A stretch of DNA of 56,279 nucleotides from Campylobacterales bacterium (GTDB taxonomy: Bacteria > Campylobacterota > Campylobacteria > Campylobacterales > Sulfurimonadaceae): NCBI GenBank assembly GCA_026390075.1, contig JAPLGP010000028.1, positions 1 through 56,279 on the forward strand, in the 5' to 3' direction. Position 1 is the first letter of the stretch. Each line of letters opens with the position of its first letter. Positions 1-56,279 of the stretch are shown in pieces. The translations under genes were made by a program, and so were the position numbers. The notes beneath the pieces are model-generated. The model was not told where the DNA came from, did not search any database, and saw only the letters and a list, made by a program, of their open reading frames with translations.

Positions 1-189
1 ACTCTTGTATCTACCTATATTATATATATTCCAAACCTTTTTAGATAATAGTGATACTTCATCAACTTTCCCTGCATCAATTTTATTTAATGTCGAGTGA
101 AATGAAATCATTGGAAAAGTGAAAGCGAATGTCAAAATAATCAAAGCTAATAGAGCAAAAACTCTGGCTTTTAGAATACTTGTATGCAT
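1..189 (-). CDS. NosB-like membrane protein, N-terminus only (runs off the window)
   Basis: An open frame begins with ATG at 189 (minus strand) and is still open at position 1, so only the first 63 residues are present. A hydrophobic segment at about residues 8-26 could be a signal anchor or first membrane helix, followed by a polar stretch. A purine-rich AAAGGAC lies just upstream of the ATG. In Campylobacterota such as Wolinella, the gene after nosZ is the membrane protein gene nosB, then nosD, nosG and others. The NosB call rests on this position and the leading helix, not on a recognised motif. An FNR-type box upstream suggests co-regulation with nosZ. Confidence 0.5.
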   Translation of the reverse strand, partial: MHTSILKARVFALLALIILTFAFTFPMISFHSTLNKIDAGKVDEVSLLSKKVWNIYNIGRYKS

Positions 190-252
190 AGTTGTCCTTT
201 TATAAATTAAAAACTAATGATTAATAAAATAGTTAATTTTTAATTTAAAGTG

Positions 253-294
253 ATTGTATAACAATAATAAAACGACATGCTTGACTAACATCAA
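253..294 (-). promoter_or_regulatory. FNR-type box and -10 upstream of the nosB-like gene
   Basis: TTGACTAACATCAA (281-294) is an imperfect FNR-type palindrome (TTGAC-N4-ATCAA). On the minus strand a -10-like TACAAT lies at 258-253, giving a start near 246. The box centre (287.5) then falls about 41.5 bp upstream, the class II activator position. The same geometry recurs at 3041-3054 and 5225-5238. Confidence 0.5.
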
Positions 295-297
295 TCT

Positions 298-323
298 AGG
301 GGGGAATACCTCCCCCTTTTTTT
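298..323 (+). terminator. GC-rich hairpin with T-run between nosZ and the nosB-like gene
   Basis: AGGGGG (298-303) pairs with CCCCCT (312-317) around an 8-base loop, followed on the plus strand by a run of T to 323. The T-run faces rightward transcription, although nosZ and its neighbour are on the minus strand. For the nosZ transcript it is a stable hairpin about 30 bases after the stop codon without a U-tail, so it may protect the nosZ 3' end rather than stop all read-through. Confidence 0.55.
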
Positions 324-346
324 AGAATCACGAAGTATGCTTATTC

Positions 347-2944
347 TTAGAATAAGTTTGCATTTTCATCTACCCATTTTAGGTATTCAATAATGTTTTT
401 GACTTCTTGTTCATTCATATGTTGATTTGGCATTTTTAGATTAAAATAATCAATCATACCTTTTACATATGGTTCTGTATACATTTTTTCTGGATTCATA
501 ACGAAATCCTTAACCCATTTTTCAGCATTTTCATGTCTTTGTAATACGCCTGTTAGGTCTGGACCAGAAGATACTTTACCAATAACATGGCATCCACTAC
601 AACCGCCTTCACCAAATGTTTTTTCTCCACTTTGTGCAGCAGCAGATTGTTTTGTAGCGATGATTCGAACCAGTGCATCTTTAGCTCTAATTCCAACATC
701 CGCTGTTTTAACCATGAGTTGCCAAATCATATTTTCATATAAAACAGCTTTCTCTAAATCACCAGCTTTAACAGCTTCATCTGAGAGTTTTTTCTGAGCA
801 GGAATTTGTCCATATTGATCAAAAGCATCTGTAACAAGATCTGCTACAACTTTGTGATCAGCAAATTTTTTCTCTTTTAAGAATTTAACAACACTTTGAA
901 TAACCGCATCCGTTGCAGTATTTACAGCAACAGTTTTATCATATTCAGCTTTAAGTTGTTCTGGAGTCATTGTTTGCATTTTGAGTTTTTGAGCACTAAC
1001 ATATTTCTTGCTAGGATCTTTAACCATCATGTAGCCCATCATTTCTAAGTGAAGTGCAGAACAAAACTCTGTACAATAGTATGGGAATGTACCTTCGATA
1101 TCCGCTTTAAATCTAATCTCAGCAGTTTCACCAGGTTCGAGTGAAGCGTGAACATTAAAGTGATCTATGGTAAATCCGTGAGTTTCATCTTGAGCTCTTT
1201 CTAAGTTTGTCATATACATCGTAACTTCATCACCCTTGTTTACAGTGATTCGCTCAGGATTAATGTGAGATCTTACGAATGTAGCATAAATAGTCACTTT
1301 ATTGCCATTACGCTCAATTCTCTCTTGTCCAGCTAAAGTTTTACCGACATGTTGCTCACCAGTTTTAGTGTTCGTACCCATTGTGTATCTGACATGTGGA
1401 GTTAATTTCTCAGCTCTAATTGCAACAGCATTGTGAGGCTCACCTAAAGGTAAAGGCATGTCAACAAGTAAATCCATTTTTTTACCACTAATATCAATTA
1501 ACTGATGATTTTGTGGGTGAAGAGGACCAACATTTTGAAATCTATCAATTGCCAACTTATTTAAAGCGATGATATATCTACCCTGAGGATCTCTCGTTTC
1601 ACTCTCCATTCCACATAAGTGACCAATATTGTAGTGAACATTCTCTTTATCTAAAACTTTAAGAGTTTTATAGTTCCATTTAACAACTTGACTATCAACA
1701 TAGAGTGAAGTAAAAATTTCACCATCTACATTTGAATACTGACTATGTAATGGCCCCAGTCCTAGTTCAACCTGTCCATGTAAAGCTGATTTCATATCAA
1801 GAATTGGAATCCCGTATGGATCTTTTCCCGCATATTTTTTATCTTTGATAAGATTTTGAATTTTTTCAAAACTAAATACAGACGCATGTGTGTCGAGCTT
1901 ACCACAAACGGTAATATAATTACCATCAGGAGAAACATCTACGCCATGTGGAGATTTTGGTTCTGGAATTAAAAAGAGCGCATCATTTTTAATAGCTACT
2001 TCCATAGAAATAACATCATGTCCATTAACAACTTTTACATTTTTCTTATCTTTTGCTAATTCTGCTAACTTTCTCCAGTTGTAAACATGTAAAAAGTCAG
2101 TATCATTTCTACTCATACCAGCTTCATTTGGTGGCATACCAACTTCAATTCCACCTGTGTACATTTCAGAGTTAAATGAGTTTGTAAAGCCCCATCCATC
2201 ACTTACGCCTTTTCCAGAATCACTTAAATCTTGCATATACGGAGGTAATTCAAGTGTAAAAGACTCTTTTTGATTGATTCTACCTTTTGTAGTATCAAAT
2301 TTCCATAATGTTACACCACCACGATAAGTTTCTTTATACTCTTCAATTGGATGATAATTATCATCAAAAGGAGTAGCATACTGCGCAGCTTCTAAGATAT
2401 ACTCAGAGTTTGGCGTAAAGAAAGCACCACCATGTGCTGATTTAAAGATAGGGTTGACAACGATTTGCTTCGTCTCAAAGTCTGCTAAATCAATAATTGC
2501 AATACGAGGATTAGCTTTATCATTGATAGCTAACCATTTACCATCATATTTACCATCTTTTTCTGAAAGAGCAGGGTGATGGGTATCTCCCCAATTAATC
2601 TCTCTGCCTCTAATATTACCTTGTCTAAGCACAGCTAATGAATCTACATCAAAACCATACCCTTGCCAAGGTTCTGGCGTAAATACAGCGATATATTTTA
2701 AGATTCTCATTGACGGAACACCATAAACAATTACTTGCCCACTCTGACCACCTGAACTAAATACTACATAATCATCTTTAACACCAGTAGGGTTATAAGT
2801 TTTTGCATCACGAACCACATCGTTCTCTGTTAAGCCTCTAGCTTTCATTACTTTTTCTAATTCACCACCATCAGCAACTGCAAGTGTTGCAGCCAGTGAA
2901 GTGCCTAGAATAAGTGAAGAAAACTTACTAAAATGCTCATTCAT
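347..2944 (-). CDS. nosZ: Nitrous oxide reductase, clade II, with C-terminal cytochrome c domain
   Basis: The protein reduces N2O to N2 in the periplasm as the last step of denitrification. At 865 residues it is longer than clade I NosZ because of a C-terminal monohaem cytochrome c domain (haem motif CSGCH near residue 783). The N-terminus is a Sec-type signal peptide (about 1-24) without a twin-arginine motif, as in clade II enzymes. Residues about 50-530 form the beta-propeller that carries the CuZ histidines. The cupredoxin domain holds the CuA ligands in YYCTEFCSALHLEMMGYM (two Cys, His, Met, near 624-637). The start ATG at 2944 follows an AAGGAG ribosome-binding site. The 138-bp upstream gap carries a perfect FNR-type box, so regulation by an N-oxide-responsive Crp/Fnr protein is likely. 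Confidence 0.97.
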   Translation of the reverse strand: MNEHFSKFSSLILGTSLAATLAVADGGELEKVMKARGLTENDVVRDAKTYNPTGVKDDYVVFSSGGQSGQVIVYGVPSMRILKYIAVFTPEPWQGYGFDVDSLAVLRQGNIRGREINWGDTHHPALSEKDGKYDGKWLAINDKANPRIAIIDLADFETKQIVVNPIFKSAHGGAFFTPNSEYILEAAQYATPFDDNYHPIEEYKETYRGGVTLWKFDTTKGRINQKESFTLELPPYMQDLSDSGKGVSDGWGFTNSFNSEMYTGGIEVGMPPNEAGMSRNDTDFLHVYNWRKLAELAKDKKNVKVVNGHDVISMEVAIKNDALFLIPEPKSPHGVDVSPDGNYITVCGKLDTHASVFSFEKIQNLIKDKKYAGKDPYGIPILDMKSALHGQVELGLGPLHSQYSNVDGEIFTSLYVDSQVVKWNYKTLKVLDKENVHYNIGHLCGMESETRDPQGRYIIALNKLAIDRFQNVGPLHPQNHQLIDISGKKMDLLVDMPLPLGEPHNAVAIRAEKLTPHVRYTMGTNTKTGEQHVGKTLAGQERIERNGNKVTIYATFVRSHINPERITVNKGDEVTMYMTNLERAQDETHGFTIDHFNVHASLEPGETAEIRFKADIEGTFPYYCTEFCSALHLEMMGYMMVKDPSKKYVSAQKLKMQTMTPEQLKAEYDKTVAVNTATDAVIQSVVKFLKEKKFADHKVVADLVTDAFDQYGQIPAQKKLSDEAVKAGDLEKAVLYENMIWQLMVKTADVGIRAKDALVRIIATKQSAAAQSGEKTFGEGGCSGCHVIGKVSSGPDLTGVLQRHENAEKWVKDFVMNPEKMYTEPYVKGMIDYFNLKMPNQHMNEQEVKNIIEYLKWVDENANLF

Positions 2945-3012
2945 TTTTTACTCCTTAATATTCACTCAAGTATAAGGCATTAATAACCCCTTAAATACTC
3001 GATTGATAAAGA

Positions 3013-3054
3013 ATAATAGTACATTTTATGAAGTGATAATTTGACTAAGGTCAA
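3013..3054 (-). promoter_or_regulatory. nosZ promoter: perfect FNR/Nss-type box plus -10
   Basis: TTGACTAAGGTCAA (3041-3054) is a perfect inverted repeat TTGAC-N4-GTCAA. On the minus strand TATTAT at 3018-3013 fits a -10 box, predicting a start near 3006 and placing the palindrome centre (3047.5) at about -41.5. This is the class II Crp/Fnr activator arrangement. The 5' leader before the nosZ ATG would be about 60 bases. Confidence 0.7.
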
Positions 3055-3082
3055 AATAAAAGAGTAACTTTATTATTTAAGA

Positions 3083-4051
3083 TTATTTTATTATACGGTT
3101 AGAAATAAGGTTATCCAAATCTTTTTTTAGATTTTTTAGTTTATATGCTGATACTGTTAGTTCTTCTAACGATTGAATTACAGCGTCTTCTTTTTTAGTG
3201 AGCTCTTTATCTATATTTTCATCTTCTTCTATAATATTTAAAAGTTCAATTAAATCTTCAATATTTTTTTCGACAGATTCTAAAGATTGGTAAGAATGTT
3301 GTATAGAATCACTTGAATACTGTACAGAGTTATTTATCTTATCTATAAGGAAATTAAAATTATTAGTAGCTTGTATAATATGAACATTATTATTATCTAT
3401 TTTAATTGGTTTTAATTCTTTAATGCTAGAGTTTTTAATGATTTTCTTTGAAGTATCTAAAAACTTTTGCATAAATGAAATTACATCTTTTATTTGTGAA
3501 AAAAGATATATAAGAAGTGTTACCAAAAAGAAAAATAGAATATATTGTATATTTTTATTCATTTCCTGTGTATCAGAAAAATAGAGTTGATGAAGCTTAA
3601 TAAGGTATTCAAACTCAACTACTAATTGTAAGTTTGTATTATAAATGTCTTTTACTGTCTGTTCTAAAATGATATTAGAATAGGATGTATTAACTTTGCT
3701 TTGGTCTCTAAAATTTTGTACAAAGTGATAAAATTCATTCCATAACAGTGTGATTTTATCAGTTTGTTTTTCTATAGAACTTGAATTAATCTTCATAAAT
3801 ATTTTATCTTTATTGCCCGTATTGAGCAGAAATTTTTTTATTGAATCATCTAGCTGTTGTGTTGATACATCTTTATTTTTGTAGATGTAAAAAATATTTT
3901 TAGAAATTTCTTGAGTAAATGCTTTTTGGATATTTATAGTATTTAATAAATCAGTATTTGTTTTATTTTCTTGACTTATATAAATAGATAAAAAAGTTAA
4001 AAGTATAGATAAGAAAAAAATTAACACACCAATTATTTTAATTTTAGTCAT
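3083..4051 (-). CDS. Membrane sensor-like protein (PilJ/NarX-like head, no kinase output)
   Basis: The 322-residue protein has a first helix at about 7-26, a helical periplasmic domain (about 27-167), a second helix (about 170-187) and a cytoplasmic coiled-coil tail. The periplasmic start (INIQKAFTQEISKNIFYIYK) faintly resembles the QR-x-LSQ helix of PilJ/NarX-type nitrate-sensing domains; I judge this similarity weak. No histidine kinase, GGDEF or methyl-accepting signalling domain follows, so the output is unclear. Its ATG (4049-4051) directly abuts the stop codon of the Crp/Fnr gene, which implies co-transcription and possibly a role in signalling N-oxide respiration. It could instead be a structural membrane protein. 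Confidence 0.55.
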   Translation of the reverse strand: MTKIKIIGVLIFFLSILLTFLSIYISQENKTNTDLLNTINIQKAFTQEISKNIFYIYKNKDVSTQQLDDSIKKFLLNTGNKDKIFMKINSSSIEKQTDKITLLWNEFYHFVQNFRDQSKVNTSYSNIILEQTVKDIYNTNLQLVVEFEYLIKLHQLYFSDTQEMNKNIQYILFFFLVTLLIYLFSQIKDVISFMQKFLDTSKKIIKNSSIKELKPIKIDNNNVHIIQATNNFNFLIDKINNSVQYSSDSIQHSYQSLESVEKNIEDLIELLNIIEEDENIDKELTKKEDAVIQSLEELTVSAYKLKNLKKDLDNLISNRIIK

Positions 4052-4711
4052 CTACCTACCCTCATAAATTGCTTCTAATGCCAATAAATCTAATATTTTA
4101 ATTTCACCATGTATTATATCAATAATTTTATTTCGTTTTAACCTATTGAGAACGCGTGATAGGGTTTCTGGCTGGATGTGAAGTATTAAAGAAATATCAT
4201 GTCTTTTTAGCTTATTGAACATCTCTAAATCAGAGTAGAGCATCATTGCAACTTTTGCTACAGAATCAAATATAAATTCCCTATTTACCAATGATTGTAA
4301 CTGTTGCGACTTTGAAATAATTGCATTTGTAAATGAGATATTTAAAAGATTTTTATTTAAAAAATATTCTTTAAATTGTGCATAATTAATACTCAATATT
4401 TTTGACTCTTCAACCAATTCTATGTTTGAAAAAGAAAATAAAACATTACTACTAGTGTTTGATATTTCGGATAGAAGAGTATTTTTATAAATATAATATA
4501 AAAATATTTCATTATTATGTTTATCAATTTTATATGCTTTTGCTAAGCCTTCTGTTAAGAAAAGAAGCTGAGTACTCGCCTTTTTTTCATAATGTAATAT
4601 ATAGTCTTTACTGTATGAATTTATTGAAGATATATTGGCTAAAGTATCAATCTCTTTAGCATTTAAACTTGAAAAAAAATCTAAAGACTTTATAGTACTT
4701 TTAATGCACAA
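4052..4711 (-). CDS. Crp/Fnr family transcription regulator (Nss-like)
   Basis: Residues about 15-125 form a cyclic-nucleotide-binding-like sensor domain and about 140-215 a winged helix-turn-helix. The recognition helix reads QPETLSRVLNRLK; its E-x-x-S-R spacing equals that of FNR, which reads TTGAT half-sites. Only one cysteine is present (residue 2), so it cannot hold an FNR-type [4Fe-4S] cluster and must sense something other than oxygen by that route. Wolinella has three such Crp/Fnr proteins (NssA, B, C) that respond to nitrate, NO and N2O. Position next to nosZ and the nearby boxes make this the best candidate controller of the cluster. Assignment to the Nss group is inference. Confidence 0.8.
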   Translation of the reverse strand: MCIKSTIKSLDFFSSLNAKEIDTLANISSINSYSKDYILHYEKKASTQLLFLTEGLAKAYKIDKHNNEIFLYYIYKNTLLSEISNTSSNVLFSFSNIELVEESKILSINYAQFKEYFLNKNLLNISFTNAIISKSQQLQSLVNREFIFDSVAKVAMMLYSDLEMFNKLKRHDISLILHIQPETLSRVLNRLKRNKIIDIIHGEIKILDLLALEAIYEGR

Positions 4712-4719
4712 AATAATGC

Positions 4720-5163
4720 CTAACTAATCGGTTTTATACAATCTTTTTGTGTGACATCAAATTGAAATAGATGAGCTTTTGTTTTTGTACTTATATAGAT
4801 ATACGATGTATTAATTCCAGCTTCTAAAAATTTGCTAGAAGATTGGCAAATACCTGTAACAACTGCTTTTTGCATTCTTGACTTGTCTTCACTTTTTACT
4901 GCATCATCACTTTTAGCACCTGTATTAATTTCAAAAGTGTAAAGCAATGTTAAATCTTTCGCTTGAATATCTACAAATTTTGTATATTTATCTATTGTTT
5001 GAGGTAAACTTTTTGAAATTTCAGATACTACTTGTTTCACTATATCTTTATTTTGGGATTTCATTTCCTGTTTAGGAAAATCACCAGTTTTTGCCAACTC
5101 CCCAGAGCAAGCAAAAGAACTAAAAGTTATTAATATACTAAATGATAAAAGTAAGTTTTTCAT
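4720..5163 (-). CDS. Secreted hypothetical protein, first gene of the Crp/Fnr operon
   Basis: I do not recognise this family. The start is set at ATG 5163 because it follows GAGAGAG and opens a signal peptide (MKNLLLSFSILITFSSFAC); a longer frame from 5205 would overlap the predicted promoter. The mature part (about 125 residues) is polar, with two later cysteines (in GICQ and KDCI) that could form a disulphide. The stop lies 8 bp before the Crp/Fnr gene, so it leads a three-gene operon with the regulator and the membrane sensor-like protein. A periplasmic accessory or sensing role is possible but unproven. Confidence 0.65.
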   Translation of the reverse strand: MKNLLLSFSILITFSSFACSGELAKTGDFPKQEMKSQNKDIVKQVVSEISKSLPQTIDKYTKFVDIQAKDLTLLYTFEINTGAKSDDAVKSEDKSRMQKAVVTGICQSSSKFLEAGINTSYIYISTKTKAHLFQFDVTQKDCIKPIS

Positions 5164-5196
5164 ACCAATCTCTCTTCTCGTATTATATTGAGTTAT

Positions 5197-5238
5197 ATTA
5201 TACAAAACTCTTTAAAGTAAAGATTTGATGCTAATCAA
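5197..5238 (-). promoter_or_regulatory. Promoter of the Crp/Fnr operon: consensus FNR box plus TATAAT
   Basis: TTGATGCTAATCAA (5225-5238) is a perfect TTGAT-N4-ATCAA palindrome. On the minus strand a consensus TATAAT sits at 5202-5197, preceded by TG at the extended -10 position. The predicted start near 5190 puts the box centre (5231.5) at about -41.5. The operon encoding the Crp/Fnr protein is thus probably activated by itself or by a related regulator. Confidence 0.75.
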
Positions 5239-5294
5239 TAAAAACTAATTATCTTTAAAGTTATGTTGGATTTTTTTAAGTGTTGAGGTTTCAC

Positions 5295-5320
5295 GAAGTC
5301 CAAGTAAAGTTTCGGACTTC
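5295..5320 (-). terminator. Hairpin downstream of ftsZ
   Basis: GAAGTCC (5295-5301) pairs with GGACTTC (5314-5320) around a 12-base loop, about 30 bp past the ftsZ stop. No clear U-run follows on the minus strand, so termination strength is uncertain. It separates the cell division genes from the Crp/Fnr operon. Confidence 0.35.
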
Positions 5321-5352
5321 ATAATTTTAAGAAAGGAGTGCAAAAAAGTTTC

Positions 5353-6465
5353 TTAGTCTTGTTGTTGTCTCATATATGCTGGAATATCTAAATAATCAGT
5401 ATCAAAATCACCACCGACAACAAGTCTAGGACGAACTTTAACTTTTTGAACAGCTTGATTTTCACTTACAAAATCTTTATTATTTGTAAAATCTTTTTCA
5501 AAACCAGTTGCAACGATAGTTATTTTAATATAATTAACTGGAATATTGTCATCTGTTGAAGTACCAAAAATAACTTCTGCATCTTCGTGAGCACTTTCAT
5601 GAACAACATTCATTGCATCGGAGATTTCCATAAGTGGAAATTCAGGGTGCATTTTAAAGTGTACTAAAACGCCCATAGCACCATTAATTGACATGTTATC
5701 AAGAAGAGGTGACTCTATTGCAGCTTTAATAGCTTCATAAGCAGCATTGTCACCTTCATATTCGCCAACGCCCATAAGTGCCATACCTTTATGGCTCATA
5801 ACAGTTTGTAAGTCAGCAAAGTCAAGATTGATGTCATTTTCTCCACTTGAGAGAATCACACCTGAAGTGCCACTTACCGCCTGAGCTAAAACACTATCAA
5901 CAATTTTGAAACTTTCTTTAAGTCCAAGCTTTCTATCTATTATTGTTAAAAGTTTATCATTTGGAATAACAACTATAGAATCACTCTCTTTTTTAAGTTC
6001 TTCCAAGCCAACTTCTGCAAGTTTAAGTCTTTTTCTACCTTCAAACGCAAAAGGTTTTGTAACTATAGAAATAGTTAAAGCACCAACTTCTTTTGCAATT
6101 TGAGCAATAACTGGAGCAGCCCCCGTACCAGTACCACCACCAAGTCCAGCGGAAATAAATACTATATCAGCACCATTTAATGCACTTCGAATTTCATCAT
6201 AACTCTCTAGTGCAGAATCCTTACCAACATTTGGTTTCATTCCAGCACCAAGACCTTTTGTGAGCTTAGTACCTATCTGAATTTTTGATGCTCCACTTGT
6301 TTCTGATAAAACTTGTGCATCGGTGTTTATGAGTATCATTTCAATACCAGAAACCCCTTCTTTTAACATGTGACCAATCATATTACCGCCACCGCCACCA
6401 ACACCAACTACAATGATTCTTGCTCCGCTTACGCTTTTTGTTTCTTCAATTAAAAATGGTTCCAT
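5353..6465 (-). CDS. ftsZ: Cell division protein FtsZ
   Basis: This tubulin-like GTPase forms the Z ring at midcell. The 370-residue protein contains the tubulin signature GGGTGTGAAP near residue 107 and the N-terminal GVGGGGGN loop. Its C-terminus (LDIPAYMRQQQD) matches the conserved tail peptide that binds FtsA. It lies 12 bp after ftsA on the same strand, the usual ftsA-ftsZ order, and is probably co-transcribed with it. An ACTCC (GGAGT on the coding strand) lies just upstream of the start. Confidence 0.98.
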   Translation of the reverse strand: MEPFLIEETKSVSGARIIVVGVGGGGGNMIGHMLKEGVSGIEMILINTDAQVLSETSGASKIQIGTKLTKGLGAGMKPNVGKDSALESYDEIRSALNGADIVFISAGLGGGTGTGAAPVIAQIAKEVGALTISIVTKPFAFEGRKRLKLAEVGLEELKKESDSIVVIPNDKLLTIIDRKLGLKESFKIVDSVLAQAVSGTSGVILSSGENDINLDFADLQTVMSHKGMALMGVGEYEGDNAAYEAIKAAIESPLLDNMSINGAMGVLVHFKMHPEFPLMEISDAMNVVHESAHEDAEVIFGTSTDDNIPVNYIKITIVATGFEKDFTNNKDFVSENQAVQKVKVRPRLVVGGDFDTDYLDIPAYMRQQQD

Positions 6466-6477
6466 TAATTACACTCC

Positions 6478-7836
6478 TTAAAATAACTGGGTAGCCCAGT
6501 TCCAAAATTTGCTAAAAGCTCCAGCTTCATCACCTTTTTTCTCTTTTTTTGATGGTAGAGTAACCATTGAACTGATTTTTTCATCTGCCTGTGCTGGTGC
6601 TACAGGGATGTCAGGTTCAGATGTAAAGTCAACACTACTATGTGAAATAGGTGCTTCGTTTGAATGACGCACTTTTTTATTAACATCTATTTCATAAGGA
6701 GTGTAAGAAGTTGTACTATACATTATGAGCCCAACGGCAGTTGAATACTCAGGTTCACGAAGATGCTCAAATAGACCATATACTTCAATAGGACGAGCTA
6801 TACGAACGGGAATAGAGTTGAAAGTAGCAATTGCTAAATCCCGAATACCTTCCATTTTAGAGAAGCCACCTGTGAGTATAACACCAGCACCTATTTGGTC
6901 TTTGAGTCCACTATTTTCAATAAATTGAGCCAATATCATTAAAGTTTCTTCAACTCTAGCAAAAATGACATTATGAACAACTTCTAAAGAAACTTCATGC
7001 GTACTGTTTTCATCACCTATGATAGGAAGTTCAATTAAGTCATTTGTAGGTGTCAAAAGTGAACCATAACTTAGTTTTACAGAATCAGCAATATTGAGTG
7101 GAGTATGAAGCGCCATAGATAAATCACTTGTGATATGACTTGAACCAACGCCTAAAAAATCATTATACTTGATGGAATTACCAACTCGAATAATAATGTT
7201 ACAAGTATTTCCACCCATGTCTATTACAGCTGCACCTAACTCTTTTTCATCATTGTTTAATGTTGCTATAGAAGAAGCATAGCCATTTAATACAACATTT
7301 TCAACTTCTATTCCAGCACCACGAACAGCTTTTCTAAGATTATTTAAATTTGATTTTTGAGTTGTAATGATATGTGTTTCAACTTCAAGTCTCGAAGCAT
7401 TCATGCCAAGTGGGTCTTCAATAAAGTCTTGGTCATCTACCTTGAAATTAAAAGGAAGTGCATGAAGGATTTCATATTCACTTGGTATATTTGCATTATA
7501 CAAAGAAGTTTGCATAACTCTTTCTATTTCTTTAAAGCTTATCTCTTTATTTGGAATATTGACAATTCCATTTGAATTTAAACTTTTTGTGTAAGCTCCA
7601 GAAATAGAAACAATTGCACTTTTTATTTCGCTTCCTGCAACTCTTTTGGCATCTGAAACAGCAGATCGTATAGATTTAGAAGCTAATTCTATGTTTGTGA
7701 TGCTCCCTCTTCTAAGTCCTTGAGATTTTGTTACACCAGCACCAATGATTTGAATGGAATGATTTTCATTGATTTGAGCAATAATTGCACATATCTTTGT
7801 TGAGCCAATATCTATAGCTAAAACAGTTTTACTCAA
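6478..7836 (-). CDS. ftsA: Cell division protein FtsA
   Basis: This actin-like ATPase tethers FtsZ to the membrane and recruits later division proteins. The 452 residues include the N-terminal phosphate-binding DIGSTK motif, a second one (VIDMGGNTCN) near 208, and the adenosine-binding GAGVILTGGFSKMEG near 317. After a variable linker (about 385-435) the protein ends in an aromatic amphipathic stretch (FSKFWNWATQLF), the expected membrane-targeting helix. It overlaps nothing but sits 1 bp from the upstream chaperone gene, implying one operon. Confidence 0.97.
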   Translation of the reverse strand: MSKTVLAIDIGSTKICAIIAQINENHSIQIIGAGVTKSQGLRRGSITNIELASKSIRSAVSDAKRVAGSEIKSAIVSISGAYTKSLNSNGIVNIPNKEISFKEIERVMQTSLYNANIPSEYEILHALPFNFKVDDQDFIEDPLGMNASRLEVETHIITTQKSNLNNLRKAVRGAGIEVENVVLNGYASSIATLNNDEKELGAAVIDMGGNTCNIIIRVGNSIKYNDFLGVGSSHITSDLSMALHTPLNIADSVKLSYGSLLTPTNDLIELPIIGDENSTHEVSLEVVHNVIFARVEETLMILAQFIENSGLKDQIGAGVILTGGFSKMEGIRDLAIATFNSIPVRIARPIEVYGLFEHLREPEYSTAVGLIMYSTTSYTPYEIDVNKKVRHSNEAPISHSSVDFTSEPDIPVAPAQADEKISSMVTLPSKKEKKGDEAGAFSKFWNWATQLF

Positions 7837-7837
7837 C

Positions 7838-9301
7838 TTAGAGTCCTTGGATAAATATCTCTGTTTGGTGCTTGTTTTTGAGGGTATTTATTAAACCATC
7901 GTTAAATATAGCACTTTTTAATCTTGCAACAACATCGTTTTGATTATTTTCTGTTTTAAGCATCTTTTGTTCCAAGATATTAAAAAGGATAATTTTTCCA
8001 TTGTTAAGTGAAATATATCCCATTTTTTCTTGTTGTGTGAAAAGTTGCGTTAAAAATTCATTTGCCTCAGTCGTATCCATGTTCTTTATTTTACTAGCGT
8101 CATCACTTGTAATAAAATCTGTACTTATTCCGTTGAATGTTTTAACTGAGTCTTTTGCGATATCAAGTAATTTATTCTTTTTTTGTTCAGCTACATAAAG
8201 TTTTAAAACAGCTTCCTTAGCTTCTTCATAAGATTTTATTTTTGATGGGTTTGCTTTTACAAGTTCAAAAATAAAATAGTCATCTTTCACTAAAAGAGGC
8301 TTTAAGAATGGAGATTCTGAAGATAGTTTTTTTATTTTTTCTAAGGTTTCTTCATTATAAGGATTATTTGAATCTGAAATAGTTGAAGCTTGAGCTACCA
8401 CACCTTGCTCTAACTTGCCTTTTTTGTAAGTTATATAAGTTTTGAGTGCCATCTCTTTAGTGGCTTTTTCATTTAGTTCAGATATGACAACTTCCTTAGC
8501 TTCTTCTTGAGTGATAATTTTTCCATCTTTATCTTTAAAATGAGCTTTGTTTAGGTTGTAATATTCACTTATTTGAGCTTCCTCATATTTTTGTAAAACT
8601 TTTTCTTGCTTGATGTATTTAATATCATAAGTTACTTCAGTCATAAAATTTTGTTTTTTATTCTCCCAGTAGGGCTTTAAAGAAGTATCCGTTGTGTCAA
8701 TCGTAACCATTTCATCTGTTAAAATTTTATACTCTATTTTATCTGCAATATTTGTAACTGCATTCATGAAAGATATTTCATTTGTACTGATGTCAACAGG
8801 CAATAATTTTAGAACTTTTTGAATCAATAACTGTTTTTTAACATCAGCTTCATAATCTTGCATGTTCAAGTTATTTTTAGAAAGTGCTTCTTTATAGATT
8901 TCTTTATTAAATACACCATTTTTAAAGAAATATTCTTGTGTTTTTAATTCATTTAATAGTTCATCATTACTTATTTGCAAATTATAAGAAGATGCAAGGT
9001 TTAAGATAAGAGCTTGGTCAGTTAAAAGTTGTAAAGCTTGAGCTTGAAGACCAAAAGTTTTTGCTTTCTCTTCATCAAAGTTGCCTTGAAACATTTGACT
9101 GTATTTGCTGTATAAACGAGAGTAGCTTTTTTGAAGTTCGCCCATAGTTATTTCAATGTTCCCAACTTTTGCGACGGCTCCAGCTTTGTCTCCATAACTA
9201 TATTGACCCCAACCAACAAAACCAGCCCCAACAAAAGCGATAGTCGAAATCCAAATAGTAATTATGAGATATTTTTTATGTCTCTGCATCCATGTAATCA
9301 T
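7838..9301 (-). CDS. Membrane-anchored SurA/PpiD-like chaperone (peptidyl-prolyl isomerase family)
   Basis: The 487-residue protein has one N-terminal membrane helix (about 11-30), then a SurA/PpiD-type helical chaperone domain (about 35-180) containing the LTDQALILNLA-type helix. The middle should correspond to the parvulin (PpiC) domain but I cannot make out convincing active-site residues, so isomerase activity is uncertain. The protein would be anchored in the inner membrane with its bulk in the periplasm, helping outer-membrane proteins fold. It heads the operon with ftsA and ftsZ. Confidence 0.8.
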   Translation of the reverse strand: MITWMQRHKKYLIITIWISTIAFVGAGFVGWGQYSYGDKAGAVAKVGNIEITMGELQKSYSRLYSKYSQMFQGNFDEEKAKTFGLQAQALQLLTDQALILNLASSYNLQISNDELLNELKTQEYFFKNGVFNKEIYKEALSKNNLNMQDYEADVKKQLLIQKVLKLLPVDISTNEISFMNAVTNIADKIEYKILTDEMVTIDTTDTSLKPYWENKKQNFMTEVTYDIKYIKQEKVLQKYEEAQISEYYNLNKAHFKDKDGKIITQEEAKEVVISELNEKATKEMALKTYITYKKGKLEQGVVAQASTISDSNNPYNEETLEKIKKLSSESPFLKPLLVKDDYFIFELVKANPSKIKSYEEAKEAVLKLYVAEQKKNKLLDIAKDSVKTFNGISTDFITSDDASKIKNMDTTEANEFLTQLFTQQEKMGYISLNNGKIILFNILEQKMLKTENNQNDVVARLKSAIFNDGLINTLKNKHQTEIFIQGL

Positions 9302-9433
9302 TGATTAAAAACCTTGAGTGTGATATTTGCGTAATTTTAGGTAAATTCGTATTAAACCTTGATAAAGATTAACTGTGATTTTTGTACTTTGTTGCTATGA
9401 TTGCCAACATATAAATATTTTAGGCAAAAAAAG

Positions 9434-10732
9434 ATGAACAATTTAGAGTTAAAAAACAGAGACTTAGATGTTTTGTGGCATCCATGTACTCAAATGAAAG
9501 ATCATGAAACTCTTCCCCTTATTCCTATAAAAAAAGCACATGGTGTTTACCTTGAAGATTTTGATGGCAATCGTTATATTGATGCTATCAGCAGTTGGTG
9601 GGTGAATCTTTTTGGGCATACAAACGCTTATATAAACACTAAGATAAAAGAGCAACTTGACTCATTAGAGCATGTCATTTTGGCAGGATTTACACATGAA
9701 CAAGTTGTAAGGCTCTCAGAGCGACTCGTAAAACTCTCTCCTGAAGGTTTGCAGAAGTGTTTTTACTCAGATAATGGCTCAAGTGCGGTTGAAGTAGCTC
9801 TAAAAATGAGTTATCATGCACACCTAAATGATGGTAAAAAAAGAACACTTTTTGTCTCTCTTACTAATTCCTACCATGGAGAAACTATTGGTGCTTTAAG
9901 TGTTGGCGATGTACAGCTTTACAAAGAGACTTATGAACCTCTTCTTATGCATTCCATTCAAACCCAAGTTCCAAAAGATATGAGTATAGAAGCAGCACAA
10001 GTTGCGGCATGTGGATTTGAAGAGCTATGTAAAAATAGAGCAGATGAAATTAGTGCAATCATCTTAGAACCCCTTGTTCAAGGTGCTGGTTCTATGCACA
10101 TGTACCATCCAGAATTTTTAAAATTGGTTCGTGAGATTTGTGATACATATGATATTCACTTTATAGCAGATGAAGTTATGGTTGGATTTGGAAGAACGGG
10201 TGAGCTTTTTGCTTGTAATCATGCCGACATAACTCCTGATTTTTTAGTTCTCTCAAAAGGATTAACAGGCGGATATTTGCCTCTTTCTGTTGTTTTGACG
10301 ACGAATGAAATATATGCAAAATTTTATTGTGATTATAATGAGCATAAGGCTTTTTTACATTCGCACAGTTATACAGGAAATGCTTTGGCATGTGCATCTG
10401 CAAATGCTACACTGGATATATTTGAAAATGACAATATTATAGAAAAAAATCGAGACACAGCGAAGTATATGGGTAAGAAACTAGAAAAGTTTTTAACGCT
10501 TAGTAATGTCAAAGAGATTAGACAAACAGGAATGATTTGTGCGGTTGAGTTACAAGAGTATGCACCAGAACTTAGAATGGGACTAAAAATTTATCAATAT
10601 GGACTTCAACATGGAGTCTTGCTAAGACCACTTGGAAATGTTATTTATTTTATGCCTCCTTACATCATAAACAAAATAGAAATTGATATAATGATGGATA
10701 CTGCTTTGGACGCTATAAAAGGGTTAGTCTGA
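9434..10732 (+). CDS. bioA: Adenosylmethionine--8-amino-7-oxononanoate aminotransferase (biotin synthesis)
   Basis: BioA transfers an amino group from S-adenosylmethionine to KAPA, giving DAPA, in biotin synthesis. The protein (432 residues from ATG 9434) shows the BioA-type start WHPCTQMKDHE, the cofactor-phosphate motif SDNGSSAVEVALKM, SYHGETIGALS, the Asp of IADEVMVGFGRTG and the PLP lysine in LSKGLTGGYLPLS. The upstream in-frame ATG at 9401 was not chosen because its extra residues do not match the family; the AAAAAAAG before 9434 is only a modest ribosome-binding site. It carries two copies of the GGCATGTG motif. Confidence 0.96.
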   Translation: MNNLELKNRDLDVLWHPCTQMKDHETLPLIPIKKAHGVYLEDFDGNRYIDAISSWWVNLFGHTNAYINTKIKEQLDSLEHVILAGFTHEQVVRLSERLVKLSPEGLQKCFYSDNGSSAVEVALKMSYHAHLNDGKKRTLFVSLTNSYHGETIGALSVGDVQLYKETYEPLLMHSIQTQVPKDMSIEAAQVAACGFEELCKNRADEISAIILEPLVQGAGSMHMYHPEFLKLVREICDTYDIHFIADEVMVGFGRTGELFACNHADITPDFLVLSKGLTGGYLPLSVVLTTNEIYAKFYCDYNEHKAFLHSHSYTGNALACASANATLDIFENDNIIEKNRDTAKYMGKKLEKFLTLSNVKEIRQTGMICAVELQEYAPELRMGLKIYQYGLQHGVLLRPLGNVIYFMPPYIINKIEIDIMMDTALDAIKGLV

Positions 10733-10813
10733 TTTTTTGAGACGCTTTTGAGATTCTAATGTGATAAGATTGTTTACTTTTAAATTATGAATAAACGAAT
10801 GAGTGGAGTGAAA

Positions 10814-11926
10814 ATGAAACAAACTATATTGATTGTAGATGATGCAAAAGAAAATATTAATATTTTGGTAGAGTTGTTGAAAAAATTTGACCTGATTGCA
10901 GCTTTGGATGGACAAACAGCAATTGACATAGCACTAATAGAAGAAAATATTGATCTTATTTTGCTTGATATTATGATGCCAGACATAGATGGCTTTGAAG
11001 TGTGCAAAGTTCTTAAAAAAAATCCAAAAACTGCAAATATTCCAATTATTTTTTTAAGTGCAAAAAATAAAAATGAAGATATCGAAAAAGGATTTGATTT
11101 AGGTGGAGTGGATTATGTTACTAAACCATTTAATCCAAATGAACTTTTATCCAGAGTAGCTACACATTTGGAGCTAAGAAGTTATCAAAAAAATTTAGAG
11201 ATGAGAGTCTCTCAAGAGATTCAAAAGAATTTACAAAAAGAGCAAATGATACATCAACAATCAAAACAAGCAGCTCTAGGTGAACTTTTGATGCATATAG
11301 CTCATCAATGGAAGCAACCATTGTCTTCTCTAGGTTCTATTAATCTTCTTAATAAAGCAAGAATAGAAACAAGTAACCTTCCAACTTTAGAAGAATTTAC
11401 AAAATCTGTTGAAAAATCAGAAGACCTTATCATGTTTATGTCGGACACAATTAATACTTTTAAAAACTTTTATAAACCATCCAATACGAATGAGCATTAT
11501 TTTATATCTGAGTGTGTTTTAGATATTTTGTCAATTGTTGAAGCAACATTTTATTTTGACAATATTCAAATATATATCACTTCTATTGAGGAAGAGAAAA
11601 GTTATGGGAATGTAAATGAATTCTCACAAGTTATTTTCTCCATTTTAAGTAATGCAAGAGATATTTTTAAAGAGAGAAATAAAGAAAAACCTGAGATACA
11701 TATAAGAATAGAAAATAAAAAAATATCTATTCGTGATAATGGAGGTGGTATAGATGATGTGTTACTCGATAAGCTGTTTACACCCTATATAAGCTCACAT
11801 AACAGCACCGGAATAGGCTTATACCTCTCTAAAAATATAGTTGAAAAAAATAATGGAATTATCACTGCCCAAAATAAAAATGATGGAGCAATTTTTACAA
11901 TAGAGTTTATAACATGGATGGATTAA
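10814..11926 (+). CDS. Response regulator-histidine kinase hybrid (REC first)
   Basis: An N-terminal receiver domain (about 1-120, phospho-acceptor Asp in LLLDIMMPD, Lys in YVTKPF) is joined by a coiled coil to a histidine kinase core. The H-box is GELLMHIAHQWKQPLS, a form common in Campylobacterota kinases, and the ATP-binding domain ends with DNGGGI and STGIGLYLSK. There is no membrane helix, so the protein is cytosolic and probably receives its signal from another kinase. ATG 10814 was chosen over 10787 because GGAG lies eight bases upstream. Its end overlaps the next gene by 13 bp. Confidence 0.9.
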   Translation: MKQTILIVDDAKENINILVELLKKFDLIAALDGQTAIDIALIEENIDLILLDIMMPDIDGFEVCKVLKKNPKTANIPIIFLSAKNKNEDIEKGFDLGGVDYVTKPFNPNELLSRVATHLELRSYQKNLEMRVSQEIQKNLQKEQMIHQQSKQAALGELLMHIAHQWKQPLSSLGSINLLNKARIETSNLPTLEEFTKSVEKSEDLIMFMSDTINTFKNFYKPSNTNEHYFISECVLDILSIVEATFYFDNIQIYITSIEEEKSYGNVNEFSQVIFSILSNARDIFKERNKEKPEIHIRIENKKISIRDNGGGIDDVLLDKLFTPYISSHNSTGIGLYLSKNIVEKNNGIITAQNKNDGAIFTIEFITWMD

Positions 11927-12591
11927 AAAAATTAAATTTACTTTTTTTAGAAGATAATGAAGAATTCGCACGAAATATTATAGAGTTCTTAAATATATAT
12001 TTTAAGGAAGTTTTTCATAGTACAACTATAAAAAAGGCATTAGAACTTTTTAATGACAATAAAATAGATATCATTATTTCAGATATAAAAGTCGAAGATG
12101 GGAATGGACTTGTTTTTATTAAGAGTGTGAGACAAATAAATAACGAAATTCCTATCGTGATTTTGAGTGCGCATAAAGATGAAGATTTTCTTTTTAAAGC
12201 TATACCATTAAATATCTTTGCTTATGAATTAAAACCACTTAGATATGACAAATTTATAGAACTTTTAAAAATGTTATCAAGTAAGTTTGAGTCAAAAAAG
12301 ATTATGAGTTTAAAAAAAGGATTCGCGTATGATTTCAAAAAAAGAGAGTTATATGTAAATGCAGAGTGCATCAAATTAACAAAAAAAGAGACATTCTTTG
12401 TAGAGTTAATGATGCAAAATATTGATGAAATGGTAACGATTGATATGATTCAAAGAAATGTATGGCAAGAAAATTTTATGAGCGACTCGGCTATAAAAAA
12501 TTTGGTATTCAGACTACGAAAAAAAGTAGGTTTTGATTTTATTTCGACTGTTTCATGTTTAGGATATAAGTTAGAATCAATCTCTTTGTAA
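11914..12591 (+). CDS. OmpR-family response regulator
   Basis: The 225-residue protein has a receiver domain (about 1-120) with acidic residues LEDNEE, phospho-acceptor Asp in IIISDIKVED and the switch Lys in YELKPL. A winged helix DNA-binding domain follows (about 135-222), ending in the usual SAIKNLVFRLRKKVG recognition helix and CLGYKL wing. It overlaps the upstream hybrid kinase by 13 bp, so the two are translated together and are the obvious cognate pair. Targets are unknown. Confidence 0.93.
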   Translation: MDGLKKLNLLFLEDNEEFARNIIEFLNIYFKEVFHSTTIKKALELFNDNKIDIIISDIKVEDGNGLVFIKSVRQINNEIPIVILSAHKDEDFLFKAIPLNIFAYELKPLRYDKFIELLKMLSSKFESKKIMSLKKGFAYDFKKRELYVNAECIKLTKKETFFVELMMQNIDEMVTIDMIQRNVWQENFMSDSAIKNLVFRLRKKVGFDFISTVSCLGYKLESISL

Positions 12592-12615
12592 AAGCTGGTT
12601 ATTTAAACCAACTTT
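12591..12615. terminator. Bidirectional terminator between the response regulator gene and dnaJ
   Basis: AAAG-C-TGGTT (12591-12600) pairs with AACCA-A-CTTT (12606-12615) with one internal mismatch and a 5-base loop. It overlaps the stop codons of both convergent genes and is flanked by A on the left and T on the right, as for a two-way terminator. Confidence 0.5.
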
Positions 12616-13726
12616 TCATTTTATCGATTGCAGAGTCTAAAATACCTTCATGGGGTTTTGACTCTTCTATGCCAAAAGAGTCTTGAAGTTCTTTGAGAAG
12701 AGTTCTTTGCTTGTCGGATAGCTTTTTAGGATAGGTTAAATTTACCTGTGCTATTAAGTCACCTTTTCCGTGTCCGTGAACATCAGCCACTCCTTCGCCC
12801 CTAAAAGTAAAGTGTTGTTTATCTTTTGTGCCAATATCGAGTTTCAAATCTAGCTCACCTGTTAAAGATGGAATTTTAAAGCTTTCTCCTGCAACTGCTT
12901 GGGTGAAAAATACAGGAATTTCTATATAAATGTCATTCCCATTTCGGATAAAGTGTTTGTCCGCTTTGACTGTAAATGTAACATATAAATCTCCGCGAGT
13001 GCCTCGTTTACCAATGTTTCCTTTTCCTGAAACTCTTAAACGATTATCGGAGTCTATCCCTGCTGGAACTTTGATAGTTACTTTTTCTTTTACTTCTTTG
13101 TATCCTGCACCTCTACAACTTCCACATGCCTCAGATGCTGAACTTCCAACTCCGCTACAAACTGGACATGTTTGTGAGAAAGTCATAAATCCTTGTTTCA
13201 TATAAACTTGACCTTGACCTTTACACTGTTGGCATGTGGAAAGTTTTCCATCTTTTGCACCAGTTCCCTTACAGTCCGTACAAGAATTTTTGTAGCTAAA
13301 TTCTATCTCTTTTTCACATCCAAAAACTGCTTCATGGAAGCTGATTTGCATATTGACATTCATATCAAGAGAATATTTTTCCATATCTGCTGGATTTTGG
13401 CGACTTCTACCTCTTGAGCTACCGCCAAAACCACTAAACATCTCTTCAAACATAGAACCTAAATCATCAAATCCACCCGAAGAGCGACTTGAACCTCTTC
13501 CTTGAAGTCCCTCTTTTCCGTAACGGTCATAGATACTTCTTTGTTTGTCATCACTTAAACATTGATACGCTTCATTACATAATTTGAATTTATGCTCAGC
13601 ATCTGCATCGCCCGCATTTTTGTCTGGATGGTACTTTTTCGCCATCTCTCTGTACGCTTTTTTAATTGTTGTTTTGTCTGCAGTTTGTGTGACTTCTAAA
13701 ATTTCATAATAGCTTAAACTTTCCAT
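12599..13726 (-). CDS. dnaJ: Chaperone DnaJ (type I Hsp40)
   Basis: DnaJ delivers unfolded proteins to DnaK and stimulates its ATPase. The J domain (about 4-68) has the HPD triad in KKYHPDKN, followed by a Gly/Phe-rich region and a zinc domain with four CxxCxGxG repeats (CTDCKGTG, CQQCKGQG, CPVCSGVG, CGSCRGAG). The C-terminal substrate-binding region follows. The start ATG 13726 is supported by GGAAG seven bases upstream and by the family's usual beginning just before YYEIL; a longer frame to 13801 would run into mltA. It is transcribed divergently from mltA. Confidence 0.97.
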   Translation of the reverse strand: MESLSYYEILEVTQTADKTTIKKAYREMAKKYHPDKNAGDADAEHKFKLCNEAYQCLSDDKQRSIYDRYGKEGLQGRGSSRSSGGFDDLGSMFEEMFSGFGGSSRGRSRQNPADMEKYSLDMNVNMQISFHEAVFGCEKEIEFSYKNSCTDCKGTGAKDGKLSTCQQCKGQGQVYMKQGFMTFSQTCPVCSGVGSSASEACGSCRGAGYKEVKEKVTIKVPAGIDSDNRLRVSGKGNIGKRGTRGDLYVTFTVKADKHFIRNGNDIYIEIPVFFTQAVAGESFKIPSLTGELDLKLDIGTKDKQHFTFRGEGVADVHGHGKGDLIAQVNLTYPKKLSDKQRTLLKELQDSFGIEESKPHEGILDSAIDKMKSWFK

Positions 13727-13799
13727 TTTCTTCCACATAATCTCAAATTTTTTTGGGATTATACCGTTTTTGCAGTTTAAAATCAGTATAATTCCACTC

Positions 13800-15032
13800 A
13801 TGAAATCAGCAATCTACTTTTTATTCCCTATATTATTGTTCTTTGGATGTTCCAATAAACCACAAGTTACTCAAAAAGATGAAATCATCATGTCTCAAGA
13901 GATAAAACAATGTGTGGATGAAAATGGAACCAAATCTGAAGATACTTCTGATGAAGAAGCACAAAATGATGATAATACTTCACAAACAAATAATCAAAAA
14001 GTATCATGTAGTTCATTACCAAAAACACATCTTCAAAAGAGTGATTTTAAAGTGCTTCCTTATTGGGAAAAAGAGGATTATAACTCTGCACTTATCTCAT
14101 TTATGAACAGTTGTCGCACCAAAAAAACACAAAAATTATATGGCGATATATGTGAAAAAGCTAAAAACACACAAAATGCAAAAGAGTTTTTAGAAAAAGA
14201 GTTTGAACCATATGAGATTAAAAATGAAAATACTAAAGAAGAGGGTTTGTTGACAGGTTATTATGAGCCACATTTAAATGCTTCTTTGACAAAGGGCGGT
14301 AAATATCAATACCCTATTTATAACACGCCAAGCGATTTAATTACAGTTGATTTAAGTTCAATTTATCCAGCTCTCAAAGATTATAGATTACGAGGCAGAA
14401 TAAAAGGCAATAAGTTAGTTCCCTATTACACAAGAAAAGAGACTTCATCTGGACATATAAATGCTGAGGTTATCTGTTATACGGATTCTAAATTAGATAT
14501 ATTTTTTTTAGAGATACAAGGTTCTGGCAGAGTAACACTTGACACAGGTGAGACAATGTTTTTGGGCTTTGATAACCAAAATGGACACAAATATAGAGCA
14601 ATAGGACGCTATTTAGTAAAAATAAAAGCGTTAAAATTAGAAGAAGTTTCCCTGCAAAGCATAAAAAAATGGTTGCTAGAAAATCCTTCAAGAGTGGATG
14701 AAGTGCTCAATTATAATGAATCCGTAGTCTATTTTGAGCAAAGAGATAAAGCAGCAACAGGTTCGCTTGGGATTGAACTTACAGCAAATCGCTCCATCGC
14801 AGTGGACCAAAGATATATTCCTCTTGGAAGTATGTTGTACTTAAATACAGGTAAAGAAAAGATTAACAAAGTAGTTTTGGCGCAAGATACAGGCGGTGCT
14901 ATTAAAGGTGCTGTACGAGCAGACCTGTTTTTAGGGCATAGTGAAGAAGCTATGAATATTGCTGGTGCGTTAAAAGCACCTCTCAAACTTTGGATACTTC
15001 TTCCAAAAAATATAAAAGTAAGTAGTCTATGA
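13800..15032 (+). CDS. mltA: Membrane-bound lytic murein transglycosylase A
   Basis: MltA cleaves peptidoglycan glycan strands, forming 1,6-anhydromuramic ends, from the outer membrane. The 410-residue protein starts with a lipoprotein signal (lipobox LFFGC, Cys near residue 17). The MltA core contains LLTGYYEPHLNAS, the substrate-groove region FFLEIQGSGRV, and the C-terminal 3D domain with the catalytic Asp region VLAQDTGGAIKG and RADLFLG. Residues about 25-80 are an acidic low-complexity linker. ATG 13800 is favoured over 13770 because it opens the lipoprotein signal. It overlaps recR by 4 bp. Confidence 0.95.
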   Translation: MKSAIYFLFPILLFFGCSNKPQVTQKDEIIMSQEIKQCVDENGTKSEDTSDEEAQNDDNTSQTNNQKVSCSSLPKTHLQKSDFKVLPYWEKEDYNSALISFMNSCRTKKTQKLYGDICEKAKNTQNAKEFLEKEFEPYEIKNENTKEEGLLTGYYEPHLNASLTKGGKYQYPIYNTPSDLITVDLSSIYPALKDYRLRGRIKGNKLVPYYTRKETSSGHINAEVICYTDSKLDIFFLEIQGSGRVTLDTGETMFLGFDNQNGHKYRAIGRYLVKIKALKLEEVSLQSIKKWLLENPSRVDEVLNYNESVVYFEQRDKAATGSLGIELTANRSIAVDQRYIPLGSMLYLNTGKEKINKVVLAQDTGGAIKGAVRADLFLGHSEEAMNIAGALKAPLKLWILLPKNIKVSSL

Positions 15033-15601
15033 AAAGAGGGTCGCATGACAAATTTAACACTCTTGTTGAAGCACTTCAAGAACTTCCAACAATAGGGAAA
15101 AAATCTGCAACAAGATTAGCGTATCACATGCTGATGAAAGATAGTTTTGTTGGAATGAAAATTTCACATGCCATAGAAGATGCCTTGGGAACACTCAAAA
15201 AATGTTCGGCATGTGGAGGTATGAGCGAAGATGAACTCTGCTTTATTTGTTGTGATGAAAGACGCGATGCGACTATTCTCTGTATAGTAGAAAATGCAAA
15301 AGATATTTTACTTTTAGAAGAAAATGGTCTTTTTGATGGGAGATATTTTGTTTTAGATTCATTAGAAGAGTTAACTATAGCCAACTTGGTACATTCGGTG
15401 AGTGATGGGATAGAAGAGGTTATTTTTGCGCTCACGCCATCTATCTCTAATGATGCAGTTATTTTATATATTGAAGATAAATTAAGTGCTTATAATGTAA
15501 ATTTTTCTAAAATAGCCCAAGGTGTTCCAACTGGTGTTAGTTTGGAAAATATAGATATATTGTCGCTCACAAGAGCGTTAGAAGACAGAGTTCACATTTA
15601 G
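15029..15601 (+). CDS. recR: Recombination mediator RecR
   Basis: RecR acts with RecO and RecF to load RecA on gapped DNA. The 190-residue protein has the helix-hairpin-helix region LPTIGKKSATRLAYHML, a four-cysteine zinc motif (CSACGGMSEDELCFIC), and a Toprim domain (CIVENAKDILLLEE onward). The C-terminus has SKIAQGVPTGVSLENID, a close form of the RecR ARGVPVG signature. ATG overlaps the mltA stop (ATGA), so the two are translationally coupled. One GGCATGTGG motif lies inside, reading through the zinc-motif codons for A-C-G-G. Confidence 0.97.
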   Translation: MKRGSHDKFNTLVEALQELPTIGKKSATRLAYHMLMKDSFVGMKISHAIEDALGTLKKCSACGGMSEDELCFICCDERRDATILCIVENAKDILLLEENGLFDGRYFVLDSLEELTIANLVHSVSDGIEEVIFALTPSISNDAVILYIEDKLSAYNVNFSKIAQGVPTGVSLENIDILSLTRALEDRVHI

Positions 15602-15609
15602 GAGTTTTT

Positions 15610-16482
15610 ATGAAGTATTTAGTTTTAGTATTGCTTATGAATTTAGCAATTTTTGCAAATGATGTGGGTGACAATCAAGTCACAGATAGAGAAACAAAGC
15701 AGTCTATGGATAATTGGCTCTCTGGTATATTTGGACTTCAGGCTTATAAAAGTAACTATTTATTGCCCTATGGCTATGCTACAAAGGTGTATAAATCTTA
15801 TACTCCAACAGATAGATATATGAATGCTGAAGCAGAGTTACAGGTGAGTCTAAAGTATAATATTGCAAATGATTTACTAGGTCTTAACGAAGCATACTTT
15901 CTCTCCTATACGCACAACGCATTTTGGCAAGTGTATTCGGATTCATCTCCATTTAGAGAGACGAATTATAATCCTGAAGGATTTGTTGTAGTTCCAGTTT
16001 CTGATACATATACTTTTTTACATATTCAGTCTTTAAAACTAGCATTGGCGCATAAATCTAATGGACAAGGAAGCAATAAAGATGTTGTTTATTCAAATCC
16101 TGCAGATAATCTTGGAAATCGTTCAAGAAGTTTTAACTATGTGTATTCAACGCTAAGACTTAAACATGGAGCGTTGCTTACAGATTATACTTACATGGCA
16201 AGATTGCCAGAAAAAGCAGATACAGATGATAATCCTGACCTTATGGATTACCTTGGAAGCTCTGAACTAAGATTTAGTTATTTTTCTGGCAAACATATGT
16301 ACTCACTTATGGGAAGAGAAAATTTTTCTACAGGTCTTGGTGCAGTTGAGGGAACCTATTCTTATCCGTTACTTAATAGTACTTATTTCTATGCAAAAGC
16401 CTTTAATGGCTATGGAGAGAGTTTAATTGATTATAATAAAGAAGTAACTAAATTTTCTCTAGGCTTTAGTTTTTCGAGATAG
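15610..16482 (+). CDS. pldA: Outer membrane phospholipase A
   Basis: OMPLA hydrolyses phospholipids that reach the outer leaflet of the outer membrane. The 290-residue protein has a Sec signal peptide (about 1-18) and a beta-barrel pattern of alternating hydrophobic residues. The catalytic set fits HKSNG (His and Ser two apart, near residues 154-156) and the Asn in RSRSFNYVY. The final residue is not Phe but the end FSLGFSFSR is barrel-like. It follows recR by 8 bp and closes the mltA-recR-pldA operon. Confidence 0.9.
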   Translation: MKYLVLVLLMNLAIFANDVGDNQVTDRETKQSMDNWLSGIFGLQAYKSNYLLPYGYATKVYKSYTPTDRYMNAEAELQVSLKYNIANDLLGLNEAYFLSYTHNAFWQVYSDSSPFRETNYNPEGFVVVPVSDTYTFLHIQSLKLALAHKSNGQGSNKDVVYSNPADNLGNRSRSFNYVYSTLRLKHGALLTDYTYMARLPEKADTDDNPDLMDYLGSSELRFSYFSGKHMYSLMGRENFSTGLGAVEGTYSYPLLNSTYFYAKAFNGYGESLIDYNKEVTKFSLGFSFSR

Positions 16483-16512
16483 TTTTTAATAAATTTTTTT
16501 TAGAAATATGAT

Positions 16513-16540
16513 TTGAATACAATAAGAAAAGTTATATAAT
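16513..16540 (+). promoter_or_regulatory. Sigma-70-type promoter of the hydrogenase operon
   Basis: TTGAAT (16513-16518) and consensus TATAAT (16535-16540) are separated by 16 bp, predicting a start near 16547 and a short leader of about 35 bases. No FNR-type box was seen here. Confidence 0.6.
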
Positions 16541-16581
16541 ACTTCTCCATAGTGATATGTTAATATGTCTAAAGGTTGCAA

Positions 16582-19005
16582 ATGAGAATAGTAATCGTTG
16601 GTGGCGGAATAGCTGCGGTATATTTAGCAAATAATCTTAAAAAGCAAAACTCTTCGTTAGAGATTACAGTGGTCAGTGATGAAAAATATCCGCCTTATGA
16701 TAGGATTCATCTCTGTCGTCTTGTGGATGGTACAGAAGATTTAAGTGGTATTTCACTTACTCTAAATCCAACTGTTAAACTTGAACTAAATCAAAAAATA
16801 AATAAAATAGATAGACAAAACAACAGAGTCTTCTCAGACAAGGCTATGTTTAGTTACGATAAGTTGATTATCGCAACAGGCTCTCTCCCCATTACACTTT
16901 TTAACATAGAAAACATCAAAAATGCCGCAGTATTCAGAAGTGCAGAGGATTGCCAACACATCAGGCTTGGTGTCGATTCTCGTGAAGTTGTTGTCGTGGG
17001 AAGTGGACCTATCGGGCTTGAACTTCTTGAGATTTTAAATGAGATGCCAAATGTACACAATATAACGCTTCTTCTTCGTGGAAAGCATTTGTATAACACA
17101 AATCTCTCTATGGATTCTATAAAAATTATCGAAGAGTGCTATCTCAAGAGTGGAAAGATAAAAATTTCCTACGAAGATGAAATAGAAGATTTCGTTGTGC
17201 AAGAGAATGAGATTAGATCTCTTAAAACAAAAAAGCTTGACATCAAAAATCCATTTTTAATCTTTGGCACAGGTATCAGACCAAATAGTGAAAACTTTAG
17301 AGAAAGCTTGGCATGTGGAAAGGGAATTTTAACAAATCTTTTTATGCAAAGTGAAGATGAAAATATCTATGCAGTTGGAGAATGTGCAGAGATACAAGAG
17401 CTGAATTTCATCGCAGGACATGTCAAAGAGTGTACGCTTCAAGCGGATTGTGCGATTGTACATCTTTTAGGTTTAGAAGTAAAAGAGTTTAAACTTGAAA
17501 CAACTATCGACATGCTCAAAGTAGGCGAATTTGATTTAGTGGATGTTTGTTCACCAAAATTTAGTTGTGGCTATGAAAAAGTTCTTATCAGCTCTAAAGA
17601 TGACAAAAGAGTGGATGAGTATTTTTTAAATGAGAATAAACTCACTCGATTTATAGGAATTAACTCGAATGTGGATGTAGGTTATATCGAAACTCTTATA
17701 AATAGTGGCGATGAGGTGGATATAAACTATCTCTATCAAAATAGACTCATCGGCGAGAGAGGAAGACTCGTTTGTAGTTGTGAACATGTCTATCATCAAG
17801 ATTTGGTTACTCTTGTAACGCAGAGTGGCATAACATCGTTCTTAGAGTTGGCAGAGTTTTCACAAGCTGGAAGAGTGTGTGGCAGATGTAAAATTATGGT
17901 CTCCGATATCATCAAAGAATCACAACATCTCATAGACCCAAATATGCCACGAAAGAGTGCTGAGGATATCAAAAGAGAAAAAGAGATAGCCGAAGTACAA
18001 AAGCGAATCGACAAATTTAATGCACTTCATCCAAGAAATAATCTCACAACAGAGAATCTAAACTCTGCAATGGAATCCCTCGACATAGCAAAACATGAGA
18101 TAAATAGCTGGATATCGATGGTCACGGCAAATATGCAACTCCATCCAAGCTTTGAGCAGGTTGTGGAAAATGCAGTTTGTAATCTCAATAAAGTTCCTAT
18201 TATTTGGTTAGAACTCTCCGATTGTAGTGGTAACTCTGAAGCGTTCATTAAGTCAACAAATCCCGCTATTGAAGATTTGATTTTTGATTATATATCACTT
18301 GATTACCATGAACTTTTAATGAGTGCGAGTGGAGATCAGAGTGAGACGATTTTAGAAGATATTATTAAAAATCAAAAAGGTGCATACATTTTGATAGTTG
18401 AGGGTGCTGTTCCCTTGGCAATGGATGGGAAATATTTACGGATTGGACCAAAAGGCGAAACAGGTTTAGAACTTTTGAAAAAATGTGCAAAAGATGCGGC
18501 ACTAGTTATTGCAGTTGGAAGTTGTGCGCTTGATGGTGGCGTTGTAGCAGCGTACCCGAATCCTACGGGGGCGGTTGGTGTTGCAGAGGCACTTGGCAGA
18601 AATGATATTATAAATATTCCAGGGTGTCCAACGAACCCTACAAATATTGTAGGAACTCTTTTGTCTTACATCATGTTTGAAGAGTTACCACCGCTTGATA
18701 AATTTAATCGTCCACTTTGGGCGTATGAGGGAAGAGTGCATGACAACTGTGAGCGAAGAGGGCATTACGAGCTTGGTGAATTTGTACAAGAATGGGGCGA
18801 TGTTGGTGCGAAAAAAGGATACTGTCTTTTTGAAATGGGATGCAAAGGTCCCTATACCAATGTAAACTGTCCAACGATGAAATTTAACAGTGGAACAAGC
18901 TGGCCAGTTCAAGCTGGTCATGGATGTATGGGATGTGTGGAAGTAGGTTTTTTTGATAAGTATGCAAATGAAAGGAAAGTTGAAGATGCGCAAAGTTGTA
19001 ATTGA
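16582..19005 (+). CDS. Fusion: FAD/NAD(P) oxidoreductase - [2Fe-2S] BFD-like domain - [NiFe] hydrogenase small subunit
   Basis: About 807 residues combine three parts. Residues 1-350 are a pyridine-nucleotide-disulphide-type flavoprotein (FAD motif GGGIAAVYLANNL, NAD motif VVVGSGPIGLELLE), like the nitrite-reductase flavoprotein family. Residues about 395-440 hold CSC and CGRC, a BFD-type [2Fe-2S] site. Residues about 535-805 are a hydrogenase small subunit with its iron-sulphur cysteines (SCALDG, GCPTNP, HDNC, YCLFEMGC, GCMGC). The first cluster motif reads DCSGN, with Asn where the second Cys is usual. There is no Tat signal, so it is cytosolic, fitting group 2 hydrogenases. ATG 16582 follows AAAGG; a TTG six bases earlier is less likely. 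It overlaps the large subunit gene by 20 bp. Confidence 0.9.
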   Translation: MRIVIVGGGIAAVYLANNLKKQNSSLEITVVSDEKYPPYDRIHLCRLVDGTEDLSGISLTLNPTVKLELNQKINKIDRQNNRVFSDKAMFSYDKLIIATGSLPITLFNIENIKNAAVFRSAEDCQHIRLGVDSREVVVVGSGPIGLELLEILNEMPNVHNITLLLRGKHLYNTNLSMDSIKIIEECYLKSGKIKISYEDEIEDFVVQENEIRSLKTKKLDIKNPFLIFGTGIRPNSENFRESLACGKGILTNLFMQSEDENIYAVGECAEIQELNFIAGHVKECTLQADCAIVHLLGLEVKEFKLETTIDMLKVGEFDLVDVCSPKFSCGYEKVLISSKDDKRVDEYFLNENKLTRFIGINSNVDVGYIETLINSGDEVDINYLYQNRLIGERGRLVCSCEHVYHQDLVTLVTQSGITSFLELAEFSQAGRVCGRCKIMVSDIIKESQHLIDPNMPRKSAEDIKREKEIAEVQKRIDKFNALHPRNNLTTENLNSAMESLDIAKHEINSWISMVTANMQLHPSFEQVVENAVCNLNKVPIIWLELSDCSGNSEAFIKSTNPAIEDLIFDYISLDYHELLMSASGDQSETILEDIIKNQKGAYILIVEGAVPLAMDGKYLRIGPKGETGLELLKKCAKDAALVIAVGSCALDGGVVAAYPNPTGAVGVAEALGRNDIINIPGCPTNPTNIVGTLLSYIMFEELPPLDKFNRPLWAYEGRVHDNCERRGHYELGEFVQEWGDVGAKKGYCLFEMGCKGPYTNVNCPTMKFNSGTSWPVQAGHGCMGCVEVGFFDKYANERKVEDAQSCN

Positions 19006-20656
19006 TCCAATCACAAGAATAGAAGGGCATTTAAGAGCCGAAGTTGAAGTGGATGAAAACGGAGTTGTACAAGAGGCGTATGTGAGTGGGCAACTTTTTC
19101 GTGGTATAGAGATTATTTTAAAAAATAGAGACCCGCGTGATGCTGGGCTTTTGGCTGGTAGAATTTGTGGTGTTTGTACAAATTCTCACTTTCGTGCAGC
19201 GGTGAGTTGTGTGGAAGATGCATACTCTTTAAAGCTTCCAAAAAATGCAGAAATTTTGAGAGATTTGATGGCAATGGCACTTTTTATTCAAGACCATGTC
19301 GTTCATTTTTATCATCTTCATTCTTTGGATTTTGTAGATGTTACAAGTGCTTTAAATGCAGACCCAGAACTGACATCCATCGAGGCACATAAGTACTCTA
19401 AAAACCCATTTGGAAATTCAAATACACACTATGAAACGGTACTCATAAAACTGCAAAACTTTGTCAAAGCTGGAAAACTTGGACCATTTAGTAATGGGTA
19501 CTGGGGGCATGTGGATTATAAACTTACTCCTGAGCAGAATTTGATTTTGCTTTCGCATTATTTACAAGCACTCAAATTTCAAACAAACATAAGTAAAGCC
19601 GTAGCAATTTTTGGAGGCAAAACTCCACACCCTCAGAGTATCGTTGTAGGCGGTGTTACAAGTGTTGCTGATATGCTCAACCCTCAAAGACTGAATGATT
19701 ATCTCTTTATCATAAAAGAGGCAAAAGAGTTTATTGACCGTGCTTATCTGCCAGATATGAAGCTTATTGCTACTGCGTATAGAGAGGAGATAAAAGCTGG
19801 TGCAGGTCGTGCGAATGGCAATTTTTTATGTGTTGGTGGGTATGAATTTGAAGGGAAACAGAGACTCTTTTGCAATGGTGTTATCTATGGACATGATTTT
19901 ACTAAAATTGAAGAGTTTGATGAGAACAAAGTAACCGAAGAGGTTGACCGTGCTTGGTATAGTGGTGATGCAGATGAAAATGAAATTTGCTACACAGACT
20001 TAAATGAAGATGGAACGCTCAAAACAGAAAAAAATGATGATAAATATTCATGGATAAAAGCTCCAAGATACGATGGCAAAACCATGGAGAGTGGACCACT
20101 TGCAAGGGTATTTGTGAGCTACTCAAAAGGAAATCAACTTATAAAATCTTTTGTAGATGAATTTCTTACAGAGACGGATTTAGAACTTATAGATTTATCT
20201 ACGACCGTTGGTAGAAACTGTGCAAGAGCTATTGAAACAAGTTATATTTGTGAGTATATTTTTAAACTTGTCTCCCGCCTTATCCAAAATATCAAATATT
20301 ACGATACAGATACTTGGTGTAAATATGATTTTAATGCCTTACCAAAAGATACAAAAGGAAGAGCATTCCTAGAAGTGCCACGGGGTGTTTTATCGCATTT
20401 CGTGAAGATTAAGGATGCAAAAATAGAGAACTTTTCCGTTATCGCACCAACAACATGGAATGCAACTCCGAAGAACTTTGATGGACTTCGAGGTGCGTAT
20501 GAAGAGGCACTTATCGGTATAAAAATAGAAGATACTTCAAAACCGCTCGAAGTTTTAAGAGTGTTGCACTCTTTTGACCCTTGTCTGGCATGTGCAGTTC
20601 ATATCATTGACACAAAGGGCAAAGAGTTAAGTAGATATAAACTTAAAACATTATGA
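18986..20656 (+). CDS. [NiFe] hydrogenase large subunit (cytosolic, group 2-like)
   Basis: This is the catalytic subunit that splits H2 at a Ni-Fe centre. The 556-residue protein has the N-terminal RIEGH, the L1 motif RICGVCTNSH and the L2 motif DPCLACAVH, giving all four metal-binding cysteines. A 17-residue tail follows the last His, as in precursors trimmed by a HyaD/HupD-type protease, so maturation by hyp genes elsewhere is expected. ATG 18986 was chosen over upstream starts because AAAGGAAAG precedes it. It pairs with the fused small subunit and overlaps the next gene by 4 bp. Confidence 0.94.
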   Translation: MRKVVIDPITRIEGHLRAEVEVDENGVVQEAYVSGQLFRGIEIILKNRDPRDAGLLAGRICGVCTNSHFRAAVSCVEDAYSLKLPKNAEILRDLMAMALFIQDHVVHFYHLHSLDFVDVTSALNADPELTSIEAHKYSKNPFGNSNTHYETVLIKLQNFVKAGKLGPFSNGYWGHVDYKLTPEQNLILLSHYLQALKFQTNISKAVAIFGGKTPHPQSIVVGGVTSVADMLNPQRLNDYLFIIKEAKEFIDRAYLPDMKLIATAYREEIKAGAGRANGNFLCVGGYEFEGKQRLFCNGVIYGHDFTKIEEFDENKVTEEVDRAWYSGDADENEICYTDLNEDGTLKTEKNDDKYSWIKAPRYDGKTMESGPLARVFVSYSKGNQLIKSFVDEFLTETDLELIDLSTTVGRNCARAIETSYICEYIFKLVSRLIQNIKYYDTDTWCKYDFNALPKDTKGRAFLEVPRGVLSHFVKIKDAKIENFSVIAPTTWNATPKNFDGLRGAYEEALIGIKIEDTSKPLEVLRVLHSFDPCLACAVHIIDTKGKELSRYKLKTL

Positions 20657-22410
20657 CTAGCTTTCTCATAGTCGCACCGCTATTTTTTGCACTGATAACA
20701 CTTTTGAGTGGTGTTGGTTTTAGAAATGTTGCGACTATCATTTTTGTTCTTGGGTTGAGTGCTTTAAGTGTAAGCAATATTGTAACTTTTGATGCTCCAA
20801 TCGTAATGATTTTGCCTCACTTTTTTCATACCCTGTTTCTCGTACTCGATAGTTTCGTTCTCCTCTACTTCCTTTGGCAGGGAATTATCACTCAAAACTC
20901 TCTTGTAAAAGTGTTCGCTCTCTTGCAAATTATTCTTTACACGGTAGTTTCCTTTTTATCTCCTACGCTTTTCTCGAATGATATTTTAGTAGATGATATC
21001 TCCTCAGTTATGTATCTTGTAATTAACATAGTGGGTGGCATAATCATCGTCTTTGCACTCAAATATATAGAGAGTGAAGAGTTTAGCAGAGTGAAAAAAA
21101 ATGGTTTTATCGCTATGCTTTTTTTCTTTTTATCTGTCATGAATTTTATTGTTTCAACGAACAATATTGAGATATTCTTTTTACTTTTTGAGTTGACAAC
21201 ACTCTGTTCTTACATCTTGATTGGGTATCGAGGCGATGAAATTTCTACGCTAAATGCACAAAAAGCTTTATGGATGAACCAAATAGGCGGAGTGGCAATT
21301 TTAATCGCTTTGATTTTTTCTTTGCTCCAATATAAGACGATTTATTTTGATATATTGATAGCAAATATAAATCAAATCTATCTTCTGCCTATCGTTTTTT
21401 TAGCTCTTGCAGCCTTTGTAAAGGGAGCAAGTATTCCTTTTGATAAGTGGCTTCTTGGTGCTATGGTCGCACCAACGCCCGTAAGTGCGATACTCCACAG
21501 TGCAACGATGGTAAAAATCGCACCTTTTTTGATGATGAAACTCGCTCCAGCCATGAGTGGATTTGTCTCCGTTACAATCACTCTGCTAGGTACTTTTGTT
21601 TTCTTTTCAGCGTCACTTCTTGCTCTTGGCAAAGACTACTTTAAAGAGATTTTAGGACTCTCCACCATCGCACTCCTTGGGCTTATGATGGCACTTGCAG
21701 CTATTAACACACCCGAAGCTATCATGGCATGTGGAACGCTTATAGTTTTTCATGCACTCTCAAAAGCACTGCTCTTTTTACAAGCGGGTATTTTAGAAAA
21801 AAGCTTTCATCTCAAATATGTACAAGATATAGATGGTTTCATCAACCACTCGCCACTTGTAGTTTTTTTCATCATCATTGGTTTCGCTTCACTGACACTT
21901 CCCCCTTTTGGAGCATTTATAGCGAAGTTTATGGCGATAGAATCCATTGCAAGAGAGATACAAACCAATCCTCTATATGTTTTCGCTCTCATATTTATCG
22001 CACTTGGAAGTGTATTCTTGACACTTTTATATTTTAAAGTAGTGACAAAACTTTTTGCAAAAGATGTTGATGCAAAAGTTCGGCATGTGGAAATCTCAAA
22101 ATACTACACAATTCCATCTTTCTTGCTTTTATTTTTGCTTTTTATTGGGATGTATATAAGTTTCAAACAAGGGTTATTAAACTCCTTAGAGATGATTACT
22201 CCGCTCCTTTTAATAGCCGTAGTTCCTCTACTTTTTGCACTTTTAACCTTCAAAAAAGCACATCGAGTAAAAGAGTATAACTGTGGAGAAAAAGAGGAGA
22301 TACAACTCAGCATGTACTATTTCCACATGCCAGAATATACACAAAAGGCTATAATGATTCTAGCTATATTTGGCATGTGGATATTGATATTAGGGGTTGT
22401 GTTTAAATGA
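20653..22410 (+). CDS. Ech-type hydrogenase antiporter-like subunit (EchA/NuoL family)
   Basis: The 585-residue protein is highly hydrophobic, with roughly 14-16 membrane helices. The Complex I/Mrp core motif region is present: a conserved Glu (FFLLFELTTLCSYILIGY), a helix with Lys (FVKGASIPFDKWLLGAM) and the signature TPVSAILHSATMVK. Such subunits translocate protons in group 4 hydrogenases and Complex I. Its ATG overlaps the large subunit stop (ATGA). It is the first of six genes in echABCDEF order; a rhuM-like gene separates it from echB. Three GGCATGTGG motifs lie near its end. Confidence 0.9.
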   Translation: MTSFLIVAPLFFALITLLSGVGFRNVATIIFVLGLSALSVSNIVTFDAPIVMILPHFFHTLFLVLDSFVLLYFLWQGIITQNSLVKVFALLQIILYTVVSFLSPTLFSNDILVDDISSVMYLVINIVGGIIIVFALKYIESEEFSRVKKNGFIAMLFFFLSVMNFIVSTNNIEIFFLLFELTTLCSYILIGYRGDEISTLNAQKALWMNQIGGVAILIALIFSLLQYKTIYFDILIANINQIYLLPIVFLALAAFVKGASIPFDKWLLGAMVAPTPVSAILHSATMVKIAPFLMMKLAPAMSGFVSVTITLLGTFVFFSASLLALGKDYFKEILGLSTIALLGLMMALAAINTPEAIMACGTLIVFHALSKALLFLQAGILEKSFHLKYVQDIDGFINHSPLVVFFIIIGFASLTLPPFGAFIAKFMAIESIAREIQTNPLYVFALIFIALGSVFLTLLYFKVVTKLFAKDVDAKVRHVEISKYYTIPSFLLLFLLFIGMYISFKQGLLNSLEMITPLLLIAVVPLLFALLTFKKAHRVKEYNCGEKEEIQLSMYYFHMPEYTQKAIMILAIFGMWILILGVVFK

Positions 22411-22490
22411 ATGATAAAGGAACTATAAAAGATAACTACTTGTGCAAAAAATTATTATTAGAAAAATTTGAAATAGATAGTGGTGATTGA
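22407..22490 (+). CDS. 27-codon ORF between echA-like and rhuM-like genes
   Basis: ATG 22407 overlaps the echA-like stop (ATGA), and the frame runs 27 codons to TGA at 22488-22490, two bases before the rhuM start ATG. The predicted peptide is charged, begins MNDKGTIKDNYLCKK and matches nothing I know. It could be a leader peptide for translational coupling, or the remains of a gene end displaced by the rhuM insertion. Confidence 0.3.
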   Translation: MNDKGTIKDNYLCKKLLLEKFEIDSGD

Positions 22491-22491
22491 G

Positions 22492-23478
22492 ATGGGTGAT
22501 GTAATAATATATCAAAATGAAAATGGTAATATTAAGGTAGATGTAACCTTTGAAGATAAAAATATTTGGCTCAGTCAAGCCCAAATTTGTGAAGTGTTTG
22601 GTAAGTCAAAAGCTACTATAAGTGAACACATTTCAAATATATTTTCAGAAGTAGAACTCGAAGCTGGGGCAACTGTTCGGAAATTCCGAACAGTTCAAAA
22701 GGAAGGGCAACGAGAAGTTGCAAGGGATATTGATTTTTATAACCTTGACATGATAATTGCCGTAGGCTTCAGAGTAAAATCCTTACAAGGTACGCAGTTT
22801 AGAATCTGGGCGACACAGAGACTTAACGAATATATTACTAAGGGTTTCGTTTTAAACGATGAGAGGTTCAAAAGTGGAAACTCCATGAATTATTTTGATG
22901 AGTTGCAAACAAGACTTAGAGAAATACGAATATCTGAGAGATTTTTTTATCAAAAAATTAAAGATATCTATATGACAAGTAAAGATTATGATAAAGATGA
23001 TGAGAAAACAACATTCTTTTTTAAAATAGTACAAAACAAGCTTTTATGGGCAGTTTCAGAGCAAACAGCAGCCGAACTTGTGCATAACAGAATAGATATA
23101 AATTTACTACAGCTTGGAATGAACTCACTTGATAAAAAAAGTAAAAATATTACAAAAGCAGATGTAAGTGTTGCAAAAAATTACCTCAATGAAGATGAGA
23201 TAAAACTGCTTGGTCTGTTAGTTGAACAGTATTTGGCATTTGCAGAGACGATGGCACAACAAAAAAAAGTGATGTATATGCAAGACTGGATAAAAAAACT
23301 AGATGATGTAATAAGCCTAAATGCAAGAGAACTTTTAACACATGCTGGTAAGATAAGTCATGAGATGGCATTAAAAAAATCAGCACTAGAGTATGAAAAA
23401 TATAAAATAAATCAAAAAGAGCTACAAAAAATAGAGAGTTTAAAAGAGCTAGAAGCGGATTTAAAGGCTTTGAGATGA
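22492..23478 (+). CDS. RhuM family protein inserted in the hydrogenase operon
   Basis: The 328-residue protein matches the RhuM family first noted on Salmonella pathogenicity island 3. Recognisable parts are the N-terminal WLSQAQICEVFGKSKATISEHISNI, a helix-turn-helix-like segment, then TVRKFRTVQKEG, the block DFYNLDMIIAVGFRVKS and TQFRIWATQRLNEYI. The C-terminus is a Fic/Doc-neighbour-like helical region with a coiled coil. Function is unknown; the family is often linked with accessory and defence islands. ATG 22492 is preferred over GTG 22480. The gene has no functional connection with hydrogenases and contains no copy of the GGCATGTGG motif, which supports later insertion. Confidence 0.85.
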   Translation: MGDVIIYQNENGNIKVDVTFEDKNIWLSQAQICEVFGKSKATISEHISNIFSEVELEAGATVRKFRTVQKEGQREVARDIDFYNLDMIIAVGFRVKSLQGTQFRIWATQRLNEYITKGFVLNDERFKSGNSMNYFDELQTRLREIRISERFFYQKIKDIYMTSKDYDKDDEKTTFFFKIVQNKLLWAVSEQTAAELVHNRIDINLLQLGMNSLDKKSKNITKADVSVAKNYLNEDEIKLLGLLVEQYLAFAETMAQQKKVMYMQDWIKKLDDVISLNARELLTHAGKISHEMALKKSALEYEKYKINQKELQKIESLKELEADLKALR

Positions 23479-23500
23479 AACTTACAATTGGAGTGATGGT

Positions 23501-24325
23501 ATGATAGAAACACTCTTGATACTTTTTGCACCGCTTATCGGTGGCTTGATGTACGGCTTTGAGAGAAAACTCAGAGCGAGAATGCAAAGCCGCCAAGGTC
23601 CGCCACTTTTGCAACCTTTTTATGACATGTGGAAATTGATTGATAAACAGGCTTTTATAGTAAATCCGTATCACACCATTTTGGGAGTGATGCATTTTAT
23701 AACGATCTGGATTGTTGTCGCATTTATCATACTTGGACAAAATTTACTTTATGTCATATTTTTACATCTTCTCTCTACTATCTTTATCATCCTCGCTGGT
23801 TTTAGTGTGAAGTCTATTTACTCTCACATTGGCTCAAACAGGGAACTTCAAGCTATGATTGCTTATGAGCCGATTTTAATCATGGTGGCTGTTGGATTTT
23901 TTATGATGAATGGGAGTTTTGCTATCTCTACAATTAGAGAAAATGACACATCACTTGCATCACTCTTTTTACTCTTCTTAGCCTTTTTGATGGTAATACA
24001 AATCAAACTAAAAAAATCTCCATTTGACGCGACTGAAGCACATCAAGAGATAGTTGGCGGTGTTGAGGTTGAGTTTAGTGGAGTTTTTTTTGAGTTTATT
24101 TATATGGCAAAATGGCTTGAATATGTGTTCGTTTATTTGCTCCTTATGCTTTTTGCAGGGAATAATATTTTTCTTGGAATTGGACTCTTTTTTGGAGTGT
24201 TCTTACTCGTAAACTTAGTCGATAACGCAACTGCAAGGATAAAAATGAAACATTTATTGCGAATAGTTTTAGTCATCGGTTTAATTCTTGGCATGTGGAA
24301 TCTCATAGGACTCTCTTATGTTTGA
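23501..24325 (+). CDS. Ech-type hydrogenase membrane subunit (EchB/NuoH/HyfC family)
   Basis: The 274-residue protein has about eight membrane helices and the NuoH-family signature RKLRARMQSRQGPPLLQPFYD with KSPFDATEAHQEIVGG later. In Complex I and group 4 hydrogenases this subunit docks the peripheral arm and forms part of the proton path. It begins 22 bp after the rhuM-like gene behind TTGGAG and overlaps the EchC-like gene by 8 bp. Confidence 0.93.
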   Translation: MIETLLILFAPLIGGLMYGFERKLRARMQSRQGPPLLQPFYDMWKLIDKQAFIVNPYHTILGVMHFITIWIVVAFIILGQNLLYVIFLHLLSTIFIILAGFSVKSIYSHIGSNRELQAMIAYEPILIMVAVGFFMMNGSFAISTIRENDTSLASLFLLFLAFLMVIQIKLKKSPFDATEAHQEIVGGVEVEFSGVFFEFIYMAKWLEYVFVYLLLMLFAGNNIFLGIGLFFGVFLLVNLVDNATARIKMKHLLRIVLVIGLILGMWNLIGLSYV

Positions 24326-24851
24326 TTTGAAAAAATATAGAAAAAAATCACCGTGGATACTTCACTACAATGCAGGAAGTTGCAACGGTTGCGATATTGA
24401 AATACTCGCTTGCCTCGCACCAAAGTATGATTTAGAGAGATTTGGAGTGATAAACACAGGAAATCCAAAACAATCAGATATATTTTTGGTAACAGGTCCA
24501 GTGACATACAGAAGCAGAGAGAGACTTGTGGAACTTTACACACAGATGCCAGAACCAAAAGTGGTTATTGCCGTTGGAAGTTGCAGTTGCACGGGCGGAG
24601 TGTTTCGAGATATGGTCAATGTAGAAGATGGCGTAGATAGATATATTCCCGTGGATGTTTATGTGGCAGGGTGTGCAACATCTCCTGAACTTATCATCGA
24701 TGGTGTTGTAAAAGCGCTGGAAATTTTAGAGCAAAAAACAAAAGAGATGGAGAAACCATTGAAGCTTTTTAGAGAGGCAACTTTACAAAACAGTATCGTA
24801 AATAGACGCCACACAGCACTCAAAGTAGGAGAAAAAGATGAAGAAGATTGA
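24318..24851 (+). CDS. Ech-type hydrogenase small subunit (EchC/NuoB/HycG family)
   Basis: The 177-residue cytosolic protein holds the proximal [4Fe-4S] cluster that passes electrons to or from the Ni-Fe site. The cluster ligands are in GSCNGCDIEI (two Cys), GSCSCTGGVF and VAGCATSP. The last 30 residues are an unconserved charged tail. It overlaps both neighbours (8 bp upstream, 14 bp downstream), typical of a tight operon. Confidence 0.93.
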   Translation: MFDLKKYRKKSPWILHYNAGSCNGCDIEILACLAPKYDLERFGVINTGNPKQSDIFLVTGPVTYRSRERLVELYTQMPEPKVVIAVGSCSCTGGVFRDMVNVEDGVDRYIPVDVYVAGCATSPELIIDGVVKALEILEQKTKEMEKPLKLFREATLQNSIVNRRHTALKVGEKDEED

Positions 24852-25185
24852 AGTCTCACTTGGCACTGTAAGAGATGTGATTGGAGATTTTTATGAGTAT
24901 AAAAAATGGCATTTTTTAACTATCAATGGTTTGGCACTTGCAGAGAACAAAATGGAAGTACAATGGATATTTTCAAAATATGAAGCCTTGGATGAGAGTG
25001 TTGTCTATTTTGCTCAAATCGCATATACGGATGTTATTCCATCGATTGTTGACTTGATTCCCTCTGCGATTATCTCTCAAAGGGAACTTGTGGATATGTT
25101 TGGTGTGCAGGTCGAGGGAAGCGAAAAAGGCTTGTATCTTGATGAAGATTCTCTGCAAAGTCCATTAAGCGGATGCTCAATATGA
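24838..25185 (+). CDS. Ech-type hydrogenase 30-kDa-like subunit (EchD/NuoC family, short)
   Basis: At 115 residues this is a short NuoC-like protein. The recognisable segment is AIISQRELVDMFGVQVEGSEKGLYLDED, the counterpart of the E-x-D-x-FG motif of NuoC and the N-terminal half of HycE. It bridges small and large subunits. ATG lies within the end of echC and its stop overlaps the echE start by 4 bp. Confidence 0.85.
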   Translation: MKKIEVSLGTVRDVIGDFYEYKKWHFLTINGLALAENKMEVQWIFSKYEALDESVVYFAQIAYTDVIPSIVDLIPSAIISQRELVDMFGVQVEGSEKGLYLDEDSLQSPLSGCSI

Positions 25186-26267
25186 AACAGACAATAAACA
25201 TTCCGCTTGGCTCACAACATATCGCACTTTTAGAGCCTGTACGATTTAAGTTTGAGTGTGAAAATGAGAAGATTATCGGTGTGGATTCAGATGTTGGATT
25301 TGTGCATCGTGGTATTGAGAGAGCGTGTACGACAAAGTTTAAATTTGATAGCATTGGTTATGTCGTTGCAAGGGTTTGTGGACTTTGTGCCATTACCCAT
25401 TCGCTCTCTTATACTGTTGCGATTGAGAAACTTTTAGGCGGTGAAATCAGTAAAAAAGCAAAATATCTGAGAATCTTGCTCTTAGAATTAGACAGAATTC
25501 ATTCCCACATGTTATGCCTTTCACACACTTGTGAAAATGCTGGATTTGAAGCTATGTTTATGAGAATTATGGGTGATAGAGAACTTGTGATGGAAATACA
25601 AGAGCTTCTCACAGGCAATAGAGTGCAGTTTGATTATATAAGCATCGGCGGAGTAAATAGGGACTTGAGTAGCACCGTGGCTCTAAAAATAAAAGAGAAT
25701 CTCTATGAAGTCAAACAAAAAGTGCTTGGTTATATGGATGAGTTTACGCATAATTGGAGTCTCTCTCTGAAGTTTAAAGGTATCGGAGCGTTAAGTCTTG
25801 ATGATGCATATATTTTTAACGCTATTGGACCCTTAGCAAGAGCCTCTGGGCTGAATATTGATGTAAGAAATGAGATAGATTATCTGCCTTTTAATGAGGT
25901 TGGATTTTTGATGCAAACGCACAGTGATGGCGATATCAATGCAAGAAATTTAGTAAGGTTAAATGAGATACTCAACTCTATTTTAATGTGCGAAAATATC
26001 ATAAATGGATTGCCAGAGGGCGAGATATTTACAAAAATCAAAGGCAAACCAAAGGGTGAAGCGATTGTCAGGTTTGAAGCTCCAAGAGGGGAATTGATGT
26101 ACTATGTCAAAGGAAATGGCACGGCTATGCTTGATCGGGTACGGATAAAAACGCCTACATTTTCCTCTATACCCGCATTTTCTCATATATTTGTAGGTCA
26201 GGATTATGCAGATGCACCAGCTATTTTGGCATCGTTTGATCCTTGTCTCTCATGCACAGCAAAGTAG
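25182..26267 (+). CDS. Ech-type [NiFe] hydrogenase large subunit (EchE/HycE/NuoD family)
   Basis: The 361-residue protein keeps both Ni-binding motifs: RVCGLCAITHS (L1) and DPCLSCTAK (L2). NuoD of Complex I lacks these cysteines, so this is a true group 4 hydrogenase. The chain ends just after the L2 motif (Thr-Ala-Lys), so there is no C-terminal extension for a protease to remove. ATG 25182 overlaps the preceding stop (ATGA) and follows AAGCGGA; an ATG at 25173 is also in frame. The expected reaction is H2-driven reduction of ferredoxin at the cost of the proton gradient, or the reverse. Confidence 0.93.
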   Translation: MKQTINIPLGSQHIALLEPVRFKFECENEKIIGVDSDVGFVHRGIERACTTKFKFDSIGYVVARVCGLCAITHSLSYTVAIEKLLGGEISKKAKYLRILLLELDRIHSHMLCLSHTCENAGFEAMFMRIMGDRELVMEIQELLTGNRVQFDYISIGGVNRDLSSTVALKIKENLYEVKQKVLGYMDEFTHNWSLSLKFKGIGALSLDDAYIFNAIGPLARASGLNIDVRNEIDYLPFNEVGFLMQTHSDGDINARNLVRLNEILNSILMCENIINGLPEGEIFTKIKGKPKGEAIVRFEAPRGELMYYVKGNGTAMLDRVRIKTPTFSSIPAFSHIFVGQDYADAPAILASFDPCLSCTAK

Positions 26268-26276
26268 GGGATTACG

Positions 26277-26678
26277 ATGTTCACTTCATTTACTAAAGCT
26301 TTTACAAACCTTTTTAAAACACCGCAGACGATTGATTATCCAGCTACTCCAATAGAAAAAGATAAAGAACATCGAGGTTTGATAGAGTACGGTGAAGAAG
26401 CATGTATCTACTGTTTAAAGTGTGAAAAAGCTTGTCCTCCAGGCGCTATATTGTTTGTACCTGTAGAGAATCCGCCAGAAAATGAGAAGAACAAAAAGGG
26501 ATTAAAATACCACTATAATCCCTATCTTTGTATCTATTGCAGTGAATGCGTACGAGCATGTCCAAAGCCAGACGAAGCACTTTGGCAAAGCAATAAAAAA
26601 TCACAACCTGCTACAAAAGAGGATAGGGTCAATGAGAGTTGGTTTGAATTGGAAAGATTAAAAAAGCAAACTGATTAA
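26277..26678 (+). CDS. Ech-type hydrogenase ferredoxin subunit (EchF/NuoI family)
   Basis: The 133-residue protein has two [4Fe-4S] motifs, CIYCLKCEKACPPG and CIYCSECVRACPKP, the pattern of NuoI/EchF. It would link the cytosolic ferredoxin pool to the hydrogenase core. It is the last gene of the operon and its stop codon overlaps that of convergent aroE by 3 bp, leaving no room for a terminator between them. Confidence 0.93.
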   Translation: MFTSFTKAFTNLFKTPQTIDYPATPIEKDKEHRGLIEYGEEACIYCLKCEKACPPGAILFVPVENPPENEKNKKGLKYHYNPYLCIYCSECVRACPKPDEALWQSNKKSQPATKEDRVNESWFELERLKKQTD

Positions 26679-27466
26679 AGCTCAAAACTACGAAGCATGT
26701 GAAATTTTATATCTTCAATTGCTAAGTTGGCATGTGTAAAAAGTACATTTGCTAAAATCCCTTGACCTAAAAGCATATCTGCCCCATCTTTGGAGGTCAA
26801 ATTATTTGCACATGCCAGTTTTAAAAATGGTGTTACTTTCCCATAAATAGCATCGGCTACAAAAGAGGTATTGTTCAAAATTGCTTCAATTATCTCTTTT
26901 GGGGCAGGGAGTTCTTCATCTTTGAGTCCTGCACTTGTTGTGTTTACGACTAAATCATATTTGGACAGTTTAAAATCTTCCCAGTCATGGCATGTGGAAA
27001 TCTCTTTAAAGTAGTTTAATTTTTCTTTACTTCTATTTAAAACAGTGACTTTGATATCGTCTTGAACAAATCGATTAGCCAAAGCTTTTGCAGTTCCACC
27101 CGCTCCGATAATCAAAACAGTTTCCACATGCCCAAACTCTTTTATAGCTTCCATAAACCCATCTGCATCTGTGTTGTAGCCTATGAGATGACCATTTTCA
27201 TTGACGATAGTATTGACAACACCTATATTTTTTGCAAAACCTCTTACTTCATCACAGGCACGAAAAGCTTCTTCTTTATGGGGAATGGTAATATTTGCTC
27301 CACTTAAACCAAGAGCAAAAAAAGTTTCGCGAAGTTTTGAACCATCTTCGAGATGAATTCTTGTGTAACACGCTGGATAGTTTAAATTTTTGAATACAGA
27401 GTTGTGCATAAGTGGAGAGCGAGAGTGTGCAACAGGGTTGCCAAAAATGGCGAAAAGGTGTTTCAT
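26675..27466 (-). CDS. aroE: Shikimate dehydrogenase
   Basis: AroE reduces 3-dehydroshikimate to shikimate with NADPH. The 263-residue protein starts LFAIFGNPVAHSRSPLMHN, has the catalytic Lys/Asn region GANITIPHKEEA and the nucleotide-binding VLIIGAGGTAKAL, and ends with MLLGQGILAN. It is the last gene of the trpE-aroE end of the large minus-strand operon (5 bp gap). Four copies of the GGCATGTG motif or its variants occur within 400 bp, an unusually dense group. Confidence 0.97.
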   Translation of the reverse strand: MKHLFAIFGNPVAHSRSPLMHNSVFKNLNYPACYTRIHLEDGSKLRETFFALGLSGANITIPHKEEAFRACDEVRGFAKNIGVVNTIVNENGHLIGYNTDADGFMEAIKEFGHVETVLIIGAGGTAKALANRFVQDDIKVTVLNRSKEKLNYFKEISTCHDWEDFKLSKYDLVVNTTSAGLKDEELPAPKEIIEAILNNTSFVADAIYGKVTPFLKLACANNLTSKDGADMLLGQGILANVLFTHANLAIEDIKFHMLRSFEL

Positions 27467-27471
27467 ATTTT

Positions 27472-28875
27472 TTAGTCTAAATCTTCGAGTGAACTCATAA
27501 GCGCACCAAGTTTATTACTGACTTCAAGATATTCTAACTCGTTTTGGGAGTCAGCTACCACTCCAGCTCCAGCTTGAAGTACAACCTTATCCTCTTTTAC
27601 CATTGCAGTTCGTATGGTTATAGCGCTGTCCATATTTCCATCAAATCCAAAGTAGCCGATGCTTCCACTGTAAAAACCTCTTTTAATGCCCTCATACTCT
27701 GCTATAAGCTCCATTGCTCTGATTTTTGGAGCACCTGTCATAGTTCCAGCAGTAAATGTTGCCATAAACAGATCAAACATATCTTTGTCATCATCCAGTT
27801 GGGCTACAACATCAGAGACTATGTGCATAACATGAGAAAATCTCTCTATATGCATCATATTTTCAACTTTGACCGTTCCTGTTTTTGCGACTCTTCCTAT
27901 ATCATTGCGCCCTAAGTCTATAAGCATAAGATGTTCTGCTAACTCTTTTGGGTCATGTAAAAGCTCAATTTCAAGCTCATAATCACGCTCTTTTGTTTTG
28001 CCTCTTTTTCTTGTTCCTGCGATTGGACGAAGAAGAAGCTCTCCATTTGTAAGGCGAACCATAACCTCAGGAGAACTTCCAACGATGTTAAAATCTTCAT
28101 ACTCCATCAAAAACATATAAGGGGAAGGATTTTTCGTTCTTAGAATGCGATAAAAACTAAATGGGTCAACTTTAATATTTCGAGTAAAGCGATTTGTCAT
28201 AAGAATCTGAAAAACATCTCCGCTACGAATCATCTCTTTAGAATCATCAATCATTTTGAAAAATTTCTCTTTTGAGTGTGCGAAACTTCCTTTGTCCGAG
28301 CCTACATTTTTTTTCATGTGAATATATTCGTAAGAACTCTTTAACTCATTTTCAATAGCATCAAATTTTTTGCTCATCTCTTCTAGCGTACTGATTAAAG
28401 ATATTTGATGATTTTTATGTGAATAGACTAAAATAAGTTTAGGCAAGATTAAATCTAAATCTGGTGTATGAAGCTCATCTTTGAGATTTTCCATAGTAAG
28501 GAAAAGTTTTGGTTCAAAAACTTTTACCATGTCGTAGCCAATGTATCCTATAAATCCATCAACAAATCCCACATTTAATTCTTTTGTAGCTTGTTTGTAA
28601 GTGGTAGTATCTATATTTTTGTAGTACTCTTTTAAAAATGTAAAAGGGTTTTCTTCCTTTTCATGTCTAATCTGATTTGCATCAGTGTAGATAGTTTTGT
28701 TATTAATAAATTGTAATCTTTCTCTCGCGCCTATACAAATAAAACTGTAGTTGCCCTCAGATTGTCCAGCACTCTCAAAAAGATAAGTAATTTCATCTTT
28801 AAAGAGAGACTTGAGCTTTGAATAAACGGCTATAGGAGCGAGTTGGTCAAGTATAAATTGCTTAGAATATATCAA
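27472..28875 (-). CDS. trpE: Anthranilate synthase component I
   Basis: TrpE converts chorismate to anthranilate with ammonia from TrpG. The 467-residue protein has the chorismate-binding motifs PIAGTRKRG, LIDLGRNDIGRV and FTAGTMTGAPK. The N-terminal FESAGQSEGNYSF resembles the tryptophan-feedback LLES element of TrpE and argues against PabB. No trpG lies next to it; the partner must be elsewhere. It sits between the SPOR gene and aroE in a block that in C. jejuni, as I recall, lacks trpE. Confidence 0.9.
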   Translation of the reverse strand: MIYSKQFILDQLAPIAVYSKLKSLFKDEITYLFESAGQSEGNYSFICIGARERLQFINNKTIYTDANQIRHEKEENPFTFLKEYYKNIDTTTYKQATKELNVGFVDGFIGYIGYDMVKVFEPKLFLTMENLKDELHTPDLDLILPKLILVYSHKNHQISLISTLEEMSKKFDAIENELKSSYEYIHMKKNVGSDKGSFAHSKEKFFKMIDDSKEMIRSGDVFQILMTNRFTRNIKVDPFSFYRILRTKNPSPYMFLMEYEDFNIVGSSPEVMVRLTNGELLLRPIAGTRKRGKTKERDYELEIELLHDPKELAEHLMLIDLGRNDIGRVAKTGTVKVENMMHIERFSHVMHIVSDVVAQLDDDKDMFDLFMATFTAGTMTGAPKIRAMELIAEYEGIKRGFYSGSIGYFGFDGNMDSAITIRTAMVKEDKVVLQAGAGVVADSQNELEYLEVSNKLGALMSSLEDLD

Positions 28876-28890
28876 AATGAAATCTTTAAA

Positions 28891-29619
28891 TTACATTCTA
28901 GTTAAAAAAGCACCAGCTTCAATACTGTTACGAATAACTGCTAGAGCATCTCTTGCCTCTTTTTCACTTTTAAAAGGACCAACTAAAACTTTATTCAGTG
29001 GTTCATTAGCATTTTTAGACACATTATGATATGTATAACTGTATCCTTTATCTGTAATAGAGATTAAGAACTTTTTATTTGGCTCATATTTTGAAAAAGA
29101 ACCAACTTGAATATAATATGCCCCAGTTACGATTGCTTTATCCGTAGATACTTTTTCTGTAGCTACTTTTTCAACAGGAGCTTTTTCTTTTATTGGAGTT
29201 ACTGTTTTAGCAGTATCTTTTACAACTCTATTTTCTTTTACTACTTGCTCTTGTTTAGGTGCAGACTCTTTTGCAGCAGGAAGTTTTTCTTGAGTGCCTT
29301 GGCTCTCTTGTTTTAATTTTTTAGCAATATCATCTAAATTATTATTATCTTGATTTTCGTCTTTCATTACTTTCACATCTTCAAAAAGTGGCTCTTCTTG
29401 AGTAGGTTTTGCAGGGAGTATAGATTGCAATTCTGGTTTTGGTGGTAAAACAGCTTGTGGTAAATTATCGGTATTGTTTGAAGCAACACTATTCATAAGC
29501 ATTACCACTATAATCAAAATAACTCCAAGAGTTGCAACTGCTAAAACAATCTTTTTATTACTGTTTGTTGCGCTATTTCTGTTTAAGATAATGTCATTTA
29601 ATTCGTTTTTTTCTTCCAT
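28891..29619 (-). CDS. SPOR domain membrane protein
   Basis: The 242-residue protein has a short cytoplasmic start, one membrane helix (about 24-44), a long Pro/Lys/Glu-rich periplasmic linker with repeated K-E-x-V segments, and a C-terminal SPOR domain (about 166-242, YYIQVGSFSKYEPN). SPOR domains bind denuded glycan strands at the division septum. It corresponds in position to the SPOR gene between DUF1882 and aroE in Campylobacter. Confidence 0.88.
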   Translation of the reverse strand: MEEKNELNDIILNRNSATNSNKKIVLAVATLGVILIIVVMLMNSVASNNTDNLPQAVLPPKPELQSILPAKPTQEEPLFEDVKVMKDENQDNNNLDDIAKKLKQESQGTQEKLPAAKESAPKQEQVVKENRVVKDTAKTVTPIKEKAPVEKVATEKVSTDKAIVTGAYYIQVGSFSKYEPNKKFLISITDKGYSYTYHNVSKNANEPLNKVLVGPFKSEKEARDALAVIRNSIEAGAFLTRM

Positions 29620-29707
29620 AATATAATCTCCTTTATTCGTTGCTAAGTCTTATTATTATATAAATATTATCATGTAAAGCATTATTAGTACCAAACTAAA
29701 TAATGTG

Positions 29708-30253
29708 CTACATGTGTTTTGACCAAGAAGCTCCACGCTCTTTTGAATAAACATCATACGGAACAGTTAAAATATTATACTCATTTGGCATTTCATCATT
29801 TGGAAACATTCTCCACTGTTTAGGCTGTTTTGATGCTAGTTTCATAGAAATCATTTTGCCAAGTTGAATAGCTTCTTGCAATGTGGTATGACCTTTATGT
29901 ATGTAAACATGAAGATGACCCTCTGTTTTAGATTTGTAAGCAGTAAAATTTATGTAGCCCTCTTCACGAAGTAAAAGTTGTGCTTTATGATAAAATCGCT
30001 CAGGATCTCTTCCATTATAGTCAATCACAATATTTTCAACTTTGTTGTGTTGATTCACTAAAGAGTGAGCAATAGTTATCTCACCTTTTAGATGTTGATT
30101 GATAAGTGATTGTGTTAATGGTGCATTTATTTTTTCAAACTTATTATAAAAAGTTCGTCCTTTAAATGTGAGTTTATCAACCACCGTCTCACTCTTTAGC
30201 CAGTAGTGGTCGCTTACCATTTTTATAAGTTTAAGATCCATTGCAGTCATCAT
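29708..30253 (-). CDS. DUF1882 protein (Campylobacterota-specific)
   Basis: The 181-residue protein matches the DUF1882 family, known to me only from Campylobacterota. Conserved parts include the central [17 protein letters not shown] and the C-terminal [21 protein letters not shown]. These two blocks are faintly reminiscent of archaeo-eukaryotic primase-type folds, but I would not assign a function. It lies 9 bp after glyA and its start (ATG 30253 or 30250) follows AGGA. Confidence 0.8.
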
Positions 30254-30262
30254 AGTTCTATC

Positions 30263-31510
30263 CTAGTAAGTTGATTGATTATATATTACAAACTTTTGAG
30301 CTAATGCTTTTAACTCTTCTTTGATAGTTGCTTGTAAAGTCGTGTTACTGATATCATCTAACACATCCGCCATTTTGTTTGCTATGAGCTCGAACTCTTT
30401 TTCTTTCATACCGCGAGATGTAAGTGCAGGGCTTCCAACACGAATACCTGAAGTTACAAAAGGACTTCTTGTTTCTCCTGGAACAGTATTTTTGTTGATA
30501 GTTATACCAGCATTTCCAAGTGCAGCGTCCGCATCTTTTCCTGAAAATTCACGACCAACGAAAGAGACTAAAACTAAGTGGTTGTCTGTTCCGCCACTTA
30601 CAACATCGTAGCCTCTGTTCATAAGCACTTCTGCAAGAACTTTAGCATTTGCTTTTACTTGCTTCGCATACTCTTTCCATGCAGGAGAGAGGTTATACTT
30701 AAATCCAACAGCTTTTGCAGCGATAACATGCACAAGTGGTCCACCTTGGAGAGCTGGGAAGATTGCCGAGTTCATCTTTTTTGCAATCTCTTCATCATTT
30801 GTCATAATCATACCGCCTCTAGGACCTGCAAGAGTTTTGTGTGTTGTTGTTGTTACAACATGGGCATGTGGAAATGGACTTGGATGTTCACCTGCTGCAA
30901 CTAAACCAGCGATATGTGCGATGTCAGCAAACAATATTGCTCCAACTGCATCCGCTATTTCACGGAATTTTGCAAAATCAATTTCTCTTGCATAAGCACT
31001 TGCCCCACAAATGATAATCTTAGGCTGAGTAATTTTAGCGATATCTAAAACTCTATCGTAGTTAATACGACCATCAAGCTCAACACCATAAGTAAAACTA
31101 GAATAGTTTTGACCTGAAAAACTAGGCTTACTCCCATGCGTTAAATGCCCGCCATGGCTTAAATCCATACCAAGTATTTTATCACCTGCTTTGATGAGTC
31201 CTGCATAAACAGCAGCATTTGCTTGGCTTCCTGAGTGAGGCTGAACATTTGCATAGTTACAACCAAAAAGTTTACATGCTCTGTCTATCGCTAATTGTTC
31301 TACACCATCCGCATATTCACATCCACCATAATAACGCTTTGCAGGGTAACCCTCAGCATATTTGTTTGTAAACACAGAACCCATAGCTTCCATTACTGCT
31401 GGAAGTGTAAAGTTCTCAGATGCAATCATCTCTAAATGGTCAGTCTGACGCTCTAACTCTTTTTCACATAACTCAAAAATTTCACTATCAAACTCTTGTA
31501 AAAAACTCAT
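30263..31510 (-). CDS. glyA: Serine hydroxymethyltransferase
   Basis: GlyA interconverts serine and glycine, loading one-carbon units on tetrahydrofolate. The 415-residue length is standard. The PLP lysine sits in [16 protein letters not shown]; other family blocks are [32 protein letters not shown] and the C-terminal [15 protein letters not shown]. It follows lysS by 20 bp in the operon. Confidence 0.98.
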
Positions 31511-31530
31511 TTATATCTCCTTGATTTGTT

Positions 31531-33045
31531 TTATTCTTCTTCTTGATGTAATTCGTCGTTGTGTATCGGTTTCATAGCTGGAAACAGTAAAACATCTCTA
31601 ATGGAATGCTCATTTGTAAGCAACATGACAAGTCTGTCGATGCCTATTCCTTGTCCAGCTGTTGGAGCCATTCCGTAGCTAAGTGCTTCTATAAAGTCTT
31701 CATCCATCGCATGTGCTTCATCATCGCCACCATCTTTAGATTCGACTTGTGCTTTAAATCTTTCATATTGGTCAACAGGGTCATTTAACTCACTAAATGC
31801 GTTTGCTATCTCACGACCTGCTATGAAAAGCTCAAACCTTTCAGTTATCTCAGGATTGATATCGCTTCTTCTTGCAAGTGGAGAAATAGCAACAGGATAC
31901 TCAGTGATAAATGTTGGATTTATAAGTTTTTTCTCTACAAATGCATCAAAAAGCTCACCTTGAAGCTGTCCTAATGAAAGGTTGTTTTTTACAGATATAT
32001 TTTTACTTTTTAAAAACTCTAAAATTTTATCTTTATCATTTACAATTTCTTGTGGAACTTCTCCGATAGTGTGTAGAGATTTTATAAGAGGAATTTCTGA
32101 AAATTTGTTGAAATCTATCTCTAAATCTCCATAAGGAAGGTAGGTTGGTAAATCTAAATGCTCAAACAGATAACGAAAGTACTCTTTTGTAATTTCTATA
32201 AGGTCTTTATATGTTTTATAAGCCCAGTAAAATTCAATAGAAGTAAATTCAGGATTATGGGTTGCATCCATTCCCTCATTTCTAAAGTTACGGTTTATCT
32301 CAAAAACTGCTTCAAATCCGCCAACAATAAGTCTCTTTAAGTAAAGCTCAGGTGCAATTCTTAAAAATCTATCAATAGAAAGTGCATTATGATGTGTAAC
32401 AAATGGTTTTGCATTTGCTCCACCAGCAATAGGATGCATCATAGGTGTTTCAACTTCTAAAAAGCCTTTATCTTCAAAAAATCTTCTTGTTAATGATATA
32501 ACTTTTGAGCGAATTTGAAATGTTTTTCTCACATCTGCATTCATGATAAGGTCGAGATATCTTTTTCTATATCTTGTCTCTTTGTCTGTAATTCCGTGAA
32601 ATTTTTCAGGAAGTGGCGCGATAGCTTTTGTCAGTAGTTTAAATTCTGAAGCATGGAGCGATAATTCACCTTGATTTGTTACAAAAGGATAACCTCCAGC
32701 TTCGATAATGTCTCCAACTTCTATATTTTTTTTAAATACATCGTTATAAAAATCCTCAGGAAGATTATCTCTTGCTACATAAATTTGTAACACACCGCTT
32801 TCGTCCTCTAGTTGTAGAAAACTTGCTTTACCCATAATTCTTAAGAGCTTGATACGCCCTGATACAGTGTAGTGTCTATGTTCATCTCTTTTATTTTCTT
32901 TATTTGCAATATCTGAGTTTACATTGATATATTTTTTAATTGTACTGTTTCTTTGTGAGTTATTACAATAAGGATTAATCCCACTTTGTCTTAATAACTC
33001 CGCTTTTTCAATTCTTAGTTGAACAAATTTGTTTTCAAAAGCCAA
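31531..33045 (-). CDS. lysS: Lysyl-tRNA synthetase, class II
   Basis: The 504-residue enzyme charges tRNA-Lys. It has an N-terminal OB-fold anticodon-binding domain (about 55-150) and class II motifs: [20 protein letters not shown] (motif 2) and [11 protein letters not shown] (motif 3). It sits 15 bp after fur and 20 bp before glyA, an order shared with Campylobacter. Confidence 0.98.
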
Positions 33046-33060
33046 TAGTTTTTCCTTTTT

Positions 33061-33537
33061 TTATTTAGTTTGACATTGTTTGCAGATTCCATAAATCTGC
33101 ATTGAGTGATTCGACATTTTAAATCCAAGCTCGTTCGCGATGGCATGTTGTCTTTTTTCTATCTGTTCATCTACAAATTCTGTTATATTTCCACATGCCG
33201 TGCATATTATATGGTCGTGATGTTTTTTCGCACCGAGTTCATATTTTTTACCTGATGCTCCAAAAGATAAAAAAGTAACCATATCTGAATTTTCTAGAAG
33301 AGAGAGAGTTCTATAAATCGTTGCTATTCCAGTTTTTAAATCAGGGAATTTATTTTTTATAAGTGTATGTAAAGATTCAGGTGTGAGATGCTCATTTGAG
33401 TTATAAAGAGTTTCTAAAATAACTTCTCTCTGAATTGTAAACTTGAGAGAATTTTTTTTAAGAAGTTCTTTAAAATTACTTAAAAGTTGTTCATACTCTA
33501 TCGTTCTATGATTAAAATTTGTTGCTACTTGAGACAT
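33061..33537 (-). CDS. fur: Ferric uptake regulator Fur
   Basis: Fur represses iron-uptake genes when bound to Fe(II). The 158-residue protein has an N-terminal winged helix (SLKFTIQREVILETLYN to TIYRTLSLLE) and a metal-binding domain with HHDHIICTACG and a second CxxC (GICKQC). Its start codon abuts the cvpA stop with no gap. A GGCATGTGGAAA motif overlaps codons of the CTACGN segment. Confidence 0.97.
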   Translation of the reverse strand: MSQVATNFNHRTIEYEQLLSNFKELLKKNSLKFTIQREVILETLYNSNEHLTPESLHTLIKNKFPDLKTGIATIYRTLSLLENSDMVTFLSFGASGKKYELGAKKHHDHIICTACGNITEFVDEQIEKRQHAIANELGFKMSNHSMQIYGICKQCQTK

Positions 33538-34191
33538 TTATTTAGTACCATTTTTATTTAATTTTACATCTTTGGCTATTTCTGGCATAGCTTCTTTTAT
33601 TTGTGTTTTAGCATCATTGACTATGTTTTGTGTTGCACTGTCTATGCTTTGGTTTACTTTATTTTGTAGATTTGTTGTAGTTGCATTTATGTCGTTACTT
33701 ATTCCTACTGGGTCTAATTTCATAACAAAAGAGCCAGTTTCTACTAAAAAAGGAAATAAAATACTATTTTTCATGCTTGAATCAATAGCTGTTTTTACAA
33801 CTTTGATATTGTAAGCGGCATGTGCAATAACTGCTGCAATAAGAAAAAATTTCCCTGCACCAAAAACAAAACCTAAAATTTTGTCTATTGGACCTAGTCC
33901 GCTTAAAGAACTTAATTTTTTAAATAAAAAGCCTACCATAATCATAAAAAGCCAGAACATTGCGAGTGTTGCTAAAAAACCTGAAAAACTTACAGCCGTA
34001 TGGTTGTCAAATTTGAAGATAAAATCACTCAGATATTGCCCAACTTTGTCGCCAACTCTTGAAGCTACAAATATACCACCAATGATACCAATGAGTCCAA
34101 ATAACTCTTTAAAAAAACCATTTACGATTCCCTTGAGTCCTAAAAGGAGAATAACAATAGATACAATTATGTCAAAATAATTCAATGCCAT
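33538..34191 (-). CDS. cvpA: CvpA family membrane protein
   Basis: The 217-residue protein has four predicted membrane helices in the first 130 residues and the family start NYFDIIVSIVILLLGLKGIVNGFFKE-type block with a polar C-terminal tail. CvpA was named for colicin V production and affects envelope robustness; the mechanism is unclear. It sits between the diguanylate cyclase (2 bp gap) and fur (0 bp). Confidence 0.9.
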   Translation of the reverse strand: MALNYFDIIVSIVILLLGLKGIVNGFFKELFGLIGIIGGIFVASRVGDKVGQYLSDFIFKFDNHTAVSFSGFLATLAMFWLFMIMVGFLFKKLSSLSGLGPIDKILGFVFGAGKFFLIAAVIAHAAYNIKVVKTAIDSSMKNSILFPFLVETGSFVMKLDPVGISNDINATTTNLQNKVNQSIDSATQNIVNDAKTQIKEAMPEIAKDVKLNKNGTK

Positions 34192-34193
34192 TT

Positions 34194-35105
34194 CTAATTT
34201 TCTACCCGCATTTGGTCTTTTCCATTTGTTTTTGCTAAGTAAAGAGCCTTGTCAGCTCTTGACACAATTGCATCAGGTGTGTCATTTTGCTTATAGATTG
34301 TCGCACCAATACTCATAGTTACTTGAAGATTGATTCCTTTATATATCAGCTTACTCTCTCTAACTAATTCTAAAAGTCTATTCGAAATTTTTTCACAGTC
34401 TTGATTGTCAAGACGATTGAGTACGATAACAAACTCTTCGCCTCCATATCTAAAGACTTTATCTCCATCGCGCACAGTTTTTCTAAAAATATTTGCGATA
34501 AACATTAAAATTTTATCTCCTGCAACATGTCCATGGGTGTCATTTATCATTTTAAAATTGTCTATATCGAGCATAAGAAGATGGAGTTCATAGTGCATGT
34601 TGTCTCTTGCACAAATTTCATCAAGATAGGAGATTAATGCGCGTCTGTTATATACTTTTGTTAATGGGTCTAAGTTTGTTGTTTCTTCTAGTATTTTTAC
34701 TTGATTTGATAAATTTGAAATAACACTATTTGCTTTTTTAACTTCATCCACCATGTGTGCTTGGATATCATTAAATTTTTGTGTGATTGAAGATAAATCA
34801 ATCTCTTGCATACTGCATTCACTTATAGTTTTTTCATGCATTTGAGCGAGTTCTTCAAATCGTGTGTTAGTATTTTTATAAGAGAGTAAACTTCTGTCAG
34901 TAAGTTCTTTATACGCATTCGTAAACGCGGCTCTTGCATGTGCCATAGAATCCAAATCATCATCCGCGATTGTCGCGATAACATTGACAGAATCTTTTAA
35001 ATAATTGATAACTTGTTCTTTATTCGCATCTTCTTGTTCATCGATTTTTTCAAGTAGATTCTCATACATTTGAGTTACAAGAGACTTTAAGTCATCTTTT
35101 TGCAT
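34194..35105 (-). CDS. Diguanylate cyclase, cytosolic
   Basis: The 303-residue protein has an N-terminal helical region (about 1-140, no membrane segment) and a GGDEF domain. The active site is GGEEF in FRYGGEEFVIVL, with an RxxD inhibitory site (RDGD) five residues before it, so both synthesis of c-di-GMP and product inhibition are expected. ATG 35105 follows GGAA at good spacing; ATG 35111 lies too close to it. It is the first gene of the operon that runs through cvpA and fur to aroE. Confidence 0.92.
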   Translation of the reverse strand: MQKDDLKSLVTQMYENLLEKIDEQEDANKEQVINYLKDSVNVIATIADDDLDSMAHARAAFTNAYKELTDRSLLSYKNTNTRFEELAQMHEKTISECSMQEIDLSSITQKFNDIQAHMVDEVKKANSVISNLSNQVKILEETTNLDPLTKVYNRRALISYLDEICARDNMHYELHLLMLDIDNFKMINDTHGHVAGDKILMFIANIFRKTVRDGDKVFRYGGEEFVIVLNRLDNQDCEKISNRLLELVRESKLIYKGINLQVTMSIGATIYKQNDTPDAIVSRADKALYLAKTNGKDQMRVEN

Positions 35106-35272
35106 AGGCATTTCCAGATATAAAATATTTCGTAATTATACATCTATAAGCATAAAAAAAACTTTTGTACTCTTTTTACATAGAGTTATTTGCTTATTTT
35201 TATACATAAATCAGAGCTATTTTAGGTATTTTTATGTAATATTTCAAAAATTTTATCAATTAAGGTTCTATT

Positions 35273-36631
35273 ATGAGTATTTGGAGTGCAACAAGTTGGA
35301 GAGAAAAACCAATTTTACAACAACCAACTTATCCAAACCAAGATGAATTAAACAAAGTTTTGGCTGAGTTAAAAAATTATCCTCCTCTTGTTTTTGCAGG
35401 TGAAGCGCGTTCACTTAAAGAGCAGTTAGCAGATGTTTCAGAGGGAAAAGCATTTTTACTTCAAGGTGGAGATTGTGCTGAGAGTTTTAGCGAATTTCAC
35501 GCAGTAAATATTCGTGATACTTTTAAAGCGATTTTACAAATGTCAGTTGTTATGACTTATGCTGGTGGGCTCCCAGTTGTGAAAGTTGGTCGTCTTGGCG
35601 GTCAGTTTGCAAAACCTCGCTCTGCAGATACAGAAACAATCGATGGTGTTACTCTTGATGTTTATCGTGGGGATATTATCAACGGTGCTGATTTTACTCC
35701 AGAATCTCGTATTCCAGACCCAGAAAGAATGATAAAAGCGTACAATCAATCGGCTGCAACACTTAACTTGCTTCGTGCTTTTGCATCAGGTGGTTTAGCA
35801 GATTTGCATCAAGTTCATAAATGGACTTTAGATTTTGCTCACAAGGGTGAAATCAGTCAAAAATTTGAAGATTTAGCAGAAGAGATTGGTAAGTCGCTGA
35901 AGTTTATGGAGGCATGTGGAATCAACTCTAAAACATATAGAACACTAAGAGAAACAGACTTTTTTACTTCTCATGAAGCTCTTTTGTTGCCGTATGAAGA
36001 GGCATTTACTAGAAAAGATTCTCTAACAGGTGAGTGGTATGATACTTCTGCGCATATGCTTTGGATTGGCGATCGAACGCGCGGTTTGAATGATGCACAT
36101 ATTGAATATATGCGTGGCATCAAAAACCCTATCGGTATCAAAGCTGGTCCATCTATGGATGTAGATGATTTGGTAAAAATTGTAAATAGACTTAACCCTG
36201 AAAATGAAGCGGGTCGTTTAAACATCATCGTAAGAATGGGTGCTGATAAAGTTGGCGATGAAAAAACTGGTATGGCTAGGCTTATTCGTGCAGTTGAAAA
36301 AGAGGGTATGAAAGTTGTATGGAGTTGTGACCCAATGCACGGCAACACAATCAAATCTTCAAACAACTTTAAAACGCGTCCAGTGGATGCTATTTTAACT
36401 GAAATGAAACAATTTTTTCAAATTCATAAAGCTGAGGGAACATTTGCGGGTGGTGTTCACTTAGAGATGACTGGTAAAAATGTTACTGAGTGTATTGGCG
36501 GTTCGTTTACGGTGAGTGAAGAAGATTTAAGTTCTCGCTACCATACCCATTGTGACCCAAGACTTAACGCTGATCAAGCTTTAGAATTGGCATTTTTAAT
36601 TGCAGATACTTTAAAAGACGCACAAAAGTAA
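35273..36631 (+). CDS. 3-deoxy-D-arabino-heptulosonate 7-phosphate synthase, class II
   Basis: This enzyme joins erythrose 4-phosphate and phosphoenolpyruvate, the first step of the shikimate pathway that AroE and TrpE continue. The 452-residue length and motifs ([46 protein letters not shown]) place it in the plant-like class II. It is monocistronic, followed at once by a perfect palindromic pair of the GGCATGTGG motif. Confidence 0.96.
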
Positions 36632-36636
36632 TTTAC

Positions 36637-36666
36637 TATTTCCACATGCCATGGCATGTGGAAATA
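36637..36666. terminator. Perfect 30-bp palindrome of two head-to-head GGCATGTGGAAA motifs
   Basis: CCACATGCC (36642-36650) and GGCATGTGG (36653-36661) with their flanks form a perfect palindrome from 36637 to 36666, six bases after the DAHP synthase stop. A/T-rich DNA follows on both sides. It probably acts as a transcription terminator as well as a paired motif, like paired uptake sequences in Neisseria. Confidence 0.65.
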
Positions 36667-36744
36667 AAAATCTATATTTTATACTCTAAATAGTTTTTGG
36701 ATATATAAAGTTCAAGCCTAATTCCGTCCTTACTATCATCTAGT

Positions 36745-37272
36745 TTATTGATGATTTTCACTTTTAATTTTTGTATATGCTAATTGTGCAACTTCTTTAT
36801 CTGGATTTTCAATATATTTTATTGCATGGTAACTTTGATTTACAGCAGCTAATTGAACTTCTTTATCTGGATTTTTAATGAATTTTATTGAGAGGTAACT
36901 TTCTTTCACAGCAGCTAATTGAGCTTCTTTATCTGGATTTTCGATGAATTGTATTGCGTGGCGACTTTGATTTACAGCAGCTAATTGAACTTCTTTACTT
37001 GGGTTTTTAATATATTTTATAACATGGTAACTTTTCTTTACAGCAGCTAATTGAGCTTCATTATCTGGATTTTCAATGAATTCTATTGCCTTTTCATTTT
37101 GATTTATAGCAGCTAATTGAACTTCTTTATCTGGATTTTCAATTTTTTGTATTGCTAAGTAACTATGTTTTACAGCATCTAATTGTTCTGCTTTATCAGA
37201 AGACGCATTACACTCCACCAAACTTAAAATCATCAACCCTATTGTTACACTACTAATTGCACCTTTTTTCAT
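36745..37272 (-). CDS. Secreted protein with six 22-residue repeats (DUF4116-like)
   Basis: A signal peptide (about 1-24) precedes six tandem repeats of 22 residues with the pattern QLAAVxxSxxAIxxIxNPDKEV. They resemble the DUF4116 repeat, which is helical. Odd and even copies differ consistently (VNQ...IENPD versus VKxSY...IKNPxKE), showing a 44-residue (132-bp) higher-order unit. The protein ends in an unrepeated charged tail. The role is unknown; such helical solenoids usually bind proteins or peptides. Confidence 0.75.
   Translation of the reverse strand: MKKGAISSVTIGLMILSLVECNASSDKAEQLDAVKHSYLAIQKIENPDKEVQLAAINQNEKAIEFIENPDNEAQLAAVKKSYHVIKYIKNPSKEVQLAAVNQSRHAIQFIENPDKEAQLAAVKESYLSIKFIKNPDKEVQLAAVNQSYHAIKYIENPDKEVAQLAYTKIKSENHQ
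36780..37200 (-). repeat. Tandem 66-bp coding repeats with a 132-bp super-period
   Basis: The DNA coding the six 22-residue units repeats every 66 bp, visible on the plus strand as the recurring phrases cagctaattga and cttctttatctgg. Alternation of two unit types suggests growth by duplication of 132-bp pairs. Copy number could vary between strains. Confidence 0.75.
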
Positions 37273-37408
37273 GTATTAATTCCTCTTATATGTTTGAAAA
37301 AATTATATATTAATAAAACTTATATACCCCTTAACTATTATTTACTGGATTTCTTGCAAAACTTTAAGGGTGTAAGGAAAAAAATTTTAAGGAGTTAGAG
37401 TGTCTTTT

Positions 37409-37450
37409 TATTTCCACATGCCAAGAACTAAAACTTGGCATGTGGAAATA
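37409..37450. terminator. 17-bp inverted pair of the GGCATGTGGAAA motif after the ABC-F gene
   Basis: TATTTCCACATGCCAAG (37409-37425) and its exact reverse complement (37434-37450) flank an 8-base loop. The hairpin lies just past the ABC-F stop (37458, minus strand). T-rich DNA on the plus-strand side follows. Likely a terminator built from two motif copies. Confidence 0.7.
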
Positions 37451-37457
37451 TTTTTGA

Positions 37458-39398
37458 TTAAGCGTTAATCTCTTCTTCTTTTTCTTGAATCTCCAAAAGT
37501 TCTTCGACTTTTTGTTCATAAAGATTTTTTAACGCTTCCAACTCTTGTGCTAGTTTTGCTATGCCTATCTCTTCGTAGCATTTAGGATTTGCTAAACAGG
37601 CATTTTTTTTGTCTATTTGCATCTCTAAGTCGTCTATTTCAAGAGGTAATTTCTCTAAAGCGATTTTTTCTTTAAAGGTGAGTTTTAAAACTTTAACACT
37701 CTCTTTTTCTACTGCTTTTGGCTTTTGCACTTCGGCAGATTTGTGCATCTCTTCAAGCTCTTTTAGCTCTTTTTCAAGTTCCAAATATTCGGAATATTGC
37801 TGATGCGACTCCTCTATATGTTTGTCCTCTTTAAATATAAATAGCTTTTTTGCAATTTTGTCAACAAAATATCTATCGTGACTGACGATGATAACCGCAC
37901 CATTAAAGTTTGTGAGTTGCTCTTCTAGGATGTTGATAGTTGGAATATCTAAATCATTTGTAGGCTCATCCAAAATTAAAATATCCACATCTTTTGTAAA
38001 GAGCAGGGCGAGGGCAATACGGTTTTTTTCTCCACCGCTGAGAACGCCGATTTTTTTGTCTAAAAACTCTCGTGGAAACAAAAAGTTTTTCAAGTAGCCA
38101 TAAACATGCATGTCCGCACCACGGACATTGACTCTGTCTCCGCCATTTGGACAAAAAGTTTCAATGAGATTTTTGCTATCATCAAGCAACTCACGATGTT
38201 GGTCAAAGTAACCGATTTTGACTTCACCGCGTTTTACTTTTCCACTGACAGGCTCAATGCGTCCTAAAAGTGCTTTTAGAAGTGTTGATTTTCCGCTTCC
38301 GTTTGGCCCGACTATGGCTATGACATCTTTTTGAAGTATGCGGGTTGTGAAGTTTTTGAGAAGCTCTTTACTCCCAAGTGTGAGGCATAAATCTTCTACT
38401 TCAAAAAGCATTTTTTGCTTGTTGATGCTTTTATCACGGTTGAAGTGTTTGGCTTCTCTTTGGAGTTCAATGGACATTTGTCTGATTTTTGCAGGGTTTG
38501 TTTTTGCATCTTCTCTGATTCCCATGAGTCGTTCTTTTCGTCCCTCATTTCGTTTGAGTCTTGCTCTTACTCCTCTTGCAAACCACTCATTTTCTCTTTT
38601 TAGTACGCCTAAAAGATTGTCGTGTTGTTTTTGCAGAGTTCGAATCCACTCCTCTTTTTGCGTCAAATAGTTGCTGTATCCTCCGCTGTATTCTCTAAGT
38701 ACGCAATCTTCAACTTCTACTGATTTTGTGGCAATTCTATCTATGAAATACCTATCATGGGAGATAAAAACAAGTGTATATTTTTCTTTGAGAATTAGCT
38801 CTTCCAAAAACTCAACCATGTAAACATCAAGGTGGTTGGTAGGCTCATCGAGGAGTAAAATATCTGGTTTTTGAAGCAGTAAAGAAGCAAGAGCCACACG
38901 GCGTTGTTCCCCTCCGCTCAGAAGTGTGACAGGTTTTTCTTCATACTGTTTGAGGTCGAAGTGTTGGATGATTCGCTCTATTTTATCATCTAAATTCCAA
39001 GCGTTGTGATGCTCTATGTAGCGAGAGAGTTGTTCATGCTCGTCTATATTTTTTTTGTTATCAAAATCTTCCGCCAAAAGAAGAGAGAGTTCATCGTACC
39101 TCTTTTTTGCATTATTGAGTGCATCAAGTCCCGCTTCAACGGCTTGTCGAACGGAATGACCTTCTTTGAAATCAGGTCGCTGGTCGAGCATTTTAATCTC
39201 TAAATTTTGTTTTGTGATTCGCTCTCCGCCATCTGTTTCAAGCGTTCCTGCGACGATTTTCATAAGCGTAGATTTTCCGCTCCCGTTTTTACCGATGATA
39301 ACGATGCGTTCACCCTCATCCACATGGAAATTTATCTCTGTTAAAATTTTTTGTGCTGAGTAGTGTTTTGAAATATTGTTTAAGTCTATGAGTGCCAT
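37458..39398 (-). CDS. ABC-F family ATPase (Uup-like)
   Basis: The 646-residue cytosolic protein has two ABC ATPase domains with Walker A motifs GKNGSGKST (near 37) and GPNGSGKST (near 353), signatures LLSGGEQRR and VLSGGEKNR, and Walker B LLLDEPTNHLD and LILDEPTNDLD. A charged inter-domain linker and a C-terminal coiled coil (about 550-646) match Uup rather than EttA. ABC-F proteins act on ribosomes, and Uup also affects DNA transposon excision in E. coli. No membrane partner is nearby. Confidence 0.92.
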   Translation of the reverse strand: MALIDLNNISKHYSAQKILTEINFHVDEGERIVIIGKNGSGKSTLMKIVAGTLETDGGERITKQNLEIKMLDQRPDFKEGHSVRQAVEAGLDALNNAKKRYDELSLLLAEDFDNKKNIDEHEQLSRYIEHHNAWNLDDKIERIIQHFDLKQYEEKPVTLLSGGEQRRVALASLLLQKPDILLLDEPTNHLDVYMVEFLEELILKEKYTLVFISHDRYFIDRIATKSVEVEDCVLREYSGGYSNYLTQKEEWIRTLQKQHDNLLGVLKRENEWFARGVRARLKRNEGRKERLMGIREDAKTNPAKIRQMSIELQREAKHFNRDKSINKQKMLFEVEDLCLTLGSKELLKNFTTRILQKDVIAIVGPNGSGKSTLLKALLGRIEPVSGKVKRGEVKIGYFDQHRELLDDSKNLIETFCPNGGDRVNVRGADMHVYGYLKNFLFPREFLDKKIGVLSGGEKNRIALALLFTKDVDILILDEPTNDLDIPTINILEEQLTNFNGAVIIVSHDRYFVDKIAKKLFIFKEDKHIEESHQQYSEYLELEKELKELEEMHKSAEVQKPKAVEKESVKVLKLTFKEKIALEKLPLEIDDLEMQIDKKNACLANPKCYEEIGIAKLAQELEALKNLYEQKVEELLEIQEKEEEINA

Positions 39399-39493
39399 GT
39401 TGTGTTATTTATCCATCATAATTTTATTGGATTTTACCCATTATTTCGTTAAAGGCGAATCAATAAATCTTTTATGAAAACAAAGATTATGAA

Positions 39494-40198
39494 TTATCTA
39501 CTTTTTGTATGGCGAAGTTCTTCTAAAAGGTCTATCTGAATTTCTTGAATTTGCGCTAAACGCTCCCATTGGTGTGAGAGAAGATGATCCATTTTTTCAT
39601 TGAGTTGTCGTATTTCTAGTTCTGCTTTAAGATTTACTTTGTAGTCATGTTGCGAACGAAGTCTATCTTTTGCTTCTTGCCTATTTTGGCTCATCATGAT
39701 AATGGGCGCTTGAATTGCAGCAAGACAAGAGAGTACTAGGTTTAAAAGAATATATGGGTATGGGTCAACATGGTTTATAAAAATAGTCATGGAGTTGATG
39801 GTAATCCAAACGATTAAAAATCCTGCAAAAATTCCCATAAACATCCAGCTTCCGCCAAAAGATGCAATTTTATCTGCAACGCGTTCTCCTCGTGTCCATT
39901 GTTTATCCGATTCACTTTCTGTATTTGAAGAGATGAGTTCATGTTCTTGCATTGTGTCGAGTACTTCTTGCTCAAGTGTTGTCAGTTCACCTTTTTCAGA
40001 TTCAAGAAGCAAATGGACATAGCGGTTTTGAAAAGTGTGTAAATCATCAAGACAAATCATTGATTTATTATTCCACGATGGGCTCTCTTTTCGTATGAGT
40101 TCAATAATCCCTTCTCGGATGATATCTCCGTGAATAACATGTGATGATTCAAAACTTTTGTGACAGATAGCACATTTATAGACTTTATTATTTTTCAA
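39494..40198 (-). CDS. DUF1003 membrane protein with N-terminal zinc-finger-like segment
   Basis: The 234-residue protein begins with a possible metal site (YKCAICHKSFESSHVIHG, with a later Cys). The DUF1003 core (about 108-205) has two membrane helices and the conserved DPYPYILLNLVLSCLAAIQAP and MMSQNRQ blocks. The C-terminal 40 residues form a coiled coil. Function is not established. It lies upstream of the ABC-F gene (95-bp gap) and may share its transcript. Confidence 0.85.
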   Translation of the reverse strand: MKNNKVYKCAICHKSFESSHVIHGDIIREGIIELIRKESPSWNNKSMICLDDLHTFQNRYVHLLLESEKGELTTLEQEVLDTMQEHELISSNTESESDKQWTRGERVADKIASFGGSWMFMGIFAGFLIVWITINSMTIFINHVDPYPYILLNLVLSCLAAIQAPIIMMSQNRQEAKDRLRSQHDYKVNLKAELEIRQLNEKMDHLLSHQWERLAQIQEIQIDLLEELRHTKSR

Positions 40199-40324
40199 AA
40201 TTTTCCCTTTAAAGTGAATTTGAATTAAATTTTACCAAATGATATCAGTTTTATGCCTTTGATTCGATGAGCTAATAAAAATTTATATTATGTCGATGTA
40301 GCAGAAATTTTTATTGCCTTACAT

Positions 40325-40427
40325 TAGACTTCTTGCATAACCTAGATTGCTTCGTCATTCTTCCTCGCAATGACCGTCATTGCGAACGAAGTGAAGCAAT
40401 CTAAAAATGGGTTATGCAAGAAGTCTA
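40325..40427. mobile_element. MITE-like nested palindrome, 103 bp
   Basis: Outer perfect 18-bp inverted repeats, TAGACTTCTTGCATAACC (40325-40342) and its complement (40410-40427), enclose a second pair, TAGATTGCTTC (40343-40353) and GAAGCAATCTA (40393-40403), which enclose TCGCAATGAC (40365-40374) and GTCATTGCGA (40376-40385). The inner part is a widespread short palindrome type (GATTGCTTCG...TCGCAATGAC) known from many bacteria. The element is non-coding and lies in the 282-bp gap between the DUF1003 and acyltransferase genes. If the ends are read as GACTTC...GAAGTC, they are flanked by TA. Confidence 0.8.
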
Positions 40428-40480
40428 TTATAAAATCTAAATAATCAAATAGAATAATTTAAAATATCGGAGAAGTGTTT

Positions 40481-41620
40481 ATGCCAATTACTATTACCAA
40501 TGTGTTTGAATCCAATATAATTGTTATTGCTGTGTTATTGGCAGTTTTTTTTCTTAGTTTGCGTAAAACTGAACATAGTGATTTGTTTCCTGTTTACATT
40601 ACGCAAGAGCTTAAAGGCTTAGGCATTTTGCTGGTTGTTTTTTCGCATATTTGTTATCTGTTGGTCACGAATTCTGGCTTTTTATATCCACTTTCTATTA
40701 TTGCAGGAGTAGGTGTGGATCTGTTTCTTTTTATGTCAGGATACGGGCTTACAGTTGGGATGTTGAAAAAACCACTCCCTGTTGTAGCATTTTATAAACG
40801 CCGTTTGATTAAGATATTTATTCCTTTTTGGGTTGCATTGACTTTTTTCTTTGTGGCTGATGCGAGTTGGTTACATATTTATTATCCATTTTCCTATATT
40901 GTAGAATCTATGCTTGGTTGGTTTCCAACAGCGCGTGGTTATGAAGATGTTAACTCACCTTTTTGGTATATAACTTGGACGATTATGTTTTATGCACTTT
41001 TCCCACTCTTTTTTAGTGCCGCGCGACCTTGGCTTACCGCTATCATTTTAGCAATTATCGCTACTGTTCTTGGCATGTGGAATCCTTTTGATTTGCAAGA
41101 TAATTGGCTCCATCGTTTACACACGATTGCATTTTCTCTTGGTATAGTGTTTGCGTGGCTTTTGATTGAAACAAAAGAGAAAGAAAATAGATTGGTTACT
41201 TACTTAAAATATTTTCGTAATGAATCAACTGGCATGATGCGTAAAGTCATCATCGGTTTTATGCTTTTGTTTGTAGGATACACTGCTACACATGGTACTG
41301 CTAGTGATTGGCCTAATTTGGCGGCTTTTTTAGGACATGGTTATTTTGTTGAACAAATTGCTGCTGTACTCATGATGTTTGCATTCATTATTGCCTTTTC
41401 GCTCAAAAGACTCGATAGCAAATTTCTCTCAATATTTGGTGTTTACTCGTATGAAATATATTTACTTCACTGGCCACTCATGTCGCGTTATGACATTTTT
41501 TTTGGGGTAATGCCTGCATGGATGGCAGTGCTTTCTTGGCTACTAGCTTTTGTCGTACTCAGTTGGCTTTTGCAAAAAATAATCACACCTCTTGGCATGT
41601 GGATAGATAGCCGTATTTAA
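40481..41620 (+). CDS. Acyltransferase family 3 membrane protein (OafA-like)
   Basis: The 379-residue protein has about ten membrane helices and the acyltransferase 3 start, with the essential His in LVVFSHICYLL and a Gly-Val-Asp-Leu-Phe-x-x-SGY block next. Family members acetylate or acylate surface polysaccharides. ATG 40481 follows GGAG; a GTG at 40475 is too close to it. It stands alone, downstream of the MITE-like palindrome, with two GGCATGTGG motifs that encode GMW. Confidence 0.9.
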   Translation: MPITITNVFESNIIVIAVLLAVFFLSLRKTEHSDLFPVYITQELKGLGILLVVFSHICYLLVTNSGFLYPLSIIAGVGVDLFLFMSGYGLTVGMLKKPLPVVAFYKRRLIKIFIPFWVALTFFFVADASWLHIYYPFSYIVESMLGWFPTARGYEDVNSPFWYITWTIMFYALFPLFFSAARPWLTAIILAIIATVLGMWNPFDLQDNWLHRLHTIAFSLGIVFAWLLIETKEKENRLVTYLKYFRNESTGMMRKVIIGFMLLFVGYTATHGTASDWPNLAAFLGHGYFVEQIAAVLMMFAFIIAFSLKRLDSKFLSIFGVYSYEIYLLHWPLMSRYDIFFGVMPAWMAVLSWLLAFVVLSWLLQKIITPLGMWIDSRI

Positions 41621-41645
41621 AAATGACGGAAAAAGAATAAAAAAG

Positions 41646-41673
41646 CTGACAAATAAGTTTTATATGATAAAAT
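41646..41673 (+). promoter_or_regulatory. Possible sigma-70 promoter of the PAS-GGDEF-EAL gene
   Basis: CTGACA (41646-41651) and TAAAAT (41668-41673) are 16 bp apart, about 45 bp before the ATG at 41717. Both hexamers are one base from consensus. Confidence 0.4.
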
Positions 41674-41716
41674 GCTAAGCTAAAAAATTGAGCAATATTA
41701 TAAAAGGTGATATCTT

Positions 41717-43364
41717 ATGTGTGAAGAAGCTAGTAATTTAAGTGAGCAATATAAAAAAGCTGTTGACTTATCAAGCGTTGTTTCTAAGACAGATCCAAAA
41801 GGACTTATAACTTATGCAAATAAAAACTTTTGTGATATATCTGGGTATAGTCAAGAAGAATTAATTGGAAAATCTCATAATATTATTACGCATCCAGATA
41901 CACCAGTAAAAACTTTTGCAGAACTTTGGAAAACTATAACTTCTAAAAAAATATGGAAAGGTATAGTCAAAAACCGTGCAAAAGATGGTTCTACATTATA
42001 CCGTTTCATCTATTATTATGCCAATTATCGATAAAGATGGGACTATTGTTGAATATATTTCCATTCGTCAAGATATTACCGAGCTTTTAAAGCAAAAAGA
42101 AATTATTAATCGTCACACAACCGATACGCTCACAAAACTGCCAAATCGTGAAAAATTACTTGAATCATTGGTGAATTCAGAATATCCAAACTTAGCACTC
42201 TTAAATCTTAATAATTTTAGAGATATTAATGAGCTGTATGGTTATAAAATAGGCGATAAAGTTCTCATCCAAACAGCTAAAAATATCAAAGAGTATATCA
42301 ATCACTCTGCTTGTGAACTCTATAAACTTCCCTCCGATGAGTTTGCAATTTTTGTTGATACGGTGCAAGATACACACTATTTTCAAGAGATGATACAGAT
42401 GATTATTAATTATTTAAAAACTCTTGAATTGCGTATTGATGGTTATACGATAAATGTCAATATTACAACGGGAATTGCACATTCTAAAAATAATATTTTA
42501 ATAAATGCTGACATAGCACTTCAAGAAGCCAGAAAACTTAAAAAATGTTTAGTAGTGTATGATGATGAAAATAACAAAACGAGAGAAAAAGTCAATAAAA
42601 ATCTTAATTGGCACAACACGATAAAAAAAGCGATACAAGAAAATAGAGTAGTTCCTTATTTTCAGCCCATATACTGCATTAAAACAAATGTAATCAAAAA
42701 ATATGAAGCATTGGTTAGGATTATTGCAGAAGATGGAGAAGTTATTTCACCCTACTTTTTTTTAGATATTGCTAAAAAATATTTTCAATACGAGCATATC
42801 ACTCGAATAATGGTAGAAAGCACATTTGAATATTTTAAAGATAAACCACATGATTTTTCCATAAATTTATCTATAGAAGATATATTAAATCAAGATATGG
42901 TTGAGTTTATTATAAGCAATATACAAAAATTTAAAGAACCCAACAGAATTATATTTGAAATTACAGAATCAGAAGGCATTGAAAATTATACAGAGGTTGA
43001 ACTCTTTGTAAATCAAGTAAGAGCATTTGGATGTAAAATCGCTATTGATGATTTTGGAACTGGATATTCAAATTTTGAGCATATTCTTCGTTTAAATATA
43101 GATTATCTTAAAATAGATGGTTCACTCATAAAAAATATTGATACAGATATAAACTCAAGATTGGTTGTTGAAACTATCTTACTTTTTGCAAAAAAATTAG
43201 GTATTGCTACGATTACTGAGTTTGTTTGCAGCCAAGAGATATTTCAAATAACGAAAGAACTTGGAGCAGATTATATGCAAGGGTATTATATTGGTAAACC
43301 TGAGAATGCAATTAGTAGTATCGGCACATCACATATCGAAGAAAATCCAATATATTACATATGA
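41717..43364 (+). pseudogene. PAS-GGDEF-EAL protein gene interrupted by a frameshift near 41999
   Basis: The first frame (41717-42034) encodes most of a PAS domain and stops early; the second (from about 41976 to 43364) continues the PAS fold (SSIIMPIIDKDGTIVEYISIRQDITE) and adds GGDEF and EAL domains. Aligning the PAS repeat suggests loss of two bases in a TA run (tta-ta-ccg near 41997-42002). The GGDEF site is degenerate (LPSDEF), so no cyclase activity is expected. The EAL domain looks complete: YEALVRI, the Asn in INLS, FEITES, DDFGTGYS and K in YLKIDGS, so it could hydrolyse c-di-GMP if the second part is made from the in-frame GTG at 41976. A sequencing error or phase variation is also possible. 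Confidence 0.8.
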
Positions 43365-43452
43365 AATAGGATTTTAAGTTAATTAGAATAAAAGTTAGAT
43401 AGAATATAAAAATTAAAGAATAATTAAAATTTATAGACCAAGGGGATTTATT

Positions 43453-44547
43453 ATGGGGATATTTGGAAATTCTGGAGTGCCGTTAGCTGATTTTAATAGG
43501 CTTAAATATGAGAATGAAGCACTTGCAAATGAAAATAATGGTTTACATGCGCGCATAGTTGAACTTCAAAGTGAGTTAAATTTAATGCATTCTAAGCCAA
43601 AAGAGAGTGTGTCAGATGCATTGATGAAGATGCAAAACTCTAATTTAAAAGCCAATATTATGGATGTACAGGGAAATATGGCTGAGTCGGTTAGTTCTTC
43701 AAAAACAAGCTTAGCAAGAACTCATGAACTTGTAGAGAGTATAGCAAGGATTACAGAAAGAACAAATGAAGTTGTAACAACTCTTGATGGATTGAATCAG
43801 CTTTCAAATACATCTATGCACACTGTACAAGGACTCTCGCAAAGAACAAGTGATATTACTAGTATCTTATCTCTTATAAAAGATATCTCTGACCAAACAA
43901 ATTTATTGGCTCTTAATGCAGCTATTGAAGCAGCAAGGGCTGGAGAACATGGACGAGGATTTGCGGTTGTAGCGGATGAAGTTCGCAAACTTGCAGATAG
44001 AACCGATAAAGCTGTAAGTGAAATCAATATATCACTTCAATCAATGAAACAAGATGTAGATAGTATGTCAGAACAATTTTCAGAAATACAAAATGGCATC
44101 GATAATTCAAATGAATTAATAACAAAATTAAATGGATGTCTAAGACATGATGCTACTGAAATGAAAGAGTCATTTAAAGCAATGGGCTTTACAAGTGACC
44201 GTGTATTTATGTCACTTGCAAAACTTGACCATATATTGTGGAAAGTAAACACTTATTTTTCAGCCGTTACAAAAGAGGAACAATTCAAATTTGTGGATCA
44301 TCATAACTGTCGTTTAGGTAAATGGTACTATGAGGGTGATGGAAAAGAAAACTTTTCAAAAACTTCACATTACTCTAAACTAGAAACTCCACATGCCACA
44401 GTCCATAATGGAACACATAGAGTTTTTGATTTAATGGTTCATGAACATGTGGATGTAAAACAGATGGTAAGTGCATTTGAAGAGATGGAAAAAGGGAGTA
44501 CGGAGGTGTTCGCTACTTTAGATAAAATTTTACATGATAAAGATTAG
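43453..44547 (+). CDS. Cytosolic chemoreceptor with C-terminal zinc-binding (CZB) domain
   Basis: The 364-residue protein lacks membrane helices. A short N-terminal coiled coil leads to the MCP signalling hairpin, with the conserved tip [37 protein letters not shown]. The C-terminus (about 255-350) is a CZB domain with [20 protein letters not shown] and HATVH, supplying the His3Cys zinc site. The layout equals that of H. pylori TlpD, which senses oxidants such as hypochlorite. AAGGGGA precedes the ATG. It lies between an EAL gene and a GGDEF gene, so its output may be c-di-GMP-linked as well as chemotactic. Confidence 0.92.
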
Positions 44548-44559
44548 GTTTTAAAGTTC

Positions 44560-45720
44560 GTGAAACTTTTTTTAGCTAAAGTGTCGCGTGTTGGTGTTTT
44601 ACCAACTGATAGTGAAAATTTAGTATTAAAAAAAGTTGCATTAACTTTACTTCCATTTTATGTATTTTTACCTGCACTCATTTGGAGTATTATTTATTTA
44701 AGTTTAGATAACTTTATAGCTTCTTTAGTTCCTGTATCTTATATCTTAATCTCAATTTTTTCTACTTTTATATTGTACAAAACAAAAAACTTCGTCTTCT
44801 TTGAAACAACTCAACTCCTTTTGATACTCTTGTTGCCATTCATACTTATGTGGCTCCTTGGTGGTTTTTATGCTGGAAGTTTTGTTCTTATATGGTCTTT
44901 TTACGCTCCAGTTGCAGCTGTTATGTATAGTGAAAATGTCAAACATGGAGTGAAATGGTTTTTTCTATTTTTGTTACTTGTATTTATTTCCATGCTTTTT
45001 GATGATTTTTTTATGGTAAATATACAAAGTCAACTTCCACCACTTGCATTAAAACTTTTTGTATTTTTAAATGTAGGTGCAGGTTTTGGCGGTATATTTT
45101 TTCTTATGAGCCAATTTATTCATAATATTAAAGATATTTCAAAAGAATTAAAAAGTGAGAGAGAAACACTCTCCATATTGGCGAATGATTTAAGAAGTGC
45201 AAATAAAGAGTTAGAGCAGTTAGCAACATGTGACATTGTAACCGAGCTTCCAAATAGATTATATTTTCAAGATATAGTTTTTGATATGTTTAAACGCGCA
45301 CATATGAACGAAAAGATTGTTGCAATAATGTTTTTAGATTTAGATGGTTTCAAATCCATAAATGATACGCTTGGTCATGAAGCGGGAGATATGATTCTTA
45401 AAACAGTTGGTGGACGACTTAAATCTGTTGTAAGAGTGAGTGATACAGTGGCTCGTGTTGGTGGCGATGAGTTCGCTATAGCACTTGGAGATATATCAGA
45501 TGTCGGACATGTAAGAGATATAGCAAAAACACTTATTAAAGAAGTGAATGAATTTTGTCCTTATAAAGACCATAAATGCCATGTTGGGGTTAGTATAGGC
45601 ATAAGTTTTTATCCTGAGCATGGCGATAATATTGAAGATTTGATGCAAAAAGCAGATAAGGCTATGTATAACACTAAAAGAACTGGTAAAAATAATTACT
45701 TGATTTATAAAGAAGATTGA
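44560..45720 (+). CDS. Membrane diguanylate cyclase
   Basis: The 386-residue protein has about six N-terminal membrane helices (20-190), a coiled coil, and a GGDEF domain with GGDEF intact (ARVGGDEFAIAL) and an RxxD site (RVSD) five residues upstream. It starts at GTG 44560, 12 bp after the chemoreceptor gene. The membrane part is a MASE-like sensor of unknown ligand. The gene ends exactly where an inverted pair of the GGCATGTGG motif begins. Confidence 0.9.
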   Translation: MKLFLAKVSRVGVLPTDSENLVLKKVALTLLPFYVFLPALIWSIIYLSLDNFIASLVPVSYILISIFSTFILYKTKNFVFFETTQLLLILLLPFILMWLLGGFYAGSFVLIWSFYAPVAAVMYSENVKHGVKWFFLFLLLVFISMLFDDFFMVNIQSQLPPLALKLFVFLNVGAGFGGIFFLMSQFIHNIKDISKELKSERETLSILANDLRSANKELEQLATCDIVTELPNRLYFQDIVFDMFKRAHMNEKIVAIMFLDLDGFKSINDTLGHEAGDMILKTVGGRLKSVVRVSDTVARVGGDEFAIALGDISDVGHVRDIAKTLIKEVNEFCPYKDHKCHVGVSIGISFYPEHGDNIEDLMQKADKAMYNTKRTGKNNYLIYKED

Positions 45721-45763
45721 ATTTCCACATGCCAAACTCTTACAAATGTTGGCATGTGCAAAT
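45721..45763. terminator. Inverted pair of the GGCATGTG motif between convergent genes
   Basis: ATTTCCACATGCCAA (45721-45735) and TTGGCATGTGCAAAT (45749-45763) are inverted with one mismatch and a 13-base loop. The hairpin starts one base after the cyclase stop and precedes the 3' end of the HicA-like gene, so it can end transcription from both sides. Confidence 0.65.
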
Positions 45764-45777
45764 AAGAAATTTTTGTT

Positions 45778-46038
45778 CTATAACTTGCCTGGCACCAAGT
45801 CAAGTGTTTCAAGATAATGACGAAGAGCTACAATAACATCTTTTGATATATCATTTCCATGAGAGAGAATTAAAGAAAAATCATGCCCATCTTTTGAAAG
45901 TTTGACTTTATTGTGTTTTGAAATATCAACATTTACACCATAATGCTCTAATGCACCAAGCAATCTTTTCTCATCTATATTTCCAGACGCTGGATGCTCA
46001 AATAATTTTTCTATTTTTGACTTGTGTTTTTGACTCAT
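45778..46038 (-). CDS. HicA-like toxin family protein, without a HicB partner
   Basis: The 86-residue protein resembles the HicA-like group with the start KHKSKIEKLFEHPASGNIDEKRLLGALEHYG and a later candidate catalytic His (LILSHGND). HicA toxins are mRNA interferases with a double-stranded-RNA-binding fold, normally paired with a HicB antitoxin. No HicB gene lies on either side: upstream is a YceI-like gene and downstream a hairpin. It may be a domesticated or orphan copy, or not a toxin at all. Confidence 0.65.
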   Translation of the reverse strand: MSQKHKSKIEKLFEHPASGNIDEKRLLGALEHYGVNVDISKHNKVKLSKDGHDFSLILSHGNDISKDVIVALRHYLETLDLVPGKL

Positions 46039-46098
46039 TTAAAACTCCTTAAATTATCTATATGGCTAAATTGTACAATTTGTTGTGTTTGTTCTAGC

Positions 46099-46719
46099 TT
46101 ATTTGCTATAACAAAGGTCGAATTTTACCTTCGTGTGAAAGCTTATCGCAACCATTTTTGCAACTCGCTCTTCATGTTGTCTATCGAACTCTTGATTTAC
46201 AAGTTCATAGATAAGGCTCGAGTTAAAATCTGAAATATCAATAAGACCATTCGCGGTTAATATGCCATCGTCAAATATAAAATCCATTGAAATATTTTTT
46301 AGCACTCCATTCATAACGATGTTGAGAAAAAATTTCCCTGTTTTCGGTTTTCCTTTTACAATTGGGTCTGATTTTATGTCTGTTATCTTTGCTTTTATAT
46401 CGTGAATTTCGAGATTTGCAAAGAAAAATTTCATCAATTCATTATCTTTTTCTTTTGATTTGATGACTGCACTTTTTGAATCAATATTAAAGTAAGAACC
46501 TACAAAAATTTCACGAAAATTCTTTCCACTTGTTGCTGCGGGTATAAACTCAACATTTGTAAATTCACCACTTACCACTCTGTTGGAAGGGATTTTATAT
46601 GTTTTAAAATCCAAAAAAACTTTTCCCTCTTGAGATAAAACACAACCACTAGGAGATTTTACTTCATCGGAACTTGCCATTGTGAAAGCAAAAATTATTG
46701 AAAGAATTAGTTTTATCAT
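46099..46719 (-). CDS. YceI-like secreted lipid-binding protein
   Basis: From ATG 46719 the 206-residue protein has a signal peptide (MIKLILSIIFAFTMASS) and a lipocalin-like fold resembling YceI: VFLDFKTYKIPSNRVVSGEF, then AKITDIKSD, KTGKFFLNIVMNG and a terminal beta-strand. YceI proteins bind isoprenoid-like molecules in the periplasm. A longer frame to 46806 would overlap the methyltransferase gene and lacks a signal, so the shorter start is preferred. Confidence 0.7.
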   Translation of the reverse strand: MIKLILSIIFAFTMASSDEVKSPSGCVLSQEGKVFLDFKTYKIPSNRVVSGEFTNVEFIPAATSGKNFREIFVGSYFNIDSKSAVIKSKEKDNELMKFFFANLEIHDIKAKITDIKSDPIVKGKPKTGKFFLNIVMNGVLKNISMDFIFDDGILTANGLIDISDFNSSLIYELVNQEFDRQHEERVAKMVAISFHTKVKFDLCYSK

Positions 46720-46723
46720 CGAA

Positions 46724-47407
46724 TTATCTCTTTTTAAAAATAAGAAGTGTTTTATCTTCTGTGTCGTAGAGTGAAAAAGTTTGTTTATCCACAAGCTTGA
46801 GTCCATCCAACTTTTGAAATGTTTTTAGTTTATGAAAGTATTGAACAATGGTATCTTGATGTTTTATGTAACTTCCATCTTCATTTTTTTCAAAAAGTGT
46901 AAATTTTGTTGCAAGTTCATCGTTTTCAAATACCGCATCTACACTTAAAAACTCTGTCTCATTTTCACTGTTCATCGTGCCTTCAGCAACATCGCTGAAT
47001 CCGTAACGCGTGTTGATGTCAGCGATGAAAATTCCATCATCGTTTAACTTTTGGGCAACCGCATCCAAAAATTTCAGTAACGCATCTTGGTCTAAAAAAT
47101 TTAGAACATCAAAAATAGAGACAACCGCATCGTATTTTCCACCGACTTGTGAGACATCAATACACTCAGCATCCAGTCCAAGTGATTTACACTCTTCAAC
47201 CATCACAGAACTTAAATCAACACCCTTGCAAACGATTCCATCGCTTATCATACGGCGCATAAAACCACCACGACCACACCCAATATCTAAAAGAGTTTTT
47301 ACACCCTTATCATCGAGTTCTGAGCGGTACAAATCATAAAGTGCTTCTGTTGCTTCTTCTATTCCTAGTAGGTGTTCAGCTTTTGCGTATAAGTCAAGAT
47401 TTGTCAT
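46724..47407 (-). CDS. SAM-dependent methyltransferase, class I
   Basis: The 227-residue protein has the SAM-binding motif I LLDIGCGRGGFMRRM, the acidic residue in CKGVDLSSVM and motif IV in YDAVVSIFDVLNFL. The substrate cannot be told from sequence. Its ATG overlaps the hisG stop by 4 bp, so it is translated with hisG and coaX. Confidence 0.85.
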   Translation of the reverse strand: MTNLDLYAKAEHLLGIEEATEALYDLYRSELDDKGVKTLLDIGCGRGGFMRRMISDGIVCKGVDLSSVMVEECKSLGLDAECIDVSQVGGKYDAVVSIFDVLNFLDQDALLKFLDAVAQKLNDDGIFIADINTRYGFSDVAEGTMNSENETEFLSVDAVFENDELATKFTLFEKNEDGSYIKHQDTIVQYFHKLKTFQKLDGLKLVDKQTFSLYDTEDKTLLIFKKR

Positions 47408-48033
47408 TGCGCTTTTTGCTCTGCTTTTATAACTTTGTTTATTTTTTCATAAATGTATAAAACTTTATCTTTTTTAGCGATGTAGCTGTTTTTGTTGGCA
47501 ATCAAATAAGTCGATGAAGTCATAATGTCTTCCACAACTTCTAAACCATTTTGTTTCATTGTAGCACCAGTTTCAACCACATCGACTATCATATCTGCAA
47601 GACCTATGAGCGGAGCGAGTTCTATCGAACCATAAAGTTTAATGATTTCAACAGAAACAGCGCGTTCTTCAAAGTAGCGTTTTGTGATATTTACCATTTT
47701 TGTGGCTACTTTTATTTCTGGTTTGTCTAGGTCAAGTTTTTCGCCGTTTCGCATGCCGATAGAGACTTTACAAATTCCTCTTTTTAAGTCAAGAAGTCTT
47801 ATAACATCGAGACCTTGCTCTTCGAGTGTGTCAAGTCCAACTACACCAATGTCGGCTGCTTGATGATAGACATAAGTTGCAACATCTTGGTTACGAACAA
47901 GTAAAAAACGAAAATTTGGAGTCTCTAAGATAAGTTTTCTGTCATCAAACTTGAATTCAGCACCAAAAATTGTCTCAAAAATTTCGAGTGTCTCTTTTGC
48001 GATGCGACCTTTTGGAAGTGCAACTGTTAGCAT
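47404..48033 (-). CDS. hisG: ATP phosphoribosyltransferase, short form
   Basis: HisG condenses ATP with phosphoribosyl pyrophosphate, the first step of histidine synthesis. The 209-residue length lacks the regulatory C-terminal domain, so the short form (HisG-S) needs a HisZ subunit encoded elsewhere. The start MLTVALPKGRI and the PRPP loop in DMIVDVVETGATMKQNGL are typical. It overlaps coaX by 7 bp. Confidence 0.96.
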   Translation of the reverse strand: MLTVALPKGRIAKETLEIFETIFGAEFKFDDRKLILETPNFRFLLVRNQDVATYVYHQAADIGVVGLDTLEEQGLDVIRLLDLKRGICKVSIGMRNGEKLDLDKPEIKVATKMVNITKRYFEERAVSVEIIKLYGSIELAPLIGLADMIVDVVETGATMKQNGLEVVEDIMTSSTYLIANKNSYIAKKDKVLYIYEKINKVIKAEQKAQ

Positions 48034-48644
48034 AATTGAGCCTTTTTCATAATCTTTTTCATCCCTTTAAATAGCAACATCTCATCGACTGTGGCATGTG
48101 GAAATATTTTTGCAAACTCTTTTGCATCGCCACCTGTTAAAAATATATCCATTTTATGAGACATAACTTCACAATAAAGTGTTTTGAGATAGCCATAACT
48201 TATAGCATCTTGGGAATTTTTTGGCATTTTATCTAAATCTAGCTCAAAGTTAAATGAGTAGTCTAAAACAGGAGAAATATTTTTATAGGTTTGTCGCATA
48301 GCCCGTAGTCCAGCATAAATAAATCCACCTTGAAATATTCCATCTTTGATTATATCCACAGTTATGGCACTTCCCGCATCAATGATAACTCCATTTGCAA
48401 CAGTTCCACATGCCACAATTCTATCGATACCCATGGTTTCATAATAGTTTTCCTTATCCACATGCCGTGATAAATCAATCCAATTTTCTAACATTTGTAA
48501 AATGAGCTTGGCATGTGGATTGACGCAGATATAGAAAACTTTTTTTTTTACAGAAGAAGGATCAAAGGAGTTGACCTCTTTTTTATAATCATGCAGGTCA
48601 TCTAAAAAATGGTAGGAGGTATTTCCAACATCACAAAGAAGCAT
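48027..48644 (-). CDS. coaX: Type III pantothenate kinase
   Basis: CoaX phosphorylates pantothenate in coenzyme A synthesis. The 205-residue protein is slightly short for the family but has the N-terminal DVGNT phosphate loop, GIDRIVACGTV and VIIDAGSAITVDII. The neighbouring small gene overlaps its start by 1 bp. Three GGCATGTGG motifs fall within about 120 bp here, plus one near the 3' end. Confidence 0.92.
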   Translation of the reverse strand: MLLCDVGNTSYHFLDDLHDYKKEVNSFDPSSVKKKVFYICVNPHAKLILQMLENWIDLSRHVDKENYYETMGIDRIVACGTVANGVIIDAGSAITVDIIKDGIFQGGFIYAGLRAMRQTYKNISPVLDYSFNFELDLDKMPKNSQDAISYGYLKTLYCEVMSHKMDIFLTGGDAKEFAKIFPHATVDEMLLFKGMKKIMKKAQLC

Positions 48645-48964
48645 TATTGAATTTTCCAGCCTTGCGTTATGAAGGCATCTTTAGCTTTGGAACACAAAGG
48701 AGCATCTATAAATAGAGCCTTATGTTTAAAGTTATGGTCAAAATAGAGAACAAGTTTTGCGTATATCTCTTCAAATTTGTGAACATCTTTCATAAGTAAT
48801 TTACTTTTTTGGCTTATAGCGAAAATTGCCCAAAAATAGCCGTTTACATCTGTAGCTTTATAAATTTTTATTTTGTTCCGAATGCCCAATTCTTTTAGAG
48901 GCACTTCTTGCATTTTTTTATAAATTTTCCCTTTTTTTCTAAGAGAGTCAACAACCATCTGCAT
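48644..48964 (-). CDS. Small hypothetical protein upstream of coaX
   Basis: I do not recognise this 106-residue protein. It is basic and soluble, with no signal or membrane segment; the core ATDVNGYFWAIFAISQKSKLL and IDAPLCSKAKDAFITQGWKIQ look like a compact alpha/beta fold. It overlaps coaX by 1 bp, so it heads the coaX-hisG-methyltransferase unit. Either ATG 48964 or 48958 could be the start. Confidence 0.7.
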   Translation of the reverse strand: MQMVVDSLRKKGKIYKKMQEVPLKELGIRNKIKIYKATDVNGYFWAIFAISQKSKLLMKDVHKFEEIYAKLVLYFDHNFKHKALFIDAPLCSKAKDAFITQGWKIQ

Positions 48965-49076
48965 ACTAAACCTTTAACTCAGAAATCTAGGAAATATTTT
49001 TTAAAATAATAGTGCTATTTTCTTAAAATAACCAAAGGGAAATAAAAACTAAAAACTATTTAGCTATAATTTCCAC

Positions 49077-49397
49077 ATGCCAACAGACTACATTAATCTT
49101 ATCGAACCAACGCCAATACTACGCACTAAAAAGTGTAAAATCATCTCTTTTTTACTTAAGATATTTTTACAATTTACTACAGTTGCAACCAGCCTCATTG
49201 CTTGGTATTTGTATGACTATTTTATAGCACTTTTAACGCTTGTTCTCACTTTTATCATCATGGGAATTATCCGCTCTAAAATGAGAAATAGCGTCATTCC
49301 TCCATCTCAAAGAGAATTCCAATATAACGATGAAGGAATCGCTGACTGGTTTAGCGCACGAGAACTGTGCTTTGAAACTATGGAGAACAAAAACTAG
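49077..49397 (+). CDS. Small membrane protein, start codon inside a GGCATGTGG motif, stop codon inside a palindrome
   Basis: The 106-residue protein has two membrane helices (about 26-44 and 48-66) and polar ends; the family is unknown to me. Its ATG (49077-49079) lies within a GGCATGTGGAAA motif (complement, 49070-49081), and its TAG stop is the CTAG end of the 92-bp palindrome that follows. It has no clear ribosome-binding site because the motif occupies that place. Confidence 0.6.
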   Translation: MPTDYINLIEPTPILRTKKCKIISFLLKIFLQFTTVATSLIAWYLYDYFIALLTLVLTFIIMGIIRSKMRNSVIPPSQREFQYNDEGIADWFSARELCFETMENKN

Positions 49398-49485
49398 ATT
49401 GCTTCGTCGTTCTTCCTCGCAATGACGCGGGAATAGTGTGTAATAGTATTCATTTCGTCATTGTGAGCAAAGCGAAGCAATCTAG
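49394..49485. mobile_element. MITE/REP-like palindrome, 92 bp, supplying both flanking stop codons
   Basis: CTAGATTGCTTCG (49394-49406) and CGAAGCAATCTAG (49473-49485) are perfect inverted repeats, with a weaker inner pair around TCGCAATGACG and CGTCATTGTGAG. The sequence is related to the inner half of the 40325-40427 element. The TAG stop of the left gene and the TAG stop of the right gene (minus strand) are both its terminal CTAG bases. It can act as a two-way terminator. Confidence 0.75.
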
Positions 49486-50513
49486 TTAATATACAACTTC
49501 TTTAAAATAGTTATCATACTCTCAACCGCTTTTACAGATGTTGTTTCATTGACCGTGTGATAACCAATTGTAGGAATTTGGAGCGTTGCTCCTTGAATCG
49601 TACCATTTGTTGCACGGATAATTCTTCCTAATTCTGTTGTTCCTAACAATCTTTTTGTACCATTTTGTGTTACTCTATTTTTTAAATAAATATCTTTAAA
49701 ATGAAACTTTATGCCCTCTTTTTGCGCTATTTTTTTCATTCTATTTTTAAGTGGAGATCTAAAAACAGCATTTGTATCGCGATTTCTTAAAACTATATCG
49801 AGTTGATGAATATCATCTAAACTCGAATAGGGACTTGTGTAAAGAACAAGCAATTCATTAGTGGCGATGCCAAATCTTCTAAACCACTCAAGCAAAAATC
49901 TCCAACTTTTTCCAGCCTCCTCAGAAGCTGTGAAAAAAGCTGTTCCTTTGTAGCCAATATGGTACATATAAATTATCATTGCAACAGATATAACATTATC
50001 AAGTTGCGCAGAAATCAAATCGTCTTTAAATTCAAGTCTATCCATAAAGGCTATTGGCGTGGATGGAAACAGATAATCAAAACCTTCAACTTTAAAAATA
50101 ATGTTGTTTCTTCGCTCACATAAAAAAGCTTCTTTAATCACTCCAAGCCCTAAATAAGTGCCTGAATAGGGTTGATAGGCTTGAACTTTTTCGTCTACAA
50201 ATCTTGAAGTGAAGTTGTGTAAAAGTTGTTCCGAATTTGAGTTACCTGTTAAATCGGCTCTATTTTTTGCTATAAATGCAGCGTATTGGAATTCATTATG
50301 TCCCGTACAAATAAGCCCATGTCTATCGGCATGTGCAGAGATATAACCGCTTGTCGGGTCATCTCCTTTTGCAACCAAAACACCATCGTAGTACTCAACT
50401 GCCACGCCAATCTCTTCAAGCTCTCTTTTTACAAACATAAAAAAAGGATGCTCCGCCCCAACCACACTCGGAACACGAATGAGTTGTTTTAAAATATCAT
50501 AAAACTGTTCCAT
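49482..50513 (-). CDS. M42/M20-like metallopeptidase
   Basis: The 343-residue protein has the pattern of a zinc aminopeptidase: HADRHGL (His and Asp ligands), SAQLDN (bridging Asp), FTASEEAGKS (Glu pair, catalytic and ligand) and a late His in IGYHTVNE. The middle domain is less conserved. It lies 9 bp after rimK in a cluster with rimB, so it may act on glutamyl or related peptide bonds made by the ATP-grasp ligase, which is inference. The last codons fall in the palindrome. Confidence 0.75.
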   Translation of the reverse strand: MEQFYDILKQLIRVPSVVGAEHPFFMFVKRELEEIGVAVEYYDGVLVAKGDDPTSGYISAHADRHGLICTGHNEFQYAAFIAKNRADLTGNSNSEQLLHNFTSRFVDEKVQAYQPYSGTYLGLGVIKEAFLCERRNNIIFKVEGFDYLFPSTPIAFMDRLEFKDDLISAQLDNVISVAMIIYMYHIGYKGTAFFTASEEAGKSWRFLLEWFRRFGIATNELLVLYTSPYSSLDDIHQLDIVLRNRDTNAVFRSPLKNRMKKIAQKEGIKFHFKDIYLKNRVTQNGTKRLLGTTELGRIIRATNGTIQGATLQIPTIGYHTVNETTSVKAVESMITILKKLYIN

Positions 50514-50522
50514 GTAAAAACT

Positions 50523-51473
50523 TTAAGCTCCTATGCTATCTTTTTTTCTTTTTCTTTTTACAGGATTTACTTTACATTGAGGTGTTACATTTTTTGCAAT
50601 ATAATCCATAATTTTACCTGCTATATCAATGCCTGTTGATTTTTCAATTCCCTCTAATCCTGGGGAAGAGTTTACTTCCATAACAAGCGGTCCACGAGCA
50701 GATGGAATCATATCCACACCGCAAACTCCAAGTCCCATAGCTTTTGCAGCAGCGAGTGCTGTCATCTTCTCTTTTCGGTTAAGTTTATACGCTGTTGCAC
50801 TTCCGCCTTGATGTAAGTTAGACCTAAAATCGCCCTCAGCACCTTGACGCTTCATAGCTCCAACAACCTCTCCACCAACGATTAAAACTCGGATATCCGC
50901 TCCACCTGCTTCTTCAATGTATTCTTGAACGAGTAAGTTTACATCCATGCCGTAAAATGCGTCAAGAACTGATTTTGCTGCTTTTTCGCTATCCACCAAA
51001 ACAACGCCAACGCCTTGTGTTCCTTCAAGTATTTTAAGAACCAAAGGTGCACCACCGCTGAGAGCTATAACATCTTTTGCACTTGATTTATTTGACGCAA
51101 AGACGGTTTTTGGCATATCCACGCCATGTTTTGACAAAATTTGTAAACTTCTTAATTTATCTCTACTTCTTGCGATTGCCAAATTTCCTGCCACGCTAAA
51201 AGTATCCATCATCTCAAAGTGTCGCACCATTGCCGTCCCATAAAATGTTCTACTTGCGCCTATTCTAGGGATTATCGCATCAGGTGCAGGTAAAACTTCA
51301 CCATCATAAATAACCTGCAGATGGTCTTTCATAATTTCAATACTACATTTGAGATAATCAATAACTCGAACTTCCCAATCTTTTTGCTGGGCAGCTTCTA
51401 CTAGTCTTCTCGTAGAATACAATTTAGCGTCTCTTGAGAGTATATAAACTCTCATTTTATTATGATTTTTCAT
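50523..51473 (-). CDS. rimK: RimK family alpha-L-glutamate ligase
   Basis: RimK-type ATP-grasp enzymes add glutamate to protein or peptide C-termini; E. coli RimK modifies ribosomal protein S6. The 316-residue protein has an N-terminal domain with [17 protein letters not shown] and PRIGAS, and an ATP-grasp core with [27 protein letters not shown] and [17 protein letters not shown] 51473 follows GAGG and overlaps the rimB stop by 4 bp. Confidence 0.92.
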
Positions 51474-51895
51474 CTTACCTCTTTTGTTAAATATTCTTGT
51501 GAGACATCTACTAAAAATTTATTTGCTAAAAAATTTTTTCCTATAAGCATAGGAAATTTCATGTCTGCGCGATTTGTTAGAGAAACAACTGTTTTGTATT
51601 TTTTTCCAAAAAAAAGAACACTTATTTTTATAAATGGTCTCTTCTCAACTTGTCCATTTGAACTTTTTATTTTTCTTATTTTATGAAGAGGCATTTTCAT
51701 TTTTTTGCCGTTGTACGACGGGTGCACTGCATCTAGTAATGTAAAATGAACAAAATTATACTCATCTATAAAGATATCATCACAGTGCAAAGTACTTGAA
51801 TCAGCACCAGTATCTATTTTAGCATCCAAATCATAAAGTTCTAAATCTATAATTGAGATTATCTCTTTCATTCCAATGATTTTTTTTTCCTGCAT
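51470..51895 (-). CDS. rimB: RimB-like retropepsin protease
   Basis: The 141-residue protein has the aspartic-protease-like motif [13 protein letters not shown] and a late LIGKNFL block, matching the RimB (COG4067) family described beside rimK in Pseudomonas. It was formerly annotated as an ATP-dependent zinc protease. Its partner here is rimK, by 4-bp overlap; rimA is not present. Confidence 0.87.
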
Positions 51896-51984
51896 AAATA
51901 AACCCTCCTCATTCTGTGTGGATTATAACATATTCTAAAATTTATAGCTTATTTTTGGATTACAGTTTAATTGCAGAATACTTT

Positions 51985-52773
51985 TTATCTATACTCAACT
52001 CTATTTCTTCCACTTTTTTTTGCATCATAAAGTGCGTTGTCACATCTGTCTATGAGAGAGTGTAGCGAGTCGCTGATGCTTACGGAGGTTACACCAAGGC
52101 TTATTGAAATATCTATCTTTGTTCCTTGAAATAAAAAGTTAAAGTTTTTACAGCTCTCTCTTAATCTATTTGCGAGTCGCATCGCCCCATTTACTTTCGT
52201 TTGAGAGAGTACGATTATAAACTCTTCTCCGCCAAATCTGCCACATATATCACTCTCTCTTAAGTGCGTTTTTACGATAGAAGCAAGTTGTTTTAATACA
52301 TAGTCACCTGCTAAATGCCCATAAGTGTCATTTACTTTTTTGAAAAAATCTATATCAAACATGATAATTGAAAATGGGTTTGTTTGATACCTTAAAAAAG
52401 TGTATAAAAGATTTTTCATCATTATCTGAGTTTCAGTTTTGGTGTAGCACTCTGTCAAACCGTCAATAGCTGAAGTTGCTTCTGCTTTTTCTAGCATTTC
52501 ATCCCAGTATTTGCACTCTTGAATGAGATAGTATATATGGTTGTTTTTAAATTTTCTGTTTATCCAGTAGGAGATATTGTTGATAACGATTTTATCAAAA
52601 ATCGGAATAGAATTTTCATCATAATATTTTTTTAAAAAATCATCAAACTGCTCCTGAGTAGTAATTTGAACGCCATCAAATGGATGTTTTGAATAGCTAT
52701 ACACGATGTTACCATCTGCATTGTCGATGACGGTAACACTTGTGTAAAGTGTTTTTAAAATATCATATGTCAA
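51985..52773 (-). CDS. Diguanylate cyclase of the partner-switch operon
   Basis: The 262-residue protein has an N-terminal PAS-like region (about 1-90, with VIDNADGNIVY and YWINRKFKNNHIYYLI) and a GGDEF domain with GGEEF (GRFGGEEFIIVL) and an RxxD site (RESD). It is cytosolic and probably active. It is the last of four genes joined by 4-bp ATGA overlaps, and likely the output of the RsbR/RsbT-like proteins. Confidence 0.92.
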   Translation of the reverse strand: MTYDILKTLYTSVTVIDNADGNIVYSYSKHPFDGVQITTQEQFDDFLKKYYDENSIPIFDKIVINNISYWINRKFKNNHIYYLIQECKYWDEMLEKAEATSAIDGLTECYTKTETQIMMKNLLYTFLRYQTNPFSIIMFDIDFFKKVNDTYGHLAGDYVLKQLASIVKTHLRESDICGRFGGEEFIIVLSQTKVNGAMRLANRLRESCKNFNFLFQGTKIDISISLGVTSVSISDSLHSLIDRCDNALYDAKKSGRNRVEYR

Positions 52774-53567
52774 CTATCTTGTCCTAAAATAATTTTCATT
52801 GCTTTTTTTGTTGTTACATAAGTCTTTACTTCACCGAGGTTGATATTGAGATGTGTTAAACTTTTTGCAATATTTGGAGTGATTCCTGTGATGTAAGGCG
52901 TCACACCCATGAAGTGAATTGTGTTATTGAGTTTAATAATTTGATTTGCAACTTCAGAGTTCATATCATAAATAGCACTAATGTCAACTATGGCATGTGC
53001 ATACTCTTTCTTTTCTAGATGTGTGAGAACCTTATCTATGATTTGAAGTATTCTGAATGAATCAAGTGTTCCAACAATGGAAACCATCAATACTCCATCC
53101 CAAATTTCACTAATCGGAGCTTCTCTCTCTGCGAGTTCTTGTGTTGAAGAGAGCGTGACAGATTTATGCTGTTGGAGTAACTCTACAACCAAAGTCGATG
53201 TTAAAGACTCAAAAAAAGCTGTTATTGGCTTTACATTTTCATAAGTGAACATCCCTTTTTGTTCGATAACTTTAAGAAGTGGAAACTTTAAAAAACATGT
53301 ATAGACTGAATTATGAAAGTGAAAAAAATAATCCTCGCCAATGATATCTACAACCTTTTTCAAAAAGTGTTTCAATGCACCTGCTTCATCACTTAATGGG
53401 TCTAAGTTTGACTCTATGCACTCTTCAAAAAAGCCTAGAAAATCATCATAACGACGATACTCATCATCTTTAAACTCATCCTCAAAATACTCCAACCAAT
53501 GCTGTGTCAGCTCTTGTGAACTGTTTTGTACTATGTCTAATAGTGCCGTTTTAAACTTTTCATTCAT
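52770..53567 (-). CDS. RsbR-like STAS domain protein
   Basis: The 265-residue protein has an N-terminal RsbR-type helical domain (about 1-135) and a C-terminal STAS domain (about 150-262). The region EIWDGVLMVSIVGTLDS and MNSEVANQIIKL align with RsbR; the Ser in MNSEVAN sits where RsbRA has phospho-Thr171, and a second Ser/Thr (KSLTHL) near the Thr205 position. It would be phosphorylated by the RsbT-like partner encoded next. It overlaps both neighbours by 4 bp. Confidence 0.88.
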   Translation of the reverse strand: MNEKFKTALLDIVQNSSQELTQHWLEYFEDEFKDDEYRRYDDFLGFFEECIESNLDPLSDEAGALKHFLKKVVDIIGEDYFFHFHNSVYTCFLKFPLLKVIEQKGMFTYENVKPITAFFESLTSTLVVELLQQHKSVTLSSTQELAEREAPISEIWDGVLMVSIVGTLDSFRILQIIDKVLTHLEKKEYAHAIVDISAIYDMNSEVANQIIKLNNTIHFMGVTPYITGITPNIAKSLTHLNINLGEVKTYVTTKKAMKIILGQDS

Positions 53568-54547
53568 GATAACTCCTTTTGTGTTGTGATTACTACGATT
53601 GTTTTGTCATCATAAGTAACAGATGCAAAATGCATAGCACTTAAAGCTATGAGTGCACTGCTACTTTTCTTTGGCATGTGTAAAAGTAATTTATTAAATT
53701 TTCCTACATCAATGCCATCGGTTGCTGTAATAAATTTTTGGTTGTGTGATAACTCAAAGAAAAATTTATCGCTCGAGGAGTAATGTTCACCAAGTATTCC
53801 GTCTTTTTGCGAGGCATAGTTATAGTGATTGCCATTTTGTATCCAAAAAGAGATATTACCTATGCCACAAACTTGAACACTACTTTTAGAAATTTCAAAA
53901 ATACTAAGAGCTAGACCTCTCATCTCTTTCTCTTTGAGCTTTTTGTCAAGATTTAAAAAGAATTCATCCACAAGCAAACATGAAAAAGGGTGATTGTAAA
54001 AAAGTGATTTAGCGAGTTCTGCACTTTTGTTTGCTTTTTTGCCATGACCGCTTCCATCACAGAGGAGTAAAAATTTCCCTTTTTTTACAAACATATCCCC
54101 AGAAATTTCTTCTGTGGCATGTGGAATTTGTAAGGAGATAATATCTGGATTGAGATTTATTGGTTTGAGTAAAACAACTGTGCCATGAATTTCTCTATGT
54201 GCTAGGGAACATATCTCTATTTCGTAATTTGCATTGTTATTCATTTGATATAAGCCAAGACCTAAAGAGTTGTCCATACCTGTCGTTCCATTTTGCATAG
54301 ACCAGTTTATATTTTCTATGCCATTTCCATAATCTAAGGCACAAAGCAGTATTTCATCTTTGTAGTCAAGCACCCAGATTTCACCTTTGTCTGCGTGTTT
54401 TATGAGATTAGTAGAGAGTTCCATCAGTGAAAAGATGAGAAAATTTTTATCTAATTTTACTCTGTCTTTGAGTATGTTGCTTAAGGTTGTTTTAGCATAA
54501 ATGATATCTGAGTTATTCTGTATTTTAAATTTTTCAATGAGTGTCAT
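53564..54547 (-). CDS. RsbT-like kinase fused to an RsbX/SpoIIE-type phosphatase
   Basis: Residues about 1-130 form a GHKL ATPase/kinase with the N-box ELSTNLIKHA and the G-box GTTGMDNSLGLGL, close to RsbT. Residues about 165-325 form a PP2C-like phosphatase with DGSGHG and ATDGI metal-binding motifs, close to RsbX. In Bacillus these are separate proteins with opposing actions on RsbR/RsbS; here one chain carries both. It overlaps both neighbours by 4 bp. Confidence 0.88.
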   Translation of the reverse strand: MTLIEKFKIQNNSDIIYAKTTLSNILKDRVKLDKNFLIFSLMELSTNLIKHADKGEIWVLDYKDEILLCALDYGNGIENINWSMQNGTTGMDNSLGLGLYQMNNNANYEIEICSLAHREIHGTVVLLKPINLNPDIISLQIPHATEEISGDMFVKKGKFLLLCDGSGHGKKANKSAELAKSLFYNHPFSCLLVDEFFLNLDKKLKEKEMRGLALSIFEISKSSVQVCGIGNISFWIQNGNHYNYASQKDGILGEHYSSSDKFFFELSHNQKFITATDGIDVGKFNKLLLHMPKKSSSALIALSAMHFASVTYDDKTIVVITTQKELS

Positions 54548-55611
54548 AGTAAATACCCAACATCTTGTTCTATATTTCTTGATGCGATAGCATTTTTGAT
54601 AATAAAATGAAAATCAAACTCGACGCTCATTGTTTTTAAAATATCTTCTTTTACTTTTTCTAATTTATAACTTAAAAATTCGCTTCTTTGCCCAATGTAA
54701 AGCAGTGCAAATTTGTCGCCACTTAAACGAAATAAAAACAAATCTTTCTCCACAGGTTCTTTTATAGAGGTTATTGCACTTAAATTTTGAATAAGTATGG
54801 ATGCAACATCTTTGAGAAGAATATCGCCTTTTGCAAGTCCATATACTCTATTGTAAGTTTTAAAATTTTTAATGTTGCACCCGATTAATGAAATTTTATA
54901 TCCATAATCATGGCTTTTTCTCAAAAGTCCTAAAATCGCATCTCTATTTAAAAGTTTTGTTAAAGAGTCTGTAAAAAAGAAGCTATTTCTTTGGGTTTCT
55001 AGTTCTTTAAATTGAAGTTTTTTAGATGCATCCTCTTCAATTATCCCTATTTTGTGTATCAACTCTATAAAAGTAGTATAAAGATGTGGGTCAAATTTAT
55101 TTTGTTTTTGCATGTCATGCATCATGTTGATTGACTTTGTAAAGTTAATAGATCCTCGATAAATACGACCAGTTGTGAGTGCATCAAAAACATCTACGAT
55201 AGATAAAATTCTGGCATATAAAGGAATTTCTTCGCCTTTGAGACCATCAGGATAGCCACTTCCGTCATAGTTTTCATGGTGATGTCTTACTGCGGTGTAT
55301 AAATAAGAGTAATTTTCAATTTTTTGGACAATCTGACCGCTGATTTGACTATGAAGTTTAATGAGAACAAATTCTTGATTTTCCAACTGCCCAGGTTTTA
55401 ACAATACGCTATCAGGAATACCAATTTTACCTATATCATGGAGTAATCCAGCAATATAGACATCTTCACACTCTTCTTCAGACAAACCAGACGCACATGC
55501 CAACTCTTTCGCATAATAGGCAACATGCTCAGAATGTCCTTGTGTATAGGCATCTCTCATTTCAGTTGAGTAAATGAGAGGCATAATTTCACTTATATTT
55601 TTTATTGGCAT
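54544..55611 (-). CDS. HD-GYP phosphodiesterase with degenerate GGDEF domain
   Basis: The 355-residue protein has an N-terminal HD-GYP domain (about 15-170) with HSEHVAYYA, LLHDIGKIGIPD and HHENYDGSGYP, giving the HD and GYP signatures of c-di-GMP hydrolases. A GGDEF domain follows (about 215-340) with FRLSGDKFALLYI, a degenerate site that probably binds but does not make c-di-GMP. It is the first gene of the four-gene partner-switch operon. Confidence 0.92.
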   Translation of the reverse strand: MPIKNISEIMPLIYSTEMRDAYTQGHSEHVAYYAKELACASGLSEEECEDVYIAGLLHDIGKIGIPDSVLLKPGQLENQEFVLIKLHSQISGQIVQKIENYSYLYTAVRHHHENYDGSGYPDGLKGEEIPLYARILSIVDVFDALTTGRIYRGSINFTKSINMMHDMQKQNKFDPHLYTTFIELIHKIGIIEEDASKKLQFKELETQRNSFFFTDSLTKLLNRDAILGLLRKSHDYGYKISLIGCNIKNFKTYNRVYGLAKGDILLKDVASILIQNLSAITSIKEPVEKDLFLFRLSGDKFALLYIGQRSEFLSYKLEKVKEDILKTMSVEFDFHFIIKNAIASRNIEQDVGYLL

Positions 55612-55715
55612 TGTTCTCTTTTGTTGGAATTATTTTTCAACGACTGTTTACAATGTTACTCCTAAGTATATTAAATAAACTTTAGGTTTGAAAAATAAAT
55701 AAAAAAGCAGAAAAC

Positions 55716-56279
55716 TTAGCGAATTTCTATACGATTTCTACCATTTTTCTTTGCCAAATATAATTTCTGATCTACTATATTTATGTAGTCATCCAAGAAA
55801 GTTGGTTGATAATAATCATTCGTGTTTATCTCCATCATACCCATACTTACAGTGGTATTTATTATAAAATCTTTATACGCCAATACTTTATTGGCAAAGC
55901 TGATACGGATTTTTTCTAAAACACTAAAAGCTTTTTCTTTGTTAATTGCAGGAAGCATAATGATAAACTCTTCCCCGCCATAACGGATGATAATGTCTGA
56001 GTTTCTTAAGTGCTCTTTTATAGTGTCAACAAAGAGTTTGAGCATATAATCTCCAGCGATATGTCCATAAGTATCATTGATATTTTTAAAAAAATCCAAA
56101 TCGCACATCGCTAAAACAAAAGGGTTATTTGTTGCTTGTGCTAACTCATACTGGCTCTCAAAGATAGATTTTAAGCTGTGACGATTTAAAGCCCCAGTTA
56201 GTGCGTCTTTTGTGACTCTTTTGTTGATAAGTATGTTGTCTATGAGTGCCAATTCTGTGCCAATACTTAACGAAATTAG
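55716..56279 (-). CDS. Diguanylate cyclase, C-terminal part (runs off the window)
   Basis: The frame is open without a start to the window edge at 56279. The visible part (about 188 residues) is a complete GGDEF domain, with DLDFFKNINDTYGH, GGEEF in IRYGGEEFIIML and an RxxD site (RNSD), so it should be active. An in-frame TTG at 56252 is unlikely to be the true start because coding continues upstream. About 100 bp separates it from the partner-switch operon. Confidence 0.93.
   Translation of the reverse strand, partial: LISLSIGTELALIDNILINKRVTKDALTGALNRHSLKSIFESQYELAQATNNPFVLAMCDLDFFKNINDTYGHIAGDYMLKLFVDTIKEHLRNSDIIIRYGGEEFIIMLPAINKEKAFSVLEKIRISFANKVLAYKDFIINTTVSMGMMEINTNDYYQPTFLDDYINIVDQKLYLAKKNGRNRIEIR

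Follow-up and report, generated by a model that had tools for sequence, protein, structure and literature searches.

A putative RsbS-free partner-switching module conserved together with c-di-GMP enzymes in Campylobacterota

What does a stressosome-like gene set control when it lies in one cluster with enzymes of c-di-GMP turnover? At positions 51985 to 55611 of the window (the whole stretch of DNA that was analysed, 56,279 nt from a Sulfurimonas-like bacterium), four minus-strand ORFs were confirmed where a first-pass annotation had placed them, and its description of genes joined by exact 4-bp overlaps was borne out by the junctions ATGA, ATGA and TTGA (Table 1). The three exact overlaps occurred together only at this locus and in genome G142; elsewhere the spacing ranged from -19 to +18 bp. 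A fifth gene, encoding a CZB-domain GGDEF cyclase, is located 104 bp upstream of the four-gene set and is truncated where the window stops, at a gap in the assembly (32 N in the bacterium's own genome); its G142 orthologue has 429 aa, with a CZB domain (7.3e-10) and a GGDEF domain. An apparent frameshift in this upstream gene was traced to the N-filled assembly gap and not to a mutation.

Table 1. Features of the module and its surroundings (window coordinates).
Feature	Coordinates	Strand	Evidence
HD-GYP phosphodiesterase (predicted) with C-terminal degenerate GGDEF (SGDKF), 355 aa	54544..55611	-	PF13487, PF00990
RsbT-like ATPase/kinase fused to RsbX-like PP2C phosphatase, 327 aa	53564..54547	-	hhalign, PDB profile, model
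RsbR-like protein, N-terminal helical domain and STAS domain, 265 aa	52770..53567	-	profile, Foldseek
Ser204 codon, predicted phosphoacceptor of RsbR-like protein	52956..52958	-	alignment
Ser236 codon, counterpart of the second RsbR site (T205-like), incompletely conserved	52860..52862	-	alignment
Diguanylate cyclase (predicted) with GGEEF and RxxD I-site, short domain at the N-terminus, 262 aa, TTG start	51985..52773	-	PF00990
GGEEF active-site motif of cyclase	52219..52233	-	sequence and alignment
CZB-domain diguanylate cyclase, C-terminal part, possible extra operon member	55716..56279	-	G142 orthologue

When the single fusion sequence was searched, HATPase_c and SpoIIE were each matched at E~0.05. 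A profile built with 18 relatives returned RsbX (1.6e-9) and Moorella MtX (1.2e-8) in the PDB profile search, and the N-terminal half was aligned with RsbT by hhalign at 98.6% probability. The N, G1 and G2 boxes of the HATPase domain, as well as the PP2C metal-binding residues D151, D164, D277 and D313/D314, were invariant among the aligned relatives. In the structure model (pLDDT 90, pTM 0.90) the PP2C half showed the RsbX/MtX fold (matching 3w40 and 3zt9), and the protein was composed of HATPase and PP2C domains alone, with no receiver domain. An RsbX/SpoIIE-type PP2C fold with metal-binding Asp residues is thus present, together with a predicted RsbT-type kinase domain, though fused rather than free. 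These matches and the invariant catalytic residues uphold the RsbT-RsbX identity given in the first-pass annotation; its view that such a fusion in one chain is unusual was not sustained, given that HATPase-SpoIIE fusions are widely annotated and that HsbR of Pseudomonas is likewise a kinase-phosphatase in a single chain (PMC6482189).

The RsbR-like protein gave a Pfam STAS match at E=9e-8, and its profile matched Vibrio RsbR best (1.1e-25) and full-length Listeria RsbR at 7.8e-22; Foldseek returned 7b0u as the best match (TM 0.69; VIA Z 16.4). The RsbR-like identity assigned earlier therefore holds, with the architecture of an N-terminal sensor domain followed by STAS and with a similarity of the N-terminal half that is suggested by the model. 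Searched alone, the N-terminal domain had no Pfam, PDB-sequence or plasmid match, and a heme-globin sensor as in Vibrio was rejected, this domain having no conserved His. The claim of conserved phospho-site positions stood for one of the two sites. Position 204, which aligns with B. subtilis RsbR T171 and the Listeria RsbR VDT site, was S/T in 21 of the 22 RsbR-like sequences and His in the remaining one (locus L042), whereas at position 236 Ser was kept in 18/22, the remaining sequences having A or N. All 22 sequences carry Asn (N203-S204) where the canonical phosphosite (D-S/T) has a preceding Asp, so that S204 should not be taken for granted as a phosphorylated residue.

Both c-di-GMP enzymes were identified as first annotated. 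The HD-GYP protein matched HD_5 (PF13487) at E=2.9e-40; H58-D59 and G119-Y120-P121 were invariant in the alignment of relatives and the metal-ligand His residues were kept in most, which are the motifs (HD, GYP, metal ligands) of a predicted c-di-GMP phosphodiesterase. Its C-terminal GGDEF domain (PF00990) was matched weakly (1.2e-12), with the degenerate motif SGDKF, and the GGDEF motif was lost in every relative aligned; catalytically lost GGDEF domains are of a type that often serves nucleotide sensing. The GGDEF match (PF00990) of the cyclase reached E=8.5e-39, and R172-x-x-D175 (I-site) and GGEEF 181-185 were invariant among the 16 aligned relatives, so that, by its GG[DE]EF and I-site motifs, it is predicted to be an active diguanylate cyclase.

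The bacterium's own genome holds 64 GGDEF and 10 HD-GYP domain matches; adjacency in a single genome is therefore weak, and the argument rests on conservation. When the four-gene set was sought in other Campylobacterota, it was found with conserved synteny and the genes were not scattered: the module was present in 23 distinct loci, related by descent, mainly of Campylobacterota with two of Gammaproteobacteria, and the flanking genes differed among them. A c-di-GMP gene was found in the module beside every STAS gene, the fusion lay directly upstream of the STAS gene in 21 of the 22 assessable loci, and the cyclase followed STAS immediately in 18. The adjacent cyclase was missing in 5/23 loci, where the fusion and STAS stay, and HD-GYP was missing in 4/23, of Nautiliaceae type, where fusion, STAS and cyclase were retained, so neither enzyme is obligatory. 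According to the tree, the module cyclases formed a single clade separate from the other GGDEFs of the same loci; this clade and the 23-locus synteny rule out that the genes are neighbours by chance in a genome rich in c-di-GMP enzymes. Gene-tree distances were correlated among all four genes (r 0.79-0.89, Mantel p<=0.0002), as is equally expected under plain vertical co-inheritance. A profile search across the phylum gave a match in 98 of 397 genomes, at full length in only 5; the other matches were partial (E>=1e-7), covered the ATPase domain and were consistent with histidine kinases. The recurrence of the set in relatives and in some Gammaproteobacteria suggests that it probably converts a stress signal into a lifestyle change.

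As to canonical partners, no RsbS was found in any module locus, nor among the four further STAS proteins of the own genome, which were CheA-linked, an MlaE-type permease and SulP-type transporters (one of the four, C25, classified from length alone); the first-pass statement that no separate RsbS is present was thereby confirmed. No free RsbT accompanies the module, no RsbW-type ATPase was detected above the Pfam cut-off in the own genome, and, in line with the same annotation's remark that no such gene is near, sigma and anti-sigma genes were absent from the module in all 23 loci. A canonical system completed by a distant RsbS or RsbW was rejected, neither being found in the genome. Since RsbS is lacking, formation of a canonical RsbR:RsbS shell should not be presumed; with kinase and phosphatase in one chain, one STAS protein and one enzyme may suffice, with no RsbR:RsbS:RsbT shell.

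The profile and fold matches of the RsbR-like and RsbT/RsbX-like parts agree with the proposed partner switch of stressosome origin, and the conservation of the gene set with c-di-GMP enzymes supports c-di-GMP, the output suspected from the outset, as the most likely one. We lean, with rather more confidence than doubt, towards a fusion that (de)phosphorylates S204 of the RsbR-like protein, a sensor that would control the c-di-GMP enzymes beside it according to its phosphorylation state, probably by touching them directly. Such a self-contained partner-switching module would set local c-di-GMP. A signal would be sensed via the N-terminal helical domain of the RsbR-like protein; the RsbT-like half, which carries the required residues, would phosphorylate STAS at Ser204, and the RsbX-like half, whose residues are likewise in place, would strip the phosphate and reset the switch. 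The phospho-state of STAS would govern its binding to the neighbouring enzymes, and bound STAS may activate or restrain one or both of them, the GGEEF cyclase and the HD-GYP hydrolase (compare HsbA-HsbD and SiaC-SiaD).

A c-di-GMP output of a stressosome has already been published, and partner switches over diguanylate cyclases are already known, BgrV being a further one. The HsbR-HsbA-HsbD system of P. aeruginosa also has a one-chain kinase-phosphatase, one STAS protein and a cyclase output, but HsbR has the order REC-PP2C-HATPase with receiver input, HsbA is STAS-only, HsbD is membrane-bound, and no HD-GYP is included. HsbD binds HsbA, not HsbR (PMC5085249). SiaABCD of P. aeruginosa (PMC8457831) is likewise a switch of four genes and relies on a phosphoprotein that activates a cyclase by binding to it, although SiaA and SiaB are separate proteins and SiaC is a DUF1987 protein. 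Gram-negative rsbRSTX modules (Vibrio and others) have GGDEF, HD or two-component outputs (PMC9237108); they resemble the present module in being minimal and sigma-free, with c-di-GMP enzymes among the outputs and Vibrio RsbR as the best profile match, but own an RsbS, a free RsbT and an RsbX of a single domain, and their RsbR bears a heme globin; none of these is found here. The module is probably a reduced relative of the switch by which Bacillus senses stress, with a known type of circuit arranged in a new way. The open-access literature searched contained no description of RsbR or of a stressosome in Campylobacterota.

Alternatively, STAS would do no more than sequester the fusion; under stress the fusion would phosphorylate STAS, be released, and itself bind and activate the cyclase via the N-terminal domain of the latter. 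The Moorella thermoacetica stressosome (MtR/MtS/MtT/MtX) controls the cyclase MtG via RsbT (Quin 2012, as cited in PMC12143880), and is alike in its RsbR-, RsbT- and RsbX-like parts and GGDEF output, with MtX ranking among the top PDB matches for the fusion. The RsbT-like N-terminal half of the fusion, the cyclase directly behind STAS in 18 loci, and the invariant Tyr69 in the cyclase's own small N-terminal domain would suit this route as well. Unlike in Moorella, however, RsbS is absent, kinase and phosphatase are fused and an HD-GYP protein is added; RsbU_N had no Pfam match on any of the 16 module cyclases at E<=0.1 (a diverged version being possible), and their N-terminal domain is short and poorly conserved. 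Moreover, the fusion and STAS persist where the cyclase is absent, and L042 has STAS and HD-GYP without any fusion. Release of the kinase is therefore considered unlikely, though it keeps some weight; the lack of RsbU_N, combined with the binding of HsbD to HsbA, favours control through STAS.

A transcriptional output, in which the fusion or STAS would bind an anti-sigma or sigma factor encoded elsewhere (e.g. FlgM/FliA, RpoD) with the c-di-GMP enzymes upstream or parallel, has precedents in the binding of HsbA to FlgM and of HsbR to RpoS in Pseudomonas (PMC6482189), but appears improbable with 0/23 modules carrying a sigma or anti-sigma gene, a genome lacking an RsbW-type ATPase above cut-off, and a kinase half that resembles RsbT, not RsbW. 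Just as improbable are c-di-GMP enzymes acting as inputs, with c-di-GMP or GTP on the degenerate GGDEF of the HD-GYP protein tuning a switch whose output lies elsewhere: that domain is conserved while catalytically lost, and the four Nautiliaceae-type loci lost HD-GYP and kept the rest, but the cyclase was likewise lost in five loci and no other conserved output gene adjoins the module.

Control of the enzymes through STAS was further considered at the gammaproteobacterial locus L042, the only one without the fusion, where HD-GYP beside STAS is retained, suggesting that STAS and HD-GYP are directly linked. In a search run with positive controls, the fusion was absent from the entire genome of L042 (G151), while the identical search matched the relative G513 at 8.7e-85. 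Position 204 is His in L042 and Thr in a fusion-bearing relative; only 3 of 106 otherwise conserved columns of the STAS protein were changed, and S204H represents one event only (p about 3/106). We tentatively entertain a bolder form, in which an RsbR-type protein without RsbS or free RsbT would be a one-substrate c-di-GMP switch, physically holding both synthase and hydrolase, with a single phosphate at an atypical N-S/T site exchanging one enzyme for the other; in the kinase-less lineage the sensor would be locked in one state (S204H), still controlling the hydrolase. If true, the module would represent a minimal, RsbS-free stressosome descendant in Campylobacterota and, with sensor, kinase-phosphatase and outputs in one operon, a simple system for signalling from a stressosome-type sensor to c-di-GMP, for which the natural kinase-less variant offers a control.

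Related fusions were also found in other clusters. In Variovorax and Sphingomonas (L085, L086), HATPase-SpoIIE fusions 24-26% identical to the present one over nearly the full length adjoin canonical RsbR-RsbS-RsbT genes; unlike here, RsbS and a free RsbT are thus next to the fusion, and the following genes encode histidine kinase/receiver proteins. The gammaproteobacterial clusters L103-L121, with the order GGDEF-fusion-RsbR-short STAS, also combine a cyclase, a HATPase-PP2C fusion and an adjacent RsbR-like STAS protein with no free RsbT, but differ in having the GGDEF gene first, a canonical D-S phosphosite, no HD-GYP, and an extra short STAS protein, in most cases without a clear Ser phosphosite.

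The four genes of the module were all found as overlapping minus-strand ORFs at the positions proposed in the first-pass annotation, with a 4-bp overlap between each adjacent pair.

Features of the module and its upstream neighbour (window coordinates unless a locus is named)
Feature	Position	Strand	Remark
HD-GYP with degenerate GGDEF	54544-55611	minus	ORF
HATPase-PP2C fusion	53564-54547	minus	ORF
STAS protein	52770-53567	minus	ORF
GGDEF cyclase	51985-52773	minus	ORF
CZB-domain diguanylate cyclase	55716-56279, continues in L008 to 9037		104 bp upstream of operon

The cyclase begins with TTG at 52773, overlapping the STAS stop codon (TTGA), and TTG was also used in most relatives, which suggests low, coupled translation. 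The frameshift in the upstream CZB-domain cyclase was only apparent, being produced by an assembly gap of 32 N where the window ends; the copy in the related genome G142 is intact (429 aa).

When single sequences were used, domain calls were strong for HD-GYP, GGDEF and STAS and weak for the fusion, whose identity was settled by a profile built from 18 relatives. Its C-terminal half matched RsbX (1.6e-9) and Moorella MtX (1.2e-8), its N-terminal half matched RsbT (98.6% probability in profile comparison), and SpoIIE was detected in 16 of the 18 members. The nucleotide-binding boxes (E43, N47, D72-x-G-x-G, G96-x-G) and the PP2C metal ligands (D151, D164, D277, D313/D314) were invariant. The AlphaFold model was confident (pLDDT 90, pTM 0.90), and its C-terminal part was nearest to RsbX, SpoIIE and MtX in a fold comparison.

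The STAS profile matched RsbR of Vibrio (1.1e-25) and of Listeria (7.8e-22, over the full length of RsbR). The best fold match of the STAS model (pLDDT 87) was Listeria RsbR in the stressosome (7b0u; TM 0.69, Z 16.4, rmsd 4.7, 258 residues). Since the N-terminal domain searched alone gave no sequence match, the evidence for its probable kinship with the sensor domain of RsbR comes from the model. The claim that both phosphosite positions are conserved held for Ser204, a position at which 21 of the 22 sequences have S or T, but not for Ser236, where only 18 of 22 have S. Ser204 aligned with the VDT site of RsbR, which we take to be T171 in B. subtilis numbering. Asn203 was found in 22/22 sequences where canonical STAS sites have Asp (D-S/T), and Asp201, two residues upstream, was invariant, as was Cys50; Cys91 was nearly so. 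Redox sensing or altered phosphotransfer is possible for Cys50, Cys91 and Asn203.

The module is real, conserved and coherent. A STAS scan of GTDB genomes yielded 20 loci (Sulfurimonas, Sulfuricurvum, other Campylobacterales, Nautiliaceae, Nitratiruptor and one Thiotrichaceae), and G186 and the gammaproteobacterium G513 came from whole-genome searches; 23 distinct loci were counted in all. The same gene set, sought in relatives, showed conserved synteny: the fusion directly preceded STAS in 21 of 22 assessable loci, the cyclase followed STAS in 18/23, HD-GYP lay upstream in 17/21 (it was missing from four Nautiliaceae-type loci), and none of the 23 modules lacked both c-di-GMP genes. The flanking genes varied from lineage to lineage. 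The module cyclases formed one clade apart from other GGDEF domains of the same loci. Pairwise distances of the four genes correlated (r 0.79-0.89), as vertical co-inheritance likewise predicts. The fusion occurred in 7 of 151 genomes of the family, with STAS and HD-GYP adjoining in each, and at full length in 5 of 397 genomes of the phylum sample. A short, low-coverage contig labelled Crocinitomicaceae (L026, JALWLM010000292.1) carries a Nautiliaceae-like copy and is probably mis-binned.

Homologies, intact residues, conserved gene order and covariation of S204 with the fusion were observed; in the proposed mechanism, the fusion would phosphorylate and dephosphorylate S204, and the phospho-state of STAS would gate the cyclase and/or HD-GYP through contact. 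A natural test was provided by the Thiotrichaceae genome G151, in which STAS directly follows HD-GYP with a 60-bp gap (L042:5816-7789) and no fusion is present at the locus or, by genome search, anywhere in the genome (the G513 fusion, as positive control, was found at 8.7e-85). Of the 106 alignment columns that are conserved across the remaining sequences, this STAS protein differs in only three (F92H, K179Q, S204H). Because His stands at position 204 where the fusion was lost, and Thr in the related, fusion-bearing G513, the comparison supports position 204 as the putative target of the fusion, as a single case with a coincidence of ~3%. The same case suggests that the STAS/HD-GYP partnership outlives loss of the switch.

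The main rival is the route of Moorella, where a released RsbT-like kinase acts on the cyclase MtG (PMC12143880). Contact by STAS is preferred in our analysis on three grounds: no RsbU_N domain was found on any of the 16 cyclases searched; L042 lacks a kinase yet retains STAS and HD-GYP; and contact of this type operates in HsbR/HsbA/HsbD, a known one-chain switch in which the partner of HsbD is HsbA rather than HsbR (PMC5085249; PMC6482189). SiaC/SiaD follows a logic similar to HsbA/HsbD (PMC8457831).

The absence of a separate RsbS was borne out, as none of the four other STAS domains in the genome is RsbS: one is a STAS-only protein encoded in a row between a receiver protein and a CheA-like kinase (L044:535-3161, entry C5) and predicted to be tied to a chemotaxis-type system, an MlaE-type permease and a SulP-type transporter contain one each, and the fourth (C25, a 548-aa ORF) is, from its length alone, probably a transporter too. 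No RsbW-type ATPase exceeded the HATPase_c_2 cut-off in this genome. The fusion itself, first regarded as unusual, proved widespread: tblastn found HATPase-PP2C fusions in Variovorax, Sphingomonas, Paraburkholderia, Streptomyces, Deinococcus and other genera, commonly annotated as 'ATP-binding SpoIIE family protein phosphatase'. RsbR, RsbS and free RsbT adjoin the fusion in Variovorax paradoxus and Sphingomonas, whereas the module is set apart by having c-di-GMP enzymes in place of RsbS and free RsbT. A published example of stressosome output through c-di-GMP is Moorella, and the same output has been proposed in Vibrio, Chromobacterium and Herbaspirillum (PMC9237108). No report of RsbR or a stressosome in Campylobacterota was found in a search confined to an open-access library. 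The module is a new arrangement within an already known type of circuit.

Two further sets of loci show that linking such fusions and STAS proteins with c-di-GMP enzymes is a recurrent solution. An RsbR-like STAS gene followed a HATPase-PP2C fusion in 14 of 369 sampled Gammaproteobacteria genomes (L103-L121); a GGDEF gene generally lies upstream, and several clusters encode a short downstream STAS protein that in most cases has no clear phosphoacceptor Ser (IDQ/IDR; one IDT). Two other Sulfurimonas-type genomes of the same genus, G115 and G137 (L048:3778-6883 and L047:2634-7002), carry a different trio, made up of a receiver-GGDEF-EAL protein, a protein that consists of STAS only and bears an IDT site, and a HATPase-PP2C-like fusion whose PP2C motifs are altered; in G137, a transposase-bearing insertion splits the fusion.
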